This document shows positions 1-64,000 of a stretch of 64,000 nt of DNA, piece after piece. The notes beneath the pieces were generated by a model. It was not told the origin of the DNA. It searched no databases and saw only the letters and a program-made list of their open reading frames with translations. How positions within the stretch are numbered: the stretch's first letter is position 1; every line of letters begins with the position of its first letter. The DNA lies in assembly GCF_004217185.1 (NCBI RefSeq), contig NZ_SHKL01000001.1:1053001-1117000 (forward strand), read 5' to 3'. The translations under genes and the position numbers were made by a program. The DNA comes from Pseudonocardia sediminis. Lineage in GTDB: Bacteria > Actinomycetota > Actinomycetes > Mycobacteriales > Pseudonocardiaceae.

Positions 1-557
1 AGAGTGGAGGTGTTGCCCGGTGTGTGCCCGGGCAGCATCAGGATCTGGATCGCCCCGTCGCCGAAGAGGTCCAGATCGCCGGTCAGCGGGTGCCACTCGA
101 CGTCGCGGACCGGGTCGATGTCGGCCGTCCGGAAGAACGGCGTGGCCGCGGGCATCGGCCAGTAGGCGTAGGGCAGGTCCTGCGCCCCGATGTAGAAGCG
201 GGCGTTCGGGAACAGCTTCATGCCCCCGGTGTGGTCGAAGTGCGAGTGGGAGATGATCACGTGGGTGATGTCGTCGGGCTTGAAGCCGACGACGGCGAGC
301 TGCTGGTCGACCCGCAGCTCCGAGGAGAAGTCCAGGCCGATGTGGTCGGCGAGCTCGCCGTAGGTGCCGAACGGGTCGTCGATCGACTCCGGGGCCAGGC
401 CGGTGTCGCACAGCACCAGCCCCCGCGGGTGCTGGATCAGGTAGGTGGGCACCGGCAGGTGGATCTCTCCGGTCCCGCCGACCACGAGCAGCCCGCGGTC
501 GAGGGTGAACTTGGCGCCGTCGAGCGCCCACAGCTTCGTTGCTGTTCCGGTGGTCAT
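1..557 (-). CDS. MBL-fold metallohydrolase, AHL-lactonase-like (3' end outside window)
   Basis: Metallo-beta-lactamase-fold hydrolase, most like N-acyl-homoserine-lactone lactonases (AiiA type), which open lactone rings. The first 185 residues are present; the gene runs off the left edge. The zinc motif HSHFDH is at residues 104-109, preceded by a DTG strand near residue 51, and a PGHTPGN motif gives the next histidine at about 178. The ATG start is backed by GAGGAG seven bases upstream. It lies downstream of and in line with the SnoaL gene, with 107 bases between. The fold is certain; lactonase activity is inference, since glyoxalase-II-like and other MBL hydrolases share these motifs. Confidence 0.8.
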   Translation of the reverse strand, partial: MTTGTATKLWALDGAKFTLDRGLLVVGGTGEIHLPVPTYLIQHPRGLVLCDTGLAPESIDDPFGTYGELADHIGLDFSSELRVDQQLAVVGFKPDDITHVIISHSHFDHTGGMKLFPNARFYIGAQDLPYAYWPMPAATPFFRTADIDPVRDVEWHPLTGDLDLFGDGAIQILMLPGHTPGNTST

Positions 558-640
558 GCTGGCTCTCCTCGGTGACTCGTGCGGGGCGCGTGGTGCGCCC
601 CGGACACGGCGTCGAGGGTCGCATCAAATCCGGTGCATGT

Positions 641-656
641 GTGAGCGCTGTCTCAC
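641..656. promoter_or_regulatory. Candidate operator upstream of the MBL hydrolase
   Basis: A small inverted repeat, GTGAG-N6-CTCAC, lies in the 107-base gap between the SnoaL stop and the hydrolase start. The arms are only 5 bp, so chance is possible. Confidence 0.25.
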
Positions 657-664
657 CGGATGGA

Positions 665-1177
665 CTAGGCCTCCAGCCGCATGTGGTGACGCTCCGCGCC
701 CGCCCAGCCCTGCTCCAGCGGCACCGAGTACCAGATCCGCATCGTCACCGAGTCGAAGAACCACACACCGTCGTGCCGGCCGTAGACGTCGGCGAAACGC
801 GCGCTGACCAGGAAGCTCTGCCCGTGGTAGACGGGGGTGGCGAACATGTGGCTGGTGCCGGTCGCGGTGTCGCCGTCGACCTCGATCTCGTGGGCGTGGA
901 TGAACTGGCGGACGAACGGCCCGCCGTCGCCGTCGGGGAGCAGGCGCGGGATGGAACCGAAGAACTCGCCGATCGCCTGCCGCCCGGACGACGAGCCCAG
1001 GTAGTCGTAGTCCAGCTCGGCGCCGGTGGAGAACAGGTCGCCGATCTCGTCCCACCGGTCGGTGTTGACGTGGTCGTGGAACCGGGCACGCAGGCTCCGG
1101 ATCTCCTCGCGGGACTCCAGGACGTCGAGACGGTGGCGCAGGGCGGCGAGCTCGGCCGTGATGTCGGGTGTGGTCAT
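665..1177 (-). CDS. SnoaL-like / NTF2-fold protein
   Basis: A 170-residue single-domain protein of the SnoaL-like (NTF2 cone fold) class. An N-terminal helix with ESREEIRSLRARFHDHVNTDRWDE is followed by an LFSTGAELDYDYLG strand segment and a run of strands ending in WFFDSVTMRIWYSVPL. Members act as dehydratases, isomerases or small-ligand-binding subunits in catabolic and polyketide clusters, and no specific activity can be assigned here. The ATG at 1177 is chosen because it opens the conserved N-terminal helix. It is divergent from the SDR gene at 1281, and the two may share a control region. The MBL hydrolase lies downstream on the same strand. Confidence 0.75.
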   Translation of the reverse strand: MTTPDITAELAALRHRLDVLESREEIRSLRARFHDHVNTDRWDEIGDLFSTGAELDYDYLGSSSGRQAIGEFFGSIPRLLPDGDGGPFVRQFIHAHEIEVDGDTATGTSHMFATPVYHGQSFLVSARFADVYGRHDGVWFFDSVTMRIWYSVPLEQGWAGAERHHMRLEA

Positions 1178-1280
1178 GATCGGATCGTGCCCCGCGCGGC
1201 GGCGTCGCGCATCGGTCGGCGGCGGTACGTTCGGCGCCGGGTCCGGGCGACGGTGCCCGACCCGAGGAGAGGGGCCGCAC

Positions 1281-2033
1281 ATGGACCTGGGGATCGCCGG
1301 CCGGCGTGCGGCCGTGGCCGCGGCCAGCACCGGGCTGGGGTACGCGAGCGCGGCCGCGCTGGTCGCCGAGGGTGTGCAGGTGATGCTGTGCAGCTCCGAC
1401 GCCGACCGGGCCCGGGCCGCGGCCGAGCGGCTGGGCCACGGCACGCAGGCGATGACCGTCGACCTCACCGACCCCGACGCCGCGGCCGGCTTCGTCACCG
1501 GCGCCGCCGAGCGGATGGGCGGGCTCGACATCCTGGTGGTGAACGGGCCGGGTCCGGCGCCGGGGCGGGTGTCGGACACCGCGCTGGCCGACTACCAGGC
1601 CGCGATCGACCGCAGCCTGCTCGCCGTCGTCGGGATGTGTCTGGCCGCGACGCCGGGGATGCGCGCGCAGGGGTGGGGACGGATCGTCGCGATCACCTCG
1701 CTCGGCGTGCGCCAGCCGTACCCGAATCTCGCGCTGTCCAACACCGCCCGCGCCGGGGCGACCGGGTTCCTGCGGACGCTCGCGCGTGAGATCGCCGCCG
1801 ACGGCGTCACCGTCAACGCCGCGCAGCCCGGCCTGCACGAGACGAACCGGGTCCGCAGCACCCTGCCCGACCCCGACGCCCTGAGCGCGGCGCTGGCGAC
1901 GATCCCGGCCGGTCGGCTCGGCGCTCCGGAGGACTTCGGGTCGGTCGTGGCGTTCCTGTGCTCGCAGCAGGCCGGCTACCTCACCGGTGCCGGGCTCCAG
2001 GTCGACGGCGGGGCCTACCAGGCCTTGATCTGA
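1281..2033 (+). CDS. SDR-family protein with a degenerate catalytic motif
   Basis: A 250-residue short-chain dehydrogenase/reductase-fold protein. The nucleotide-binding turn AAASTGLG is at residues 12-19, NGPGPAPG replaces the usual NNAG, the catalytic-serine strand ITS is present, and the C-terminus is LTGAGLQVDGG, typical of FabG-like enzymes. Aligning the helix normally carrying YxxxK gives SNTAR, so both the catalytic Tyr and Lys appear to be replaced (by Ser and Arg). A subgroup of SDRs with this LSNTARAG-type helix exists; its chemistry is unclear to me. GAGGAG ten bases upstream supports the ATG. It is divergent from the SnoaL gene. Confidence 0.8.
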   Translation: MDLGIAGRRAAVAAASTGLGYASAAALVAEGVQVMLCSSDADRARAAAERLGHGTQAMTVDLTDPDAAAGFVTGAAERMGGLDILVVNGPGPAPGRVSDTALADYQAAIDRSLLAVVGMCLAATPGMRAQGWGRIVAITSLGVRQPYPNLALSNTARAGATGFLRTLAREIAADGVTVNAAQPGLHETNRVRSTLPDPDALSAALATIPAGRLGAPEDFGSVVAFLCSQQAGYLTGAGLQVDGGAYQALI

Positions 2034-2238
2034 CGGCGCCGGACACGACGTCGCTGCGGCGACGACTAGCACCCCGCCGACGGTGAGCCATGATCGTCCG
2101 CGCAGGTCAGGGCGCCGGCCGGGCCGACCGGACAGCCACCGTACGGACGTCTGACGTGTACGACGTGGACGGGCGGCTTCCGCCGGTCGTAGCGTCGTCG
2201 TCCACGACACGCCGCTCTCCGGCGTCGGTGTCGGTCGA

Positions 2239-2261
2239 GTTTGTGGGGCCATCCCACGAAC
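2239..2261. promoter_or_regulatory. Candidate operator of the TrmB regulator
   Basis: Inverted repeat GTTTGTGGG-N5-CCCACGAAC, 8 of 9 arm positions paired, ending 29 bases before the regulator's ATG. The position suits autoregulation. The rest of the 257-base gap (2034-2290) shows nothing else I can name. Confidence 0.45.
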
Positions 2262-2290
2262 GGCGGTACGGACAGTGACAGGATGCGCGG

Positions 2291-3175
2291 ATGTCTCAGC
2301 AGAGCGTCGTCGACGAACTGGTCCGGCTCTCGATGTCCGGGTACGAGGCGAAGGCCTACGTGGCGCTCGTGGCCGCCGGTTCGCCGCTGAACGGCTACGA
2401 GGTCGCGAAGCGCTCCGGTGTCCCGCGCAGCACCGTCTACGAGACGCTCGGCAAGCTCGTCGGGCGCGGCGCCGCCTACGAGGTGCGCGCCGGTGAGGCG
2501 AGCGTCGGGTACCTGCCGCTGCCGCCCGCGGCGCTGCTGGACCGGATGCGCCGCGAGTTCGACCGCTCGATCGATGTCCTGAGCTCGGAGCTGCCGCAGG
2601 TCGCCTCGCCGCCGGACGTCCGCCTGGTGCACAGCCTGGCCGACCGGACGTCGCTGCTCGAACGCGCCGAGGACGTCGTGGCCGCGGCCCGGGGGGAGCT
2701 GTTCGTCTCCGCCTGGCCCGACGAGCTCACCCCGCTCAAGCCGCTCGCCCGGCGGGCCGAGACCGAGGGTGTCGACGTCTCGGTCGTCGTGTTCGGTGAC
2801 GACCCGGAGCCGGTCGGGTCGACCACCATGCACCGCTTCTCCCGCCCCGAGGTGGTGCTGGACAACATCGGCTGCCGCCTGCTGGTGGTGGCCGCGGACC
2901 GGGAGCAGGCCGTGATCGGCGGCGTCGTCAACGGCGACGCGTGGGGTGTCTACACCGACGACCCGGCCGTCGTGCTGGTCGCGGTGGAGTACGTGCGTCA
3001 CGACATCGCGATGCACGTGATCGCGGACAAGTTCGGGGCGGAGGGCTTCGCGGAGTTCTGGAACTCCGAACCGGCGTTGCGGCGCCTGCGCGCCGACCAC
3101 GGCATCCCCGCGGCCCTGCTGGCCCGGGGCAGCGTCTCGTCGCCGCCCCCGCGGCGCCCGCGCCGCTCGCCCTAG
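2291..3175 (+). CDS. TrmB-family transcriptional regulator
   Basis: A 294-residue TrmB-type regulator. The N-terminal winged helix-turn-helix (residues about 8-75) contains LSMSGYEAKAYVALV and GVPRSTVYETLGKLVGRG, the sugar-regulator pattern of archaea and actinobacteria. Residues about 100-270 form the phospholipase-D-like effector domain found in this family. The last 20 residues are a Pro/Arg-rich tail. An inverted repeat just upstream is a likely autoregulatory site. The next gene, an MFS transporter on the same strand 32 bases downstream, is the probable target. The effector is unknown. Confidence 0.85.
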   Translation: MSQQSVVDELVRLSMSGYEAKAYVALVAAGSPLNGYEVAKRSGVPRSTVYETLGKLVGRGAAYEVRAGEASVGYLPLPPAALLDRMRREFDRSIDVLSSELPQVASPPDVRLVHSLADRTSLLERAEDVVAAARGELFVSAWPDELTPLKPLARRAETEGVDVSVVVFGDDPEPVGSTTMHRFSRPEVVLDNIGCRLLVVAADREQAVIGGVVNGDAWGVYTDDPAVVLVAVEYVRHDIAMHVIADKFGAEGFAEFWNSEPALRRLRADHGIPAALLARGSVSSPPPRRPRRSP

Positions 3176-3207
3176 GGCCGGAACCCGCGGACCGGCATGA
3201 TGCCCGG

Positions 3208-4380
3208 GTGCGCGACGACGGGCAGCGGGTGTGGTGGGTCGCGTGTGGACTGCTGTTCGCGGCCGCGTTCGGGACGAACGTCCCGACCCCGCTGCTGCTG
3301 ATCTACCGCGACACCCTGGACCTCTCGCCGACCGTGCTCACCGCGATCTTCGGCGTGTACGCGCTCGGGCTCGCGCCGTCGCTGCTGCTCGGTGGGCCGG
3401 CGTCGGACCGCCTCGGGCGGGTGCGGGTGCTGCTCCCGCTGACCGTGCTGGTCGGGGCGGCGTCGCTGCTGTTCCTGCTCGGGTCGCAGTCGCTGGCCGT
3501 GCTGTTCGTGGCCCGGTTCGTGCAGGGCCTCGCGTCCGGGGCGGTGTTCAGCGTCGGGAGTGCGTGGTTGCAGGACCTGGCCGGACCCGCCCGGGCGTCG
3601 ACGGCGGCGCGGCGCGCGTCGATCGCGCAGACCGGCGGGTTCTGTCTCGGCCCGCTGACGTCCGGGCTGCTCGCCGGGTACGGACCGGCGCCGCTGACGC
3701 TGCCCTATCTGGTGCACGCCGCGCTCGTGGCGGTCGCCCTGGCCGGGGCGCTGGCGGTTGTCGGCCTCGGGACGCCCGGGCCCGGTGCCCGCGACGGCGC
3801 GGGCTGGCTGCCCCGGCCGAGGCTGACGGTGCCGGGACGACGGCTGTTCGCCCGCGTCACGGTGCCCACCGCGATCTGCGTCTATGCGTTCCCCTCGGTG
3901 GCGGTGACCGTGCTGCCGCTGCTGCTCGCCGACCGGTCGTCGTTGGTCGTGTTCACCGGTGTGCTGTCCGCGGCCACACTCGGCACCGGGACGCTGGTGC
4001 AGCCGTTCGCGCACCGGCTCGGCACCCGCTGCGGTCCGGTCGGGGCCGGGCTCGGTGCGCTCGGCTACGCCGTCGGCATCGTGTCCGGGTTCGCCCAGGC
4101 CGTGCCGCTGACGTTCCTGGCCGGCGTCCTGCTCGGCGCCGGCGGCGGGCTCTGTCTCAACGCCGGACTCGTCCTCGTCGCGCGGGTGTCCACCCCGGCC
4201 ACCCGCGGCGCGTGCAACGGGCTGTTCTACACCTGGGCCTACGTCGGGTTCGCCGCGCCGCTGCTGACCACGTCGTTCGTCGACGTGACGGAGCTGGCGA
4301 CCCCGCTCGCGGTGCTCGTGGCCCTGTCCGCGGCGACGTCGGTGTGGCTCGCGGTCCGCTCCCGCGACCGGGTCGTCTAG
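3208..4380 (+). CDS. MFS transporter
   Basis: A 390-residue major facilitator with about 12 hydrophobic segments. Between the second and third segments it has GGPASDRLGRVRVLLP, matching the conserved MFS loop GxxxDRxGRR, and a motif-C-like glycine-rich stretch follows FVQGLASGAVFS. The GTG at 3208 is the first start that places the N-terminus directly before the first membrane helix. The gene follows TrmB closely, which suggests a regulator-transporter pair, and ends one base from the convergently transcribed peptidase stop. Substrate unknown; length and motifs fit drug or metabolite exporters. Confidence 0.85.
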   Translation: MRDDGQRVWWVACGLLFAAAFGTNVPTPLLLIYRDTLDLSPTVLTAIFGVYALGLAPSLLLGGPASDRLGRVRVLLPLTVLVGAASLLFLLGSQSLAVLFVARFVQGLASGAVFSVGSAWLQDLAGPARASTAARRASIAQTGGFCLGPLTSGLLAGYGPAPLTLPYLVHAALVAVALAGALAVVGLGTPGPGARDGAGWLPRPRLTVPGRRLFARVTVPTAICVYAFPSVAVTVLPLLLADRSSLVVFTGVLSAATLGTGTLVQPFAHRLGTRCGPVGAGLGALGYAVGIVSGFAQAVPLTFLAGVLLGAGGGLCLNAGLVLVARVSTPATRGACNGLFYTWAYVGFAAPLLTTSFVDVTELATPLAVLVALSAATSVWLAVRSRDRVV

Positions 4381-4381
4381 G

Positions 4382-6394
4382 TCATCCCGTCGGCACCTCG
4401 TCGGGTGCCGCTCCGCCGAGGTGGCGGGCGAAGAAGTCGAGGATGATCCGCGCCCGCGCCACCCGGTGCCGCGGCGAACCACCGCGGGAGAGCCCGTGGC
4501 TCTCCTCCGGGAACCGCCAGTACTCGACCGGCCTGTCGAGCATCCGCAGCGGCACGAACAGCGCGTCGGCCTGCTCGATCGGGCACCGCAGGTCGTTCTC
4601 CGAGTGCAGGATCAGCAGCGGCGTCTCGATCGCGCGGACGTAGGTCACCGGCGACATCCGGCGGTAGACCTCCGGGTGCTCGACGTGGTCGACACCGATC
4701 TCCCAGCGGAACCACGCCGCGATGTCCGAGCTCCACTCGGCCGACTCCAGGTTGTTCACCGCGCGCTCGCTGCACGCCGCGGCGAACCGGTCGGAGTGCC
4801 CGACGAGCCAGCTCGTCAGGAACCCGCCGTAGGAGCCGCCGAGCACACCGACCCGGTCGGCGTCCAGGCGCGGGAACGCCGCCAGCGCGCCGTCCAGGGC
4901 GGCCACGACGTCGTCGGCGTCGATGCCGCCCCACCCGGTGCCCGGCTTCTCCGGCGCCTCCGGTGCGCGGATCGCCCGGGCCCAGTTCTCGGTGAACCCG
5001 GTCGAGCCGTGCGGGTTGCACCAGACGACGGCGTACCCGGCCGCGTTCCACAGCCGGAACTCGTCGAGGAACGTCGTCGCGTACTGCGACATCGGCCCGC
5101 CGTGGATCGACAGCAGGACCGGCGCCGGTCCGTCGCCGTCGGGGAGCAGCACCCACGTGTCGACGTCGCCGTCCCCGGCGGGGGAGGGCACCGCGAGGTA
5201 GGACGGGTCGGGGCTCGGCACGGCGGCGTGGAACGAGTCGGTGAGGTGGGTGATCCGCCGCTCGGTGCCGTCCGCGTCGAGGACGTACAGCTCGGGGAGC
5301 CGCGACGAGGTGGACGACAGGAACGCCGTCGTGCCGCCTGCGGTGTCCACGCCGGACACGGTGCGGTCGCCGCCGAGCACCCGCTCCGGCTCGCCCGACC
5401 CCTCACCCGGCCCCTCGGTGGACACCCGGTAGAGGTGCACGTTGCCCCGGTCCTCGATCGAGAACAGCAGGTCCTCGCCGTCCCAGATCGGGGAGCGCGC
5501 GCCGGGGAACGGGGCGCACGTCCGGTCCAGGCCGTCGGCGAGCACCCGCTCGGTCCCGGTCCGCGCGTCGACGACGGCCGGTGACGCGTGCGCCGGCACC
5601 ACCCGGCTGTCGTTCACCAGCGTCGCGATCCGGGTGCCGTCCGGGGAGAACGACGGCAGCCGGTGCGACCGCCCCGAGGTCGAGAGCAGGCGCGGCGCCG
5701 TCCCCGGCTCCGCGTCCGGGTCGACGAGGTAGAGGTCCTCGTGCTCGCGCAGGTCCCAGCCGGGCTCGCGGGCCGCGACGACGGCCAGCGTGCGCGAGTC
5801 CGGCGACCACGCCGGCGCCGAGTGCTCGAACGGCCCGCCCGCGACGACCCGCGGCGGCGCCGACCCGTCGACCGGGACCACGAACACGCTCGACGGCCGG
5901 TCGATGATCCAGCCCTCGCCGTCGAGACGGGAGAACAGCCGGTCGATCCGCCGCGGCTCCCGCGCCCGCTCGTCCTTCGGCCCGTAGCGGGCGGTGCGTT
6001 CCCGCGAGACGAACGCGATCCGCGCCCCGTCCGGCGACCACGCCACCTCCGAGATCGCCTCGACCCGCTCGCACACCGTGACCGTCTCGCCGGGCACGCC
6101 GACCGGCACGATCCGCAGCGCAGCCCCCTCGACGTCCTCGCCCCGACCGCTGGTGAACGCCAGCCGTGTCCCGTCCGGCGACCACACCGGCTCGCCGTCT
6201 CCGTACTCACCCTTCGTGAGCTGGTACGGAGCGCTCCCGCCGTCCGCGGCGGCCAGCCAGACCGCGCTGCGGTAGCGGTTGTTCTCCAGGTCGACGCGCT
6301 GGACCGTGAACGCGATCCGCGTGCCGTCGGGGGAGACGGCGGTGTCGCCGAGGGTGACCAGACGTCCGATGTCGAGGGGGTGCACGACGATCAC
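4382..6394 (-). CDS. S9-family prolyl oligopeptidase-like serine peptidase
   Basis: A 670-residue peptidase of the S9 family (acylaminoacyl peptidase/DPP IV type). The N-terminal ~400 residues are a beta-propeller of TolB/WD-like repeats, each with a SPDGTRIAF motif (at least five seen). The C-terminal alpha/beta hydrolase domain has the nucleophile elbow GGSYGGF, a later Asp in ENDLRCP and His in ESHGLSRGG. No signal peptide is visible, so it is probably cytoplasmic. The GTG at 6394 is preferred because further upstream the frame is Pro/Ser-rich and approaches the tRNA promoter; GTG 6385 is an alternative. It is convergent with the MFS gene. Confidence 0.88.
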   Translation of the reverse strand: MIVVHPLDIGRLVTLGDTAVSPDGTRIAFTVQRVDLENNRYRSAVWLAAADGGSAPYQLTKGEYGDGEPVWSPDGTRLAFTSGRGEDVEGAALRIVPVGVPGETVTVCERVEAISEVAWSPDGARIAFVSRERTARYGPKDERAREPRRIDRLFSRLDGEGWIIDRPSSVFVVPVDGSAPPRVVAGGPFEHSAPAWSPDSRTLAVVAAREPGWDLREHEDLYLVDPDAEPGTAPRLLSTSGRSHRLPSFSPDGTRIATLVNDSRVVPAHASPAVVDARTGTERVLADGLDRTCAPFPGARSPIWDGEDLLFSIEDRGNVHLYRVSTEGPGEGSGEPERVLGGDRTVSGVDTAGGTTAFLSSTSSRLPELYVLDADGTERRITHLTDSFHAAVPSPDPSYLAVPSPAGDGDVDTWVLLPDGDGPAPVLLSIHGGPMSQYATTFLDEFRLWNAAGYAVVWCNPHGSTGFTENWARAIRAPEAPEKPGTGWGGIDADDVVAALDGALAAFPRLDADRVGVLGGSYGGFLTSWLVGHSDRFAAACSERAVNNLESAEWSSDIAAWFRWEIGVDHVEHPEVYRRMSPVTYVRAIETPLLILHSENDLRCPIEQADALFVPLRMLDRPVEYWRFPEESHGLSRGGSPRHRVARARIILDFFARHLGGAAPDEVPTG

Positions 6395-6471
6395 GCTAGG
6401 CCCGGTCGGAGGTGGTGGCGACCCCGATTCCGACGGCTCCGGAGCGCCCTGTAAGGTTCTTTTCATCGCAA

Positions 6472-6546
<75 letters not shown>

Positions 6547-6556
6547 CACTCTGACC

Positions 6557-6586
6557 AGCCGGGACTTCGTCCCGGCTTTTCTTTTT
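6557..6586 (+). terminator. Rho-independent terminator of tRNA-Ala
   Basis: A 9-bp perfect stem AGCCGGGAC/GTCCCGGCT with a TTC loop, followed by TTTCTTTTTC. It is the only terminator in the window with a clear T-tract. Confidence 0.92.
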
Positions 6587-6723
6587 CGTCCATGGTCCGG
6601 CTCCGGACCTCGACGATCATCACCGCTCACACGGGCCGTCCCGGGCCTGGTGAGGGCCCTCTCCGCTCTCTACCGTGGTTCACCTGACGTGGTCGGACAG
6701 TGTTGTCGGGCGGAGGGTCGGTC

Positions 6724-7776
6724 GTGGCGGGAGACGAGGAGTCCTGGCGGACCGGGGACGAGCCGGGCGATGTGGCCGAGCAGTGGCGGGACATGCTCTC
6801 GGCCACCCACCTGCCGTGGTCGGTCGCCGTACCCCGTCCCGAAACCGGTGCCGTGCTGTTCGAGGCGGCGGTCCGGCGGTGGTGGATCGACGACCTCGCG
6901 CTCGTCGACTGCACGTGCGGTCCGTGCTCCGGGACGCGCACCCGTCGCGAGCTCGCGGGCACCGACGGCGAGTTCGTCGTCGTGCTGATCACCCTGGCCG
7001 GGCGCGAGACGGTCGCGCAGGGTGACGCCGAGGCGGGGCTCCGGCCCGGTGACGCCGTGGTCTGGGACAGCACCGCGCCGGCCCGGTTCGCCGTGTCGGA
7101 GCCGCTGTCCAAGCGGAGCCTGCTGATCCCCCGCGCCGCGCTGGACGAGGTCGGCGGGCGGGTGTGGACCTCGGGCGGGGTGAGGCTCGACGGGACGAAG
7201 CCCGCCACCCGCCTCCTGACGTCCTACCTGGACAGCCTCGGCGTCGCCCTCCCCGACCTCGGCCCGCAGTCGGTCAGGGCCGCGCGCAACGCCACGCTGG
7301 AGCTGTTCGTCGGGGCCCTGCGGGCCGGTGTCGACACACCGACGACGACCATGGCGCAGCCCGCGCTGAGGGACGCGATGGACCGCTACATCGAACGGCA
7401 CCTGTTGCACGCCGCCGTCACCCCCGCGGCCATCGCCCGCGCGCACGGCGTCTCGGTCCGCACCGTGAACCGGATCTTCAACGCCACCGGCCAGACCGTG
7501 GGCGAGGTGGTGCGGGTGCGGCGCCTGGCCCGAGCGCGCGAAGATCTCACCGACGGTGACCTGCCCGTGTCGTCGATCGCACACCGCTGGGGGTTCTCCG
7601 ACACCAGCCACTTCAGCCGGACGTTCAAGGCGCACTACGGGAGCTCGCCGAGCGAGTACCGGGAGGTGGCGCGGACCGGCCGGGCGGATGGCGCGTCCGT
7701 GCAAGGGCCTGTCGCTGCGGTTCAACGCCCCGCGCGTCCCGGCACCGAGACTGGGGTCACAGCGACCCGGGGCTGA
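6724..7776 (+). CDS. AraC-family transcriptional regulator
   Basis: A 350-residue regulator with an N-terminal AraC-binding-like cupin (about residues 15-190, including GDAVVWDSTAPARF) and a C-terminal double helix-turn-helix. The first HTH is in PAAIARAHGVSVRTVNRIFNATG and the second in PVSSIAHRWGFSDTSHFSRTF, ending GSSPSEYR, the classic AraC/XylS signature. GTG 6724 is chosen over GTG 6700 because GGAGGG at 6712-6717 sits six bases before it. The C-terminus extends about 35 residues past the usual end in a low-complexity tail. The alpha/beta hydrolase 40 bases downstream is the likely target. Confidence 0.88.
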   Translation: MAGDEESWRTGDEPGDVAEQWRDMLSATHLPWSVAVPRPETGAVLFEAAVRRWWIDDLALVDCTCGPCSGTRTRRELAGTDGEFVVVLITLAGRETVAQGDAEAGLRPGDAVVWDSTAPARFAVSEPLSKRSLLIPRAALDEVGGRVWTSGGVRLDGTKPATRLLTSYLDSLGVALPDLGPQSVRAARNATLELFVGALRAGVDTPTTTMAQPALRDAMDRYIERHLLHAAVTPAAIARAHGVSVRTVNRIFNATGQTVGEVVRVRRLARAREDLTDGDLPVSSIAHRWGFSDTSHFSRTFKAHYGSSPSEYREVARTGRADGASVQGPVAAVQRPARPGTETGVTATRG

Positions 7777-7816
7777 GGCTCCGGCCGGTCGTCACGACCC
7801 GAGTGGAGGACCCACG

Positions 7817-8716
7817 ATGACCCGACGCGACATCGAGTTCGACGCCGAAGGCACGACACTGCGGGGCTGGTTCTACCCGGCCGAGGGCGTGAGCGGCACC
7901 GCGCCGGTGATCGTCATGGCGCACGGGCTGTCGGCGGTCAAGGAGATGTACCTCGACAAGTACGCCGCCGCGTTCTCCGAGGCCGGGCTGGGCGCGCTGG
8001 TGTTCGACAACCGCAACTTCGGTGCCAGCGACGGCGAGCCCCGCCAGGAGATCGACCCCGTTCAGCAGGTGCGCGACTACCGCCACGCCATCACCTACGC
8101 GCTCACGCTGCCCGAGGTCGACCGGAACCGGGTCGGCATCTGGGGCAGCAGCTACTCCGGGGGCCACGTGCTCACCGTCGGTGCGTTCGACCAGCGGGTG
8201 AAGGCCGTCGTGTCCCAGGTCCCGCTGGTCGACGGCTACGAGAACATCCGGTCGCTGGTCCGGTCCGACTTCATCGGCGGCTTCCGCGACATGTTCGACG
8301 CCGACCGCGAGGCACGGTTCCGGGGCGAGCCGCCGGCGATGGTGCCCGCCGTCTCCGAGGACCCCCTGGGCCCGGCCGCGATGCCCACCCCGGACTCCTG
8401 GACGTGGTTCACCGAGACCCACACCGAGCGCGCACCGGCCTGGCGCAACGAGATCACCCTGCGCTCGGTCGAGCTGCTTTCCGAGTACAAGCCGGACGGC
8501 ATCGTCGAGCGGATCGGCCCGACCCCGCTGCTCGTGCTCGTCGCCGAGAACGACGTCCTCACCCCGACCGAGCTGGCCCTGGCGACGTATCAGAAGGCCC
8601 GTGAGCCCAAGAAGCTGGTCATCCTGCCGGGCGGGCACTTCGACGCCTACGTCAAGGGCTTCGACGCGTCCATGATTCCGGCGCGTGACTGGTTCCTCGA
8701 GCACCTGTCGCCCTGA
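7817..8716 (+). CDS. alpha/beta hydrolase
   Basis: A 299-residue alpha/beta hydrolase of the dienelactone-hydrolase/DUF1100-like group. After a strand and the oxyanion motif AHGLSAVKEMYLDKYA comes DNRNFGASDGEPRQEID, then the nucleophile elbow WGSSYSGGH. Later come Asp in VAENDVLTP and His in PGGHFDAY, completing the triad. A helical lid lies at about residues 150-220. It probably hydrolyses a small ester, lactone or epoxide-type substrate; none can be named. GGAGGA six bases upstream fixes the ATG. It follows the AraC regulator on the same strand. Confidence 0.85.
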   Translation: MTRRDIEFDAEGTTLRGWFYPAEGVSGTAPVIVMAHGLSAVKEMYLDKYAAAFSEAGLGALVFDNRNFGASDGEPRQEIDPVQQVRDYRHAITYALTLPEVDRNRVGIWGSSYSGGHVLTVGAFDQRVKAVVSQVPLVDGYENIRSLVRSDFIGGFRDMFDADREARFRGEPPAMVPAVSEDPLGPAAMPTPDSWTWFTETHTERAPAWRNEITLRSVELLSEYKPDGIVERIGPTPLLVLVAENDVLTPTELALATYQKAREPKKLVILPGGHFDAYVKGFDASMIPARDWFLEHLSP

Positions 8717-8744
8717 CCCCCGGGTGTCCGGCGGTGGGCGGGAG

Positions 8745-9485
8745 CTACTGCGGCGTCGCTCCCCGGGCGAGGAACCGGTCGTACACGAGTGCGGCGACGA
8801 GGCCCCCGGCGATCGGCCCGACGACGTAGACCCAGAAGTTCGCCGGGTTCCCCGAGACGATCATCGGGCCGAGGGCGCGGACCGGGTTGACGGCTCCACC
8901 CGTGACCGGTCCGGCGATCATGACCGACACGGTGAGGGCGAAGCCGACCGCGAGGGGTGCCAGGGCGGAGGGGACGCGTTCGTCGGTCGCCACCGACACG
9001 ACGACGAAGACCAGCAGGAACGTCACCAGCGCTTCGACGAGCAGTGCCTGCCCGATACCGGTGGCGGGAGCGAACGCGGTGGCGCCCAGCGCGGCGTCGG
9101 CCCGGCCGGGGTTGCCGAACGTCGCCCACGTGGCCAGGGCCCCGAGGAGCGCACCGCCGAGCTGGGCGACGAGGTAGGCCGGGACGAAGCGCCAGGGGAA
9201 CCGGCCGGTCGCGGCCAGCCCGAGAGTGACGGCCGGGTTCACGTGGCCGCCGGAGACGTGCCCGATCGCGGCGACGACCACGAGCAGTGCGAACCCGAAC
9301 ACGAGCGGGGTGGCCAGGGAGTCGTAGGGGACCCCGGCCACCGGTCGGGCCAGCGACGCGGCCGTCGCCACGGCGGTGCCGCCGTAGACGAGGACGAAGG
9401 TACCGAGCAGCTCGGCGACGCCCGAGGTGAGCATGTTCGCCCCGAGGCTGCTGCCGTAGAGGCCGGCCTTTGCCTGTTCGGTCAC
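8745..9485 (-). CDS. Aquaporin / MIP-family channel
   Basis: A 246-residue major intrinsic protein with six membrane segments and two half-helix motifs: GHVNPAVTLG in the first half and GAVNPVRALGP in the second, where NPV replaces NPA. It forms a tetrameric water or small-neutral-solute pore in the plasma membrane. NPV in the second motif and a Thr-rich approach mean water versus glycerol selectivity cannot be called. The GTG at 9485 overlaps no gene; it starts 13 bases after the stop of the small acidic gene, so the two are probably cotranscribed. Confidence 0.88.
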   Translation of the reverse strand: MTEQAKAGLYGSSLGANMLTSGVAELLGTFVLVYGGTAVATAASLARPVAGVPYDSLATPLVFGFALLVVVAAIGHVSGGHVNPAVTLGLAATGRFPWRFVPAYLVAQLGGALLGALATWATFGNPGRADAALGATAFAPATGIGQALLVEALVTFLLVFVVVSVATDERVPSALAPLAVGFALTVSVMIAGPVTGGAVNPVRALGPMIVSGNPANFWVYVVGPIAGGLVAALVYDRFLARGATPQ

Positions 9486-9498
9486 GACGGCGGCGGGC

Positions 9499-9702
9499 TC
9501 AGCCGCCGGCGGTCTTGGCGGCGTTGTCGCCGTCGGAGTTCCCCGCGTTCTCCGCGACGTCACGTGCGGCGCCGTGCAGGTCGGGGTTTGACATCCCGGC
9601 GGTCGAGCCCTCGCCCTCCGACGACACCGGGGTGGCGGTGTCGTCGTCGGTCTCGTCCTCGGACTTGTCGGGGGTCGCGTTGAAGCGCTTGTCGTCGGCC
9701 AT
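9499..9702 (-). CDS. Small acidic disordered protein
   Basis: A 67-residue protein rich in Asp, Glu, Ser, Thr and Ala, with no hydrophobic core and no recognisable domain. The ATG has AAAGGAA well placed upstream, and third codon positions are strongly G/C, which argues it is real. It is unassigned. It lies directly upstream of the aquaporin in the same direction. The uncorrected FUSC frame overlaps it by 143 bases, but that overlap looks like the result of a frameshift upstream. Confidence 0.6.
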   Translation of the reverse strand: MADDKRFNATPDKSEDETDDDTATPVSSEGEGSTAGMSNPDLHGAARDVAENAGNSDGDNAAKTAGG

Positions 9703-11593
9703 GACGGTTCCTTTCGCAGAGGTGCAGGCCGCCTTCCCTCCGCGGGGTGACGCAAACTCGGTGCGCCTCCCGGGCCGCTACGACCGTTCGTGCTTCTCCC
9801 GGGGGAGCGTGGCGAGCAGGTGCGCCTCCGCGTCGCGGACCCGGCTCGGCCAGGCCCGCCACCATCGGTTCGAGGACGGCGAGCCGGCCCGTCGCGGCGT
9901 CGTCGCCGGTGGCCGGCCCCGCGCCGTCGAGAGTGGCGCCGAGACGCGCCGGCCCGGCGTCGGGGTCGAGCGCGGTCGCGGTGCCGAGGACCGACAGGTC
10001 GCGCAGCGCGGTGCGGAACCGGTCGAGGTCGGCGAGCCGGTCGTCGTCGAGCTTCTCGCGGTCGGGGGTGAGGTCCGCGCGGGCCTGCGTCGCCCTCCGC
10101 TGCAGGGCGAGCGTGTCGGCGTCGCGGGAACGACCGGGGTCGGCCAGCGCCCGGAGGGCGGCGACGGTCGCGGTCCGGGCGGTGACGATCCGTCCGCGCA
10201 GCGGCTCCGGCCGCAGGCCGGGGACCACGGCGAACCCCACGACCACGCCGACGACGACCGCGGCCAGCGTCAGGACCGCGTACTCGACGAGCGTGCGGCC
10301 CGGGTCGAGGTGTCGCAGGGAGGTGTTGAACCCGACCGTCACGCACACCATGAACGTGTAGGCGAGCGCCGGGCGGGCGGTCATGTTCCACAGCCCGGCG
10401 ACGAGGGCGACGCCGGCGACCGCGAGCAGGTAGCCGGCCGGTACGAACAGCAGGATCAGCACCGTCAGGACCGCGCCGGCGACCAGGCCGACGACCCGCG
10501 GCCGGGCCTTGTCGAACGTCTCCCGCCAGCTGGCCTGCAGGATCCCGAACGTCGTCAGCAGCGCGGTCACCACGAGCGGGTCGCCGGGCGGGAGGTAGGC
10601 CGTGAGCACCAGGACCAGCAGCAGCCCGAACGCGGTGCGCACCGCGTGCCGCAGCTGGATCGAGCGCAGCCGCAGCGTGGGCCGCCGCAGCGCGTCGCGC
10701 ACCCGGCGGTGCCGGTCGGTGTCCAGCGGCACACGGTCGGGACGCCGGTCGGCCGACGCCCGCTCGACGGCGTCGAGTGCGGCCGCGGCGTCGGCGAGGA
10801 ACCCGGCCGGAGCCGGTCCGGCCGCGTCGTCGACGCTCCCGGGCTTCTTCGCGCGCAGGCGCTCAGCGACGTCGTGGGCGCGGGCGCGGATCCCGGTGAG
10901 AGCCTCCCCGGTGGCGTCCTCCGGATCGGGCCGGTCGGTCGCCTCGGCCGAGTGCAGCGCCAGGCGGTAGCGGGACGCGGCGCCGAGCGCCTCACCGAGC
11001 CAGCGGCGGAGGCCGTCGGAGAGCCAGGTGTCGAACGCGGCCTCCAGGGCGGGGGAGTCGGAGTCCAGGACGTCGGCGACCTTCTCCCGCGTCGGCTTCG
11101 ACGGGTCCGCCACCCCGAAGAGGACACGCAGCACGACCGCGATCGCGAGACCCGTCACCGCGGCGACGACGACCTGCCACGGCCCGGCCGGGCCGGTCAG
11201 GGCCATGCCGTAGGCGAACAGCGTCACCATCCCCAGCCCGAGACCGACGGTGACGAATCGCGGTCCCCGGACCGGCAGCAGCGCCGCGACGAACACGATC
11301 ACGACGACGACCGCGATCGCCGCGGGCCGCGAGATCTCGCTCAGCAGCCGCGGCACGATCGCTGAGAACAGCAGCACCGGGCTCACGACGGCGGCCAGGC
11401 GCAGGTCCGGGCGCAGCGGTCCGCCGAGGAAGGCGATCAGCGAGAACAGCGCGACGAACCCGCCCACGACCGACGCCGGCCCGGCTCCCACCGCGGACCC
11501 GACGACGAAGGTGGGGATCAGCGCCACGGAGAACAGGAGCAGCATGAAGGGACTGCCCCCGGACTTCGCGGGTGCGCCGCCCGCAGTGCTCAC
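9560..11593 (-). CDS. FUSC-family membrane protein with apparent C-terminal frameshift
   Basis: FUSC/aromatic-acid-exporter-like inner-membrane protein: an N-terminal block of about six hydrophobic segments, a soluble helical middle (about residues 170-310), a second membrane block (about 320-460) and a helical cytoplasmic tail. The start GTG overlaps the SRPBCC stop by four bases. As deposited, the frame runs to 9560 through Arg/His-rich sequence. Near 9845 the next frame (+1) instead reads RVRDAEAHLLATLPREKHERS and stops at TAG 9780-9778, a far more protein-like ending that clears the downstream gene. I infer one extra base near 9840-9850, as mutation or sequencing error. Confidence 0.8.
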   Translation of the reverse strand: MSTAGGAPAKSGGSPFMLLLFSVALIPTFVVGSAVGAGPASVVGGFVALFSLIAFLGGPLRPDLRLAAVVSPVLLFSAIVPRLLSEISRPAAIAVVVVIVFVAALLPVRGPRFVTVGLGLGMVTLFAYGMALTGPAGPWQVVVAAVTGLAIAVVLRVLFGVADPSKPTREKVADVLDSDSPALEAAFDTWLSDGLRRWLGEALGAASRYRLALHSAEATDRPDPEDATGEALTGIRARAHDVAERLRAKKPGSVDDAAGPAPAGFLADAAAALDAVERASADRRPDRVPLDTDRHRRVRDALRRPTLRLRSIQLRHAVRTAFGLLLVLVLTAYLPPGDPLVVTALLTTFGILQASWRETFDKARPRVVGLVAGAVLTVLILLFVPAGYLLAVAGVALVAGLWNMTARPALAYTFMVCVTVGFNTSLRHLDPGRTLVEYAVLTLAAVVVGVVVGFAVVPGLRPEPLRGRIVTARTATVAALRALADPGRSRDADTLALQRRATQARADLTPDREKLDDDRLADLDRFRTALRDLSVLGTATALDPDAGPARLGATLDGAGPATGDDAATGRLAVLEPMVAGLAEPGPRRGGAPARHAPPGEARTVVAAREAHRVCVTPRREGGLHLCERNRHGRRQALQRDPRQVRGRDRRRHRHPGVVGGRGLDRRDVKPRPARRRT

Positions 11594-12027
11594 TGCAGCT
11601 TGTTCACAGCGGTCGTCATCTTGGGGACCAGCTCGTCGCCGAGGCGGTCGAACTCCTTCTTCATGAACGGGTCCGCGAGCTTCGCGAGACCGTGGAACAC
11701 CACCTCGGACCGGTAGGTGATCGACGTGCCGCCGTCGTCGAGCGGGGTGAACGTGACGGTGTCGGTCGAGGTCGCGGTCTTGTTCCGCCCGACGAAGACC
11801 AGCCGGTCGTCGGCGATGTCCTCGAGCCGGTAGACCAGGGTCGTGTTCTTGCCGCGGAACTCCGAGGTGTTGCGCCACTCGGTCCCGAGCCCCACCGGAC
11901 CGTCGGTGATCTTCACGCAGGTGACGGTGCCCGGGTCCCACTCCTCCGCCCGTGCGAAGTCCTTCAGGTACTCGACGACCGTGGGGAGGGCCGGGCGGAC
12001 GGTGAGGGTGCGGGAGACGTCGACCAT
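11590..12027 (-). CDS. SRPBCC-family protein
   Basis: A 145-residue protein of the SRPBCC (START/Bet v1-like) fold, polyketide cyclase type. An N-terminal strand VSRTLTVRPALPTVVEYLKDF and helix WDPGTV are followed by an antiparallel sheet (TSEFRGKNTTLVYRLEDI, TDTVTFTPLDDGGTSITYRSEVVF) and a long C-terminal helix (PFMKKEFDRLGDELVPKMTTAV). The family binds hydrophobic ligands and here probably has a binding or sensing role. Its stop overlaps the FUSC start, so the two are translationally coupled and presumably act together. Confidence 0.82.
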   Translation of the reverse strand: MVDVSRTLTVRPALPTVVEYLKDFARAEEWDPGTVTCVKITDGPVGLGTEWRNTSEFRGKNTTLVYRLEDIADDRLVFVGRNKTATSTDTVTFTPLDDGGTSITYRSEVVFHGLAKLADPFMKKEFDRLGDELVPKMTTAVNKLQ

Positions 12028-12076
12028 GAACCCAGTCTGGCCGAGGCCGGCCGGTCGTGCGCAGCCCCGGTGATGA

Positions 12077-12769
12077 TCACGCCTCGATCTGCCCGGCGAC
12101 GCGCTGCTCGATCTGCGCCCGCATGCTCTGCGGCAGCACCATCAGGCCTTCGAGTTCCTTCTGCGCCCGCCGATAGGCGTTCTGGCGCTCCTGCGGCGTG
12201 GCCGCACCGTCCATCGCCAGCCGCAGCAGGCTCTGCGCCCGCACCAGGTGCTCCTGCTCGTCGAGGGAGAACCCGCCGCGTCGACGCCGTTTCGCCTCGG
12301 CCTCCGCGACGTCGAAGGCGATCACATAGGCGTGCACGGCCTCGCGGTACTCGTCCTGGGCGTGCCGGTCCCCGACGAGGGACTGCGGGTCCGACGGCCG
12401 GAGCAGGTCGGCGCGGCGCCGGGCCTTGTGGAAGTCGACCGTGAGGGGTTCGCGCATGTCCGTCATCATCGGGAAGTCGAGAAGGGTGACGGGGTCGATC
12501 TCGTAGGCGAACCAGGCGGCGTCGGTCCGATCGTGCTCGGCGACCGACTTGTCGATCTGACGGCGTTGCGTCTTCTCGTCGGAATTGTCCTGGGCTCTCG
12601 CCTGTGCAATCGCGATCTTCGTTTCCTGCTTGATCCGGTAGCGCTCCTGACGTCGCACGACGCGCCGTTCGTTGGCCGCCGCGACCGCCTTCACCGCGCC
12701 GCCGATGGTGCCGCCGAAAACGAAGAACAACCACCAGTTGTGCGAGAGGAAATCGAGCACCGGGGCCAT
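12077..12769 (-). CDS. Hypothetical membrane-anchored helical protein
   Basis: A 230-residue protein. Residues about 10-30 (NWWLFFVFGGTIGGAVKAV) form one membrane segment; the rest is a charged, largely helical soluble domain rich in Arg, Glu and Gln (ERRVVRRQERYRIKQETK and later REAVHAYVIAFDVAEAEAKRR), with likely coiled-coil stretches. No enzyme motif is visible and I do not recognise the family. The first part of the gene is less GC-rich than its surroundings. It stands alone between the SRPBCC operon and the DUF6247/RelE-like pair, all on the minus strand. Confidence 0.7.
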   Translation of the reverse strand: MAPVLDFLSHNWWLFFVFGGTIGGAVKAVAAANERRVVRRQERYRIKQETKIAIAQARAQDNSDEKTQRRQIDKSVAEHDRTDAAWFAYEIDPVTLLDFPMMTDMREPLTVDFHKARRRADLLRPSDPQSLVGDRHAQDEYREAVHAYVIAFDVAEAEAKRRRRGGFSLDEQEHLVRAQSLLRLAMDGAATPQERQNAYRRAQKELEGLMVLPQSMRAQIEQRVAGQIEA

Positions 12770-12873
12770 GGGTCAATGATGCACCTCGCCGCCCGGACGT
12801 CGCCGGTCTTCGTCGCCCCGGCTCTCGGGAAAGAAGTACTCATCGTCCAGTGACGTCGACGCACCCGGCGGTG

Positions 12874-13128
12874 TCATCCCGTCCAGGTGATCAGGACGAC
12901 GTCGACGCGGTGGTCCCGCTCCAGGATCAGGTAGGTGATGATTCCGCCGGTTCCGAACGGCAGGTTGCGCACCGGTCCGTCCGGGTTGCGTTCGGCGTCG
13001 ACCGGCGGCCCGAGCCAGGGGTCGATCGTCATGAGCGTGAACGCCTCGGCGAGGGCAGCGAGCGCGTCGTGGGGCAGGACATCGATGGACGCGTGCGCCG
13101 CCGGGTCGATGTCCAGCGCGTAGGTCAT
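12874..13128 (-). CDS. RelE/ParE-like small protein, candidate toxin
   Basis: An 84-residue protein with the RelE/ParE outline: an N-terminal strand YALDIDPAAHASI, two helices (DALAALAEAFTLMTIDP), then strands with basic residues (GPVRNLPFGTGGIITYLILERDHRVDVVLITW). Toxins of this fold cleave mRNA or inhibit gyrase. It starts 37 bases after the stop of a DUF6247 gene in the same direction, the usual antitoxin-then-toxin order. The fold assignment is from secondary-structure pattern only; catalytic residues are not certain. Confidence 0.6.
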   Translation of the reverse strand: MTYALDIDPAAHASIDVLPHDALAALAEAFTLMTIDPWLGPPVDAERNPDGPVRNLPFGTGGIITYLILERDHRVDVVLITWTG

Positions 13129-13165
13129 GGACCGGGACGGCCGGTTCTCAGCCGCCGACGGACGT

Positions 13166-13501
13166 TCACCCCGGCAGACCGAGCTCGACCTTGAGCTGAC
13201 TCCATGGAACGGCTCCTGCAGCCCGCTCGCCGGTCCGCAGTCGCTCTCCCGACGAGTGCAACATCGCTCGGTAGGTGTCCACGCCGTGCGCTGCGGTGAC
13301 CGTCGCCGTCATACGCCATGCCGCGAGTGCCTTCTCGACCTCGGACAGGTCGAAGGTCTCCGTCGCCTGCTTCATCAGCCGTCGCCACTGCTGTTCGAAG
13401 GCTGTCGCGTCCTCGGGAGCCAGCGCATCGCGGATCTGCGCCGGTGTCGCGTCGGCGAAGGACGCAGCCCGCGGAGCAGGTTCGGGAACAGCCGCTGTCA
13501 T
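13166..13501 (-). CDS. DUF6247-family protein, candidate antitoxin partner
   Basis: A 111-residue protein resembling DUF6247 proteins of actinomycetes: FADATPAQIRDALAPEDATAFEQQWRRLMKQATETFDLSEVEKALAAWRMTA..., a mostly helical domain with conserved Trp residues. It lies immediately upstream of the RelE-like gene, and DUF6247 genes often neighbour RelE-type genes, suggesting it is the antitoxin or a partner. No classical DNA-binding motif is evident. The ATG at 13501 gives the usual family length. Confidence 0.68.
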   Translation of the reverse strand: MTAAVPEPAPRAASFADATPAQIRDALAPEDATAFEQQWRRLMKQATETFDLSEVEKALAAWRMTATVTAAHGVDTYRAMLHSSGERLRTGERAAGAVPWSQLKVELGLPG

Positions 13502-13690
13502 GGGTCCACGGTAGCGGTCACCCCCGACAACGATCGGGAACCAGCGCCGCGCGCGAAGCGACCGAGTGCCGGCGGTCGCGCAATCGGCCACCTCACCCTG
13601 GTCGCGTCGTCGCAGGTCGGAGGCGTGGCGGGCGATGCCGCCCCGGAACGGGGCCCGAGGACACGACGGGCCCGGTCTACGCTGCGGTGC

Positions 13691-14890
13691 GTGAAGGTTC
13701 TCCTGCTGGAAAACATCCATCCGACCGCAGCAGAGGCGTTCCGGGACGCGGGCTTCGACGTGGAGACGCGCGCGGGTTCGCTGAGCGGCGACGAGCTCGC
13801 CGACGCTCTGTCGGGAGTGTCCCTGCTCGGGATCCGTTCCAACACCAAGATCACCGCCGACGTGCTCGAGGCGGGCAAGGACCTCCTCGCGGTGGGGTGC
13901 TTCTGCATCGGTACCAACCAGGTCGACCTCGACGCCGCCGTCGACCGCGGCATCGGCGTGTTCAACGCGCCGTTCTCCAACACCCGCAGCGTCGTCGAGC
14001 TGGTGCTCGGCGAGATCATCTCGCTGGCCCGCCGTCTGCCGGACAAGACCCAGCGCATGCACGAGGGCGTCTGGGACAAGTCCGCCCAGGGCAGCCACGA
14101 GATCCGTGGACGGACGCTCGGCATCGTCGGCTACGGCAACATCGGTACCCAGCTGTCCAACGTCGCCGAGGCCGTCGGCCTGCGGGTGATCTTCTACGAC
14201 ACCGCGGACCGCCTCGCCCACGGCAACGCCCGGCGGGTCCCGACCCTGGACGACCTGCTGGCCCGGTCCGACTTCGTCAGCCTGCACGTCGACGGGCGGC
14301 CCGGGAACGCGGGACTGTTCGGCGCCGAGCAGTTCGCGACGATGAAGCCCGGGTCGGTGTTCATCAACGCCTCGCGCGGGATGGTCGTCGACGACGTCTC
14401 GCTGCGGGAGAACATCCTGTCCGGGCACATCTCCGGAGCCGCGATCGACGTGTTCCCGGTCGAGCCGAAGGCGCAGGGCGACGTGTTCGAGTCACCGCTG
14501 CGCGGCCTCGACAACGTCATCCTCACCCCGCACGTCGGCGGGTCGACGCAGGAGGCGCAGGAGGAGATCGGGTACTTCGTGTCCAAGAAGCTGCTCGGCT
14601 TCGTCTCCGGGGGAGGCACGGCGCTGTCGGTGAACCTGCCGGAGGTGGCGCCGTCGCGGCCGGGTGGCGCGTTCCGGACGGGTTACCTGCACACCAGCGA
14701 GCCCGGCGTCCTGGCCGGCATCAACCGGCTGCTCGCCGACGCCGGGGTCAACGTCGTCGGCCAGTCGCTGTCGACCCGGGGCGAGCACGGCTACGTCCTC
14801 ACCGACACCGACGCGCCGCTCTCCGAGGAGACGCTGTCCGAGCTGCGCAGGGCCCCGCAGACGGTGTGGCTGCGCTCCTGGTCGCTCTGA
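13691..14890 (+). CDS. serA: D-3-phosphoglycerate dehydrogenase (SerA)
   Basis: A 399-residue NAD-dependent dehydrogenase catalysing the first step of serine synthesis, 3-phosphoglycerate to 3-phosphohydroxypyruvate. Its length matches the E. coli-type enzyme. The substrate domain holds GIRSNTKITADVL and the phosphate-binding CIGTNQVDLDAA. The Rossmann domain has VGYGNIGTQ (GxGxxG), the catalytic Arg region NASRGMVVD, Glu in DVFPVEP and His in TPHVGGST. A C-terminal ACT domain (about residues 330-399, GVLAGINRLLADAGVNV) binds the feedback inhibitor serine. GTG 13691 aligns with the family N-terminus. It is monocistronic and convergent with the LysR-like gene. Confidence 0.93.
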   Translation: MKVLLLENIHPTAAEAFRDAGFDVETRAGSLSGDELADALSGVSLLGIRSNTKITADVLEAGKDLLAVGCFCIGTNQVDLDAAVDRGIGVFNAPFSNTRSVVELVLGEIISLARRLPDKTQRMHEGVWDKSAQGSHEIRGRTLGIVGYGNIGTQLSNVAEAVGLRVIFYDTADRLAHGNARRVPTLDDLLARSDFVSLHVDGRPGNAGLFGAEQFATMKPGSVFINASRGMVVDDVSLRENILSGHISGAAIDVFPVEPKAQGDVFESPLRGLDNVILTPHVGGSTQEAQEEIGYFVSKKLLGFVSGGGTALSVNLPEVAPSRPGGAFRTGYLHTSEPGVLAGINRLLADAGVNVVGQSLSTRGEHGYVLTDTDAPLSEETLSELRRAPQTVWLRSWSL

Positions 14891-14894
14891 CCCG

Positions 14895-15593
14895 TCAGCG
14901 GCGGCGCGGGGCCGGACGGCGTCGGGAGGCGCCCTTCTTCGACGGGACGGGGCGTCCCGATGACGGGGCGTCCTCCCGGCGGGGGGTGCGAGAGCTGTTG
15001 ACCGTGCGCCCGCGGACGATCCCGATGAACTCCTCCATCAGGTCGGTGTTCTCCGCGTCCGGCCAGGCGAGGACCACACCCGACCCCGGCGCGTCGGTCA
15101 GCGGCCGGTAGGTGAGATCGCGGCGGTGGTGCAGGCGGGCCAGCGACTGCGGGACGACCAGCAGCCCGACGCCCGCGGCGACCAGCTCGACCGCGTCGGC
15201 CGTCGTCGCGGGGTCGGAGGTGGCCGGGCGTCCCGGGCGCTCGTCCGGCCACGGGAGCGTGTCGTCCTGCGGGCGCAGGACGGTCTCGTCGGCCAGGTCC
15301 GCGAGCGTGATCTCCTCGGCCGCGGTGACGACGTGCTCCTTCGGCACGACGGCCACGGTGGTCTCGGTGTAGAGCGGGATCGCGTGCAGCCCGTCCCGGT
15401 CGATCGGCAGCCGGACCACGCCGGCGTCCACCGCGCCGGTGCGGATCAGGTCCACCGCATCGTCCGTGGTCGCCGCGACGAGCTCGAGATGGACTCCCGG
15501 GCGGCGCTCGGCCCACATCCGCGCCCACTTGCCCGGCGTGACGCCCGGGACGTAGCCGAGCCGGAAGGATGCGCTGTCGCCGGTCTCGCTCAC
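14895..15593 (-). CDS. LysR-type substrate-binding domain protein lacking the HTH
   Basis: A 232-residue protein consisting only of the LysR effector-binding (type 2 periplasmic-binding) domain: FRLGYVPGVTPGKWARMWAERRPGVHLELVAATTDDAVDLIRTGAVDAGVVRLP, the hinge-strand VAVVPKEH, and VAAGVGLLVVPQSLA. It has no N-terminal winged helix and no signal peptide, and it ends in a basic Ser/Arg/Pro tail. The missing HTH is unlikely to be an annotation slip: the 44-base gap upstream leaves no room for one. It is divergent from a DUF5997 gene, a pairing I recall in other actinobacteria. It may sense a ligand and act through a partner. Confidence 0.82.
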   Translation of the reverse strand: MSETGDSASFRLGYVPGVTPGKWARMWAERRPGVHLELVAATTDDAVDLIRTGAVDAGVVRLPIDRDGLHAIPLYTETTVAVVPKEHVVTAAEEITLADLADETVLRPQDDTLPWPDERPGRPATSDPATTADAVELVAAGVGLLVVPQSLARLHHRRDLTYRPLTDAPGSGVVLAWPDAENTDLMEEFIGIVRGRTVNSSRTPRREDAPSSGRPVPSKKGASRRRPAPRRR

Positions 15594-15637
15594 CGGCCCA
15601 GGCTATCGGCCGGATCGCCGGCGATATCCTTGCGCAC

Positions 15638-16027
15638 ATGACGCGGCAGAGGTCGACCCAGACGATGAAGCCCGCGACGGCGGCGAAGAAGCTCGGCGTG
15701 CACCTCGATGCGACGCCCGAGGAGTTCCGCGCCGGGGTCGTCTCCCGTGACGAGCTCGACGCCCTGCAGGCCGAGCCGCCGGAGTGGCTGCGCGAGCTGC
15801 GGGCGAACGGCCCGCACCCCCGCCCGGTCGTCGCGGACCGGCTCGGCGTGTCGATCTCCGGCCTGGCCCGCGCCGAGATCACCGAGCCGCTGACGACAGC
15901 CCAGATCGCGGCCATCAAGGAGGAACAGCCCGAGTGGCTGCGCCGCGAGCGCAACACCCGCGCCGAGTCCCAGCGCGCGGAGGCGCGGCTGCAGGCCGAG
16001 AAGTCCGGGAACAAGCCAGCCCGGTGA
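15638..16027 (+). CDS. DUF5997-family protein
   Basis: A 129-residue basic protein of the DUF5997 type: KPATAAKKLGVHLDATPEEFRAGVVSRDELDALQAEPPEWLRELRANGPHPRPVVADRLGVSISGLARA. The RPVVADRLGVSISGLARAEI segment looks like a helix-turn-helix, and the C-terminus is a charged helix (EEQPEWLRRERNTRAESQRAEARL). The sequence EPPEWL/EQPEWL occurs twice, suggesting an internal duplication. It is divergent with the HTH-less LysR-like gene across 44 bases. A DNA-binding role is inferred, not known. Confidence 0.8.
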   Translation: MTRQRSTQTMKPATAAKKLGVHLDATPEEFRAGVVSRDELDALQAEPPEWLRELRANGPHPRPVVADRLGVSISGLARAEITEPLTTAQIAAIKEEQPEWLRRERNTRAESQRAEARLQAEKSGNKPAR

Positions 16028-16123
16028 CCGGTCGGGCCCGGCCCTTTCCGAATGATCCCCGGTGAAGTGAGAAGATCGACTTCTCGCGGTCGGCGCGGGC
16101 CCGGACCCTCCAGGAGCACCCCC

Positions 16124-16972
16124 GTGAGCAGCCACCACCCGGTCGCCGGCCGGACCGTCCTGATCACCGGGGCCGCCGGCGGGATCGGCACCGCCACCGC
16201 GCGGGCGCTGTACGCCCGCGGCGCGCGGGTCGTGCTCACCGACCGCACACGGGACGACGTCGCGCCGCTCGCCGCCGAGCTCGGGTCCCGGGCGCTGGCG
16301 GTCGCCGCGGACGTCACCGACCACGACTCGGTCCGCGCCGCCGTCGACGCCGCGGTCGCGGAGTTCGGCTCCCTCGACGTCGTGTTCGCCAACGCCGGGA
16401 TCGCCGGTCGGCCGGGCACCGTCGCCGCGGGCGACCCGGACGAGTTCGAACGCGTCGTCGACGTCGACCTGCTGGGGGTCTGGCGGACGGTCCGCGCCGC
16501 GCTGCCGCACGTCATCGCCGCGCGGGGCTACGTGCTGTGCTGCGCGTCGATCTACGGCTTCGTCAACGGCGTCGTGAACACGCCGTACGCGATGTCCAAG
16601 GCGGGCGTCGAGCAGCTCGGCCGCGCGCTGCGGGTCGAACTCGCGATCCACGGGGCGAGTGCCGGCGTGCTGGCTCCCGGCTGGATCCGCACGCCGATCG
16701 CCGACGTCGCCTTCGGCGGGGACCCGGTGGTCAGCGCCCTGCGCCGGCGCGCCTACCCGGGCCCGCTCGGCAACGCGATCTCCCCGGACCGGGTCGCCAC
16801 CGCCGCCGTGCGCGGTATCGAGCGGCGCGCGGCGCGGATCGTGGTGCCCCGCCGGTGGGCGCCGGTCTCGGCCCTGCGCGGTCTCGTCAACCCGGTCCTG
16901 GACGGATGGCTCGAACGCGACGCGACGATCCAGCGGGCGATCCGGCAACTCGACGAGCCCCGCCGCCCCTGA
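16124..16972 (+). CDS. SDR-family oxidoreductase
   Basis: A 282-residue classical short-chain dehydrogenase/reductase. TGAAGGIG binds the dinucleotide, ANAGIAG follows strand 4, and the catalytic set is Ser in CCASIYG with Tyr/Lys in YAMSKAG. The C-terminal ~60 residues (RIVVPRRWAPVSALRGLVNPVLDGWLER) form the hydrophobic extension seen in short-chain reductases of lipid metabolism. GTG 16124 is fixed by AGGAG seven bases upstream. It stands alone, convergent with the PucR gene. Substrate unknown. Confidence 0.85.
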   Translation: MSSHHPVAGRTVLITGAAGGIGTATARALYARGARVVLTDRTRDDVAPLAAELGSRALAVAADVTDHDSVRAAVDAAVAEFGSLDVVFANAGIAGRPGTVAAGDPDEFERVVDVDLLGVWRTVRAALPHVIAARGYVLCCASIYGFVNGVVNTPYAMSKAGVEQLGRALRVELAIHGASAGVLAPGWIRTPIADVAFGGDPVVSALRRRAYPGPLGNAISPDRVATAAVRGIERRAARIVVPRRWAPVSALRGLVNPVLDGWLERDATIQRAIRQLDEPRRP

Positions 16973-17008
16973 CCCACCCCCGGGTCCAGCCCCCACCACC
17001 GCACGAAC

Positions 17009-17052
17009 GGAGCTCTCGTCCACTCCCGCTGCGCGAGTGGAGCTCTCGTCCA
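17009..17052. repeat. Direct repeat and hairpin between convergent genes
   Basis: The 14-mer GGAGCTCTCGTCCA occurs twice (17009-17022 and 17039-17052); between and into the copies, CCACTC/GAGTGG forms a short hairpin. It lies between the SDR and PucR stops, where it may act as a bidirectional terminator. Confidence 0.55.
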
Positions 17053-17067
17053 GCCTGTCGGAGGCGC

Positions 17068-18330
17068 TCAGCCGGCAGCCGGGCGGAGCACCGTGGAGCC
17101 GAGCAGGCGCGTGGCCAGCAGCGCGACCTCGACGTCGATCCGGGCGTCGGAGAGCGGGCGGCCGCGCATCTGCTCGGCCTTGCGGATCCGGTAGACGATC
17201 GTGTTCTTGTGCAGGTGGAGCTCGGTCGCGGCGGCGGCGAGGCTGCCGCCGTGGGACAGGTAGACCCACAGCGTCTCGCGCAGCCGGGCGGCGGCCTCGT
17301 CGTCGTCGGCCAGTCCGCCGAGCGCGGACTGCACCCATGGCGCCGCGGACCCCGGGTCGGCGGCGAGCAGGGCCAGCGGGCCGAGGTCGGCGGAGGTGGT
17401 GGCGCGCAGCCGGTGGTCCGGGTCGGCGGCCACGGCGATCCGCTGGGCCGCGGCCGCCTGCTGGTGGCTGAGCCGGAACCCGGCCAGGCCCGGAGCCGGG
17501 TCGCCGAGCGCGGCCCAGGTCCCGGCGACGAGCACGTCCGCGACCGCGTCCGTCCGGTTCTGCATCGCCGTCCCGTCCGGCGAGGGGACCGGGAACCACC
17601 CCCACAGCGCCGACGCGTCCGGCGCCACGACCAGTGGCGGGCGGTTGCAGCGCAGCGCGGCCGCCACCTCCGGGACGAGGCCCTCGAGGCGGGCGAGCCG
17701 CTCGTCCTCGTCGACGTCGGTGCCGCACCAGAGGACGACGCCGACGTGGGTGGTGGTGAGGTCGTAGCCCAGCGCGCTGCCGTCGTCGCCGGACTCGGCC
17801 GACCGCGACGAGAGCAGCGCGGTGACGGTGGCGAGCCGCGCGGTGTTGCGCCGGCGGATCCAGCTGTCACGCTCGGTCTGGTAGGCGGCGACGACCTCCT
17901 CGGAGACCGCGTCGATCACGCTGAACGTGACCGACGCCAGGTCCCGGGCCGCCGCGGCGACCTCGCCGCCGTCGGCGGAGGCGTCGGCGATCGCGCCGAT
18001 CAGCTCCTGCTGGAACGAGGCCTGCCCCAGCCGGTAGGCGCGCAGCATCACCGAGATCGGGACGCCCCGCTGGGCGAGCCGACGGGCCAGTTCGAGCGCG
18101 GCCTCCGGCGCCCGGACCGCGTCGGCCGGTGATCCCGTGCCGAGGGTGGTCAGGGCGGCGACGACCATGTCGCTCACCGTCGTGGTCAGGACGTCGCGCA
18201 CGTGCGGGTCACCGGCGAGGTCGGGGAGCGCGGTCGCGATCTCCTCCAGCACGGCCGCGACGACGGCGGTGGTGTCGGCCATCTGCCGTTCCGCCACGCG
18301 GGAAAGGGTGTCCGACACCGATGAGGGCAC
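17068..18330 (-). CDS. PucR-family transcriptional regulator
   Basis: A 420-residue PucR/CdaR-type regulator. It has an N-terminal helical sensory region (about residues 1-160, including RRLAQRGVPISVMLRAYRLGQ), a GGDEF-like middle domain (about 160-330) and a C-terminal HTH_30 domain (LHLHKNTIVYRIRKAEQMRGRPLSDARIDVEVALLATRLL). Such regulators commonly activate catabolic operons next to them. It lies 68 bases downstream of the AlkB-rubredoxin gene on the same strand, across a hairpin, so it is a good candidate to control alkane oxidation here. Confidence 0.88.
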   Translation of the reverse strand: MPSSVSDTLSRVAERQMADTTAVVAAVLEEIATALPDLAGDPHVRDVLTTTVSDMVVAALTTLGTGSPADAVRAPEAALELARRLAQRGVPISVMLRAYRLGQASFQQELIGAIADASADGGEVAAAARDLASVTFSVIDAVSEEVVAAYQTERDSWIRRRNTARLATVTALLSSRSAESGDDGSALGYDLTTTHVGVVLWCGTDVDEDERLARLEGLVPEVAAALRCNRPPLVVAPDASALWGWFPVPSPDGTAMQNRTDAVADVLVAGTWAALGDPAPGLAGFRLSHQQAAAAQRIAVAADPDHRLRATTSADLGPLALLAADPGSAAPWVQSALGGLADDDEAAARLRETLWVYLSHGGSLAAAATELHLHKNTIVYRIRKAEQMRGRPLSDARIDVEVALLATRLLGSTVLRPAAG

Positions 18331-18359
18331 CCGCGGACGGTACTCCGGAGACGACGCCG

Positions 18360-18385
18360 CCCCGGTCCCCGTAGCGGGACCGGGG
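18360..18385. terminator. Hairpin between alkB and pucR-type gene
   Basis: A 10-bp perfect stem CCCCGGTCCC/GGGACCGGGG with a 6-base loop, 14 bases past the alkB stop. It has no T-tract; U-less hairpins are common at actinobacterial gene ends. Confidence 0.55.
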
Positions 18386-18398
18386 CGGTGTGTCGGGC

Positions 18399-19811
18399 TC
18401 AGGCCTCCGCGTTCGCGAGCGGGATGAAGTCGACCTTGTCCCGGACCCCGCAGTCGGGGCAGGTCCAGTCGTCGGGAACGTCGGCCCAGGCCGTGCCGGC
18501 GGCGAAGCCCTCCAGCTCGTTGCCCTCGGCGACGACGTAGGTGTGGCCGCAGCCCGGGCAGCGGGCGGCCGCGACGTCGTCACCGGCGATCGGGGCCACG
18601 GTGTCCGCCGCGACGGTCCCGGCCGAGGTGCCCGGCACGGGGTAGCGGGCGAGCAGCTTCTCGCGCTTGCGCGGCTGCAGATTGGCCAGGCGCAGGTCGC
18701 CCTCGTAGTGGGAGACGACCAGCGGGTCCATCACCCGGTAGAACAGCGGCGGGATCACCGCGAGCGCCATCATCCCGGTGTAGCCGGTGGGCAGGACGGG
18801 GCTCTCGGAGAAGTCGCGCAGGGTCTGGAAGCGCCGGGTCGGGTTCGCGTGGTGGTCGCTGTGGCGCTGCAGGTGGTAGAGCAGCACGTTGGTCGCGATG
18901 TTGTTGGAGTTCCACGAGTGCGCCGGGGTGACCCGCTCGAAGCGGCGACGGTCCGGCGGGCCGACCTTCTGGCGGAGCATGCCGTAGTGCTCCATGTAGT
19001 TGACGAGCTCGAGCAGCGTGAAGCCGAAGACGGCCTGGATCACCAGGTAGGGCAGGATCGCGACGCCGAACACCGCGATCAGCACGCCCCACAGCACCGC
19101 GGACATCAGCCAGGCGTTGATCACGTCGTTGCGCAGGCGAAACGGGTGCTTGTCGCGGCGGGCGAACCGCTTGCGCTCGACCCGCCACGCGCTGGCGACC
19201 GAGCCGACGACGGTGCGCGGCCAGAACGCCCAGAAGCTCTCGCCCATCCTGCTCGACGCCGGGTCCTCGGGCGTGGCGACGCGGACGTGGTGGCCGCGGT
19301 TGTGCTCGATGTAGAAGTGGCCGTAGAAGCACTGCGCCAGCGCGATCCGGGCCAGCCAGCGCTCGGAGGACTCCTTCTTGTGGCCCAGCTCGTGCGCGGT
19401 GTTGATGCCGATGCCGGCGACCGAGCCCAGCGTCATCGCCAGTCCGACCATGCCGAACACCCCCGCGTCCTGGGTCGCGATGAACCACATCCCCAGGACC
19501 AGGCCCGCGTACTGGATCGGCAGGTACGCGTAGGTGATCCAGCGGTAGTAACGGTCCTCCTCCAGAGCCTCCATGACCTCGTCCGGCGGGTTCGAGTGGT
19601 CGCGCCCGGCGAACAGGTCGATCAGTGGCACCACGACGAGCACGATCACCGGGCCGAGCCACAGCGCGACCTCGAGGCCGGTGGCGGCGTAGAGGCCCAT
19701 CGCCAGGAACGGCAGCAACGGGACCACGAGACCCAGCATCCAGAGATGGCGCTTGCCGTCGTGCCAGGTCGACCGGCCGTCGACCGGTGTGTCCAGTGCG
19801 TAGGTCTTCAT
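18399..19811 (-). CDS. alkB: Alkane 1-monooxygenase fused to rubredoxin
   Basis: A 470-residue membrane non-haem diiron hydroxylase that inserts oxygen at the terminal carbon of n-alkanes. Residues 1-395 carry about six membrane segments and the iron ligands: HELGH (140-144), EHNRGHH (169-175), NYMEHYG (271-277) and LQRHSDHH (314-321). Residues about 410-470 are a rubredoxin with CPGCG (418-422) and CPDCG (451-455), supplying electrons from within the same chain. AlkB-rubredoxin fusions are known in actinobacteria such as Dietzia. No rubredoxin reductase is nearby. A perfect inverted repeat lies 120 bases upstream of the ATG. Confidence 0.93.
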   Translation of the reverse strand: MKTYALDTPVDGRSTWHDGKRHLWMLGLVVPLLPFLAMGLYAATGLEVALWLGPVIVLVVVPLIDLFAGRDHSNPPDEVMEALEEDRYYRWITYAYLPIQYAGLVLGMWFIATQDAGVFGMVGLAMTLGSVAGIGINTAHELGHKKESSERWLARIALAQCFYGHFYIEHNRGHHVRVATPEDPASSRMGESFWAFWPRTVVGSVASAWRVERKRFARRDKHPFRLRNDVINAWLMSAVLWGVLIAVFGVAILPYLVIQAVFGFTLLELVNYMEHYGMLRQKVGPPDRRRFERVTPAHSWNSNNIATNVLLYHLQRHSDHHANPTRRFQTLRDFSESPVLPTGYTGMMALAVIPPLFYRVMDPLVVSHYEGDLRLANLQPRKREKLLARYPVPGTSAGTVAADTVAPIAGDDVAAARCPGCGHTYVVAEGNELEGFAAGTAWADVPDDWTCPDCGVRDKVDFIPLANAEA

Positions 19812-19930
19812 GGAGTCCTCTCCGTCGCAGAGCCCGACGTCGTCGTCGGACCTGGCCGACTGATCAACAGGGACGCTACGAGCGGGGAGGAGCGGTGCCA
19901 TCGGGCCGCGGAACGAACCGCGGCGCTCCG

Positions 19931-19949
19931 GTTGTGCGACCGGCACAAC
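19931..19949. promoter_or_regulatory. Candidate operator upstream of alkB
   Basis: Perfect inverted repeat GTTGTGC-N5-GCACAAC in the gap between the alkB start and the katG terminator, about 120 bases before the alkB ATG. It is a plausible activator site, for example for the PucR-type regulator; which protein binds is inference. Confidence 0.45.
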
Positions 19950-19966
19950 GGCGCCGGGTACGACGA

Positions 19967-20002
19967 CGACAGCCCCGGCCGGAGAACCGGCCGGGGCTGT
20001 CG
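19967..20002 (-). terminator. katG terminator hairpin
   Basis: A 16-bp perfect stem with an AGAA loop, 27 bases past the katG stop. It has no T-tract but is very stable. Confidence 0.8.
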
Positions 20003-20028
20003 TGGGGTGGTGCTGCTACGAGGTCAGA

Positions 20029-22281
20029 TCAGAGCGCGACGTCGTAACGGTCGGCGTTCATGACCTTGGTCCACGCGGCGACGAAGTCGTTGACGAACTT
20101 CTCCTTCGCGTCGTCGGAGGCGTAGACCTCCGCGACGGCGCGCAGCTCGGAGTTCGAGCCGAACACCAGGTCGGCCCGGGTGCCGGTCCACGTGACCGCA
20201 CCGGAGGCGTCGACGGCCTCGAACGAGTCGTCGTCACCGGCGACCGAACGCCACTGCACGGCCGGGCCGAGCAGGTTGGTGAAGAAGTCGTTGGTCAGCG
20301 TGCCGACGGAGTCGGTGAACACGCCGGCCGTCGAGCCACCGGCGTTGGCGCCCAGCACACGCAGGCCGCCGACCAGCACGGTCATCTCCGGGGCGGTGAC
20401 GCCGAGCAGGTTCGCCCGGTCGACGAGCAGGAACTCGCCGGGCAGGGTGTGGCCCTTGCCGCGGTAGTTCCGGAAGCCGTCGGCCGTCGGCTCCAGGTAG
20501 GAGAACGACTCGGTGTCGGTCTTCTCCTGGGTGGCGTCGGTGCGGCCCGGGGTGAACGGCACGGAGACGTTCTGCCCGGCGTCCTTCGCGGCCTTCTCGA
20601 CGGCGGCGGAGCCGGCGAGGACGACCAGGTCGGCGAAGGAGATCTTCTTCCCGCCGGTCAGCGAGCCGTTGACGTCGGACTGGATCGACTCCAGCTTCGA
20701 GATCACGGTGCGCAGGGTGTCCGGGTCGTTGACCTCCCAGCTCACCTGCGGCTCCAGACGGATGCGACCGCCGTTGGCGCCACCGCGCTTGTCCGACTGG
20801 CGGAACGTCGAGGCCGAGGCCCAGGCGATGCTGACCAGTTCGGTGACCGACAGGCCGGACTCGAGCACCTTCGCCTTGATCGACGCGACGTCGTCGGCGG
20901 AGACGAGCTCGTGGTCCACGGCCGGGACCGGGTCCTGCCAGAGCAGCTCCTCGTTCGGGACCCAGGCGCCGAGGTAGCGGTCACGCGGGCCCATGTCGCG
21001 GTGGGTCAGCTTATACCAGGCGCGGCGGTAGGTGTCCTCGAACTCGGACGGGTTGTCGAGCCAGCGGCGGGTGATCTCGCCGTAGACCGGGTCGACGCGC
21101 ATGGACACGTCGGTGACCAGCATCGTCGGCTTGCGGTTCGGCTGACCCTGCTCCGGGTCCGGGATGATCGCCTCGGCGTCCTTGGCGACGAATTGGTTCG
21201 CGCCGGCCGGCGACTTCTCCGGCACCCACTCGTAGGCGTAGAGGTGCTTGAGGTAGTCGTGGCTCCACCGGTTCGGGGTGCGGGTCCAGATGACCTCGAG
21301 GCCCGAGGTGATGGCGTCGCGGCCCTTGCCCTTGCCGAAGTTCTGCTTCCAGCCCAGGCCCTGCTCGGTGATGTCGGCGGCCTCCGGCTCGGGGCCGACG
21401 TTGCCGTTCTCGTCCGGGTTGGCGGCGCCGTGGGTCTTGCCGAGGGTGTGGCCGCCGACGATCAGCGCCGCGGTCTCCTCGTCGTTCATCGCCATCCGGC
21501 CGAAGGTCTCGCGGATGTCGCGGGCCGCGGCGATCGGGTCACCGCTCGCGTCCGGGCCCTCCGGGTTGACGTAGATCAGACCCATGTGGGAGGCGCCGAG
21601 GGGCTTCTCCAGCTCACGGGTGTTGATGTCCTTGGAGCCGCCGTACCGCGCCTCGTTGCCGAGCCACGTGCCCTCCGAGCCCCAGTAGATGTCCTCCTCG
21701 GGCTCCCAGACGTCGACGCGACCGCCGGCGAACCCGAACATCGGGAAGCCGGAGATCTCGTGGGCGCGGTTGCCCGCGAAGACGATCAGGTCGGCCCAGG
21801 AGACCTTGCGGCCCCACTTCTGCTTGACCGGCCAGAGCAGCCGGCGGGCCTTGTCCAGGTTGCCGTTGTCGGGCCAGCTGTTGAGCGGGGCGAAGCGCTG
21901 CATGCCGGCACCGGCGCCGCCGCGGCCGTCGTAGGTGCGGTAGGTGCCCGCGGAGTGCCAGGCCATCCGGATGAAGAACCCGGCGTAGCTGCCGTGGTCG
22001 GCCGGCCACCAGTCCTGCGAGGTGGTGATGACCCCGTCGACGTCGCGCGCCAGCTCGTCGAGGTCGACGGTGGCGAACTCCGCGGCGTAGTCGAACTCGC
22101 CGTGGAACGGGTCGGAGGCGGGCTGCTGGGTGCGCAGGATCTTCAGGTTGAGCTGGTTGGGCCACCAGCTCTGGTTGCTGCCGCCCTCGGTGGGGTGGGA
22201 GATGCGACCGTGGTCGATCGGGCAGCCGCCGTCCTCCTCCCTGTTCATTTCGCTCTCGACGGTGGGGTGCTGGTCAGACAC
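20029..22281 (-). CDS. katG: Catalase-peroxidase KatG
   Basis: A 750-residue bifunctional haem catalase-peroxidase, two tandem peroxidase domains. The distal site is R105, W108 and H109 (RMAWHS). The covalent Trp-Tyr-Met adduct is complete with Y237 (GLIYVNPEG) and M263, which predicts catalase activity. The proximal haem His is H278 in [19 protein letters not shown] preserves the serine equivalent to M. tuberculosis Ser315. The GTG start overlaps the furA stop by eight bases with GGAAGGA upstream, so translation is coupled to furA. A 16-bp hairpin follows the stop. Confidence 0.96.
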
Positions 22282-22732
22282 GGGAATCCTTCCGGGGTGG
22301 ATCGGTGCGTGTTGTGGTGGAGCAGTCGGGGCACACGCCCCAGTAGATGACCTCGGCCTCGTCGATCGTGAAGCCGTGGTCGTCGGAGGCGGTGAGGCAG
22401 GGGACCTCGCCCACCGCGCAGTCGACGTCGGCGATCGTTCCGCACGACCTGCAGACGACATGGTGGTGGTTGTCGCCCACCCGCGACTCGTAGCGCGCGG
22501 GGGAACCGGTCGGCTGGATGCGCCGCACCAGGCCGGCGGCCGTCAACGCGCGCAGCACGTCGTAGACCGCCTGGTGCGACACCTCGCCGAGATCCGCACG
22601 CACGACGCCGATGATCGAGTCCGTGTCGAGGTGCGGCTGGGAGTGCACCGCGGACAGCACCGAGAGTCGAGGACGCGTCACGCGCAGGGAGGCCCCGCGC
22701 AGCATCTGCTCGAAGTTCGACGTCGTTGGCAC
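22274..22732 (-). CDS. furA: Fur-family peroxide-responsive repressor (FurA)
   Basis: A 152-residue Fur-family metalloregulator. The winged helix (about residues 15-80) contains [18 protein letters not shown]. The metal-binding dimer domain has [10 protein letters not shown] (residues about 92-101) and a second CxxC in GVCPDCS, forming the structural zinc site. As in mycobacteria, furA precedes and overlaps katG and should repress the pair until peroxide oxidises the metal site. GTG 22732 gives the usual FurA length; a later ATG (MLRGASL) is a shorter alternative. An AT-rich inverted repeat lies 21 bases upstream. Confidence 0.93.
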
Positions 22733-22752
22733 CTGCCCGAGTCTGGACCACT

Positions 22753-22771
22753 TTCTGGAATCAATCAAGAA
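22753..22771. promoter_or_regulatory. Candidate FurA operator
   Basis: Inverted repeat TTCTGGA-N5-TCAAGAA (6 of 7 pairs) in an AT-rich patch 21-39 bases upstream of furA. FurA of mycobacteria binds a similar AT-rich site before its own gene. Confidence 0.55.
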
Positions 22772-23258
22772 CAGGTCCGGGCCCGGCGCTCCTCGGTGCG
22801 CGCGGCGGCGGTGGGGATCGGCAGGTCGGCGGCGGGGGTGACCGCTCGGCGATGCGCCGCGATCGTCTGCGCGGGAGCCGGTTTGAACTCCCGGAAGCCG
22901 GATTCCGACGGTGTCCCCGCCGTGCCGGGAGATCATCATTGCGGACGATCCCCGTGTTGCAGGAATTGTGCGGCGGGATTACCGTCGAAGACGAGGTCGA
23001 GAATCGGTCTCGGCATTATGCCCCGGTCCCGGTGTAGCGCCTTCGGTGCACATCCGGGTCAGCCGGGGCATTCGTGTTTCCCGGGTGTGTTCACAGGGTC
23101 GTACCTGCACGGATCCCGTCGGCCGGGTCGGGTGTCCGCGATGTACGTCGATTCTCGATCACCGCGGTGGCGAATCTCGAAGGCGACGCAGAATCGCCGT
23201 CGCATCGTCGCCGAAGATCTGCTCCGACCGCACCCGTTCCATCCAGCAGGAGGTTCCG
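22772..23258. other. Long intergenic region between furA and the Asp23 operon
   Basis: About 490 bases with no convincing gene on either strand; open frames here have poor codon statistics. It is less GC-rich than its flanks (22870-23250). It holds the furA upstream region and a stress-sigma-like promoter at 23076-23100. A small RNA is possible but nothing defines one. Confidence 0.5.
23076..23100 (+). promoter_or_regulatory. Candidate SigB/SigF-type promoter for the Asp23 operon
   Basis: GTTTC-N15-GGGTC matches the actinobacterial general-stress sigma consensus (GTTT, about 15 bases, GGGTA) except at the last A. It lies 159 bases before the small gene. Promoter calls of this length carry a real chance of coincidence. 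Confidence 0.35.
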
Positions 23259-23444
23259 TTGCAGATTCCCAAGGACAAGATCCTCGAAATGATCAAGTCG
23301 CGGGGTGACGACGCGCAGGCCGGTCAGGCCGATGCCGAGCTCCCCGACCAGGTCGACACCGAGCAGGACCAGGGCCTGCTGGAGAAGTTCGGCATCAACC
23401 CGGGCGACCTCATCGGTGGTCTGGGCAGCAAGTTCGGCCTCTGA
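23259..23444 (+). CDS. Small conserved-looking hypothetical protein
   Basis: A 61-residue acidic protein with a TTG start set by AGGAGG five bases upstream. An N-terminal helix (QIPKDKILEMIKSRGD) precedes an Asp/Glu/Gln-rich linker and a C-terminal GINPGDLIGGLGSKFGL. No domain is recognised. It is followed 74 bases later by the Asp23 gene, with a GGGGTGG/CCACCCC hairpin (23467-23493) between them that could act as an attenuator. Cotranscription with Asp23 suggests an envelope-stress role, by inference only. Confidence 0.65.
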   Translation: MQIPKDKILEMIKSRGDDAQAGQADAELPDQVDTEQDQGLLEKFGINPGDLIGGLGSKFGL

Positions 23445-23518
23445 CTCCCCGGGACGGGGGTGGGGTGGGGTGGCGATCCCCCCGCTCCACCCCGCCACAC
23501 GACAGCGAAGGACCCTCC

Positions 23519-24046
23519 ATGAGCACCACTGCCTCCACCACCCCGACGATTCCCAGCCCGTCCCCGCGCACGGGTTCGCCCACGCCGCCGGCTCCCGGCG
23601 CGCTCGCGACCGGTCAGGGCAACACCCACATCGCCGACACCGTGGTCTCGAAGATCGCGGGGGTGGCGGCGCGCGAGGTGACCGGCATCCACCGTCTCGG
23701 CGGCGGCGCGGCCCGTGCGCTGGGCTCGCTGCGCGAGCGGATCCCCGGCGCCAGCACCAGCGCGAGCCAGGGTGTGAGCGTCGAGGTCGGGGAGAAGCAG
23801 GCCGCCGTCGACATCGACGTCGTCGTCGAGTACGGCGTCGCGATCTCCGACCTCGCCTCGGCGGTCCGCCGCAACGTCACGGCGGCGGTGCAGGGGATGA
23901 CCGGGCTGGAGGTCGTCGAGGTCAACCTCACCGTCAACGACGTCCACCTGCCCTCCGACGACGCGGACGACTCCGGCTCCGGTAGCGGTTCGGGCAGCGG
24001 TTCCGGCAACACCGACCGTTCGTTCGCGGCACCGCGCGTCCGCTGA
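23519..24046 (+). CDS. Asp23/Gls24-family envelope stress protein
   Basis: A 175-residue Asp23 protein. After a Thr/Pro-rich disordered N-terminus (about residues 1-35), the Asp23 domain covers IADTVVSKIAGVAAREVTGIHRLGG through TGLEVVEVNLTVNDVHLP, followed by a GSGSGSGSGSG tail. Members are membrane-associated, alkaline- or envelope-stress-induced proteins. AAGGA upstream supports the ATG. A close paralogue lies at 62060-62551 with an almost identical core (SQGVSVEVGEKQAA). Confidence 0.9.
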   Translation: MSTTASTTPTIPSPSPRTGSPTPPAPGALATGQGNTHIADTVVSKIAGVAAREVTGIHRLGGGAARALGSLRERIPGASTSASQGVSVEVGEKQAAVDIDVVVEYGVAISDLASAVRRNVTAAVQGMTGLEVVEVNLTVNDVHLPSDDADDSGSGSGSGSGSGNTDRSFAAPRVR

Positions 24047-24055
24047 CGCCCGGGC

Positions 24056-24508
24056 TCAGGCAGAGGGTCCGGCGTCCGGGAGGTCGACGGCGTCGCCGAC
24101 GCCGATCGTCCCGGAGGTGAGCACCCGGCAGACCGCTCCGCCCAGGTCGTGCATGGCCCGGCGTGCCCCGTCCCCGATCACCTGGTCCATCACCCGGCAC
24201 GGGGCGGCCTTGCGCACGACCTCCAGCTCGACGTCGCCGATGACGATCCGGTCGCCCGGCCGGGTGGGCACGGCGCCGTGGTCGAGGGTGACGGCCCGTC
24301 GTGTCAGCTCGGCCGGCACCGGCGCACCCCACCGGCGGGCGGCCTCGTCGAGCTGCTGACGGCTCTGCACGGAGACGTGGCGGTGCCGCGTGCCGTGGTA
24401 ACGGTCGCCGACGAGTCCCGCCCCGGCCTCGGCCTCGACCCGGTCGACGGCCCGCATCGGCGCACGCCTGGCGTCCGCGATGTGCAGGGACTCGACCCGG
24501 ATCGTCAC
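24056..24508 (-). CDS. MOSC-domain protein
   Basis: A 150-residue MOSC-domain protein (molybdenum cofactor sulfurase C-terminal type). It has GLVGDRYHGT near residue 32, the QLDEAARRWG helix, and the characteristic Cys in APCRVMDQV near residue 105. Stand-alone MOSC proteins act in molybdenum-cofactor-linked reductions or sulfur transfer. It is a single-domain protein without the beta-barrel or ferredoxin partner. It converges with Asp23 and is divergent from the VOC-GntR operon. Confidence 0.85.
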   Translation of the reverse strand: MTIRVESLHIADARRAPMRAVDRVEAEAGAGLVGDRYHGTRHRHVSVQSRQQLDEAARRWGAPVPAELTRRAVTLDHGAVPTRPGDRIVIGDVELEVVRKAAPCRVMDQVIGDGARRAMHDLGGAVCRVLTSGTIGVGDAVDLPDAGPSA

Positions 24509-24586
24509 CGGATCGACAGTAGGGACGGGACCGGACGGTGCGCCGTCCCGGAGCCCGGAACGAGGCGGAGGCCACGTCTCTCGTCA

Positions 24587-24598
24587 TATGTATACATA
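24587..24598. promoter_or_regulatory. Palindromic operator of the VOC-GntR operon
   Basis: TATGTATACATA, a perfect 12-bp palindrome, is 24 bases upstream of the VOC ATG. GntR/FadR-group regulators bind short GT-N(0-1)-AC centred palindromes of this kind, and a GntR gene is the second gene of the operon, so autoregulation is likely. Confidence 0.65.
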
Positions 24599-24621
24599 AA
24601 CTGTCTCTGTATGCTGAACGC

Positions 24622-25056
24622 ATGACTGCAGCGCGACCGACGACCCGTCCCTGCTTCCACCTGGCGGTCCCGGTGGACGACCTGGCGAAGGCCCGTGCGT
24701 TCTACGGCGACGTGCTCGGCCTGGAGGAGGGCCGCTCGGCCGACCTCTGGGTGGACTGGAACTTCTACGGCCACCAGGTCGTCACCCACGTCGCCGAGCG
24801 CGCGGCCGCGCCCGCCCACAACCCGGTCGACGGTCACGACGTCCCGGTGCCGCACTTCGGGGCGGTCCTGGAGGTGGAGGCGTTCCACGCGCTGGCCGAG
24901 AAGCTGCGCGCGGCCGGGACCGCGTTCGTGATCGAGCCCTACCTGCGCTTCGCCGGCGAGCCGGGGGAGCAGTGGACGATGTTCTTCCACGACCCCGCGG
25001 GCAACGCGATGGAGATCAAGGCTTTCCGCGACGAGGCGCAGATCTTCGCGAAGTAG
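24622..25056 (+). CDS. VOC-family (glyoxalase/dioxygenase-like) protein
   Basis: A 144-residue vicinal-oxygen-chelate protein with two beta-alpha-beta-beta-beta modules: [26 protein letters not shown] at the N-terminus and [23 protein letters not shown]...[15 protein letters not shown] at the C-terminus. Candidate metal ligands are the first His (FHLAV), His in VPHFGAV and Glu in MEIKAF. Family members are glyoxalases, isomerases or extradiol dioxygenases. The ATG at 24622 starts the domain. It forms an operon with the GntR gene 19 bases downstream, behind a palindromic operator; its substrate may be the GntR ligand. Confidence 0.82.
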
Positions 25057-25075
25057 CGGGTCGAGGGGACGGGGC

Positions 25076-25705
25076 GTGCGGACCAAGGCCGACCACATCC
25101 ACGACGCACTGCGCGAGGACATCGTCGCCGGCCGTCGTGAGCAGGGGTCGGTGCTGGACGAGGTCGAGCTCGCGGCGACGTTCGGGGCGTCCCGTACACC
25201 GGTGCGCGAGGCGTTGCGGCGGTTGCAGAGCGAGGGACTCCTGACGACCGGGAGCCGCCGGCAGATGTGCGTCGTGGACCTGTCGCAGGACCACCGCCGG
25301 GAGGTGACCCTGGTACGCGAGGCGCTGGAGACCACGGCGGCGACGCAGGCGTGCGAGCGCTGGGAGCCCGACGAGCTGGACCGGCTGCGCGTCGCCGTCC
25401 TGCGCCAGCGCCGGGTCGCCCGCGACGGTGACGTGACGACGTTCCTCGGGCTGGACGAGACGTTCCACCGCGACCTGGCCGCCGTCGCCCGGATGCCCAC
25501 GCTGTCGCTGCTGCTCGACCAGCTCGGCGCGTTCGTGCGCCTGGCACGACTGGCGATCCCGACCGACGCCGTGCACATGCTCGCCCTCGCCGACGAGCAC
25601 GACCACCTGATCGACCTGCTCGAACGCCGCGACGCCCCGGCCCTGCGCACCGCTCTGGGCGAGCACATCCGCAGCACCGCGCCGCGTGCCGGTGGATCGA
25701 CCTGA
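25076..25705 (+). CDS. GntR-family regulator, FCD type
   Basis: A 209-residue FadR-subfamily GntR regulator. The winged helix (about residues 5-70) contains VELAATFGASRTPVREALRRLQSEGLL. The C-terminal all-helical FCD domain (about 85-205) has DETFHRDLAAVARMP, with Asp/His residues that bind metal and a carboxylate ligand. The GTG start has an upstream GAGGGGA. It follows the VOC gene and probably represses its own operon at the TATGTATACATA site. Confidence 0.88.
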   Translation: MRTKADHIHDALREDIVAGRREQGSVLDEVELAATFGASRTPVREALRRLQSEGLLTTGSRRQMCVVDLSQDHRREVTLVREALETTAATQACERWEPDELDRLRVAVLRQRRVARDGDVTTFLGLDETFHRDLAAVARMPTLSLLLDQLGAFVRLARLAIPTDAVHMLALADEHDHLIDLLERRDAPALRTALGEHIRSTAPRAGGST

Positions 25706-25709
25706 TCCC

Positions 25710-26222
25710 TCAGTGGATCGACTTGAGCCCGACCACGAGTCCGCCGAGTGCGACCAGGGCCACCACCAGCAGGATCCGCTTCCACCACGGCAGCGTCGTG
25801 CGGCGGACCGCGAGCAGGGCGAAGAGCCCCATGCTCGCGACGAGGACCCACACCGCCGTCCACAGAGCGGTGTGGAACGGCGGCCATCCGAGCGCGGACC
25901 CGACCAGCAGCAGCACCGGCACCGCGGAGGCCTGCAGGATCTGCCCCGAGCTGCGCAGTGCCATCAACCGCTCGTGGCCCTCGGGCCCCGTGCCGTGCGC
26001 GGCCAGGTGGGCGAGGTAGTCGGCGAACAGGCTGGCTGCCCAGAGCCCGCCGGTGGCGATCAGGACGTCGGCGACCGCGGACCACGGGCCGCCGCCGTCG
26101 GTGACGTGACGCGTGAGTACGAGCAGCGTGCTCAGGCAGGCGATGGTCCCGTAGACGCGTTCGCGCAGGATCGACGAGATCTGCGCCGGCGTCGCGCGTT
26201 CGGCCCGTTCCGCTCTCGACAT
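25710..26222 (-). CDS. Four-helix membrane protein of unknown function
   Basis: A 170-residue integral membrane protein with about four hydrophobic segments (YGTIACLSTLLVLT, VADVLIATGGLWAASLFADYLAHLAA, ILQASAVPVLLLVGSALG, LWTAVWVLVASMGLFALLAV) and a last segment at the C-terminus (ILLVVALVALGGLVVG). The N-terminus is charged and cytoplasmic-looking. I recognise no family motif. GGGAGC upstream supports the ATG. It is convergent with the GntR gene, with stops only four bases apart. Confidence 0.7.
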   Translation of the reverse strand: MSRAERAERATPAQISSILRERVYGTIACLSTLLVLTRHVTDGGGPWSAVADVLIATGGLWAASLFADYLAHLAAHGTGPEGHERLMALRSSGQILQASAVPVLLLVGSALGWPPFHTALWTAVWVLVASMGLFALLAVRRTTLPWWKRILLVVALVALGGLVVGLKSIH

Positions 26223-26279
26223 CGCAGCTCCCCAGGACGGCGGCTCGGACCGGCGATCCGATCGTAGAGATCGGCGCCT

Positions 26280-26493
26280 CGGCGGCGATACCGGACAGGT
26301 CTGTCGCGGATCGCTGCCCGGGTGCTGATCACCGGCTCGGCGCTGCTCCGGGTCCGGGCCCTGGGCCGCGTGGCCGCCGTCGTGCTGCGGGTCGACCCGG
26401 CCGACACCGACGCGAGGCCACCGAACATCTTCTTCTCGGTGATGCCCGGCTCCGGGGTCAGGATCTCGCGGCCACCTCGACGTCGTAGGCCAT
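26280..26493 (-). pseudogene. Remnant of a TfoX N-terminal-domain gene
   Basis: From ATG 26493 the sequence reads MAYDVEVAA and then stops; in a neighbouring frame it continues REILTPEPGITEKKMFGGLA, together matching the start of TfoX-like domain proteins. The usual continuation after MFGGLA is absent and the frame becomes Arg/Ser/Thr-rich. This is a frameshifted, truncated relic. The left boundary is approximate. Confidence 0.55.
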
Positions 26494-26517
26494 CGCGGGA
26501 GTATGGCCGCAGCGGGC

Positions 26518-27078
26518 TCAGTCCCGGTAGGTGTTGTTGCTCGAGTGGTCGCCGCCGAGCCAGCGCTCCAGGTCCTTGCGGGCATGCGCCCGGCGGACCT
26601 CGTTGATCGCGTCGGCGTCCGGGTCGTCCACGGTGAACTCGAGCAGCAGCCCGTTCGGGTCGGTGATGTAGAGCGAGACGCAGTAGCCGTGGTCGAGCAC
26701 GAACGTCTGCGGCTCGACGTAGCCGGCGTCGGCGATGCGTGTGCGGATCGCGTCCTGGTTGGCCCGGTCGGTGGCCAGGGCGATGTGCCGAAACGGCGAC
26801 GGCGTCAGCTCCGGGTCGAACAGCTCCTGGTCCTCGGGGTTCGCGAACTGGAAGAACGCCAGCGCGCTGCCGTCGGCGAGGGCGAAGAACGTGTGGCAGT
26901 AGACCCGCTCGGCGCCGAAGAGCTCGTCGACCTCGGTCCAGGTGGCCACCAGCGGCATCCCGATGACGTCCTCGTAGAACGCGCGGGTGCGCTCCTGGTC
27001 CTTGGTGACGAACGCGTTGTGGTGCAGCCGGATCGGAGGGCGTCCGGTGCCGGACGGCGGAGGTGCGGTCTGTGTCAT
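26518..27078 (-). CDS. VOC-family protein
   Basis: A 186-residue VOC protein. The first module is RLHHNAFVTKDQERTRAFYEDVIGMPLV, followed by CHTFFALADGSALAFFQFA; the second module is PSPFRHIALATDRANQDAIRTRIADAGY with the ligand region DHGYCVSLYITDPNGLLLEFTVD. Metal-ligand candidates are His in LHHNAF, His in FRHIAL and Glu in LLEFTV, the pattern of extradiol dioxygenases and glyoxalases. The ATG has GGAGGA four bases upstream. It is divergent from the MetE-like gene (120-base gap), so shared control is possible. Confidence 0.85.
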   Translation of the reverse strand: MTQTAPPPSGTGRPPIRLHHNAFVTKDQERTRAFYEDVIGMPLVATWTEVDELFGAERVYCHTFFALADGSALAFFQFANPEDQELFDPELTPSPFRHIALATDRANQDAIRTRIADAGYVEPQTFVLDHGYCVSLYITDPNGLLLEFTVDDPDADAINEVRRAHARKDLERWLGGDHSSNNTYRD

Positions 27079-27198
27079 GGGGTCCTCCGGAAGACTCTGG
27101 TCACGACGCCGTGTGGCCCAGGACACTACCGTGGGATGACCGCACCTCAAGCGTCCGAACGACCCGTTCCCCTGCACCTCCCGACCGGAAGGCGACCG

Positions 27199-28248
27199 AT
27201 GACGAGCGCTGCCGTACGCCCGCTGGCGACGTCGATCGTCGGGAGCTACCCGCAGCCCGGATGGTTGGTCGACCGCGCCCACCTCGCCGGGACCGGGCCG
27301 GCCCGCGCCCGCGACCCGCAGCTGTGGCGGCCGGACGCGGACACGATCGCCGAGGCCCAGGACGACGCCACCGCGATCGCGATCGACGCCCAGGAACGCG
27401 CCGGGCTCGACATCGTCACCGACGGCGAGGCCCGCCGGGAGTCCTACTCCAACCACTTCGCCACCGCGCTCGACGGCATCGACGTCGACGATCCCGGCAC
27501 GCGGGTCGGACGCAACGGGAGGAGCCAACGCGTCCCGCGGATCGTCGGCCCGGTGACGCGCCCGCACAGCATCGAGGCCCGCGACACCGCGTTCCTGCGC
27601 GCCCGCACCGACCGGCTCGCGAAGATCACGATGCCCGGCCCGTTCACGATGTCGCAGAACGCGCAGGACGACTTCTACGGCGACGAGGAGGCGCTGGCCT
27701 TCGCCCTCGCCGACGCGTGCCACGACGAGATGCTCGACCTGTTCGCCGCCGGCGCCGACATCGTCCAGATCGACGAGCCCTACATGCAGGCCGTCCCGGA
27801 CGCCGCTCGCGCCTACGGCCTGGCCGCGCTCAACCACGCCCTGCGCGACGCCCCGGGGACCACCGCGGTGCACCTGTGCTTCGGCTACGCGGCCAAGATG
27901 CCCGGACAGAAACCCAGCGGGTACTCGTTCCTGCCCGAGCTGGCCGGCTGCGTGTGCGACCACGTCTCCATCGAGAGCGCGCAGCCCGACATCGACCTCG
28001 GGGTGCTCGCCGACCTGTCGGGCAAGACGGTCGCGCTCGGCGTGATCGACCTGAGCACCGACGACGTCGAGGCGCCCGAGGTGGTCGCCGACCGCGTCCG
28101 ACGGGCGCTGCGCCACCACCGCCCCGAGAAGCTCGTGCTCAGCACCGACTGCGGCATGAAGTACCTGACCCGCGCCGCCGCGGACGGGAAGATGGCCGCG
28201 ATGGTCGCTGCGGCCGCCGTCCTGCGCGACGAGGTCGGGGCCGGGTAG
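27199..28248 (+). CDS. Cobalamin-independent methionine synthase (MetE C-terminal)-like protein
   Basis: A 349-residue single-barrel protein of the MetE C-terminal-domain superfamily. The zinc ligands are in place: H225 and C227 in HLCFGY, E259 in SIES, and C318 in STDCGMKYL. The barrel starts TSIVGSYPQPGW and includes the IVTDGEARRESY loop. It lacks the MetE N-terminal half, so it is not ordinary MetE. Related short enzymes include archaeal MetE and epoxyalkane:coenzyme M transferase; any thiol-alkylating role here is inference. ATG 27199 has GGAAGG upstream; ATG 27136 is a longer alternative. Confidence 0.8.
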   Translation: MTSAAVRPLATSIVGSYPQPGWLVDRAHLAGTGPARARDPQLWRPDADTIAEAQDDATAIAIDAQERAGLDIVTDGEARRESYSNHFATALDGIDVDDPGTRVGRNGRSQRVPRIVGPVTRPHSIEARDTAFLRARTDRLAKITMPGPFTMSQNAQDDFYGDEEALAFALADACHDEMLDLFAAGADIVQIDEPYMQAVPDAARAYGLAALNHALRDAPGTTAVHLCFGYAAKMPGQKPSGYSFLPELAGCVCDHVSIESAQPDIDLGVLADLSGKTVALGVIDLSTDDVEAPEVVADRVRRALRHHRPEKLVLSTDCGMKYLTRAAADGKMAAMVAAAAVLRDEVGAG

Positions 28249-28379
28249 CCGGGCTCCCGCTCCGCCGACCGGGTCGGGAGCGAGATCAAGATCGTCCGGG
28301 CGGCGTGGGGGACACCGCCGATCGGGCGAAAGAGGCCCCCGGGAGAAACCCTTCCGGGCCGGGCTGCGAAAGTCTTGAC

Positions 28380-28841
28380 GTGGCTGCGAACGCGATCCGG
28401 GACCCGGCGACGGTTCCCACGCGCTCGGAGCGGGCCCGTCGGTCGCTCGGCCGGCTGATCCGCTACGGGATGGTCGGCGTGGCCAACGCGGCCGTCTACT
28501 ACGCGACCTACCGCCTGGTGCTGGAGCCCGTCGGCTATCTCGCCGCGCACGCACTGGGCCTGGCCGTCGCGATGGTCGTCTCCTACTTCCTGCACTGCCG
28601 GTTCACGTTCTCGGTCCGCCCGACGTGGCGCCGGTTCCTGCGTTTCCCCTCGTCGCAGGCCGTCAACATCGCCGCGACGACGGTCGGCGTGGTCGCGCTC
28701 GTGCACCTCGGGGTGGGGGAGCGGGTCGCCCCGCTGGCCGCCGCGATCGTCGCCGTGCCGGTCACGTTCCTCCTGACCACGGTCGCCCTGACCGGGCGCC
28801 GCTCCGCGCGGACCACTGGCCCGGTCTCCGCCGGTCACTGA
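28380..28841 (+). CDS. GtrA-family membrane protein
   Basis: A 153-residue GtrA-like protein with four membrane helices: LIRYGMVGVANAAVYYATYRLVL, YLAAHALGLAVAMVVSYFLH, AVNIAATTVGVVALVHL and LAAAIVAVPVTFLLTTVAL. The motif CRFTFSVR between helices 2 and 3 is the family hallmark (N/C-RxFTF). GtrA proteins help move lipid-linked sugars for cell-envelope glycosylation. The GTG start precedes a charged N-terminal tail. It sits alone just before mycothione reductase, 46 bases away. Confidence 0.85.
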   Translation: MAANAIRDPATVPTRSERARRSLGRLIRYGMVGVANAAVYYATYRLVLEPVGYLAAHALGLAVAMVVSYFLHCRFTFSVRPTWRRFLRFPSSQAVNIAATTVGVVALVHLGVGERVAPLAAAIVAVPVTFLLTTVALTGRRSARTTGPVSAGH

Positions 28842-28887
28842 GTCGCGACGTCGAGCGGGCCGCCCGGACCCCGCTTAGGCTTCGGAC

Positions 28888-30258
28888 GTGCGTCACCACG
28901 ATCTCGTCGTCATCGGTACCGGCTCCGGCAACATGATCATCGACGAGCGGTTCGACGGCCTCGACGTCGCCGTCGTCGAGCAGACCGCGTTCGGCGGCAC
29001 CTGCCTCAACGTCGGCTGCATCCCCACGAAGATGCTGGCCTACGCCGCCGAGGTCGCCCACACCGTCCGGCAGGCCTCGGACTACGGGGTGGACGCGCAC
29101 GTCGACAAGGTCCGCTGGCCCGACATCCGGGACCGCGTGTTCTCCCGCCTGGACCCGATCTCCGCCGACGGGCGCAAGGGGCGCGAGGAGAGTGACAACG
29201 TCACCGTCTACCTCGGCCACGCCGAGTTCAGCGGCCCCCGCGCACTGACCGTGACCGGCGACGCCGGGACCCAGGAGTTCACCGCGGACCGGATCGTGAT
29301 CGCCGCCGGCGGGCGCCCGATGGTGCCGCCACCGGTGGAGAAGTCCGGCGTGCACTACGAGACCTCGGACTCGATCATGCGGATCGATGAGATCCCGGGT
29401 CGGCTGGCGATCATCGGTGGCGGCTACATCGCGGCCGAGTTCGCACACGTGTTCGGCGGTCTCGGCGCCGAGGTGACGATCATCGACGTCGCCGACTCCC
29501 TGCTCTCCGCCCTGGACGAGACGGTCTCGGAGCGCTTCACCGAGATCGCCCGCGACCGGTTCGACGTCCGCGTCGGACGCAGTGCCGAGAAGGTCGAGTC
29601 CGCCGGTGACGGGGTGCGGCTGACGCTCGACGACGGCTCCACCGTCGAGGCGGACCGGCTCCTGGTCGCCGCGGGACGCGTGCCCAACGGGGATCGGCTG
29701 AACCTCGGCGCGGCCGGCATCGACACCCACGACGACGGCCGCATCGCCGTCGACCCCTACCTGCGCACCAGCGTGGACGGCGTGTTCGCACTCGGCGACG
29801 TCAGCTCGCCGGTGCAGCTCAAGCACTCGGCGAACCACGAGGCCACCGTGGTGCAGTACAACCTGCTGAACCCGGACGCGATGCGCGAGGTGGACCTGAA
29901 CCTGGTCCCGGCGGCGGTGTTCGCCTCACCCCAGATCGGCATGATCGGGCGCACCGAGCAGCAGTGCTGCGACGAGGGCCTCGACTACCGGACCGTCGTG
30001 CAGCCCTACTCCGACGTCGCCTACGGCTGGGCGCTGGAGGACCGGACGGGGTTCTGCAAGCTCATCGCCGACCCGTCCACCGGGCAGCTCCTGGGCGCGC
30101 ACGTCCTGGGGCCGCAGGCACCGACCATGGTGCAGCAGCTCGTGCAGGCGATGGCCCTGCAGGTCCCGGTCAAGCGCCTGGCCGAGGTCCAGTACTGGAT
30201 CCACCCGGGGCTGACCGAGGTCCTGGAGAACGCTCTGCGGGGCCTCGACCTCGACTGA
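28888..30258 (+). CDS. mtr: Mycothione reductase
   Basis: A 456-residue FAD-dependent pyridine nucleotide-disulfide oxidoreductase that reduces mycothiol disulfide with NADPH, keeping the actinobacterial thiol pool reduced. The redox-active pair C39 and C44 is in GGTCLNVGCIPTK, FAD binds at VVIGTGSGN, NAD(P)H at AIIGGGYIAAEFAHVFGGLG, the second FAD contact is VFALGDVSS, and the C-terminal HPGLTEVLENAL supplies the His-Glu pair of the active site. Length and motifs match M. tuberculosis Mtr rather than lipoamide or mercuric reductase. Confidence 0.93.
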   Translation: MRHHDLVVIGTGSGNMIIDERFDGLDVAVVEQTAFGGTCLNVGCIPTKMLAYAAEVAHTVRQASDYGVDAHVDKVRWPDIRDRVFSRLDPISADGRKGREESDNVTVYLGHAEFSGPRALTVTGDAGTQEFTADRIVIAAGGRPMVPPPVEKSGVHYETSDSIMRIDEIPGRLAIIGGGYIAAEFAHVFGGLGAEVTIIDVADSLLSALDETVSERFTEIARDRFDVRVGRSAEKVESAGDGVRLTLDDGSTVEADRLLVAAGRVPNGDRLNLGAAGIDTHDDGRIAVDPYLRTSVDGVFALGDVSSPVQLKHSANHEATVVQYNLLNPDAMREVDLNLVPAAVFASPQIGMIGRTEQQCCDEGLDYRTVVQPYSDVAYGWALEDRTGFCKLIADPSTGQLLGAHVLGPQAPTMVQQLVQAMALQVPVKRLAEVQYWIHPGLTEVLENALRGLDLD

Positions 30259-30301
30259 CGGTCGGGGCCGAGGCGCGCTGTTCTCCCGGGCGAGGGTCGG
30301 C

Positions 30302-31507
30302 TCACACGTCGTAGTCGACGGTCACCTTGTCCGAGACCGGCAGGGTCTGGCAGGTCAGCACGAAACCGGCCTCGACCTCGTCGTCCTCGAGGGCGAAGTT
30401 GCGGCGCATCGTGACCTCGCCGTCGGTGACCTTCGCCCGGCACGTCCCGCACACCCCGCCCTTGCAGGCGAACGGCAGGTCGCCGCGCACCTTCTGCGCG
30501 GCGTCGAGGACGGGGACGTTGCGCGGCAGGGTGAGCTGCGTCGTGCGGCCGTTGAGCATGACCGTGACCTCGCTGCCCTCCCCGTCGAGCTCGGGCGAGT
30601 CCTCGGTGCGGTCGAGCTCGGGCGGCGGCTCGTCGACGTAGAACAGCTCGCGGTGCACCCGCTTCTTGTCCACGCCCAGGTCGGTGAGGACGGCGGTCGC
30701 GTCGTCGGTCATGCCGAGCGGGCCGCACAGCCACCAGTGGTCGACGTTCTCGACGTCGACCAGTGCCCCGAACAGGGTGCGCAGGCGGTCCGCGTCGAGG
30801 CGGCCGTTGAAGATCTCGGCCTCGGTGGGCTCGCGGGAGAGCACGTGCAGCAGGTGCAGGCGCGGACCGAACGCGTTCTTCAGGTCGGCGAGCTCCTCGG
30901 TGAACATCACCGTGTCGGTGCGCCGGTTGCCGTAGAGCAGCGTGACGTGGGTGTCGGGGTGCGCGGCCAGCAGCGACGCCGCGATCGAGAGCACCGGCGT
31001 GATGCCGGACCCGGCCGCGACCAGCCCGTGGTGCGTGCCTGCCTCCAGCTCCGGGGTGAACGACCCCGACGGCGGACCGACCTCGATCTCGTCGCCCACC
31101 TCGGCCTCGTTCACCAGCCACTCGGAGAACAGGCCGGTGTCGACGCGACGCACGCCCACCCGGGGCATCGCCCCGACCGGCGCGCAGATCGAGTACGAGC
31201 GGCGGTGCTCGCCGTCGTCGTTCCACTTCCGCAGCGTCAGGTACTGACCCGGCTTGAACGCGTACGCCTCACGCAGGTTGTCCGGGACGTCGAACGTGAC
31301 CGCGACGGCGTCGTCGCAGAGACGCTCGATGCCGCGGATCGGCAGGTGGTGGAAGCCGTCGCCGGTGCTCTCGGCTCCGGCCGCCTCGGGCGCGAAGCCG
31401 GGGTCGGCCAGGACGTCGTCGATCGCGTCCTCGATCCGCAACCGCGACGACTTGCCGCGCACCATGTTGCTCCGCGCAGCCCAGGCCGCCTCGCGACGCC
31501 GGTTCAC
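30302..31507 (-). CDS. paaE: Phenylacetyl-CoA epoxidase reductase subunit PaaE
   Basis: A 401-residue NADPH oxidoreductase passing electrons to the PaaABC diiron epoxidase. It carries an N-terminal extension, an FAD-binding barrel (FKPGQYLTL, RRSYSICAP), an NAD-binding domain (GSGITPVLSIAASLL, WWLCGPLGM) and a C-terminal plant-type 2Fe-2S domain (ACKGGVCGTCRAKV and LTCQ). The FNR-then-ferredoxin order is typical of PaaE. Its GTG directly abuts the paaD stop; it is last in paaABCDE. Confidence 0.95.
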   Translation of the reverse strand: MNRRREAAWAARSNMVRGKSSRLRIEDAIDDVLADPGFAPEAAGAESTGDGFHHLPIRGIERLCDDAVAVTFDVPDNLREAYAFKPGQYLTLRKWNDDGEHRRSYSICAPVGAMPRVGVRRVDTGLFSEWLVNEAEVGDEIEVGPPSGSFTPELEAGTHHGLVAAGSGITPVLSIAASLLAAHPDTHVTLLYGNRRTDTVMFTEELADLKNAFGPRLHLLHVLSREPTEAEIFNGRLDADRLRTLFGALVDVENVDHWWLCGPLGMTDDATAVLTDLGVDKKRVHRELFYVDEPPPELDRTEDSPELDGEGSEVTVMLNGRTTQLTLPRNVPVLDAAQKVRGDLPFACKGGVCGTCRAKVTDGEVTMRRNFALEDDEVEAGFVLTCQTLPVSDKVTVDYDV

Positions 31508-32017
31508 CTAGATCTCCTTCATGTGCTCGAAGGGCTCCTGACAGCTCGGGCACCGGCGCAGCGATGTGCACGCGGTCGGGCCGAAGTGCGAGAACTCCTC
31601 GGTGGTGGGAGCGCCGCAGTGCGGGCAGCGCACGTCCGGCGACGGGGCGGTCAGCGTCAGCGGGATCGGACCGGTGGCCCTCGGACCGACGCGCCCGGGC
31701 GGGGCGATGCCGGCCTCGGCGAGCTTGCGACGGCCGTCGTCGGAGATCCAGTCCGTGCTCCACGGCGGGGAGAACACCGTGCGCATCTCGACCGGCCCGT
31801 AACCGGCCGCGGACAGCGACGCGGACACGTCGTGGCGCATCTCCTCGATCGCCGGGCAGCCGGAGTAGGTCGGGGTGATCGTGACGGTCACGGCGTCGCC
31901 GTCCACGTCGACCCGGCGGATCACGCCGAGGTCGTCGAGGGTCAGCATCGGCATCTCCGGGTCGACGACGGCCGAGACGATCTCGCGCGCGTCCGCCCGC
32001 GCCGTTGCGGTCACCAC
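31508..32017 (-). CDS. paaD: Phenylacetate degradation protein PaaD
   Basis: A 169-residue DUF59/MIP18-type protein required for maturation of the phenylacetyl-CoA epoxidase, probably in iron-sulfur assembly on PaaE. The DUF59 domain runs through VVDPEMPMLTLDDLGVIRRV and PTYSGCPAIEEMRHDV. The C-terminal zinc-ribbon CPHCG...CTSLRRCPSCQEPF is characteristic of PaaD. Two GTG codons are adjacent at 32017 and 32014; the second would give the four-base GTGA overlap seen elsewhere in this operon. Confidence 0.95.
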   Translation of the reverse strand: MVTATARADAREIVSAVVDPEMPMLTLDDLGVIRRVDVDGDAVTVTITPTYSGCPAIEEMRHDVSASLSAAGYGPVEMRTVFSPPWSTDWISDDGRRKLAEAGIAPPGRVGPRATGPIPLTLTAPSPDVRCPHCGAPTTEEFSHFGPTACTSLRRCPSCQEPFEHMKEI

Positions 32018-32958
32018 GTCGCACCCGGGTGCTGGCGGGCCAGGCTCTGCATCTCGGCGAGCGCGTGGCCCAGGTGCTCGGTGTGCACGCCCTGCCGTCC
32101 GCTGCGGCCGCCGATCGTGCCGATCGCGGGCTTGTCCGGGCGGGTCAGCGTGGCCTTGCCGATGACCTCGTCGAGCACCGCGTCGAACTCCTCACGAGTG
32201 CTTGCCGGGTCGACGGCGACGCCGGCCTCGACGAGACGTCGCTCCTGCTCCGAGGTGCGGAACAGCTCGCCGACGTAGGGCCACAGCGCGTCCAGCGCGT
32301 CCTGCATCCGCCGGTGCGACTCGTCGGTGCCGTCGCCCAGGCGCAGCGTCCAGCGGGCGGCGTAGTCGCGGTGGTAGGTCAGCTCCTTGACGCCCTTGCC
32401 GGCGACCGCGGCGATCACCGGGTCGGCCGACCCGAGCAGGCGGTGCAGCAGCGCGAGACGCCACGTCGAGAAGATCAGCAGGCGGCCGATCGCGCGGGCG
32501 AAGTCCAGGTCGTCGGAGAGCTCGGCGAGACCGACGTTGCGGAACTGGGCGTCGGAGCGCAGGTAGGCCAGCGCGTCCTCGTCCCGGTTCCCACCCTCGA
32601 CGTGGCCTGCGCGAGCCAGCAGCACCCGGGCCTGGCCGAGCAGGTCGAGCGCGGTGTTGGCGAGCGCGACCTCCTCCTCCAGCTCCGGAGCGTTGGAGAC
32701 CCACTCCGACAGACGGTGGCTGTAGATCAGCGCATCGTCGCCGAGCATCAGGCAGTAGGCGGCGAGGTCGGCGGCGGCGACACCGTCGGGCACCGGCGCG
32801 GACACCTCGGCACCCGCCTCCTCCACGATCCCGGTGCCGAACGCCCAGCGCGGGTCGTCGTGCCCGGTCGTCTCGGACAGCGACTGGTAGGCGTTGGTGG
32901 CGTCTTCCTCCATCGCGTGGGGGCGCCGTGCTGATGGTTCGCTCGCGAGCTCGCTCAC
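32011..32958 (-). CDS. paaC: Phenylacetyl-CoA epoxidase structural subunit PaaC
   Basis: A 315-residue ferritin-like helical protein, the non-catalytic partner that holds PaaA in the epoxidase complex. Visible parts are AAYCLMLGDDALIYSHRLSEWVSNAPELEEEVALANTALDLLGQAR and KELTYHRDYAARWTLRLGDGTDESHRRMQ. Its N-terminus carries a 40-residue extension. The GTG overlaps the paaB stop (GTGA), and its own stop overlaps paaD. Confidence 0.95.
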   Translation of the reverse strand: MSELASEPSARRPHAMEEDATNAYQSLSETTGHDDPRWAFGTGIVEEAGAEVSAPVPDGVAAADLAAYCLMLGDDALIYSHRLSEWVSNAPELEEEVALANTALDLLGQARVLLARAGHVEGGNRDEDALAYLRSDAQFRNVGLAELSDDLDFARAIGRLLIFSTWRLALLHRLLGSADPVIAAVAGKGVKELTYHRDYAARWTLRLGDGTDESHRRMQDALDALWPYVGELFRTSEQERRLVEAGVAVDPASTREEFDAVLDEVIGKATLTRPDKPAIGTIGGRSGRQGVHTEHLGHALAEMQSLARQHPGATW

Positions 32959-33332
32959 AGGTGAGGCACCTCCTCCGGGATCTGGTAGAAGGTCGGGTGC
33001 CGGTAGACCTTGTCCGCCGACGGGTCGAAGAAGGGATCCTTCTCCGCCGGGCTGGACGCGGTGATGTCGTCGGCCCGCACGACCCAGATGCTCACGCCCT
33101 CGTTGCGACGCGTGTAGACGTCGCGGGCGTTGTGCAGCGCCATCTCGTCGTCGGGGGCGTGCAGGGAGCCGACGTGCACGTGGTTGAGCCCGCGCTTACC
33201 GCGGACGAACACCTCGTACAACGGCCAGGTGCGGCGGCTCGGCCGCTCGCCCTGACCGGTCTCGACGCCGGTCGTCGGGACGGCTCCGTGCCCGCCCTCG
33301 GCGGTGACCTCTTCCTCCTCGGGGGTGTTCAC
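32955..33332 (-). CDS. paaB: Phenylacetyl-CoA epoxidase subunit PaaB
   Basis: A 125-residue PaaB, the small bridging subunit of the epoxidase. The family core is [55 protein letters not shown], ending [17 protein letters not shown] 34-residue acidic, Gly-rich N-terminal extension precedes it. GTGA overlaps link it to both paaA and paaC. Confidence 0.95.
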
Positions 33333-34306
33333 GCCGCCGCCTTCCGGACCTCGTCCTTGCGCGCGGCTTGCTTGTCGGCGTAGGCCTGCGCGGCCTCACG
33401 GACCCAGGCACCGCCCTCGTGGGCGCGGCGACGGTGCGCGACGCGCTGCGCGTTGGCCGGGCCGGAGCCGGCGATGACCGCCTTGAACTCGTCCCAGTCG
33501 GGCTCGCCGTAATCGTGCGCCTGGCGCTCGTCGTTCCAGCGCAGCTCCGGATCCGGCAGCGTGACCCCGAGGGCCTCGGCCTGCGGGACACTCATGTCGA
33601 CGAACCGCTGGCGCAGCTCGTCGTTGGTGTGGCGCTTGATGTTCCAGGCCATCGACTGCTGCGAGTTGGGGGAGTCCCCGTCCGGCGGGCCGAACATCAT
33701 CAGCGACGGCCACCACCAGCGGTCGGTCGCCTCCTGCACCATCTGCCTCTGCGCGTCGGTGCCGTTCGCCATGGCCAGCAGCAGCTCGTAGCCCTGGCGC
33801 TGGTGGAACGACTCCTCCTTGCAGATCCGGATCATCGCCCGCGCGTACGGCCCGTAGGAGCAGCGGCAGAGCGGGACCTGGTTGCAGATCGCGGCGCCGT
33901 CGACCAGCCAGCCGATGACGCCGATGTCGGCGTAGCTCAGCGTCGGGTAGTTGAAGATCGACGAGTACTTCTGCTTGGAGTCGATGAGCTTCTCGGTGAG
34001 CTCCTCGCGGTCCACGCCCAGCGTCTCCGCCGCGGCGTAGAGGTACATCCCGTGCCCGGCCTCGTCCTGCACCTTGGCCAGCAGGATCGCCTTACGGCGC
34101 AGGCTCGGTGCCCGCAGGATCCAGTTGCCCTCGGGCTGCATGCCGATGATCTCGGAGTGCGCGTGCTGCGCGATCTGCCGGATCAGCGTCTTGCGGTAGC
34201 CCTCGGGCATCCAGTCCCGTGGCTCGATCCGCTGGTCCGCCGCGATCGTCGCGTCGAACCCCGTCTCGAGTTCACGCTCGTCCGTCAACGGCTCTGCGAT
34301 CGACAC
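33329..34306 (-). CDS. paaA: Phenylacetyl-CoA epoxidase catalytic subunit PaaA
   Basis: A 325-residue diiron oxygenase that converts phenylacetyl-CoA to the ring-1,2-epoxide. Iron ligands are visible in QHAHSEIIG (E52), KVQDEAGHG (E82, H85) and [11 protein letters not shown]. It heads the five-gene operon paaABCDE. The GTG has a strong AGGAGGTG six bases upstream. A TetR-type palindrome sits 16-31 bases before the start codon. Confidence 0.96.
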
Positions 34307-34321
34307 TGGGCACCTCCTGGA

Positions 34322-34337
34322 CCGAATGTTCGTTCGG
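34322..34337. promoter_or_regulatory. TetR-type operator upstream of paaABCDE
   Basis: CCGAATGTTCGTTCGG, inverted repeat with arms CCGAA/TTCGG, 16 bases before the paaA start. It resembles the sites at 37617 and 37850, so all three are probably bound by the TetR regulator encoded at 36148-36759. Confidence 0.68.
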
Positions 34338-34390
34338 CTACCAGGATGACGGACCGGAGGTCCCGACGCAAGGCCGGCCGCGCGATCCGT

Positions 34391-34698
34391 CGAGCGTCAC
34401 GAGACGGCGGTGCGGACCACCGGAACGTGACACCCGCCGTCGCCGTCGCCGTCGCCGCCGCGACGACCGGCGACGCCACCGAGCACGCGAGCGTGGCGAA
34501 ATGACGGTCGGCATCGCCGGAACGTGACTTTCGATGATGCGTCGGTGACCGGCGAGGCGGCCGACGCCCGTCGGCGTCACGCAATGGCGGTGAGCACCGC
34601 CGGAACGTGACGCTCGCCGAGGCCGCGGGCTGACGAGTCGCACGGGCTCCGGTCAGCGTCACGTCGAGGTCGCTGCGATCGCCGGAACGTGGCGCTCG
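34391..34698. repeat. Four copies of a 46-bp hairpin repeat (HR)
   Basis: Copies at 34391-34436, 34488-34533, 34571-34616 and 34653-34698, spaced 97, 83 and 82 bases start to start. The structure is an outer stem GCGTCACG/CGTGACGC, a 4x4 internal loop, an inner stem near GGCGGT/ACCGCC and a short loop; GGAACGTG in the 3' half is the best-conserved part. The copy at 34571 folds perfectly. Between copies 1 and 2 lies a GCC/GTC microsatellite (34436-34461). These fill the 433-base gap upstream of the DUF559 gene. Confidence 0.85.
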
Positions 34699-34739
34699 AT
34701 CCGATGGAACCGAATCGCCTCGGGGGCGGTCCAAGTCGT

Positions 34740-35597
34740 ATGGACCTGACTCGACCGTTCGTCGGATCGGAAGCGGTGGCCGCCGGGGCGGTCACCCGGG
34801 CGCGACTCCGCGGGAAGGCGTTCCGCGCGCTGTTCCACGGCATCTACGTCCGCGCGCACGTGCCGGTGACGCTGGCGCTCCGGTCGGAGGCCGCCTACCT
34901 GCTGGTCGACGGAGTCGGTGCGCTCGCCGGCTACTCCGCCGCGGAGATGCTCGGCGCGTCCTGTGCTCCGATCGGCGCACCGGTGGAGGTGATCGTCCCG
35001 GGTGGCAACCGACGGTCGCAGGCCGGTCTGGTGGTCCATCGCGGTGCTCTGGCCGAGGACGAGACCGTGTACCGGGCGGGCATGCTCGTCACCTCCCCGG
35101 CGCGGGCCGCCTACGACCTCGCGCGCCGGTCGCCGAGGATCGAGGCGGTGGCCGCGATCGACGCGCTCAGTTTCCACGGCGACATCGACCCGATGCGTGT
35201 ACTGGAGATCGCGGCCCGCTACCCGGGCGCTCGCGGAATCCGCGGCCTCGCCGACCTGGTGGCGCTGGCCGACCGCCGGGCGCAGTCGCCTATGGAGACC
35301 CGTCTCCGTCTGGCGCTGCACGACGGCGGCCTGCCGGCCCCGACACTTCAGCATCCGGTCGGGCCGTACTTCCTCGATCTCTGCTATCCCGACCTCCTCC
35401 TCGCGATCGAGTACAACGGCGGTCACCACCGCGAGGCGGACCAGGCCCTCTACGATCTCGACCGCGAGGCGTACGTCGTCCGGCACGGCTGGCACGTCGT
35501 CCGTCTCCCGGCGCGCGACGTTCTCGGCCGCCCCGACGTCGTCGCCGACCGGGTCCGCTACGAACGGGCCGTCCGGGCTCGATCGAGCGTCACGTAA
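34740..35597 (+). CDS. DUF559-domain protein with AbiEi-like N-terminus
   Basis: A 285-residue protein. The N-terminal half (about residues 1-150) resembles AbiEi-type antitoxin/regulatory proteins (FHGIYVRAHVPVTLALRSEAAYLLV, SAAEMLGASCAP, VHRGALAEDETV, TSPARAAYDLARRSP). The C-terminal half is a DUF559, Vsr-like PD-(D/E)XK nuclease fold: SPMETRLRLALHDGGLPAP, FLDLCYPDLLLAIEYNGGHHR, and HGWHVVRLPARDVL. Glu of METR, Asp of LDLCYPD and Glu of IEYNG are likely metal ligands. Hairpin repeats lie on both sides; one provides the last three codons and stop. Confidence 0.8.
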   Translation: MDLTRPFVGSEAVAAGAVTRARLRGKAFRALFHGIYVRAHVPVTLALRSEAAYLLVDGVGALAGYSAAEMLGASCAPIGAPVEVIVPGGNRRSQAGLVVHRGALAEDETVYRAGMLVTSPARAAYDLARRSPRIEAVAAIDALSFHGDIDPMRVLEIAARYPGARGIRGLADLVALADRRAQSPMETRLRLALHDGGLPAPTLQHPVGPYFLDLCYPDLLLAIEYNGGHHREADQALYDLDREAYVVRHGWHVVRLPARDVLGRPDVVADRVRYERAVRARSSVT

Positions 35598-35628
35598 TGG
35601 CGGACCAACAGCCTTTTCGTGACGCTCG
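35584..35628. repeat. HR hairpin copy overlapping the DUF559 stop codon
   Basis: A 45-base copy with perfect 11-bp arms CGAGCGTCACG/CGTGACGCTCG. The DUF559 reading frame enters it and ends at its internal TAA (35595-35597). Confidence 0.88.
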
Positions 35629-35655
35629 ACGAACCGCCGCGGCCCGCCAGCTGGC

Positions 35656-35701
35656 TGAGCATCACGAAGTGGCGATCCGCGCCGCCATGTCGTGACACTC
35701 G
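35656..35701. repeat. HR hairpin copy
   Basis: A 46-base diverged copy (arms GCATCACG/CGTGACAC) between the DUF559 and GNAT genes. Confidence 0.75.
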
Positions 35702-35723
35702 GCGACGCGACGGGGTGGGGGCG

Positions 35724-36137
35724 TCAGCGGTGCAGGCGGAGGAGGCCGGCGGAGGTGGGGGACAGGCCGCAGACGTCGCCGAAGAACGGGGCGAGGTCGT
35801 CGGCGAAGTCGGCGTGCAGCCAGCTGCAGCCGGAGTCGGTGGCCTGCCGGACCGCCTCGGTGACGAGCGCGCGGCCGATGCCCCGGCGCTGACGCGAGGG
35901 GTGCACGACGACGTCGAGCAGGAACGCGTGCCCGCCGCCGTCCCAGGCGAGGTTGGCGAAGCCGGTCAGAGTGTTGCCGTCGAACGCGCCGACCCAGGAC
36001 AGGCTGTGCCGTTTCAGCTGCGCCGACCACGGGCGCAGGCGCGGCGTCTCCCCGAACGCGCGGGCGTGCAACGTCGACAGGGCGACGTCGTCGATCGTGC
36101 TGCGCACCCGCAGGTCGAGAGCGGAGGGGTCGGTCAC
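35724..36137 (-). CDS. GNAT-family N-acetyltransferase
   Basis: A 137-residue GCN5-related acetyltransferase. The acetyl-CoA pyrophosphate loop is RQRRGIGRALVTEAVRQA (Q/RxxGxG/A), preceded by the beta-4 strand AFLLDVVVHPS; WVGAFDGNTLTGFANLAWDG forms the beta-2/3 hairpin. The acceptor is unknown. The GTG is ten bases after the stop of the TetR gene on the same strand, so it may be cotranscribed with the PaaG-like gene and regulator upstream. Confidence 0.85.
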   Translation of the reverse strand: MTDPSALDLRVRSTIDDVALSTLHARAFGETPRLRPWSAQLKRHSLSWVGAFDGNTLTGFANLAWDGGGHAFLLDVVVHPSRQRRGIGRALVTEAVRQATDSGCSWLHADFADDLAPFFGDVCGLSPTSAGLLRLHR

Positions 36138-36147
36138 GGTGTGGCGC

Positions 36148-36759
36148 TCATCGGGCCGGGATGATCCCGACGAACGCGGCCGCGGCGACGTCGTCCGGCA
36201 GCGTGTCGGTGCCGGGACGGCCCGGGCGGTACCACTCGACGATCGAGTTGATCAGCCCGCCGAGCAGTTTCGCGGCCAGGGCCGGGTCCACGCCGGCGCG
36301 CACCTCGCCGGCGTCGACGGCGGCTTTCACCAGCGCCGTGACCTCGGCGTCGAACGCACGACGGCGTTCCAGCGCCCAGCGTTCGGTCTCGGTGTTGCCG
36401 CGCACCCGCAGGAGCAGGGTGACGTAGGGCAGCTCGGCCGTCAGCACCGCGACCTGCGCCCGGACGATCGCGCGCAGTCGCTCGGTCGGGGTACCGGTTC
36501 GTGCGGCGGGGGCGTCGAGGGCGCTGAACAACCCGTCGACCGCTCGCTCCAGGGCGGCGCGGAGCAGCGCCTCCTTGCCGGTGAAGTGGTGGTAGAACGA
36601 CGACTTCGTGATCCCGGCCGCGCGCGAGAGGTCCTCCATGGACGTCGCGTCGTAGCCGCGGGTGTTGAACTCGCCGACCGCGACCTCCAGCAGCGACTCG
36701 GCCCCGCCGCTGGGCCGCCTCGACCGGCGAGCCGGATCCGCGGCCGGGGAGGCGCTCAC
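36148..36759 (-). CDS. TetR-family regulator, probable PaaR-type repressor
   Basis: A 203-residue TetR regulator. The N-terminal HTH is AVGEFNTRGYDATSMEDLSRAAGITKSSFYHHFTGKEALLRAAL, followed by an all-helical ligand domain. It lies 31 bases downstream of the PaaG-like crotonase and between the two paa transcripts. Three related palindromes precede paaA, the crotonase and paaZ. Known PaaR proteins of this group are TetR repressors released by phenylacetyl-CoA, and this is the natural candidate. GTG 36759 is chosen to open the basic N-terminal arm. Confidence 0.85.
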   Translation of the reverse strand: MSASPAADPARRSRRPSGGAESLLEVAVGEFNTRGYDATSMEDLSRAAGITKSSFYHHFTGKEALLRAALERAVDGLFSALDAPAARTGTPTERLRAIVRAQVAVLTAELPYVTLLLRVRGNTETERWALERRRAFDAEVTALVKAAVDAGEVRAGVDPALAAKLLGGLINSIVEWYRPGRPGTDTLPDDVAAAAFVGIIPAR

Positions 36760-36790
36760 CGGTCGTACCCGGTGGCGGCGGTCGAGATCC

Positions 36791-37597
36791 TCATCGTCCC
36801 TCGAACGTCGGCTTCTTCTTCGCCAGGAAGTCGGCGACGGCCTGCTGGTGGTCACGCGTCAGCGCCAGACGGGTCTGGGCGGCGCCCTCGTGCTCGAGCA
36901 CCGCCGGCAGATCGTTGATCGCTCCGAAGTGGACGGCGGCCTTGACCTCGGCGTACGCGGCGGTCGGGCCGGAGGCCAGCTTCCGGGCCAGCTCCAGCGC
37001 CGCGGACAGCACCTCCTCGGCCGGGACGACGTCGCGGACCAGGCCCCAGTTCTTCGCGTCCTCGGCGGAGAACTGCTCGCCGAGCAGGAGCAGCTCGGTC
37101 GCCCGGGCCACGCCGACGGCGTGCGCGAGGCTGGCCGACAGCCCGGAGTCGGCGGTCAGGCCGATCCCGGTGAACGCGGTGGCGAACTTCAGCCCGGCGG
37201 CGGCGATCCGCAGGTCGGCGGCCAGCGCGAACCCGAGCCCGGCGCCGACGCACGGGCCGTTGATCGCCGCGATCACCGGCTTGGGTGCCTCGGTGAGCGC
37301 GGTGACGATCGGGTTGTAGTGCTCGGCGACGGTGTCGAACGCCGTCACCGGGTCCTTCTCCAGGTTCGCGGCGTGCTCGCCGAGGTCCTGGCCGACGCAG
37401 AACGCCTTGCCCGCGCCGGTCAGCACGATCGCGCGGACGGAGTCGTCGCCCGCGGCGTCGGTGATCGCCGGGAGCAGGGCCTCCTTCAGCTCGACGGTCA
37501 TCGCGTTGTACCGGGCGGGCCGGTTCAGCGTCAGGACGGCGACGGCGGGGTCGGTCGAGTCACGGTTCACCAGGACGGCGGGGTCGATGTCGGCCAT
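36791..37597 (-). CDS. Crotonase, probable PaaG-type 1,2-epoxyphenylacetyl-CoA isomerase
   Basis: A 268-residue enoyl-CoA hydratase/isomerase-superfamily protein. Oxyanion loops are GKAFCVGQDLGEH and NGPCVGAGLGFALAADLR. The second catalytic region reads GIGLTADSGLSASLA, with Asp where hydratases have Glu, as in PaaG isomerases that expand the epoxide ring to oxepin-CoA. The ATG lies 20 bases after a TetR-type operator shared with paaA and paaZ, and the probable regulator gene follows. Hydratase activity (PaaF-like) cannot be excluded. Confidence 0.82.
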   Translation of the reverse strand: MADIDPAVLVNRDSTDPAVAVLTLNRPARYNAMTVELKEALLPAITDAAGDDSVRAIVLTGAGKAFCVGQDLGEHAANLEKDPVTAFDTVAEHYNPIVTALTEAPKPVIAAINGPCVGAGLGFALAADLRIAAAGLKFATAFTGIGLTADSGLSASLAHAVGVARATELLLLGEQFSAEDAKNWGLVRDVVPAEEVLSAALELARKLASGPTAAYAEVKAAVHFGAINDLPAVLEHEGAAQTRLALTRDHQQAVADFLAKKKPTFEGR

Positions 37598-37616
37598 GGA
37601 GGCACTGTAGCGGGTC

Positions 37617-37634
37617 CGACCGAACGATCGGTCG
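37617..37634. promoter_or_regulatory. TetR-type operator upstream of the PaaG-like gene
   Basis: CGACCGAACGATCGGTCG, perfect 7-bp arms around ACGA, 20 bases before the ATG. Second of the three related sites. Confidence 0.72.
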
Positions 37635-37655
37635 ATCCAGGCCGACCGGTCCCGC

Positions 37656-37708
37656 GGCACTCGTGAACCACGACGAGCGCCGCACGCACGTCACGACCCA
37701 TGAGTGCC
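37656..37708. repeat. Imperfect inverted repeat in the paa divergent region
   Basis: Arms GGCACTCGTG and CATGAGTGCC (one mismatch) enclose about 33 bases. It lies in the 291-base region between the PaaG-like gene and paaZ. It is distinct from the HR family. Confidence 0.55.
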
Positions 37709-37762
37709 ACGACGTTCCGGCCGGCGAGGTGGTCGTGCGTGGAAGGCGAGGTGGGCGTGCGT

Positions 37763-37790
37763 GGAAATCGTCGTTCTGGCGACGATTTCC
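37763..37790. repeat. 11-bp perfect hairpin in the paaZ upstream region
   Basis: GGAAATCGTCG/CGACGATTTCC with a TTCTGG loop, preceded by two copies of GTGCGTGGAA. It may be a terminator or a dispersed palindrome; it is unusually AT-rich for the region. Confidence 0.6.
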
Positions 37791-37849
37791 GCTCACAGCC
37801 GGGTTCCCGCCGGTCTGGTCGAGCGGGTGGGTCCGGTGCTAGTTTCCAC

Positions 37850-37865
37850 CCGAACGAACGGTCGG
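37850..37865. promoter_or_regulatory. TetR-type operator upstream of paaZK
   Basis: CCGAACGAACGGTCGG, arms CCGA/TCGG, 24 bases before the paaZ ATG. Third of the related sites. Confidence 0.65.
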
Positions 37866-37888
37866 TCGAAGACCTGGAGGCGTCACCG

Positions 37889-39934
37889 ATGACCCAGACC
37901 CGGGGAGCACTGCTCCGCAGCTACGTCAGCGGGAACTGGCACACCCCGCCCGGGGAGGGCAGGCCGCTGCACGACGCGGTGACCGGCGACGAGGTCGCCC
38001 GGATCTCGTCGGAGGGCATCGACTTCGGTGCCGCGCTCACCTACGGCCGGACCGTCGGCGGACCCGCTCTGCGCGAGCTGACGTTCCACCAGCGCGCCGC
38101 CCTGCTCAAGGCACTCGGTGGGCACCTGCGCGAGCACCGCGACGAGCTCTACGCCGTCTCGGCGCAGACCGGCGCGATCCTCGGCGACTCCAAGTTCGAC
38201 GTCGACGGCGGCATCGGCGTCCTGCTCGCCTACGCATCCCTCGCGAAGCGGGAGCTGCCGAACGACACGGTGTACGTCGACGGTGCCGTGACGCCGCTCG
38301 GCAGGGCCGGCACGTTCCTCGGCCAGCACGTCTGCTCTCCGCTGCACGGTGTCGCGGTCCAGGTCAACGCGTTCAACTTCCCGGTCTGGGGCCCGCTGGA
38401 GAAGCTCGCCCCCGCGTTCCTCGCCGGCGTGCCGAGTCTGATCAAGCCGGCCAGCCCGACCGCGTTCCTCACCGCGAGGCTCGTCGAGCTGATCGTCGGC
38501 TCCGGGCTGCTGCCGGAGGGCTCGCTTCAGTTCGTCGCGGGCGGCCTCGGCGACACGTTCGACCACCTCACCGGCCAGGACCTCGTGTCGTTCACCGGTT
38601 CCGCGGCGACGGCGCAGACCCTGCGCGCGCACCCGGCGATCGTCCGGAACGCGGTGCGGTTCTCCGCCGAGGCGGACTCCCTCAACTTCTCCGCACTCGG
38701 CCCCGACGCCACGCCGGGGACCGAGGAGTTCGACCTGTTCGTCAAGGGCCTGACCACCGAGATGACGGTCAAGGCGGGCCAGAAGTGCACCGCGATCCGG
38801 CGCGCGTTCGTGCCCGAGCAGCACGTCGACGCCGTCGTCGAGGCGGCGTCCGCGAGGCTGGCGAAGGTCACCGTCGGGGATCCCGCAACGGCCGGGATGG
38901 GTGCGCTCGCCAGCCTGGAGCAGCGTGAGGAGGTGCGGCGCAGCGTCAAGGCGCTCACCGACGCCGGTCGGATCGTCTTCGGTGACCCGGACTCGGTCGA
39001 GGTGACCGGTGCCGACGCCGACCGCGGCGCGTTCGTCTCGCCGTTGCTGCTGGTCGGGGACCCGGAGCGGGCCGAGCCGCACGAGGTCGAGGCGTTCGGC
39101 CCCGTCTCCACGATCCTTCCCTACACGAGCACCGCCCAGCTGATCGACTACGCGGCGCGTGGGCAGGGCAGCCTCGCCGGGTCGGTCGTCACCGGCGACA
39201 CCGCGTTCGCCCGTGAGGTCGTGCTCGGCGTCGCGCCGTGGCACGGCCGGATCCTGGTGCTCAACGCCAAGGACGCGAAGGAGTCCACCGGGCACGGCTC
39301 GCCGATGCCGCAGCTCGTCCACGGTGGACCCGGTCGTGCCGGGGGCGGCGAGGAGATGGGCGGCATCCGCGGGGTGCTGCACCACATGCAGCGCACCGCG
39401 ATCCAGGGCGACCCGGACACCCTGTCGGCGATCACCGGGCGGTGGGTCACCGGCAGCGAGCGCCACGAGACCGACGTGCACCCGTTCCGCAAGCACCTCG
39501 AGGAGCTCCGGCCGGGCGACACGCTCGTCGCCGGGCCGCGCGTGGTGACCCAGGAGGACGTGGAGCACTTCGCCGAGTTCACCGGCGACACGTTCTACGC
39601 GCACATGGACGCCGAGGCCGCGGCGGCGAACCCGCTGTTCGGCGAACGCGTCGCGCACGGCTACCTGATCGTCTCGTTCGCGGCCGGGCTGTTCGTCGAC
39701 CCGGCGCCGGGCCCGGTGCTGGCCAACTTCGGCGTCGACGACCTGCGGTTCCTGACGCCGGTCAAGTTCGGCGACGAGCTGACCGTGACGCTGACCTGCA
39801 AGCAGCTCACGCCGCGCGAGTCGGCCGGGTACGGCGAGGTCCGATGGGACGCCGACGTGACCCGCCAGGACGGCGAGTCCGTCGCCCGCTACGACGTCCT
39901 CACGCTGGTGGCGAAGAAGGAGAGTGCGCAGTGA
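37889..39934 (+). CDS. paaZ: Bifunctional oxepin-CoA hydrolase/semialdehyde dehydrogenase PaaZ
   Basis: A 681-residue fusion enzyme that opens oxepin-CoA and oxidises the resulting semialdehyde, reached after epoxidation and ring expansion. The N-terminal aldehyde dehydrogenase domain (about 1-520) has the general base E261 and nucleophile C300 in KAGQKCTAIRR, matching E. coli PaaZ E256/C295. The C-terminal MaoC-like hydratase (about 545-681) has FTGDTFYAHMD and ERVAHGYL, with catalytic Asp and His. GGAGG precedes the ATG. paaK overlaps its stop by GTGA. Confidence 0.95.
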   Translation: MTQTRGALLRSYVSGNWHTPPGEGRPLHDAVTGDEVARISSEGIDFGAALTYGRTVGGPALRELTFHQRAALLKALGGHLREHRDELYAVSAQTGAILGDSKFDVDGGIGVLLAYASLAKRELPNDTVYVDGAVTPLGRAGTFLGQHVCSPLHGVAVQVNAFNFPVWGPLEKLAPAFLAGVPSLIKPASPTAFLTARLVELIVGSGLLPEGSLQFVAGGLGDTFDHLTGQDLVSFTGSAATAQTLRAHPAIVRNAVRFSAEADSLNFSALGPDATPGTEEFDLFVKGLTTEMTVKAGQKCTAIRRAFVPEQHVDAVVEAASARLAKVTVGDPATAGMGALASLEQREEVRRSVKALTDAGRIVFGDPDSVEVTGADADRGAFVSPLLLVGDPERAEPHEVEAFGPVSTILPYTSTAQLIDYAARGQGSLAGSVVTGDTAFAREVVLGVAPWHGRILVLNAKDAKESTGHGSPMPQLVHGGPGRAGGGEEMGGIRGVLHHMQRTAIQGDPDTLSAITGRWVTGSERHETDVHPFRKHLEELRPGDTLVAGPRVVTQEDVEHFAEFTGDTFYAHMDAEAAAANPLFGERVAHGYLIVSFAAGLFVDPAPGPVLANFGVDDLRFLTPVKFGDELTVTLTCKQLTPRESAGYGEVRWDADVTRQDGESVARYDVLTLVAKKESAQ

Positions 39935-41271
39935 CGACCATGCAGCGCCGGCTGGGGGATGCTCCCGCGCCGGAGACCCTCGACCCCGAGGAGCGCATGT
40001 CGGTCGACGAGCTGCGCGCCCTGCAGCTGACTCGTCTGCAGTGGACGCTGCGGCACGCCTACGCGAACGTCCCGCACTACACGCGGGCCTTCGACGCCCA
40101 CGGCGTGCACCCGGACGACTGCCGCGAGCTGTCCGACATCGCGAAGTTCCCGACGACCAGCAAGGCCGACCTGCGCGAGAACTACCCGTTCGGCATGTTG
40201 GCGGTGCCGCAGGACCAGGTCCGCCGCATCCACGCGAGCTCCGGCACCACCGGGCGTCCCACCGTCGTCGGCTACACCGAGGGCGACATCGACCGCTGGG
40301 CCGGGCTGATCGCCCGCTCGATCCGCGCGGCCGGCGGGCGGCCCGGGCACAAGGTGCACAACGCCTACGGCTACGGCCTGTTCACCGGGGGCCTCGGCGC
40401 GCACTACGGCATCGAGAAGCTCGGCGCGACGGCGATCCCGGTCTCCGGGGGCATGACGCCCCGGCAGATCCAGCTGATCACCGACTTCGCGCCCCAGGTG
40501 ATCATGCTGACCCCGAGCTACATGCTCACGCTGCTCGACGAGTTCGCGCGCCAGGGCATCGACCCGACGTCGACGTCGCTACAGGTCGGGATCTTCGGCG
40601 CGGAGCCGTGGACCGAGCAGATGCGCTCCGAGATCGAGGAGCGGATGGACATGCACGCGGTGGACATCTACGGCCTGTCCGAGGTGATGGGCCCGGGTGT
40701 CTCGCAGGAGTGCGTGGAGACCAAGGACGGGTTGCACATCTGGGAGGACCACTTCCTGCCCGAGGTCGTCGACCCGCTCTCTGTTGGATCTTCTGGGCAG
40801 ACGCCGCTGGCCGACGGCGAGGAGGGCGAGCTGCTGTTCACCAGCCTCACCAAGGAGGCGCTGCCGATCATCCGGTACCGCACCCGCGACCTGACGACGC
40901 TGCTCCCGGGCACCGCGCGGCCGTCGATGCGGCGGATGGCCAAGATCACCGGCCGGTCCGACGACATGATCATCCTGCGTGGCGTGAACCTGTTCCCGAC
41001 CCAGATCGAGGAGATCGTGCTGCGCACCCCCGGGTTCGCGCCGCACTTCCAGCTCGAGCTGACCACCCAGGGCCGGATGGACGCGCTCGCGGTCCGGGTC
41101 GAGGCACGCTCCGACACACCGGCCGACCGTCGCGTGGCGGCCGCCGAGGAGCTGGTGCGGGCGGTCAAGGAGAGCATCGGGGTCAGCGTCGCCTGCGAGG
41201 TCGTCGACCCCGACTCCCTCGAACGTTCGGTGGGCAAGCTGCAGCGGCTGCTCGACCACCGGGAGAAGTAG
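39931..41271 (+). CDS. paaK: Phenylacetate-CoA ligase PaaK
   Basis: A 446-residue AMP-forming ligase that activates phenylacetate to phenylacetyl-CoA, the entry step of the pathway. The P-loop-like motif is HASSGTTGRPTVVGYT, the acyl-adenylate region YGLSEVMGPGV, and the hinge and C-domain RYRTRDLTTLLPG...MAKITGRSDDMIILRGVNLFPTQIEE. The catalytic Lys is near the C-terminus in SVGKLQR. The loop at codons 40777-40800 is longer than usual and has odd codon use. It is translationally coupled to paaZ. Confidence 0.95.
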   Translation: MTTMQRRLGDAPAPETLDPEERMSVDELRALQLTRLQWTLRHAYANVPHYTRAFDAHGVHPDDCRELSDIAKFPTTSKADLRENYPFGMLAVPQDQVRRIHASSGTTGRPTVVGYTEGDIDRWAGLIARSIRAAGGRPGHKVHNAYGYGLFTGGLGAHYGIEKLGATAIPVSGGMTPRQIQLITDFAPQVIMLTPSYMLTLLDEFARQGIDPTSTSLQVGIFGAEPWTEQMRSEIEERMDMHAVDIYGLSEVMGPGVSQECVETKDGLHIWEDHFLPEVVDPLSVGSSGQTPLADGEEGELLFTSLTKEALPIIRYRTRDLTTLLPGTARPSMRRMAKITGRSDDMIILRGVNLFPTQIEEIVLRTPGFAPHFQLELTTQGRMDALAVRVEARSDTPADRRVAAAEELVRAVKESIGVSVACEVVDPDSLERSVGKLQRLLDHREK

Positions 41272-41274
41272 GGG

Positions 41275-41895
41275 CTACCGGGCGGGCGGGTGCAGCAGCC
41301 CGGCCGAGAGCAGGTCGAGCACCTCACCGACCAGATCGGCGAGGTCGGGCCCCGTCGCGTCCGGTGACGCCGAGCCCGGCCAGCGCTGCACCGCGACCCG
41401 GAGCCCGGCCATGGCCGACGCCGCGACCAGCGAGGGGTAGACGTCGCGATCGGGGTCGGCCCCGATCCGCTCGGCGACGGCCTCGGCCAGCGCCCGCTCG
41501 CGCACGACGAACGCGCCGATCCGGTGCGCCAGCAGCGACGGGCTCTGGCTGAGCCCGCGCTGCGCGGTGATCCGGTCGCGCTGGTCGGGATCGTCGACCA
41601 TCTCCAGCAGGGCGTGGCGCAGCGCGGTGAACAGCGGCTCGCCGGCGGGGCGGTCGCGGAAGGCCTCGACCATCCGGCCGGCGGCGTCGACGTCCCCGGC
41701 CACGATCGCCTCCTCCTTGGCGGAGAAGTAGTTGAAGAACGTCCGGACCGAGACGTCGGCGGCGTCGGCGATCTGCTCGACGGTCACGGTGTCGGTCCCG
41801 TGCTCCACGCTCAGCCGCAGCGCGGCCTCGGCCAGCGCGACGCGCGTCGCCTGCTTCTTGCGCTCGCGCAGACCGAGGACCGCCTGCTCAGACAC
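41275..41895 (-). CDS. TetR-family regulator
   Basis: A 206-residue TetR regulator with HTH RKKQATRVALAEAALRLSVEHGTDTVTVEQIADAADVSVRTFFNYFSAKEEAIV and a helical ligand domain. GTG 41895 is chosen because GGAGG lies eight bases upstream; GTG 41910 is an alternative. It overlaps the MFS stop by eight bases, so it is cotranscribed with the exporter and probably represses it in response to the exported compound. It is convergent with paaK. Confidence 0.86.
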   Translation of the reverse strand: MSEQAVLGLRERKKQATRVALAEAALRLSVEHGTDTVTVEQIADAADVSVRTFFNYFSAKEEAIVAGDVDAAGRMVEAFRDRPAGEPLFTALRHALLEMVDDPDQRDRITAQRGLSQSPSLLAHRIGAFVVRERALAEAVAERIGADPDRDVYPSLVAASAMAGLRVAVQRWPGSASPDATGPDLADLVGEVLDLLSAGLLHPPAR

Positions 41896-43585
41896 GGTGC
41901 CGTCCTCCACCGGTGCTGCCGGCCAGGGCCGGGGCGGGCTCGGCGTCGGAGGAGACGAGCTCGTGACGCCCGGTGCGGGGGAGGGGGAGACTGGCGGCGC
42001 TCTCGTCGACGGGGCCGTCGGGCTCGATGTCGATCGTGGTGCGCAGCGGGGTCTCCCGCATGAACAGGATCGCGATCAGCGCGAGTGCGGCCAGCGGCGC
42101 GGCGAAGGCGAACACGTGCGCGGTGGCGGCGCCGTAGGCCTCGGTCACGATCTGGCGGACGGGGTCGGGCAGTGTGGCGAGGTTCGGGATCGTCCCGCCG
42201 GAGACCGACGTCGACCCGGCCGGGATCCCCAGCGCGGCCAGCCCGCTGTTCACACTGCCGGCGACCGAGCCGGCCAGCACCGCGCCCAGCCCGGCGACAC
42301 CGGCGGAGCCGCCCAGCGAGCGGAAGAACGCGACGGTCGAGCTCGCCGAGCCCATGTCCCGCATCGACACGGTGTTCTGCACGGCCAGCACCAGGTTCTG
42401 CTGGGTCATGCCGATGCCGATCCCGACCAGTGCCATGAAGATCGCCAGCTGCCAGTAGGGGACCTCGGCGGAGAGGAACAGGGCCGTGAGCGTCAGACCG
42501 GCCGTCAACGACACCGCGCCGAGCACCAGGTAGCGCTTCCACCGGCCGTACCGGGTGATCAGCTGCCCGGCGACGGTCGAGGCGATCAGCATCCCGGCGA
42601 TCATCGGTAGCGTCATCAGCCCGGCCTGGGTGGCGGTCGCACCGCGGGAGAGTTGGAAGTACTGGCTCAGGAAAACCGTCGAGCCGAACATCGCGACGCC
42701 GACGAACAGCCCGGCCACGATCGCCAGCACCACGGTGCGCTGGCGGAACAGGAACAGCGGGATGATCGGCTCGCGGACCCGCGACTCGGTGAGCACCGCG
42801 AGTGCGAGTGCGACGATCCCGGCGCCGAGGACGGCCAGCGAGGTCCAGGAGACCCACGGGAAGTTCTTGCCGCCCAGCGAGGTCCACAGCAGGACCGCCG
42901 AGACACCGCCCGCGATGAGCAGGGCACCGAGGTAGTCGATGTGCACCTCACGCTTGATCGTCGGCACGCTCAGGGTGCGTTGCAGGACGACCAGGGAGAT
43001 CGCGGCCAGTGGCACCGCGACGAAGAAGCACCAGCGCCAGCCCAGCGCCGAGTCCACGATGACGCCACCCAGCAGCGGGCCGCCGACGATCGCGACGGAC
43101 ATGATCGCGCCGAGGTAGCCGGAGTACCGGCCCCGCTCGCGCGGCGGGATGATCGCTGCGATCACGACCTGCGCCAGGGCCGTCAGGCCACCCATGCCCA
43201 GGCCCTGCAGCACCCGGTAGCCGATCAGCTCCGAGGTGCTGGTGGAGAACCCGCAGAGCACCGAGCCGACGATGAAGATCAGGATCGAGATCTGGACCAG
43301 CAGCTTCTTGCTGAACAGGTCGGCGAGCTTGCCCCAGATCGGGGTCGAGGCGGTCATCGCCAGCAGCGACGCCGTCACCACCCACGTGTACTGCGCCTGG
43401 CTGCCGCCCAGCTCGCCCAGGATCCGGGGCAGGGCGTTGGAGACGATCGTGGAGGACAGGACGCCGACGAACAGCGCGGTCAGCAGCCCGGACAGCGGGA
43501 TGAGCACGCTGCGCCTGCTGGTCGCGCCGGCCGCGTCCGGGTCGGGGGATCCGGCGGTACGCACCGGCGCGGTTGTCGAGGTCAC
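41888..43585 (-). CDS. MFS exporter of the DHA2 (14-TM) family
   Basis: A 565-residue drug:H+ antiporter-like MFS protein with about 14 membrane segments. Family motifs are SSTIVSNALPRILGELGGSQAQYTWVVTASLLAMTASTPIWGKLADLFSKK and GYRVLQGLGMGGLTALAQVVIAAIIPPRERGRYSGYLGAIMSVAIVGGPLLGG (motif C). It probably exports a toxic hydrophobic compound. The GTG at 43585 lacks a good Shine-Dalgarno; an upstream ATG (MACTFRR) is possible. A 13-bp palindrome lies 24 bases upstream. The TetR gene overlaps its end. Confidence 0.88.
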   Translation of the reverse strand: MTSTTAPVRTAGSPDPDAAGATSRRSVLIPLSGLLTALFVGVLSSTIVSNALPRILGELGGSQAQYTWVVTASLLAMTASTPIWGKLADLFSKKLLVQISILIFIVGSVLCGFSTSTSELIGYRVLQGLGMGGLTALAQVVIAAIIPPRERGRYSGYLGAIMSVAIVGGPLLGGVIVDSALGWRWCFFVAVPLAAISLVVLQRTLSVPTIKREVHIDYLGALLIAGGVSAVLLWTSLGGKNFPWVSWTSLAVLGAGIVALALAVLTESRVREPIIPLFLFRQRTVVLAIVAGLFVGVAMFGSTVFLSQYFQLSRGATATQAGLMTLPMIAGMLIASTVAGQLITRYGRWKRYLVLGAVSLTAGLTLTALFLSAEVPYWQLAIFMALVGIGIGMTQQNLVLAVQNTVSMRDMGSASSTVAFFRSLGGSAGVAGLGAVLAGSVAGSVNSGLAALGIPAGSTSVSGGTIPNLATLPDPVRQIVTEAYGAATAHVFAFAAPLAALALIAILFMRETPLRTTIDIEPDGPVDESAASLPLPRTGRHELVSSDAEPAPALAGSTGGGRHRV

Positions 43586-43608
43586 CGGACGACTGTACCT
43601 TCGGAACG

Positions 43609-43621
43609 TGCATGCCATGCA
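43609..43621. promoter_or_regulatory. Candidate operator of the MFS-TetR operon
   Basis: TGCATG-C-CATGCA, a perfect 13-base palindrome 24 bases upstream of the exporter start, in the gap shared with the divergent lyase gene. Confidence 0.45.
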
Positions 43622-43758
43622 AGTTTGCGTTCTGTGCTCTTTCGCACGTCGTGCAGGTTCGGCCGGCCGACGTCGGCGAGGCGCAGGAGTGGGCCGGGTA
43701 ACCGGTGCCACCCGCCCGTGCCCTGCCGACCGCACTCGCCGGGCCTACGGTGATCGTC

Positions 43759-44538
43759 ATGGTCACCACCGCCGACAAGGCCGCCACACTGCAGAAGCTG
43801 CACTCCGACTCCGAGCTGCTGCTCGTCGTCAACGTCTGGGACGCGATCACCGCGAAGGTCGTCGCGGAGACCGAGGGGACGAAGGCGCTCGCCACCCCGA
43901 GCCACGGCATCGCCGCCTCGCACGGCTACGACGACGGCGAGAACATCCCGCGCGACGAGATGATCGAGGCCATCGGCCTGATCGTGCGCACCGCGGGCGA
44001 CCTCCCCGTCACCGCCGACCTGGAGTCCGGATACGGCGACCCGGGCGGCACGGTCGCCCGCGCGATCGGTGTCGGCGCGGTCGGGGCGAACCTCGAGGAC
44101 AAGGTCGCTCCGCTGGCCGACGCGGTGAAGGCCGTCGAGGCCGCCGTCGCCGCGGCGGAGAAGGAGGGCGTGCCGTTCGTGCTCAACGCCCGCACCGACG
44201 CGTTCCTCAAGGCCGGCGACAAGGACCCGGAGGAGGTCCTGACCGACGCGATCGCGCGCGGCAAGGCCTACCTCGACGCCGGTGCGTCGAACTTCTTCGT
44301 GCCCGGCAAGCTCGACGAGACCCAGGTCGGGCGCCTGGTCGAGGCGCTCGGGGAGCGCAAGGTCAACCTGATCGGCATCCCCGGCTCGATCCCGCTGGCC
44401 CGCGCGCAGGAGCTCGGCGTCTCCCGCGTCTCCTACGGCCCGTGGAGCCAGAACGTCGCGCTCACCGCCCTGGCCAAGCTGGCCGAGGACGTCTACGCCG
44501 GCGGCGGCCTGCCCGCCGACACCCGCAAGCTGAACTGA
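43759..44538 (+). CDS. Isocitrate lyase/PEP mutase-family protein
   Basis: A 259-residue PEP mutase/isocitrate-lyase-superfamily barrel. Motifs are LLLVVNVWDAITAKVV, ATPSHGIAASHGYDDGE, TADLESGYGD, VGANLEDKVAPL and FVLNARTDAFL; the Asp/Glu residues bind Mg2+ for C-C or P-C chemistry on small keto acids. The isocitrate lyase KKCGH motif is absent, so it is not AceA. Oxaloacetate decarboxylase or a lyase of a 2-methyl-malate type is possible. It is divergent from the MFS exporter and convergent with the next crotonase. The ATG may be leaderless. Confidence 0.82.
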   Translation: MVTTADKAATLQKLHSDSELLLVVNVWDAITAKVVAETEGTKALATPSHGIAASHGYDDGENIPRDEMIEAIGLIVRTAGDLPVTADLESGYGDPGGTVARAIGVGAVGANLEDKVAPLADAVKAVEAAVAAAEKEGVPFVLNARTDAFLKAGDKDPEEVLTDAIARGKAYLDAGASNFFVPGKLDETQVGRLVEALGERKVNLIGIPGSIPLARAQELGVSRVSYGPWSQNVALTALAKLAEDVYAGGGLPADTRKLN

Positions 44539-44556
44539 TCGCCGGTGCGGGCGGGC

Positions 44557-45300
44557 TCAGCCGGGCCCGCCCGCCACCCGCCGGACGATCTCGTGGGTCT
44601 CCGGGTCGTGGAAGACCCGGTCGATCTCGTGGATGCTCTGCGCGCTGCCCTCGGCGAAGCCGACGTTCTGCCACAGCTCGAACAGGCGCTTCTGCGACGC
44701 GAGCCCGGCCCGGGACTTCCCGGCCAGCGACGACGCCAGCTCGGTGGCGCGCGCGTCGACGTCGTCGACGATCTCGTTGAGGAAGCCCCAGTCCGACATG
44801 GTCGCCGCGTCGTGGACGTCGCCGGTGAGCATGATCTGCTTGGCCCGGGCGAGGCCGACGTACTGCGAGAGCAGGGCCGACTCCATGATGCACGGCAGGC
44901 CGATATCGATCTCCGGGAGCCCGAAGCGCGAGCCCGGTGTGGCGATCCGCAGGTCGCAGGCCAGGGCCAGCTCGAACGCCGCGCCCAGGCAGTGCCCCCG
45001 CACGGCGCAGATGGTCGGGACCTGCGCCTGACGGACGGTGTCGAGCATGTGCTTGACGGCGCCGATGACGTCGGGGGTCCGGTCCGGGTCGGCCACCAGC
45101 CCGGCGAACGTGTCGAGGTGCATCCCGGCGGAGAACGCGCGATCGCCCGCGCCTCCGAAGACGATCACACGCGCCGTCGCGGCACCCTCGTGGACGGCGG
45201 TGGCGACCTCGTCGACGTCGGAACGGGTCAGGGCGTTCAGCTTGTCCGGGCGGTTCAGCGTCACGTACCGGACGTCGTCGACGTCGGTGATCAGGACCAT
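44557..45300 (-). CDS. Enoyl-CoA hydratase/isomerase-family protein
   Basis: A 247-residue crotonase. The first oxyanion loop is DRAFSAGMHLDTF and the second RGHCLGAAFELALACDLRIAT. The catalytic segment reads FGLPEIDIGLPCIMES, with Glu at the position of hydratase Glu144 (LPEI). It lies 28 bases downstream of a CoA transferase on the same strand, and GGAGG precedes the ATG. It belongs to the second catabolic region; substrate unknown. Confidence 0.87.
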   Translation of the reverse strand: MVLITDVDDVRYVTLNRPDKLNALTRSDVDEVATAVHEGAATARVIVFGGAGDRAFSAGMHLDTFAGLVADPDRTPDVIGAVKHMLDTVRQAQVPTICAVRGHCLGAAFELALACDLRIATPGSRFGLPEIDIGLPCIMESALLSQYVGLARAKQIMLTGDVHDAATMSDWGFLNEIVDDVDARATELASSLAGKSRAGLASQKRLFELWQNVGFAEGSAQSIHEIDRVFHDPETHEIVRRVAGGPG

Positions 45301-45327
45301 TGCTGCGGGCCTCCGTGGGTCGGCGGG

Positions 45328-46524
45328 TCAGGGGGACGCGAGGAAGACCGCGCCGGCGGTGACGAGGTCGTCGACGGCGGCGTCGTCGTAGCCGAGGTCG
45401 CGCAGGACCTCCGCCGAGTGCTCGCCCGCGCGGGCCGGACCGCGCTCATGGGCGGGGAACCGCCCGTCGAACCGCACCGGGTACCCGACGGCGCGGGACC
45501 CGCCGTCGCCGGACAGGCCGGTGTCGTTCACCGGCAGCGTCGGGCCGAGGCCCGGGTCGGACACGACGTCGTCGAAGTCGTTGACCGCGGCGGTGAGCAC
45601 GTCGGCGTCGCGCAGCAGCGGGAGCCACTCGGCCTGGGTCCGCTGCGCCAGCAGGGGGGCGATCTCGGCGTTGAGGGCGGTGCGGTGCTCGACCCGTGAG
45701 GCGTTGTCGACGTAACGGGGATCGCTGGTCAGGTCCTCGCGGCCCAGCACCCGGCACAGGTTGCACCAGTGGCTCTCACGCAGGCAGGAGACGGTGACGT
45801 ACCGGCCGTCGGCGGTGGCGAACGCGCCGGCCGGGGCGAGGAACGCGTTCTGGTTGCCCTGCCGTCGCGGGGGCTCGCCGGTGTGCAGGAACTCGGTCAG
45901 CGGCAGGCCCTGCAACGCCGCGGCGGCGTTGATCAGGCTGACGTCGACGCGCCGCGCGCTCGCCGGATTGTGCAGCGCGGCGAGGATGCCCTGCACCGCG
46001 AACAGCGCCGCGGTGAAGTCCACGACCGGCACCGCGACCCGCAGCGGCGGCCCGTCCGGCTCGCCGATCAGGTCCATCAGACCGCTCGCGGCCTGCAGGC
46101 CGGTGTCGTTGCCCGGCAGCTCCGCGTAGGGACCGCCGGGGTCGAACGCGCTGACCGTGGCGTAGACGATCCCCGGCCGCAGCGCCGTGACGTCGTCGAA
46201 GCCCAGCCCGAGGCGGTCCATCGCGCCGGGGCGGTAGTTGGACACGATCACGTCGCTGCGCCGCACGAGATCCCGGACGACCTGCTGCCCGCCGTCGGTG
46301 CGCACGTCGAGGCCGAGGCAGCGCTTGTTGCGGTTCATCGCCACGAACACCGAGCCGAATCCCTCGTGCAGGATCGCGCCGGACGTCCGTCCCCAGTCGC
46401 CCTGCGGACGTTCGATCTTGACGACGTCCGCGCCGAGATCACCGAGCACGGACGCGGCGTAGGGCCCGGCGATGCCCTCGGTCATGTCCAGCACGCGGAC
46501 GTCGTGCAGCGCCGGTTCGGTCAT
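45328..46524 (-). CDS. CaiB/BaiF-type CoA transferase
   Basis: A 398-residue family III CoA transferase moving CoA between carboxylates. Visible motifs are VRVLDMTEGIAGPYAASVLGDLGADVVKIERPQGDWGR, NRNKRCLGLDVR, SNYRPGAMDRLGLGFDDV and SAFDPGGPYAELPGNDTGLQAASG; the catalytic Asp is the one in NDTGLQA by family comparison. GGGAGG precedes the ATG. Position between the CrtI-like gene and a crotonase fits activation of an organic acid without ATP. Confidence 0.88.
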   Translation of the reverse strand: MTEPALHDVRVLDMTEGIAGPYAASVLGDLGADVVKIERPQGDWGRTSGAILHEGFGSVFVAMNRNKRCLGLDVRTDGGQQVVRDLVRRSDVIVSNYRPGAMDRLGLGFDDVTALRPGIVYATVSAFDPGGPYAELPGNDTGLQAASGLMDLIGEPDGPPLRVAVPVVDFTAALFAVQGILAALHNPASARRVDVSLINAAAALQGLPLTEFLHTGEPPRRQGNQNAFLAPAGAFATADGRYVTVSCLRESHWCNLCRVLGREDLTSDPRYVDNASRVEHRTALNAEIAPLLAQRTQAEWLPLLRDADVLTAAVNDFDDVVSDPGLGPTLPVNDTGLSGDGGSRAVGYPVRFDGRFPAHERGPARAGEHSAEVLRDLGYDDAAVDDLVTAGAVFLASP

Positions 46525-46604
46525 GCCTCCGCCTCCCGGTCCATGGTCACCAGCGAACGCGGTGCGGCGTCCCGCTGTCCAGGGGCTGCCGCGGTCCCGG
46601 AGAC

Positions 46605-47930
46605 TCAGACCGTCGCGCGCAGCGGGTGGCGTTCCAGGATCCTGTCGACGACGAGCTTCGCCGTCTCCGCGCAGGCCGTCGTGCCGCCGTTGGCATACTC
46701 CTTGACCCCGTCGCCGACGTTCCACAGGTTCGCGATCGGCGTCTCGGGCGTCAGGTCGTAGCCGGCGACCGCGCGTTGCGGCGGCCAGCCGTCGCGCATG
46801 ACGGCGACCGACAGGATCCGGGCGTCGTCGAAGCCGGGGACCTGCTCGCGCAGGTCCGCCTTGAGCAGCTCGATCTCCTGCTCCTCGTCGAAGTCGCCGA
46901 CCGCGGGCTTCGGGACCGAGCCGCCGACGTAGAGGTTCCAGCCGGGCGGGGCCATCTCCGGGCAGGTGTCGGTGAAGTTCGCGACGTAGCAGAGCCGCCG
47001 GGACTTCGAGAACAGCAACATCCCCGGCACGTCGACGAGACGGTCGCGGCTGGCGAAGTTCAGGGCCAGCATCGAGCACGGGCGGTCCTTGAGCCGGACC
47101 TGCTCCAGGTAGTCCGCGGGCAGGTGCTCGGCTCCTACCAGGCCGACGGTCGCGGCCGGGCCGGCGTCGCTGACCGCGACCGAGCAGGCGACCTCGACCT
47201 GCGCGCCGTCGCGCAGCACGGTCGCGCCGGTGACCCGCCCGTCGGCGACGTGCAGGGCCTCCACCTGCGACGACAGCCAGATCTCGCCGCCGCGGCGGGA
47301 GACGGTCGCGGCGAGGGACTCCCAGACGCCGATCGTTCCGTCCGGGCAGAAGCCGAAGCGCTTGAACGCGGACTTGCGAGTGAAGTAGGTGAGGAACACC
47401 CGTGCCGGGAGCTCCTCGGAGCTGACCGCGAACACCGCCGCGCACATGTTGCGGAAGACGCCCTGGACGGCCTCGTTGGTCGAGTACCTCGCCACCCAGT
47501 CGGCGGTGGAGAGCTCCTCGCCGGGCAGCGCGTCGTCGTCCTTGCGGGCGGCGCCGATGCCGCTGAGCAGCTTCGCGCCCTGCCGCGTCATCTGGGAGAG
47601 CAGCAGGCCCCAGCCGCCGCGGGTGACGTCGAGGTCCTTCGACCCGACCCGGTAGAGCACCGGGACCTCCGGTGCACGGACGTCGAACTCGGCGCCGACC
47701 TCGGCGAACGTCTCCTCGGTGATGCCGCCGACCTCGATCACGATGGCGCCGTCGTTGACGCGGAAGCCGTCGATGTCGGTGGTGGAGGCGCGTCCGCCGA
47801 CCTTGTCCAGGCTCTCCACGACGAGCGTGCGGTAGCCGGCGTGCGCGAGCCGCGCGGCGGCGAACAGGCCACCGGCGCCGGCGCCCACCACGAGCGCGTC
47901 GAACGTGGCCTCGGGCGTGGGGTCGGGCAC
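46605..47930 (-). CDS. CrtI/phytoene-desaturase-like FAD oxidoreductase
   Basis: A 441-residue flavin oxidoreductase of the amine-oxidase/phytoene desaturase superfamily. FAD binds at DALVVGAGAGGLFAAARLAHAGYRTLVVES (residues about 9-38), with KVGGRASTTDIDGFRVNDGAIVI following, and the C-terminal FAD contact is LWNVGDGVKEYANGG. Carotenoid genes are absent, so a dehydrogenase for a ring or polyunsaturated acyl substrate is more likely. AGGAGA precedes the GTG. A perfect AT-rich inverted repeat lies 22 bases upstream. Confidence 0.83.
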   Translation of the reverse strand: MPDPTPEATFDALVVGAGAGGLFAAARLAHAGYRTLVVESLDKVGGRASTTDIDGFRVNDGAIVIEVGGITEETFAEVGAEFDVRAPEVPVLYRVGSKDLDVTRGGWGLLLSQMTRQGAKLLSGIGAARKDDDALPGEELSTADWVARYSTNEAVQGVFRNMCAAVFAVSSEELPARVFLTYFTRKSAFKRFGFCPDGTIGVWESLAATVSRRGGEIWLSSQVEALHVADGRVTGATVLRDGAQVEVACSVAVSDAGPAATVGLVGAEHLPADYLEQVRLKDRPCSMLALNFASRDRLVDVPGMLLFSKSRRLCYVANFTDTCPEMAPPGWNLYVGGSVPKPAVGDFDEEQEIELLKADLREQVPGFDDARILSVAVMRDGWPPQRAVAGYDLTPETPIANLWNVGDGVKEYANGGTTACAETAKLVVDRILERHPLRATV

Positions 47931-47951
47931 CGGGATCTCCTCTGATCGGCT

Positions 47952-47974
47952 ACTTAATTCAGAGTAAATTAAGT
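47952..47974. promoter_or_regulatory. AT-rich operator upstream of the CrtI-like gene
   Basis: Perfect 8-bp arms ACTTAATT-N7-AATTAAGT in an otherwise GC-rich gap, 22 bases before the GTG. A TetR-type site, likely for the regulator encoded immediately upstream (48011-48634). Confidence 0.7.
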
Positions 47975-48010
47975 GGACCGGGCCGTCAAAGGGCTCTCGG
48001 GGCCATGCCG

Positions 48011-48634
48011 TCAGGGCCGCAGCGCGTGCAGGACCATCGACTGCGCGATGCCGATGACCTCGTCGATCCCGCCGCGCTCGGGGTCCCACCACTCCGCGGC
48101 CCAGTTCAGCGACCCGAGCACCATCATCCGCGCGACCGCCGGGTCGAGGCCGGTGCGCAGCTGCCCGGCCGCGGCGAGGTCGGCGACGAGTCCGCGCCAG
48201 ATCTCGTTGTAGGCCGCGACCTCGGCCATCGCCCGCGCGCCGACCTGCTCCGGGAGCTGGTTGCCGTTGCGGATGATGGCGCGGGAGTAGTCGGAGATCT
48301 CCAGCTCGTGGCGCAGGTGCGACTCGACGGCGGCCGCGATCCGGTCGGCCGGGGGAGTGCCGGGCGGCAGGGCGGCGAGCGCGTCGGTGAGGTGCGAGCG
48401 CATCGCCTCCGCGCCGACGAACATGACCTCCTCGATGAGGTCCTCGCGCGAGGGGAAGTAGTAGTAGATCGCCGGGGCCTGCACCTGGGCCTGCTCGGCG
48501 ATGTCGACGAGCCGGGAGCCGGCGAACCCCTTGCGGGCGAGGACGGCGGCGGCCGCGTCGAGCAGGCGTCCGCGGGTCTGTGCCGACTTCGACCCCGGCC
48601 CCTCGGTCTCGTGTCGCGGCGTCCGGCGGGGCAT
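48011..48634 (-). CDS. TetR-family regulator (paralogue A)
   Basis: A 207-residue TetR regulator with HTH RLLDAAAAVLARKGFAGSRLVDIAEQAQVQAPAIYYYFPSREDLIEEVM. The C-terminal domain holds NWAAEWWDPERGGIDEVI. It shares the QAPAIYYYFPSR recognition helix and NWA/PEWW motif with the regulator at 49909-50550, so the two probably recognise related operators. It is 34 bases downstream of an acyl-CoA dehydrogenase and upstream of the CrtI-like gene. Confidence 0.87.
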   Translation of the reverse strand: MPRRTPRHETEGPGSKSAQTRGRLLDAAAAVLARKGFAGSRLVDIAEQAQVQAPAIYYYFPSREDLIEEVMFVGAEAMRSHLTDALAALPPGTPPADRIAAAVESHLRHELEISDYSRAIIRNGNQLPEQVGARAMAEVAAYNEIWRGLVADLAAAGQLRTGLDPAVARMMVLGSLNWAAEWWDPERGGIDEVIGIAQSMVLHALRP

Positions 48635-48668
48635 CGGCCGATCGTATGGCGCGGGCGTCCCCGGGCGC

Positions 48669-49844
48669 TCAGGGACGCGCTCGTCCGGCGATGTCGCGCC
48701 CGATGATCTCCTTCATGATCTCGGTGGTGCCGCCGTAGATCGTCTGGATCCGGCCGTCGACGAACGCCCGGGCGACCGGGTACTCCAGCATGTAGCCGTA
48801 CCCGCCGTGCAGCTGCACGCACTGGTCGGTGACGCGTTTCTGCAGCTCGGAGAGGTACCACTTGCCCTTGGCCGCGTCGACGGCGGTGAGCTCGCCGGCG
48901 TTGAACGCGTGCACGCACCGGTCCACGTAGGCCTCGGCGACGTCGAGCTCGGTCTCCATCTCGGCGAGGACGAAGCGGCTGTGCTGGAAGTCCCCGACGG
49001 CCTTGCCGAACGCGGTGCGGTCGAAGCAGTAGCGCACCGTCGCGGAGTAGACCTCCCGGGCGACGGTGTAGGCCGAGGCGATGATGCCGAGCCGCTCCTG
49101 CGGGAGGTGGCTCATCAGGTGTGCCATCCCGCGGCCCTCGGTGCCGATCAGGTTCTCGGCCGGGACGCGGACCCGGTCGAAGTACAGCTCGCCGGTGTCC
49201 TGGCCGTGCAGTCCGACCTTCTCCAGGGTCCGCCCGCGGGTGAAGCCGGGCATGTCGCGCTCGACCATGAGCAGGCTGAAGCCGTGTGACCCGGCGTCCG
49301 GGTCGGTGCGCACCGCGACGATCACGACGTCGGCGGTGGCCGCGCTGGAGATGAACGTCTTGGAGCCGGTGAGGATCCAGTCGCTGGTCTCGTCCCCCGG
49401 AACGTCACGGTGCGCGGCGGTCCGGATGCCCTGCAGGTCGCTGCCGGTGCCGGGCTCGGTCATCGCCAGCGCGCCGAGCAGCTCGCCGCGGGTGAACGGG
49501 ACGAGCCAGCGCTTGCGCTGCTCCTCGGTCGTGAGGTCGAGCAGGTAAGCGAGCACCAAGTCGTCCTGCAGGCCCAGCGTCATCCCGAACGACGTCGCCC
49601 CGATTCGGGCGACCTCTTCGTTGACGACCATCCGGTAGCGGTAGTCGGTCTCGCCGGAGCCGCCGTACTCCTCGGGGACGGACAGTGCGTAGACGCCCTG
49701 CTCCGCCGCGGTGCGGAAGACCTCGCGGTCGATCCGCCGCTCGGCCTCCCAGTCGAGGAAGCGGGGAGCGACATCACGGGCCAGGAACTCCCGCACCGTG
49801 GCCCGGTACTGCTCGTGGTCGTCGGTGTAGAGCGTGCGCCGCAT
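48669..49844 (-). CDS. Acyl-CoA dehydrogenase
   Basis: A 391-residue FAD acyl-CoA dehydrogenase that introduces an alpha-beta double bond. FAD-binding motifs are GALAMTEPGTGSDLQGI and ILTGSKTFISSA; the C-terminal part has QLHGGYGYMLEYPVARAFVDGRIQTIYGGTTEIMKEIIGR, with catalytic Glu in GGTTEIMK as in short/medium-chain enzymes. GAGGAG precedes the ATG. It probably forms an operon with the TetR gene downstream. Confidence 0.92.
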   Translation of the reverse strand: MRRTLYTDDHEQYRATVREFLARDVAPRFLDWEAERRIDREVFRTAAEQGVYALSVPEEYGGSGETDYRYRMVVNEEVARIGATSFGMTLGLQDDLVLAYLLDLTTEEQRKRWLVPFTRGELLGALAMTEPGTGSDLQGIRTAAHRDVPGDETSDWILTGSKTFISSAATADVVIVAVRTDPDAGSHGFSLLMVERDMPGFTRGRTLEKVGLHGQDTGELYFDRVRVPAENLIGTEGRGMAHLMSHLPQERLGIIASAYTVAREVYSATVRYCFDRTAFGKAVGDFQHSRFVLAEMETELDVAEAYVDRCVHAFNAGELTAVDAAKGKWYLSELQKRVTDQCVQLHGGYGYMLEYPVARAFVDGRIQTIYGGTTEIMKEIIGRDIAGRARP

Positions 49845-49908
49845 GAGAGCTCCTCGTGTTTTGAAACGAAGATAGAATATGCGGCCGGTCCGGGGCCAGG
49901 GTGGGCGC

Positions 49909-50550
49909 TCAGTCGCTGCCGGTGCCCAGGCCGCGGCGGACCAGGAGCTGCGCCGTGCGGACGGTGTCGGCCAGCGAGCCGCGCTCCTCGCGCCACCACT
50001 CCGGGGCCCAGTTCAGGGCGCCGATGACGAGCATCCGGGCCGCACCCGGGTCGAGGCGGGGCTCGATCTCGCCGGCGGCGACGGCGTCGTCGATCAGGGA
50101 GCGCCACAGGTCGCCGTAGCGGCGCTGGTCGACGAGCTGGACCTCGCGGATCTCGGTCGGCAGCTGGGCGGCGTTGCGGATCGCGGCGGCGGAGTAGGCC
50201 GAGTCCTGCAGGACCACCTCGAGGTGCGCGGCGACCGCGGTCAGGATCCGTTCCATGCCGGTGGCGTCGGCGGGCATCGCGGCCAGCGAGACCTCGACGT
50301 GGGCCATCGTGCGGCGCAGCCCGACCTGCACGACCTCCTGGATGACGTCGTCGCGGGACGGGAAGTAGTAGTAGATCGCCGGAGCCTGCAGCTGCGCGAT
50401 CTCGGCGATGTCGGACAGGCGGGTGCCGGCGTAGCCGTTGCGATTGAGGACCTCCGCGGCGGCGTCGAGGATCCGCTCCCGCGTACGCGCCGACTTCGAG
50501 TCCGGCCGCGCGCCGTCGTCGCTCACCTGCGCGGACGCCCGTCGTGCCAC
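49909..50550 (-). CDS. TetR-family regulator (paralogue B)
   Basis: A 213-residue TetR regulator with HTH RILDAAAEVLNRNGYAGTRLSDIAEIAQLQAPAIYYYFPSRDDVIQEVV and C-terminal NWAPEWWREERGSLADTV, clearly related to the regulator at 48011-48634. GTG 50550 gives a full N-terminal arm; GTG 50526 is the shorter option. It is divergent from the thioesterase gene and precedes the acyl-CoA dehydrogenase gene on the same strand. It probably governs the catabolic operons on either side. Confidence 0.86.
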   Translation of the reverse strand: MARRASAQVSDDGARPDSKSARTRERILDAAAEVLNRNGYAGTRLSDIAEIAQLQAPAIYYYFPSRDDVIQEVVQVGLRRTMAHVEVSLAAMPADATGMERILTAVAAHLEVVLQDSAYSAAAIRNAAQLPTEIREVQLVDQRRYGDLWRSLIDDAVAAGEIEPRLDPGAARMLVIGALNWAPEWWREERGSLADTVRTAQLLVRRGLGTGSD

Positions 50551-50653
50551 GCCGGCGATCCTACGGCGCCCGCGGTGGGTCCGGACACACCCGACGATCA
50601 CCGCGCACCCGGCGAACCTAGTGTCGGGCGTCGACGACAGAAGGAGCGTGCCC

Positions 50654-51343
50654 GTGGACGACCACGAACTCCCCGACGACGGCGACATCGAGACCCGCCG
50701 CGCGGCGATCACCCGGCTCGGTGAGCAGCTGCGCGAGCTCACCCACGTCATGGTCTCCACCGAGATGCCGACCGACGTGCTCGACGAGGCGACGGAGACG
50801 CTCCGCGCACTGACCGGGACGCTCGGCGCGAAGACCCGCGGTCTGCACGAGGTGCCCTCGGTGGACGACTTCGACGCCGGGATCCGGATGTTCAACGCCG
50901 GCTCCGGCCCCGCCAACCCGACGGCGCCGCCGGTCGTCGCGAGGATGGTGGACGGCCGCGTCATCGGGCGGGCGACGGTCGGCCTGGCGCACGAGGGGCA
51001 CTTCACCCTCGCCCACGGAGGCATCCTGGCGGTGCTGCTCGACGACGTCCTCGGCCGGACCGTGATCGCGCACGCGACCGCGCCCTCGATGACCGCCGGT
51101 CTCGAGCTGCGGTATCGGAAGCCGGTCCCGCTGCACACGCCGCTGGTGATCACCGGCGAGCTGGTCGGGATCGAGGGCCGCCGGGTGACCGTCCGCGGCA
51201 CGATCTGCGCCGAGGCGGAGCCGGACGTGGTCCTGACCGAGGCCGACGCGCTGTTCGTCCAGCTGCGCGAGGACCAGATGGTGACGATGTTCGGCTCGAC
51301 GACCGGCGCCGGAGCGGGCGTTGCGCAGGCCTCCGAAACGTGA
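50654..51343 (+). CDS. Hotdog-fold thioesterase (PaaI-like)
   Basis: A 229-residue protein. The N-terminal ~85 residues are helical and of unknown role; the C-terminal part is a hotdog domain with RATVGLAHEGHFTLAHGGILAVLLDDVLGRTVIAH, the PaaI-type HGG motif plus catalytic-side Asp, and ELRYRKPVPLHTPLVITGELV. It hydrolyses acyl- or aryl-CoA thioesters, probably salvaging CoA. AGGAG eight bases upstream sets the GTG. The CoA ligase 44 bases downstream, behind its own operator, makes a counteracting pair. Confidence 0.85.
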   Translation: MDDHELPDDGDIETRRAAITRLGEQLRELTHVMVSTEMPTDVLDEATETLRALTGTLGAKTRGLHEVPSVDDFDAGIRMFNAGSGPANPTAPPVVARMVDGRVIGRATVGLAHEGHFTLAHGGILAVLLDDVLGRTVIAHATAPSMTAGLELRYRKPVPLHTPLVITGELVGIEGRRVTVRGTICAEAEPDVVLTEADALFVQLREDQMVTMFGSTTGAGAGVAQASET

Positions 51344-51344
51344 C

Positions 51345-51356
51345 TAATCTCGATTA
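51345..51356. promoter_or_regulatory. TAATC-N2-GATTA operator before the CoA ligase
   Basis: TAATCTCGATTA, perfect 5-bp arms, directly after the thioesterase stop and 31 bases before the ligase ATG. A near-identical site precedes the SnoaL-crotonase fusion (57487-57502). Confidence 0.6.
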
Positions 51357-51387
51357 AAATTTCCGGGGGATGTCGAGGAGGCCATCG

Positions 51388-53085
51388 ATGACCGAGACGA
51401 TCGAGCGCAGGCGCGCGGCGCTGGAAGCGCGGTTCCCGGTGTGGTCGCCGACGACCCTCGACGGGTTCCTCGACCGCTGCGCCGCCGAGTTCGGCGACCG
51501 TCCGCTGGTCCTGACCGACGAGCGGACGCTGACCTACGCCGAGACGCAGGCGTGGTCGCGCCGGCTCGCCGACGGCCTCGCCGCACTCGGGGTCCGCCGC
51601 GGGGACCGGGTCGGCATGGTGATGGCCAACCACCTCGAGTTCACGCCGCTGAAGTTCGCGATCGCTCGGGCCGGGGCGGTGGCCGTCCCGTTCAACTACC
51701 TCTACCAGGCCGCCGAGCTGGCCTACGTCCTGCGCCAGTCCCGGTGCGCCGTGCTGATCACGATGACCGGGTTCGCCGGGCTCGACTACCCGGCCATGCT
51801 CGACGAGATCGCGCCCGGATGGGAGAACGGTGCGACCGACGCGCTGCCCGACCTGCACACCGTCGTGCAGCTCCCGACGATCCTCGACGCCCGCGAGCAT
51901 GTCCGCACCGTCGACGAACTGGGCGTCCTCGGCGACGAGCACCCGGGAGCCTCCGACGGCGCCCGCGCCGAACCCGACGACCTCGGCGACATCCTCTACA
52001 CCTCCGGGACGACCGGGTCGCCCAAGGGCGTGATGGTCACCCACGACGCGGTGCAGCGCACCGGCTACGCCTCGGCTCTGACCAGGGCGTTCGAGGACGG
52101 ACGACGGATCCTGTTCTCGCTGCCCTGCTACCACATGTTCGGCTACGTCGAGGGCCTGCTGGCGGCGATGATCGTCGGCGGCGCGATCGTCCCGCGCACC
52201 TCGTTCACCCCGTCCGACTACTTCGCCGGCATCGAGCGGCACCGCGCCACCGAGATCCTCTGCGTGCCGACCATGACGGTGGCGCTGCTGGAGTCCCCGG
52301 ACCGGCCGGGCCGCGACCTGTCGTCGGTGTTCGCGATCCTCTCCGGCGCGGCTCCGGCCCCGGTGTGGCTGTGGGAGAAGGTGCGGGCCGAGCTGGGGAT
52401 CACCGAGATCACCACCGGCTACGGCATGACCGAGTGCGGCGGCGCGATGACGATGACGCTGCCCGAGGACCCCCTGGAGCGGCACTCGACGACGGTCGGG
52501 CGGGTCAAGCTCGCCGGCGTCGCGGGCCTTCCCGACCGCGGCGGCGACCTGTGCCACTACCGGGCCGTCGACCCCCTGGACGGCACCGAGCTGCCGGCGG
52601 GGGCGGAGGGCGAGCTGATCTCCCGCGGCCCGACGCACATGCTCGGGTTCTTCGAGAAGCCCGAGGAGACCGCGGCCGGGCTGCGCGACGGATGGGTGTT
52701 CTCCGGCGACCTCGGCCGCGTCGCCGACGACGGCTACCTGCAGATCACCGGGCGCAGCAAGGAGCTCTACAAGAGCGGTGGCGAGCTCGTCATGCCCAAG
52801 GAGGTCGAGGAGCTGCTCACCCGGTACCCGGGCGTCAGCCAGGCTTACGCCGTCGGCGTCCCGGACGACCGGTGGGGCGAGGTCGGCTGCGCGTGGATCG
52901 TGCCCGAACCCGGCGTCACGCCGGACACCACCGAGCTGCTCGCCCTGTGCAAGGAGAAGCTCGCCCGGTTCAAGGTGCCCAAGCACATCCTGCTCATCGC
53001 CGCCGACGAGCTCCCGACGACGCCGACCGGCAAGGTGCAGAAGTTCCGCCTCGCCGCCCGCGCCAAGGACGTCCTGGGCGGCTGA
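51388..53085 (+). CDS. AMP-dependent acyl/aryl-CoA ligase
   Basis: A 565-residue AMP-forming acid:CoA ligase. The P-loop is ILYTSGTTGSPKGVMVTH, the adenylate motif TTGYGMTECGGAMTMT, the hinge DGYLQITGRSKELYKSGGELVMPKEVE, and the catalytic Lys is in TPTGKVQKF. It activates a carboxylic acid to its CoA thioester; chain or ring preference cannot be read. ATG 51388 has GAGGAGG upstream, better than ATG 51370. A 19-bp perfect hairpin terminates it against the convergent ligase. Confidence 0.92.
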   Translation: MTETIERRRAALEARFPVWSPTTLDGFLDRCAAEFGDRPLVLTDERTLTYAETQAWSRRLADGLAALGVRRGDRVGMVMANHLEFTPLKFAIARAGAVAVPFNYLYQAAELAYVLRQSRCAVLITMTGFAGLDYPAMLDEIAPGWENGATDALPDLHTVVQLPTILDAREHVRTVDELGVLGDEHPGASDGARAEPDDLGDILYTSGTTGSPKGVMVTHDAVQRTGYASALTRAFEDGRRILFSLPCYHMFGYVEGLLAAMIVGGAIVPRTSFTPSDYFAGIERHRATEILCVPTMTVALLESPDRPGRDLSSVFAILSGAAPAPVWLWEKVRAELGITEITTGYGMTECGGAMTMTLPEDPLERHSTTVGRVKLAGVAGLPDRGGDLCHYRAVDPLDGTELPAGAEGELISRGPTHMLGFFEKPEETAAGLRDGWVFSGDLGRVADDGYLQITGRSKELYKSGGELVMPKEVEELLTRYPGVSQAYAVGVPDDRWGEVGCAWIVPEPGVTPDTTELLALCKEKLARFKVPKHILLIAADELPTTPTGKVQKFRLAARAKDVLGG

Positions 53086-53092
53086 CGCCGCC

Positions 53093-53134
53093 CGTGCGCG
53101 GATATCGCTGCTCCGGCAGCGATATCCGCGCACG
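53093..53134. terminator. 19-bp perfect hairpin between convergent CoA ligases
   Basis: Arms 53093-53111 and 53116-53134 are exact reverse complements with a TCCG loop, seven bases past each stop codon. It is probably a bidirectional terminator; the AT-containing centre (GATATC) is unusual for the region. Confidence 0.82.
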
Positions 53135-53140
53135 ACCTCG

Positions 53141-54742
53141 TCAGGACAGCTGCTCGCGCAGGACGAACTTCTGGACCTTCCCCGACGCGGTGTGCGGCAG
53201 CTCGTCGAGGAAGAACCAGCGCACCGGCACTTTGAACGCGGTCAGCCGGGCGAGGCAGTGGTCGATCAGCTCCTGCTCCAGGGTGTCGGGCGGCGGCTCG
53301 TGCGTCGTCACCGCGACGGCGACGATCTCGCCCCACGTCTCGTCCGGCAGTCCGATCGCGGCCGACTCGGCGACGGCGGGGTGCTCGGCGAGGGCGATCT
53401 CGATCTCGGCGGGGGAGATGTTCTCGCCACCGCGGATGATCAGCTCCTTGAGCCGCCCGGACAGGGTGATCATGCCGCGTTCGTCCATCGAGCCGAGGTC
53501 GCCGGTGTGCACGTAGCCGTCGGCGTCGACGGTGGCGGCCGTGGCCTCGGGGTCGTCGTGGTAACCGATCATCTGGTTGTAGCCGCGGGCGCAGACCTCG
53601 CCGGCGACGCCCAGCGGGACGACGTCACCGGTCACCGGGTCGACGATCCGCGCGCCGGTGTGCGGAAGCGGCCGTCCGACGCTGGTGACCAGGTCCTCGC
53701 GGGTGTCGCTGCGCCGGGTCAGGCTGAGCACGGGGGAGAGCTCGGTCTGCCCGTAGAGGTTGTGCACCGACGCCCCGAACGTCGCCGTGACGGCCTCGAT
53801 CATGCTGCCCGGCACCGTCGACGCCCCGACCAGCACGGTGTCCAGGTGTGGGGCCTCGCCGCCGGACTGCCGGGCCGCGTGCAGCACCGCGCCGAGCACG
53901 GTGGGCACGCTCATCAGCACCGAGGCCTTCTCCCGCGCCATCGCCTCCAGCACCGCGGCCGGGTCGAACTTCTCGATCAGCACCACCGTCCCGCCGAGGA
54001 ACGCCGGGCCCAGGTGCGAGATCACGCAGCCCGCGGTGTGGAACGACGGCAGCGGCGCGATCGCGACGACGCCCTCACCGACGTCGGCGGTGCGCATCGT
54101 GAGCTGGGCGTTGTTCACCAGCGACCGGTGTGCCAGCAGGACGCCCTTCGGACGCCCGGTGGTGCCGGAGGTGAACTGCATCATCGCCGGCCGCTCGGGT
54201 CCGCTCCGCTCGGCGAGGTCGACCGGCTCGCCGCGCAGCGCGGACTCGTCCGACAGGCTGATCACGTGCTCCACGGCGTCGACGGCGGCGGTCACCTGCG
54301 CGACGGTCGCGGTCAGGTCGTGCCCCCGCGCGGTGTCGGCGTGGATCAGCACGGTCGCCCGGGACAGCCGCAGCGCGTACTCCAGCTCGTTCGGTGTCTG
54401 TGCCGGGTTCAGCGCCACGAGCGTCACCCCGGCCAGCGCCGCCCCGTACTGCACGTGGATCCACTCGGCGACGTTCGGCGCCAGAAGCGCGACGTGCCCG
54501 CCCGGTCCGGTCAGATCCAGCAGGGCGCCTGCGATCCGGCGCGCGGAGCCGAGCATCTCGGCGTAGGTCCAGCGACCGGGCTCGCCGGCGTGCGTGGTCC
54601 CGACGAGCGCCGTGACGTCCGGGTTCTGCTCGGCCTGCAGCTGCAGGAGCCCGCCGACCGTCGTCTCCAGCAGCGGGATCTCGTCGCGTTCCGGCCACTC
54701 GGAGCGGGTGACCGTCGTGCGCTGGATCGACTCGGTGCTCAT
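53141..54742 (-). CDS. AMP-dependent acyl/aryl-CoA ligase
   Basis: A 533-residue AMP-forming ligase. Motifs are MMQFTSGTTGRPKGVLLAHRS, NLYGQTELSPVLS, DADGYVHTGDLGSMDERGMITLSGRLKELIIRGGENISPAEIE, and catalytic Lys in TASGKVQKF. It differs from the 51388 ligase throughout, so the two probably activate different acids in the same pathway. An imperfect inverted repeat (54790-54809) lies 48 bases upstream. Confidence 0.92.
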   Translation of the reverse strand: MSTESIQRTTVTRSEWPERDEIPLLETTVGGLLQLQAEQNPDVTALVGTTHAGEPGRWTYAEMLGSARRIAGALLDLTGPGGHVALLAPNVAEWIHVQYGAALAGVTLVALNPAQTPNELEYALRLSRATVLIHADTARGHDLTATVAQVTAAVDAVEHVISLSDESALRGEPVDLAERSGPERPAMMQFTSGTTGRPKGVLLAHRSLVNNAQLTMRTADVGEGVVAIAPLPSFHTAGCVISHLGPAFLGGTVVLIEKFDPAAVLEAMAREKASVLMSVPTVLGAVLHAARQSGGEAPHLDTVLVGASTVPGSMIEAVTATFGASVHNLYGQTELSPVLSLTRRSDTREDLVTSVGRPLPHTGARIVDPVTGDVVPLGVAGEVCARGYNQMIGYHDDPEATAATVDADGYVHTGDLGSMDERGMITLSGRLKELIIRGGENISPAEIEIALAEHPAVAESAAIGLPDETWGEIVAVAVTTHEPPPDTLEQELIDHCLARLTAFKVPVRWFFLDELPHTASGKVQKFVLREQLS

Positions 54743-54789
54743 GTGGCGGCCTCCGGAACCGGACGAAGGTGACGTGGCTCACCCATTGA

Positions 54790-54809
54790 ACACAAGTTAA
54801 AACCTGTGT
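54790..54809. promoter_or_regulatory. Candidate operator upstream of the second ligase
   Basis: ACACAAG-N6-CCTGTGT, 6 of 7 pairs, with an AT-rich centre, 48 bases before the ATG. Confidence 0.45.
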
Positions 54810-54872
54810 CCGGATCCGGTCAACGCCCGGGCCGCGGAACAGAGGTCGGTGAGCGACGGTGGGATCGCCGAC

Positions 54873-54917
54873 CGAGCGTCACGAAACGGTTGTCCGAACG
54901 CCAGAACGTGACACTCG
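54873..54917. repeat. HR hairpin copy
   Basis: A 45-base copy beginning CGAGCGTCACG and ending CGTGACACTCG, the same family as the copies around the DUF559 gene 20 kb away. It lies in the 344-base gap between ligase and acyl-CoA dehydrogenase. Confidence 0.85.
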
Positions 54918-54933
54918 ACCGGAAGCATGCAGT

Positions 54934-54979
54934 CGAGCGTCACGTTGTGGTCGATCACGCCGCCACAACGTGACGGTCA
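54934..54979. repeat. HR hairpin copy
   Basis: A 46-base copy, 16 bases after the previous one. Its arms CACGTTGTGG/CCACAACGTG pair perfectly over 10 bp. The remaining ~105 bases to the acyl-CoA dehydrogenase stop show nothing recognisable. Confidence 0.83.
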
Positions 54980-55086
54980 CTTCCGACTGCGACCCACCGG
55001 TGCGTTCGGGTCGGCCCGAACCGGCGGTCGCGAGGCGCACGGCCCGATCCGCCCCGGCGAGGCGGCCCGGTCGACGTCATGGGCTC

Positions 55087-56256
55087 TCAGTACGAGGCGG
55101 GGAGTCCCAGGCTCCGCTGGGCCACGAAGTTGAGCACCATCTCCCGGCTCACCGGAGCGGTCTTGAGCATCCGGGCGACGAACCACAGGTCGGCGAGCCC
55201 GTACTCCAGTGACATCCCGTTGCCGCCGTGCGTCTGCATGGCCTGGTCCAGGGACCTCAGCGACGAGTCGGCGGCGGCGAACTTTGCGATGTTCGACGCC
55301 TCGGCGGCGTCGGCCCCGGCGTCGAACAGCTCCGCGGCGCGGAAGGCCATCAGCCGGGAGAGCTGCGTGCCGATGTAGGACTCGGCGAGCGGGTGCGCGA
55401 CGCCCTGGTGCGCACCGATCGGGACGCCCTTCCAGACCGCGCGCTCCTTGGCGTAGCGCGACGCCTTGCCCAGCGCGTAGCGGGCGATGCCGTTGCTGAT
55501 GCACGCCGCGGTGATGCGCTCCGGGTTCAGCCCGGCGAACACCTGCGTCAGCCCCTTGCCGACCTCGCCGATCAGGGCCTCCGGGCCGACCCGGACGTCG
55601 TCGAGGAACACCGTGAACTGGTGCTCGGGCTGGCGCAGCGCGGCCTTGATCGGCTGGAACGTCAGCCCGGCCGAGTCGGTGGGCACGACGAACAGCGACA
55701 ACGGGTGCCGCCCGCTCGGGCCCGCGTCCGGCATCCGCGTCACGACCAGGACGGCGTCGGCCTCATCGATCCCGGACGTCCAGTACTTGGTGCCCGAGAT
55801 CTGCCAGCCCTCGCCGTCCGGACGCGCCGTGGTGGTGATCTCGTGGCTGTTCGAGCCGGCGTCGGGCTCGGTGATCGCGAACGCCATCTTGAGCGTCCCG
55901 TCGGCGATCCCGGGCAGCCAGCGCGACTTGAGCTCGTGGCTGCCGTGCGCGTCGATGATCGTCCCGCAGATGGCGGGGGAGATGACCATCATCAGCAGCG
56001 GGCAGCCCTGGGTGGACGCCTCCTCGACGACGACGGCCAGGTCGGTCATCGTGCCGCCGCCCCCGCCGTAGGCCTCGTCGAGGTGCACTCCGAGGAACCC
56101 GGCCGCGCCGAGGTCCTTCCACAGCTCGGTCGGCTCCACGTGACGCTCGGAGCAGTCCATGAAGTAGTCGTGGCCGTACTTCCCGACCAGCTTCCCGACG
56201 GACTCGCGCAGCGCGGCGCGCTCCTCGGTGTCGGCGACGATCAGCGAGCTGTTCAT
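55087..56256 (-). CDS. Acyl-CoA dehydrogenase
   Basis: A 389-residue acyl-CoA dehydrogenase. FAD motifs are KMAFAITEPDAGSNSHEIT and WQISGTKYWTSGIDEADAVLVVTR; the C-terminus is QTHGGNGMSLEYGLADLWFVARMLKTAPVSREMVLNFVAQRSLGLP. The usual GTNEI-type catalytic loop is replaced by TAPVSREM, so the active-site base is not in its standard place, as in divergent acyl-CoA dehydrogenases of steroid or alicyclic pathways. It follows the SnoaL-crotonase gene by 19 bases on the same strand and is likely cotranscribed. Confidence 0.9.
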   Translation of the reverse strand: MNSSLIVADTEERAALRESVGKLVGKYGHDYFMDCSERHVEPTELWKDLGAAGFLGVHLDEAYGGGGGTMTDLAVVVEEASTQGCPLLMMVISPAICGTIIDAHGSHELKSRWLPGIADGTLKMAFAITEPDAGSNSHEITTTARPDGEGWQISGTKYWTSGIDEADAVLVVTRMPDAGPSGRHPLSLFVVPTDSAGLTFQPIKAALRQPEHQFTVFLDDVRVGPEALIGEVGKGLTQVFAGLNPERITAACISNGIARYALGKASRYAKERAVWKGVPIGAHQGVAHPLAESYIGTQLSRLMAFRAAELFDAGADAAEASNIAKFAAADSSLRSLDQAMQTHGGNGMSLEYGLADLWFVARMLKTAPVSREMVLNFVAQRSLGLPASY

Positions 56257-56275
56257 CTGTTACTCCCGGGGTGGG

Positions 56276-57469
56276 TCAGCGGCCGGTGAAGCCGGGACGG
56301 CGGCGCTGCGCGAACGCGGCGATGCCCTCCGCGGCGTCGTCGGTGGCGGCGACGTCGACGATCGCGGTCTTCTCGGCGTGCAGCTGCTCGCCGAGCGGTG
56401 TCTCGTAGCTGGTGCGCAGCAGCCGGCGCATACCGCCGAAGGCGCGGGTCGGACCGGCCGCGATCGTCCGGGCGACGGCCTCGGCCTCGGTGTCCACGTC
56501 GTCGGCGGGCACGACGCGGTTGAGCAGGCCCCACTCGAGGGCCTCGTCCGCGGTGAGCCGGCGGTTGAGCAGGAACATCTCCTGCGCGCGGCGCATGCCG
56601 ACCAGCCGCGGCAGGTACCAGGTGTTGCCGCCGTCCGCGGTCAGGCCGAGCCGCCCGTACCCGACGGCGAACACCGCGTCGGTCGCGGCGACCGCGTAGT
56701 CGGCGGTGCAGACCAGGCCCAGCCCACCGCCGGCGGCCGCGCCCCGTACTCCGACGACCAGCGGCGCGTCGATCGCGGCGAAGCGCTCCAGGGCGAGGTG
56801 GTAGTCGTCGATCATGCGGCGCAGCAGCGTCGGCAGCTCCGCGTGGGCGGTGCCGGACATCAGGCCGATGTCGCCGCCTGCGGTGAGCATCGGCCCGTTG
56901 CCGCGCAGCAGCACGACGCGCACGGAGTCGTCCTCGGCGATCAGCGTGGCGGCCTCGCGCAGGTCGCGGGCCATCGCGACGTCGATCGCGTTGCCGTCGT
57001 CGGGGCGGTTCAGCCGCAGGTCGGCGACGCCGTCGGTGATCGTGAGGGTGAGCGTGGTGAACGGGGACGCGGCGTCGCGCCAGCGGGCGGTGTCGGTGTA
57101 CTGCTCGAGGTGGGTGATCCGGCCGCCGTCGACCGTCAGCAGGTGGGCGAACGCGGCGTCCAGCGTCGTGCCGCCCCGGCGTCCCGAGCCGGTGTAGCGG
57201 CCGGTGACCAGCAGCCGTCCGTCGGCCAGCTCGAGGAACCGCTCCGGCTCGGCGCGGGCGCGGAAGCCGCGGCCGATCGCGCCCCAGCCGTCGCGGCGCA
57301 TCGCCTCCGCGCCGTCGTGGGTCCCGGCACCGTCCGGCATCCCGTCGGCCAGGACGCCGACGAAAGCAGGGTCGACCAGGGCGTCCAGCGTCTCGGCGTC
57401 GCCGCCGGCGAGAGCGTCGTAGAGCCGCCGGGCCAGCTCGGCGGGAGCAGCGGTGACGGTTCCGTCCAC
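56276..57469 (-). CDS. SnoaL-like domain fused to an enoyl-CoA hydratase/isomerase
   Basis: A 397-residue two-domain protein. Residues 1-135 are a SnoaL/NTF2-like domain (RRLYDALAGGDAETLDALVDPAFVGVLADGMPDG, HLEQYTDTARWRDA). Residues about 137-397 are a crotonase with GPMLTAGGDIGLMSG and RGAAAGGGLGLVCTADYAVAA, and GRLGLTADGGNTWYLPRLVG carrying Asp rather than Glu, pointing to isomerase chemistry. GAGGAGG precedes the GTG. A TAATC-N2-GAATA operator lies 18 bases upstream. The frame is continuous, so the fusion is real in this sequence. Confidence 0.86.
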   Translation of the reverse strand: MDGTVTAAPAELARRLYDALAGGDAETLDALVDPAFVGVLADGMPDGAGTHDGAEAMRRDGWGAIGRGFRARAEPERFLELADGRLLVTGRYTGSGRRGGTTLDAAFAHLLTVDGGRITHLEQYTDTARWRDAASPFTTLTLTITDGVADLRLNRPDDGNAIDVAMARDLREAATLIAEDDSVRVVLLRGNGPMLTAGGDIGLMSGTAHAELPTLLRRMIDDYHLALERFAAIDAPLVVGVRGAAAGGGLGLVCTADYAVAATDAVFAVGYGRLGLTADGGNTWYLPRLVGMRRAQEMFLLNRRLTADEALEWGLLNRVVPADDVDTEAEAVARTIAAGPTRAFGGMRRLLRTSYETPLGEQLHAEKTAIVDVAATDDAAEGIAAFAQRRRPGFTGR

Positions 57470-57486
57470 GATGACGCCTCCTCGTT

Positions 57487-57502
57487 TCTAATCAAGAATA
57501 GA
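57487..57502. promoter_or_regulatory. TAATC-N2-GAATA operator before the SnoaL-crotonase operon
   Basis: TCTAATCAAGAATAGA, 6 of 7 arm pairs, the same core as the 51345 site. AT-rich island in GC-rich DNA, 18 bases upstream of the GTG. Confidence 0.58.
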
Positions 57503-57533
57503 CACGGCGCGGAGCGGTCGTCAACGCACGTGA

Positions 57534-58331
57534 TCACGGCATCGACGAGCCCCCGCCGACGGCCACGACCTGCCCGGTGACCTGCCGCGCGGCGACGTCG
57601 GAGGACACCCAGACGACGGCGTTGCCGACGTCGGTGGGAGTGGTGAGACGGCGCAGCGCCTGCGTCCGCACCACGGAGTCGATCTGCTCGGGGGTGAACA
57701 TCGCGTCCTTCCCGCGGGCCCACACGCTGCTCGCGCCGACCGGCGCGTCGTCCGGCGGGACGACCAGCCCGGGGGCGACGACGTTGGAACGGATGCCGTG
57801 TCGTCCGTGCTCGCGGGCGACGGTGCGGGCCAGCGAGATCAGCCCGGCCTTCGTGGAGCCGTAGATGCCCTGGCGGATCGCGCCGAACGCGGAGTCGCTG
57901 GACAGGAACACCACCGCGCCACGCCCGGCCTCGCGCATCGGGCCCAGCGCGGCCTGCGTGCAGTCGATCGCGGCGAACAGGTTGACCCCGATCGTCTTCT
58001 CCCACAGGGCGCGGTCGGTCTGCTGGGCGAACCAGCCCGGCTCGCTCCAGCCGGCGTTGTTGACCAGGACGTCGATCCCGCCCCAGCGCTCGACGATCCG
58101 CCGCGTCACCGCCGCGCCCGCGCCGTCGGTGGTGAGGTCGATCGCGACGGCGTCGGAGTCGGGGGCGCCGAGATCGCGCAGTTCTGCGGCCACCGAGTCG
58201 GCCTGCTCTCCGTCGACGTCGACGACGAGCACCCGCGCGCCCTCCGCGGCGAAGCAGTGCGCGATCCCGCGCCCGATGTTCGCGCCGCCGCCGGTCACGA
58301 CCACCCGCGCTCCGCCGAGTCCGAGATCCAT
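57534..58331 (-). CDS. SDR-family oxidoreductase
   Basis: A 265-residue classical SDR: TGGGANIGRG for NAD(P), NNAGWSEP, catalytic Ser in FLSSDSAFG and Tyr/Lys in YGSTKAG, ending VTGQVVAVGGGSSMP. It plausibly oxidises a hydroxyacyl-CoA formed by the crotonases or a dihydrodiol from the Rieske oxygenase; which one is inference. It is divergent from the Rieske operon across 92 bases and lies upstream of the SnoaL-crotonase gene. Confidence 0.87.
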   Translation of the reverse strand: MDLGLGGARVVVTGGGANIGRGIAHCFAAEGARVLVVDVDGEQADSVAAELRDLGAPDSDAVAIDLTTDGAGAAVTRRIVERWGGIDVLVNNAGWSEPGWFAQQTDRALWEKTIGVNLFAAIDCTQAALGPMREAGRGAVVFLSSDSAFGAIRQGIYGSTKAGLISLARTVAREHGRHGIRSNVVAPGLVVPPDDAPVGASSVWARGKDAMFTPEQIDSVVRTQALRRLTTPTDVGNAVVWVSSDVAARQVTGQVVAVGGGSSMP

Positions 58332-58386
58332 GGTGTCCCTCCGGGGTGGGGCGGCTTGCGGTCGCCCGCCGTATCGGCGATGATTT

Positions 58387-58397
58387 TAATCTGATTT
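58387..58397. promoter_or_regulatory. Possible variant operator in the SDR/Rieske divergent region
   Basis: TAATC-T-GATTT, related to the TAATC-N2-GATTA sites but with one-base spacing and a mismatch; it lies between the divergent SDR and Rieske starts. Confidence 0.35.
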
Positions 58398-58423
58398 CGA
58401 CAACTCGGTGAAGGGGGAGCGCG

Positions 58424-59716
58424 GTGACGACGACGATCGCCGAACGCTACGACGCGCTGATCGAACCGGAGCGCGTGCACGGCTCGCTCTACACCTCCCC
58501 GGAGATCTTCGCCGACGAGCTGGAGCAGATCTGGTACCGGACGTGGGTCTACGTCGGACACGTCAGCGAGATCGCGCAACCGAACGACTACGTGCGCAAG
58601 ACGATCGGCCCGCAGGACGTCGTCATGACGCGCGGCGCCGACGGCGAGGTGCACCTGCTGCTCAACCGCTGCGCGCACCGGGGGAACCTGGTCTGCGAGG
58701 CCGACGCGGGCAACTCCAGCTCGTTCCGCTGCCCGTACCACGGCTGGACCTACCGCAACACCGGTGACCTGGTCGGATACCCCTTCCCGCAGGGCTACGG
58801 CGGGCGCGGGAAGCTCGACGAGCTGGGCCTGGGCCGGGTGCCGCGGGTCGCGGTGTACCAGGGCTTCGTGTTCGGCAGCTTCGCCCCCGACGGGCCGTCG
58901 CTGGCCGAGCACCTCGGCGAGGCGGCGGGCGAGCTGGACCGCCTCGTCCGGCTCTCGCCGCAGGGCGAGGTCGAGATCACCGCGGGCTTCCTCAAGCACC
59001 GCGCGCGGGCGAACTGGAAGCTCCTCGCCGAGAACGAGACCGACGGCTACCACCCGCAGTTCGTGCACCAGTCGATCTTCAGCGTGGCCGAGAGCGGGAT
59101 CGGCGCGCTCTACGGCGAGAAGTCGACCGCCGTCACCCGCGACCTCGGGGGAGGGCACAGCGAGAACGACCTGCGCCCGGAGTTCCGCCGTCTCGCCGCC
59201 CCGATGGGGTGGTTCGGCACCACCGAGAAGAAGGTGCCGCACTACGTCGCCGCGATGCGTGAGCGCCACGGCGACGCCGCCGAGGAGATCCTCGTCGAGG
59301 GCGCCCCGCACGTGATGATCTTCCCGAACCTGTTCATCGCGGAGATCCAGCTGTTCACGATCCAGCCGCTGGCCGCCGACCTGACCGTCCAGCACGTCAC
59401 GGCGATCGGGCTCAAGGGCGCGCCGGAGATGAACACCCGGATGCTGCAGCAGAGCATCGGCTCGGTCGGCCCGGCCGGGCTGCTGCTCGCCGACGACACC
59501 GAGATGTACGAGCGCAACCAGGCCGGGGTCGCCGAGCTGCGCCCGGAGTGGCTCGACATCCGCCGTGGGGTCGGCCGGGAGAGCGTCGACGAGCGCGGCC
59601 TGACGATCGGCGGCGCCACCGACGAGACCGCGATGCGCGGGTTCTGGCGGCACTACAAGCGGTTGATGACGACCGACCGGGTCGCGGCGGGCACGGCGGC
59701 GGGGACGCCGCGGTGA
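58424..59716 (+). CDS. Rieske aromatic ring-hydroxylating oxygenase, alpha subunit
   Basis: A 430-residue catalytic subunit of a ring-hydroxylating dioxygenase. The Rieske 2Fe-2S ligands are C83/H85 (CAHRG) and C103/H106 (CPYHGW). The mononuclear iron site has bridging D207 with H210 and H215 in NETDGYHPQFVH. A GGGGGAG precedes the GTG. It heads five genes all joined by overlapping stop/start codons, and no ferredoxin or reductase gene is present, so electrons come from elsewhere. The carboxylate-side substrate (aromatic acid or aryl-CoA) is unknown. Confidence 0.93.
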   Translation: MTTTIAERYDALIEPERVHGSLYTSPEIFADELEQIWYRTWVYVGHVSEIAQPNDYVRKTIGPQDVVMTRGADGEVHLLLNRCAHRGNLVCEADAGNSSSFRCPYHGWTYRNTGDLVGYPFPQGYGGRGKLDELGLGRVPRVAVYQGFVFGSFAPDGPSLAEHLGEAAGELDRLVRLSPQGEVEITAGFLKHRARANWKLLAENETDGYHPQFVHQSIFSVAESGIGALYGEKSTAVTRDLGGGHSENDLRPEFRRLAAPMGWFGTTEKKVPHYVAAMRERHGDAAEEILVEGAPHVMIFPNLFIAEIQLFTIQPLAADLTVQHVTAIGLKGAPEMNTRMLQQSIGSVGPAGLLLADDTEMYERNQAGVAELRPEWLDIRRGVGRESVDERGLTIGGATDETAMRGFWRHYKRLMTTDRVAAGTAAGTPR

Positions 59717-60189
59717 ACGGTCAGGACATCCGCCGCATCGAGCAGTTCCTCTACCGCGAGGCGCGCCTGGCCGACGAGCACGACTACGACGGCTGGGAGT
59801 CGCTCTGGACCGACGACGGCCTGTACTGGGTCCCGGCCGGCGGCGACGACATCGACCCGACGACCCGGATGTCGATCGTCTACGACAACCGCCGCCGCAT
59901 CTCCACCCGGATCAAGCAGTTCCACACCGGCAAGCGGCACACCCAGATCCCGGCGTCGCGGCTGCGGCGCGTGGTGTCCAACGTGGAGATACTCGGGGCC
60001 GAGGGGGCCGAGACGACGGTGGAGGCGAACTTCGTGCTCGTCGAGTCCCGTGAGCGGGGCAAGGAGATCTGGGCCGGGCGTTACACCTACCGGCTGCGCG
60101 AGGTCGACGGCGAGCTGCGGATGGCCTACAAGAAGGTCGCGCTGGTGGACAACGCCCGCGTGGTTCCGACGATGTCGTTCCTGATCTGA
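59713..60189 (+). CDS. Rieske oxygenase beta subunit
   Basis: A 158-residue small subunit of the alpha3beta3 ring-hydroxylating oxygenase, an NTF2-fold protein with a structural role. Hallmarks are RIEQFLYREARLADEHDYDGWESLWTDDGLYWVPA and RIKQFHTGKRHTQIPASRLRRVVSNVEI, ending TMSFLI. The GTG overlaps the alpha stop (GTGA). Confidence 0.93.
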   Translation: MNGQDIRRIEQFLYREARLADEHDYDGWESLWTDDGLYWVPAGGDDIDPTTRMSIVYDNRRRISTRIKQFHTGKRHTQIPASRLRRVVSNVEILGAEGAETTVEANFVLVESRERGKEIWAGRYTYRLREVDGELRMAYKKVALVDNARVVPTMSFLI

Positions 60190-60413
60190 TGGGATCCGTG
60201 CCGGTCGAGGTGGTGGGGAACGAGTTCGCGCAGGTCGCCGTGAGTGTGGACACCGACGCGAACAGCCCGCGGCTGCGCATCGAGGACCTGCGCAGCGGCC
60301 GGGTCCGGTTCCTCGACGCGCTCGAGCTGGAGACGCTCGTGCACCTCCCGGAGGGGAAGCTGCAGAGCCTGCTCGACCCGTCGGCCGACCGCTGGCGGGA
60401 GGACCGGGAGTGA
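60189..60413 (+). CDS. Small conserved-context protein of the Rieske operon
   Basis: A 74-residue protein of strands and short helices (PVEVVGNEFAQVAVSVD, SPRLRIEDLRSGRVRFLDALELETLVHLPEGKLQSLLDP). Its ATG overlaps the beta-subunit stop by one base (TGATG) and its stop overlaps the next crotonase. Similar ~70-residue proteins accompany Rieske oxygenases in other actinobacteria and are sometimes labelled dihydrodiol dehydrogenase, which its size does not support. It may be a subunit or assembly factor. Confidence 0.75.
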   Translation: MGSVPVEVVGNEFAQVAVSVDTDANSPRLRIEDLRSGRVRFLDALELETLVHLPEGKLQSLLDPSADRWREDRE

Positions 60414-61186
60414 GCTCGACCGAGACCGGGCCCCCGGTCCTGACCACGGTGGACGGCCGCGTCGCGACGGTCCTGCTCAACCGCCCGCACGCGCGCAACG
60501 CCGTCACGATCGCGTTGGCGCGGGGACTGCACGACGCTCTGGCCGACGCGGCCGGAGGCGCGGACGTGATCGTGATCCGGGGCGCGGGCGGGAACTTCTG
60601 CGCGGGCGGGGACTTCCACGAGGTCTCCCGGCTGCGCGAGGAGGGACCCGACGCGCTGCGGCCGTTGTTCGAGACGTTCATCTCCGCCTGCGAGCTGATC
60701 GCGGAGCTGCCGGTGCCGGTCGTCGCGGCGGTCGAGGGCTACGCGATGGCCGGTGGCTTCGAGCTGATCCAGTCCGTCGACATCGCGGTCGTGCGCGACG
60801 ACGCGGTGCTGGCGGACAACCACGCCAACTTCGGCATGATCCCCGGCGGCGGGGGCTCGCAGCGGCTGCCGCGGATCGTCGGGGTGCCGCGCGCGCTCGG
60901 GCACATCCTCACCGGCGACCGGCTGACCGGTGCCCGGGCCGTCGAGTGGGGGCTGGCCTACCGCAGCGCCCCGGCGGAGGAGTTCGAGGACGTCGTCGAC
61001 GCGCTGGTCGCGAACCTGGTGGCCAAGGACGGCGACGCGCTGGCCCGGATCAAGCGGCTGGTGCGCCGGCGCGGCGAGCTCTCCGACGGGCTGGCGGCGG
61101 AGACGCGGGAGACGTTGGACCACCTCGCCGGGGAACGCGCCGGCGCGGGCATCGGCCGGTTCACCGGCAGGACGGGAGAGCAGTGA
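60410..61186 (+). CDS. Enoyl-CoA hydratase/isomerase-family protein
   Basis: A 258-residue crotonase. Oxyanion loops are GNFCAGGDFHEVSRL and EGYAMAGGFELIQSVDIAVV; the catalytic segment is ANFGMIPGGGGSQRLPRIVG, lacking the hydratase glutamates (Gly-rich GMIPGGGGSQ), so hydration is uncertain and isomerase or C-C hydrolysis is possible. The GTG overlaps the preceding stop. It is coupled to the Rieske oxygenase, suggesting an acyl-CoA thioester as substrate or product. Confidence 0.87.
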   Translation: MSSTETGPPVLTTVDGRVATVLLNRPHARNAVTIALARGLHDALADAAGGADVIVIRGAGGNFCAGGDFHEVSRLREEGPDALRPLFETFISACELIAELPVPVVAAVEGYAMAGGFELIQSVDIAVVRDDAVLADNHANFGMIPGGGGSQRLPRIVGVPRALGHILTGDRLTGARAVEWGLAYRSAPAEEFEDVVDALVANLVAKDGDALARIKRLVRRRGELSDGLAAETRETLDHLAGERAGAGIGRFTGRTGEQ

Positions 61187-61986
61187 AGCTGATCGAGAGC
61201 GGCCCGGTGCTGCTGGACCTCGACGACACCGGGGTCGCGCACCTGCGGCTCAACCGGCCCGAGGCGGCGAACGGGATGGACGTGCCGTTCCTGCGCGGGC
61301 TCTACGACGCCGTGATGGTCGCGCACGGGCAGGCCGGTCTGCGGTGCCTGGTGCTCACCGGCGAAGGAAAGCACTTCTGCGCCGGCGGCGACGTGAAGAC
61401 GTTCGCGAGCAAGGGCGAGGCGCTGCCGGACTACCTGCGCGAGGCGACGGCGTGGCTGCAGAACGTCGCCCAGGGGCTGCTCGCGCTCTCCGCGCCGGTG
61501 GTGACGGCGGTGCAGGGCTTCGCCGCCGGTGGCGGCGGGTTCGGGCTGGTGTGTGCGTCCGACATCGTGATCGCGGCCGAGTCGGCGAAGTTCATGTCCG
61601 GGGCGACCCGCTCGGGGATGGCGCCGGACGCCGGGTCGTCGGTGACGCTGCCGCAGATCGTCGGGGCCCGGAAGGCGATGGAGATCTTCCTGCTCAACCC
61701 GACGCTGAGTGCCGCCGAGGCGCTCGACATCGGACTCGTCACCCGCGTCGTCCCGGACGCGGACCTGCTCGACGAGACGCTCGCCGTCGCCGCGACGCTC
61801 GCCGCCGGTGCGCCGCGGGCGCAGGGCGCCACCAAGCGTCTGGTGTGGTCCGGGCTCGGCGGCCGGGTCGAGGCGGCGCTGCCGGAGGAGGCCCGCACGG
61901 TCTCCGAGCTGTCCGGCACCGCGGACTCCCGGGAGGGACTCGCCGCCGTGATCGAGCGCCGCGCGCCCCGGTTCACCGGGGCCTGA
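61183..61986 (+). CDS. Enoyl-CoA hydratase/isomerase-family protein
   Basis: A 267-residue crotonase. Oxyanion loops are GKHFCAGGDVKTFASKGEAL and QGFAAGGGGFGLVCASDIVIAA; the catalytic segment is RSGMAPDAGSSVTLPQIVG, with Asp as in PaaG-type isomerases. The GTG overlaps the preceding stop by four bases, making it the last gene of the Rieske operon. A 12-bp hairpin follows. Confidence 0.88.
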   Translation: MKLIESGPVLLDLDDTGVAHLRLNRPEAANGMDVPFLRGLYDAVMVAHGQAGLRCLVLTGEGKHFCAGGDVKTFASKGEALPDYLREATAWLQNVAQGLLALSAPVVTAVQGFAAGGGGFGLVCASDIVIAAESAKFMSGATRSGMAPDAGSSVTLPQIVGARKAMEIFLLNPTLSAAEALDIGLVTRVVPDADLLDETLAVAATLAAGAPRAQGATKRLVWSGLGGRVEAALPEEARTVSELSGTADSREGLAAVIERRAPRFTGA

Positions 61987-62006
61987 GCCGGGCCCGGAAC
62001 GCGGAA

Positions 62007-62039
62007 CGGCCGGCCCGGGGTCGCACTCCGGGCCGGCCG
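62007..62039. terminator. Bidirectional hairpin terminator
   Basis: A 12-bp perfect stem CGGCCGGCCCGG/CCGGGCCGGCCG with a 9-base loop between the convergent Rieske operon and Asp23 paralogue. Confidence 0.78.
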
Positions 62040-62059
62040 AACATCAACGGGGGAACGGG

Positions 62060-62551
62060 TCAGGAGACCCGCGGCGTCGAGGACGGCTTCGGGGCCTCGA
62101 CCTCGTTCTTGCCGTCGTCCTCGGACGGCAGGTGCACGTCGTCGACGGAGATGTTGACCTCGACCACCTGCAGGCCGGTCATCCGCTCGAGGGCGGAGAT
62201 GACGTTGCGGCGCACGGCCTTCGCGAGGTCGGCGATGGCGACGCCGTACTCCACGACGATGTTCAGGTCGATCGCGGCCTGCTTCTCGCCGACCTCGACC
62301 GAGACGCCCTGCGAGGCGTTGGTGGTCGCGCCCGGGATGCGCTCGCGGATCGCGCCGAAGGTCCGCGCCGCGCCGCCGCCGAGGTCGTGCACGCCGTTCA
62401 CCTCGCGGGTGGCGAGGCCGGCGATCTTGGACACGACCGCCTCGGCGATCTTGGTGCTGCCGTGGTCGGAGGCCAGCGCCGACGAGGACGCGGACACCGG
62501 GGCGGAGGGGGTCTGGGCGGCCGGGGTGGAGGCGGCGGAGGGGGTGCTCAT
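62060..62551 (-). CDS. Asp23/Gls24-family envelope stress protein (paralogue)
   Basis: A 163-residue Asp23 protein. After a Ser/Ala/Thr/Pro-rich N-terminus the domain runs IAEAVVSKIAGLATREVNGVHDLGG to TGLQVVEVNISVDDVHLPSEDD, nearly identical to the core of the gene at 23519-24046; the tail differs (no GSGSG, ending KPSSTPRVS). GAGGAG supports the ATG. It is monocistronic and lacks the small partner gene of the first copy. The 251 bases upstream, shared with the divergent RNA methyltransferase, show no further feature I can support. Confidence 0.9.
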   Translation of the reverse strand: MSTPSAASTPAAQTPSAPVSASSSALASDHGSTKIAEAVVSKIAGLATREVNGVHDLGGGAARTFGAIRERIPGATTNASQGVSVEVGEKQAAIDLNIVVEYGVAIADLAKAVRRNVISALERMTGLQVVEVNISVDDVHLPSEDDGKNEVEAPKPSSTPRVS

Positions 62552-62802
62552 CTGATGATCTCCTCTGGTGAGACGTCGCGGCCGGGATGGCCGGCCGTGA
62601 ACCGTGTGCGGCCGGCCTGAGGTGAGCAGGCCGGGAGCATCTCCTCGACGCTCGCTCCGGCGGACTCTCGTTCCGGGCCGACACATGTAGGACACATTCG
62701 GAGGGGTCATCCTCACGCGGAGACCCCGATGATGTGGGTCACAGCCTCAACGGGGCGGGCGCCCGCAGGGGTTCCCGCCGGCGCCGCGGATAAGGTGCCC
62801 CG

Positions 62803-63615
62803 GTGGCCGGCGCACCTGTTCCCGCGGATCTGACCAGCACCGCGAACCCGCGGGTCAAGGCACTGATCCGGCTGCGGAGCCACCGTCGCGCGCGGGTCGA
62901 GGCGGGGTCCACTCTCGTCGAGGGACACGACGAGCTGCGGCTGGCGCTGCAGGCCGGGGTACGCCCCACGGAGCTGTACTGGGCGCCGTCGCTGGCCCGC
63001 GACGAGCACAGAGGACTCCTCGACGACGTCCGCGCGACCGGGGCGCGGGTCACCTCGGTGAGCCGGGACGTGTTCGACCGGATCGCCTACCGCGAGGGCC
63101 CGGACGGCTGGCTGGCCGTGGTGCCGGACCCGGGGTCCGCGATCGCTGACATCGTGCTCGGCCCGCGCCCCCTGGTGCTCGTCGCGGAGGGCATCGAGAA
63201 GCCGGGCAACATCGGCGCGATGCTGCGCACCGCCGAGGCGTGCGGGGTGGACGCGGTGATCGGGGCGTCGACCGTCACCGACTTCGGCAACCCGAACGCG
63301 GTGCGCGCCAGCAAGGGCACGGTGTTCGCGGTGCCGGTGGCGTCCGCCCCGAGCGCCGAGGTGCTGGACTGGCTGCGCGGGCACGGCGTCCGGATCGCCG
63401 TCACCACCCCGGCCGGGACCACCGCGCTCGGCGACGCCCGCCTGGACGGCCCGGTCGCGGTCGTCGTCGGCGCGGAGAGCACCGGGGTCACCGACCTGTG
63501 GCTCGACGCCGCCGACGAGACGGTGGTGATCCCGATGCGCGGGAAGGTCAACTCGCTCAACGCGGCCACGGCCGGCGCCGTCGCGCTGTTCGAGGCGAAC
63601 CGTCAGCGCCACTGA
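62803..63615 (+). CDS. TrmH/SpoU-family RNA 2'-O-methyltransferase
   Basis: A 270-residue SPOUT methyltransferase acting on tRNA or rRNA with S-adenosylmethionine. The N-terminal substrate-binding domain has TANPRVKALIRLRSHRRARVEAGSTLVEGHDELRLAL. The C-terminal trefoil knot carries motif 1 EKPGNIGAMLRTAEACGVDAV, motif 2 VVVGAESTGVTDLW and motif 3 IPMRGKVNSLNAATAGAVALFE. The RNA target cannot be named. It is convergent with the CoA ligase at the right edge, with a hairpin between. Confidence 0.9.
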   Translation: MAGAPVPADLTSTANPRVKALIRLRSHRRARVEAGSTLVEGHDELRLALQAGVRPTELYWAPSLARDEHRGLLDDVRATGARVTSVSRDVFDRIAYREGPDGWLAVVPDPGSAIADIVLGPRPLVLVAEGIEKPGNIGAMLRTAEACGVDAVIGASTVTDFGNPNAVRASKGTVFAVPVASAPSAEVLDWLRGHGVRIAVTTPAGTTALGDARLDGPVAVVVGAESTGVTDLWLDAADETVVIPMRGKVNSLNAATAGAVALFEANRQRH

Positions 63616-63637
63616 GCGGTTTGGGAGAGATCAGCAC

Positions 63638-63681
63638 TTCGGCGGCGGATCGCGACACGGCTGTCGCGTTCCGCCGCCGAA
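63638..63681. terminator. Bidirectional hairpin terminator
   Basis: A 12-bp stem TTCGGCGGCGGA/TCCGCCGCCGAA, a T-T mismatch, then 7 bp CGCGACA/TGTCGCG around a CGGC loop. It lies between the RNA methyltransferase stop and the convergent ligase stop. Confidence 0.78.
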
Positions 63682-63699
63682 CCGCCGATCATGTCGCGG

Positions 63700-64000
63700 T
63701 CACACCGCGGCCGGGGCCAGCGTCGCCCGCAGGGCCTTCTTGTCGGTCTTGCCGATGTCGGTCAGCGGCATCTCGTCGACGAACGCGATCGTCTTCGGCA
63801 CGTACATCGCACCCCGGTGCTGCTCGACCAGCGTCTCCAGCTCGGCGGCGGTGAGCGAGTCGTCGCGGGCCACGACGGCGGCGTGCACGGCCTCGGAACC
63901 GTCGTCGTCCGGGGCACCGAAGACGGCGGCCTGACGCACCCCGGCGTGCTCCATCAGCGTGTCCTCCAGCTCGGAGGTGTACACGTGCCCGCCGACCACG
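63700..64000 (-). CDS. AMP-dependent CoA ligase, C-terminal part (5' end outside window)
   Basis: The last ~100 residues of an AMP-binding enzyme: VVGGHVYTSELEDTLMEHAGVRQAAVFGAPDDDGSEAVHAAVV, then YVPKTIAFVDEMPLTDIGKTDKKALRATL. This is the mobile C-terminal lid with the catalytic Lys in DIGKTDK. The gene continues beyond the right edge. It is a fatty-acid or aryl-CoA ligase; nothing in the fragment decides which. Confidence 0.87.
   Translation of the reverse strand, partial: VVGGHVYTSELEDTLMEHAGVRQAAVFGAPDDDGSEAVHAAVVARDDSLTAAELETLVEQHRGAMYVPKTIAFVDEMPLTDIGKTDKKALRATLAPAAV

Follow-up and report, generated by a model that had tools for sequence, protein, structure and literature searches.

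The window, a stretch of 64,000 nucleotides of Pseudonocardia sediminis (genome G000, contig C1, 1053001–1117000), contains a gene of DUF559, in Pfam a family of unknown function, bracketed by copies of a palindromic repeat, and the locus raises the question of whether gene and repeat belong together and what such a pairing would do. The gene (34740–35597, + strand, 285 aa) has a phenylacetate gene (PaaA) on one side and a GNAT gene on the other. Its product had been predicted from the DNA to combine an AbiEi-like N terminus with a Vsr-like nuclease domain, an assignment borne out by Pfam, PADLOC, and a structure model. The protein passes the Pfam cut-off for DUF559 (PF04480) with 33.4 bits compared with 20.6, its match to MTES_1575 being below the cut-off of that family, and PADLOC matches it to AbiEi models. 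In the structure model of the 285 amino acids, residues 1–178 are AbiEi-like and residues 183–281 are Vsr/homing-endonuclease-like, and the conserved residues are E186, D213, E224, and H230. By its modelled structure the protein has an AbiEi antitoxin fold joined to a Vsr/homing-endonuclease fold. Relatives of the protein were found in 2 of 72,556 plasmid records at E 1e-15 and in none of 50,697 phage records at E 1e-8, a near absence from plasmids and phages that is unlike active insertion sequences.

Six palindromes are positioned at the DUF559 gene as originally claimed, four upstream (34390–34437, 34487–34534, 34570–34617, and 34652–34699) and two downstream (35583–35629 and 35655–35702), and two further copies at 54873–54918 and 54933–54980 complete the eight that had been counted in the window. 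The second upstream copy lies within a stretch of approximately 98 bp that is missing from the sister species G078, and the stop codon of the DUF559 gene sits within the first downstream palindrome. Besides one tRNA, Rfam at gathering scores returned nothing for the whole window. An alignment of 42 copies of this repeat, termed the window family, has the approximate consensus CGAGCGTCACG-NNN-TGGCGG-N6-CCGCCA-NNN-CGTGACGCTCG. The original prediction of a 45–46-bp element with two stems and a 4 × 4 internal loop is correct for the repeat as such, for the outer stem GCGTCACG/CGTGACGC, and for an inner stem near TGGCGG/CCGCCA, whereas the unit measures 48 bp and the alignment places 3 bases per side between the stems. 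The right half of the element is matched 12 times in the 64 kb compared with 2.06 expected, a number that 0 of 100 shuffles reach; the left half alone, with 15 matches in the 64 kb compared with 11.5 expected (15/100 shuffles), shows no excess over chance.

Folding is clearly better than that of shuffled sequences for three of the six window copies (z −3.6, −6.1, and −3.3) and not clearly better for the other three (z −1.9, −0.04, and −1.1). In a conserved hairpin, a substitution on one side would be expected to have its counterpart on the other. The 42 copies of the window family do not follow this expectation: 84.9% of cells are paired compared with 85.3% after shuffling and the covariation score is 0.134 compared with 0.144. 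An RNA hairpin was rejected for the window family on account of this lack of covariation between halves. The earlier hairpin reading of the repeat is replaced by one in which the halves, varying independently, appear from the alignment to act as distinct half-sites in double-stranded DNA, making the element a predicted paired duplex site and not a conserved hairpin.

A sequence-only model built from the 42 copies yields 150 matches in G000 at E up to 10 with both strands counted. In the stretches examined these amount to 68 sites, of which 63 are ungapped and 5 carry a small indel. The sites fall into 29 clusters, with the upstream and downstream arrays of the window gene counted separately, and are mostly intergenic, with 25 of the 29 clusters between predicted genes when an edge overlap of up to 40 nt is allowed. 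Fourteen of the 29 clusters are found between convergent genes compared with 46 of the 248 neighbor pairs in the same stretches (Fisher p 7e-4), a background that includes the array neighbors themselves, and four are between divergent genes. Copy starts within arrays are mostly 62, 71–73, or 82–83 bp apart, corresponding to steps of one helical turn, and the first spacing of each of 21 window-family arrays is phased at 10.5 bp (Rayleigh p 1.5e-7); spacings of 97, 102, 124, and 137 bp occur once each. By eye, the spacers differ between arrays, two arrays having alike spacers.

Copies of the window family had been expected to cluster near DUF559 genes, which they do not: Pfam lists 9 DUF559 genes in G000, and only one is flanked by the family. 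By this result the link would be rejected; the test, however, assumed one repeat for all DUF559 genes, and the palindromes differ between genes. Our first conclusion that the repeats are unrelated to other DUF559 genes was dropped, being true for one family only. The related expectation that copy number tracks the presence of DUF559 is satisfied only in part: it holds for G000, G078, and two Arthrobacter plasmids, but not for G084, the exception so far, which has approximately 24 window-family sites, none of them beside the three examined of its four strong DUF559 matches, one at a contig end. At E 1e-4 the window family has 98 matches in G000, 77 in G078, 48 in G084, fewer in six other genomes, and none in 53 of 62 genomes. 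The window locus itself carries 4 + 2 copies in G000 and 3 + 4 in G078, and when 22 array loci of G078, some of which overlap, were compared with the array regions of G000, 12 aligned well, 1 weakly, and 9 not at all.

The pairing emerges when the 700 bp upstream of each DUF559 gene are compared with the 700 bp downstream. Many DUF559 genes have an element of approximately 60 bp that is common to both flanks, matches in both orientations, and is different for each gene. Such a two-sided palindrome is found by a loose criterion at 30 of 47 Pseudonocardia DUF559 loci, a set that leaves out one locus as too short, and by a strict criterion (best match of at least 38 bits) at 22 of the 47. Within G000, 9 of the 12 DUF559-like genes examined are two-sided, the start of five DUF559 genes of this genome being placed by a fixed offset. 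Control genes drawn from 654 in 854 kb of G000, i.e. from one genome and with a home-made gene finder, gave 27/500 loose and 8/500 strict matches. Two of these eight strict matches are further diverged DUF559-like genes outside the Pfam list, and five of the six others, inspected base by base, reflect coding paralogy or low complexity. The strict comparison is 22/47 DUF559 loci versus 6/497 other genes (p 5e-21) and the loose comparison over all genera is 39/77 versus 24/497 (p 7e-23), with up to two palindrome-less DUF559-like genes remaining among the 497. Loci that lack a two-sided palindrome amount to 17/47 in the genus and 38/77 in all genera, a third to half of DUF559 genes. Four of 150 random flank pairs scored 276–410 bits and one scored 69, and these were taken for orthologous loci. 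The two diverged DUF559-like genes outside the Pfam list, which came to light through their palindromes, are at genome positions 933549 and 3024048.

In a wider set of loci from the genus and beyond, of which 79 of 80 were tested, the strict criterion selects 6 of 29 loci of other genera, namely from Sphaerimonospora, Hamadaea, Planotetraspora, Actinomycetospora, Kribbella, and an unassigned MAG, and 20 of 50 loci labelled Pseudonocardia or Pseudonocardiales, many of which are the same as the 47 genus loci, so that the two sets are not independent. A symmetric-palindrome score of the upstream flank has medians of 13 for Pseudonocardia-labelled loci and 12 for other loci compared with 9 for 649 control genes (p 5e-14 and 9e-5, respectively), DUF559 and control genes being apart on average with much overlap; the downstream score of other genera is no different from that of the controls (p 0.17). 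Both plasmid relatives of the window protein (31 and 33% identity) are from Arthrobacter sp. StoSoilB13, and both of these loci are two-sided, each with its own palindrome. No other record of the plasmid collection contains either palindrome; they match at 39 and 10 places, which may represent about 20 and 5 sites given that a palindrome can match both strands. That DUF559 genes are paired with palindromes, as proposed, is confirmed and holds generally, the palindromes being gene-specific and common only to close relatives. One Arthrobacter megaplasmid (L368, 4601–4668) holds a solo copy, 85% identical, of the palindrome owned by the DUF559 gene on the strain's other megaplasmid, and near-perfect palindromes with spans of 73 bp are located approximately 100–210 bp upstream of DUF559 genes in Catenuloplanes (L290, L294, and L301).

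Dispersed copies exist also for the palindromes of the DUF559 genes at 1904, 6203, 3177, and 3024 kb, as seen in the 1.11 Mb of G000 searched. Thirteen of 14 inspected copies of these other palindromes are outside predicted genes, several such copies coming from stretches chosen for window-family arrays and therefore not forming a random sample. The model of the family that flanks the DUF559 gene at genome 1904 kb (R2) has 73 matches in G000 at approximately 37 sites, of which at least six are beside the DUF559 genes at 1904, 3916, and 1600 kb; elsewhere it has 58 matches in G001, 38 in G078, 32 in G084, and 10 in G070, with 11 of 62 genomes positive. Two dispersed R2 copies are present in the window, at 26269–26331 and, between convergent genes, at 63629–63691. 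The R2 rows do covary (79.0% paired compared with 75.0%, 0/500 shuffles) in an alignment of 10 rows, drawn in part from next to the DUF559 gene at 1904 kb and the one at 3916 kb, and hence from more than one DUF559 gene. We read this covariation as probable concerted change of both half-sites between specificities; a hairpin role in the R2 family is possible. At genome 976–977, 1413, 3597, and 4915 kb the palindromes of different DUF559 families lie close together, and some intergenic regions collect several.

Palindrome similarity rises with protein identity (Mantel rho 0.31, 0/2000 permutations) in a set of 35 of the 39 two-sided loci, from which four long arrays were left out. Palindrome scores of at least 14 are reached by 1–3% of pairs below 45% protein identity, 42% at 55–60%, 57% at 60–70%, and 6/6 above 70%. 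Several palindrome-sharing pairs have no common neighbors, and the co-divergence may be due in part to linkage between gene and flanks. Among non-syntenic pairs the alignment spans the upstream palindrome in 4 of 15 and stops inside the unit in 11 of 15. In L167/L173, and likewise in L270/L288 (two loci of one P. spinosispora genome), the similar stretch is bounded by the outer edges of the palindromes; L306/L314 has a clean left end and right palindromes that are alike behind an indel, and the alignment of L172/L173 continues downstream to +480. The 11 alignments that stop inside the unit and the small number of clean pairs slightly lowered our confidence in the explanation given below.

G000, G078, G001, G027, G061, and G070 have the gene at the paaA-tetR site, in G002 it seems broken there, and six species lack it. 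The gene is inverted in G061 and G070 (L188 and L189), as recombination between the flanking palindromes could give. In L126 and L133, which represent the paaA-tetR region without a DUF559 gene, long palindromes seem by eye to be kept and are perhaps left-over or solo copies. The DUF559 protein of the window locus has 55% identity to its counterpart in G001, where four neighbors have 78–89%, and 88% in G078, where four neighbors have 92–96% but the GNAT protein 83%; judged by these identities, the DUF559 gene is evolving faster than most of its neighbors. No clean-boundary empty site or target duplication was obtained in a single attempt at one G078 array locus, which gave a rearranged region. 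The copies are diverged, so present activity is not implied.

The pairing, the gene-specific palindromes, the dispersed copies, the co-divergence, the unit ends in a few pairs, the inversion at one site, and the folds are all computed here, and we infer binding, cutting, and movement by the AbiEi-DUF559 protein. On balance we favor the explanation that the AbiEi-DUF559 gene and its palindromes constitute a REP/RAYT-like unit with an unrelated enzyme, in which a nuclease is aimed at the palindrome and copies of the palindrome spread. AbiEi-DUF559 genes of actinobacteria would often be such a compact unit, consisting of a palindrome of approximately 46–73 bp made up of two inverted half-sites, usually 40–105 bp of spacing, the gene, and the same palindrome again. 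The AbiEi fold, which occupies the N-terminal two thirds of the protein, would contact one half-site, two molecules together occupying each palindrome and placing two nuclease domains there. The C-terminal Vsr-like nuclease, thus brought to the palindrome, would nick or cut it, and cutting followed by repair, strand transfer, or transposition could copy palindromes to other intergenic sites, with the whole unit being copied rarely, now and then. Each protein lineage and its palindrome would change together. The failed search for an empty site, the few clean ends, G084, the palindrome-less loci, and the option of autoregulation leave our confidence in the mobility step only moderate, and binding alone would explain much.

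Repression of their own operons by AbiEi and Rv2827c depends on paired inverted repeats in front of the gene. Autoregulation of a similar kind would have the AbiEi-like domain repress its own promoter from the upstream palindrome and the downstream copy assist through looping, the dispersed copies acting as a regulon or as decoys and the nuclease doing something else. The upstream palindrome is often found at about −160 to −95, and the helical phasing of the copies suits cooperative protein binding. A promoter operator, however, would account neither for a second copy of the palindrome behind the gene, nor for units that end at palindrome edges where the loci are unrelated (few pairs), nor for the excess of arrays between convergent genes, and we consider autoregulation an unlikely explanation. 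Defense by a single-gene nuclease, with palindromes that label DNA as self, titrate the nuclease, or capture DNA that enters the cell, appears improbable; it would suit AbiEi as part of abortive-infection systems, the AbiEi models matched in PADLOC, and a protein divergence faster than that of most neighbors, which would fit an arms race, but the window gene lies between PaaA and GNAT and not among recognized defense genes.

The palindromes could also be transcript hairpins, i.e. terminators or mRNA-stabilizing structures near many genes, as the good folding of half of the window copies, the position of 14 of the 29 arrays between convergent genes, and the covariation of the R2 rows would allow. 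The window family shows no half-to-half covariation, however, some arrays are between divergent genes, and the aligned R2 sites belong to more than one DUF559 gene, making this reading very improbable. That most copies are not beside DUF559 genes would be expected if another, unseen transposase moved the palindromes and the DUF559 genes merely collected them, yet the palindromes at DUF559 genes follow protein similarity, G000 has no Y1/RAYT transposase, and other genes are rarely two-sided, which leaves this the least probable of the readings considered.

The unit of gene and palindromes that we favor resembles known repeat systems to different degrees. The likeness to REP/RAYT with a different enzyme, as first proposed, is supported by the two-sided flanking, the gene-specific palindromes, the dispersed copies, and the co-divergence; the window family gives the hairpin reading no support. 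RAYT genes are described in an excerpt of PMC2817692 as always flanked by two REPs, as coevolving with REPs, and as evolving fast. The DUF559 gene is bracketed by its own palindrome at 30/47 loci (loose) or 22/47 (strict), where RAYTs are said in that excerpt to be always flanked; intergenic copies are dispersed, often in arrays (68 sites for the window family and approximately 37 for R2); palindrome and protein diverge together (rho 0.31); the gene is faster than most of its neighbors; and there are several specificities per genome. RAYTs, in contrast, are tyrosine transposases related to IS200/IS605, whereas the enzyme here has an AbiEi domain and a Vsr-like nuclease; the window-type palindromes are longer, and a GTAG-type head is absent from the consensus of the 42 window-family copies. 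The Y1/HUH transposase (PF01797) has no matches in G000, 5 of 14 control genomes being positive. Membership among the RAYTs was rejected, as G000 has no Y1/RAYT and the enzyme class is different.

The AbiEi fold modelled for the window protein is a likeness to the AbiE type IV toxin-antitoxin systems (AbiEi, Rv2827c), which differ in that no DUF1814 toxin gene adjoins the window gene, whose neighbors are PaaA and GNAT, and in that here a nuclease domain is added and palindromes are also found downstream and dispersed. Compared with Vsr and the EDxHD homing endonuclease I-Bth0305I, the gene here differs in being intergenic and tied to an AbiEi domain and to palindromes. Among open-licence papers, searched by titles and the starts of abstracts and without preprints, nothing among the matches listed dealt with an AbiEi/Vsr/palindrome pairing: DUF559 together with AbiEi gave no papers, DUF559 with palindromic gave papers unrelated by title, and neither Vsr-like with palindromic and intergenic nor Pseudonocardia palindromic intergenic repeats gave any. 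The soil-actinobacterial gene-palindrome pair looks like a so far undescribed counterpart of REP/transposase pairs.

More tentatively, and with a little less than an even chance of being right, the units may represent a new class of mobile or domesticated actinobacterial DNA, in which a Vsr/homing-type nuclease aimed by an AbiEi domain recognizes and spreads its own terminal palindromes; a genome like G000 would then hold roughly twelve genes of this kind, the majority having a palindrome of their own and several also their own population of dispersed copies. If the nuclease does spread the palindromes, unrelated components have given rise to the REP/RAYT life style for a second time, and the DNA-binding domain of a toxin-antitoxin system would have become an aiming device. 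The gene-specific palindromes give each DUF559 protein a predicted DNA target that is readable from the genome, and the many natural protein-palindrome pairs would offer material for working out how domains of the AbiEi type recognize DNA.

REPs tagged with CGTC and without a known transposase are described in an excerpt of PMC3733652 from five other phyla, as elements of 20–40 bp that do not flank transposase genes. They are dispersed palindromes like those studied here, and the window family contains CGTC; they differ, as far as that excerpt goes, in belonging to other phyla, in being shorter (20–40 bp), and in not lying beside transposase genes. Caulobacter carries DUF559, and the CGTC-tagged REPs of other phyla are said in the same excerpt (PMC3733652) to be without a transposase.
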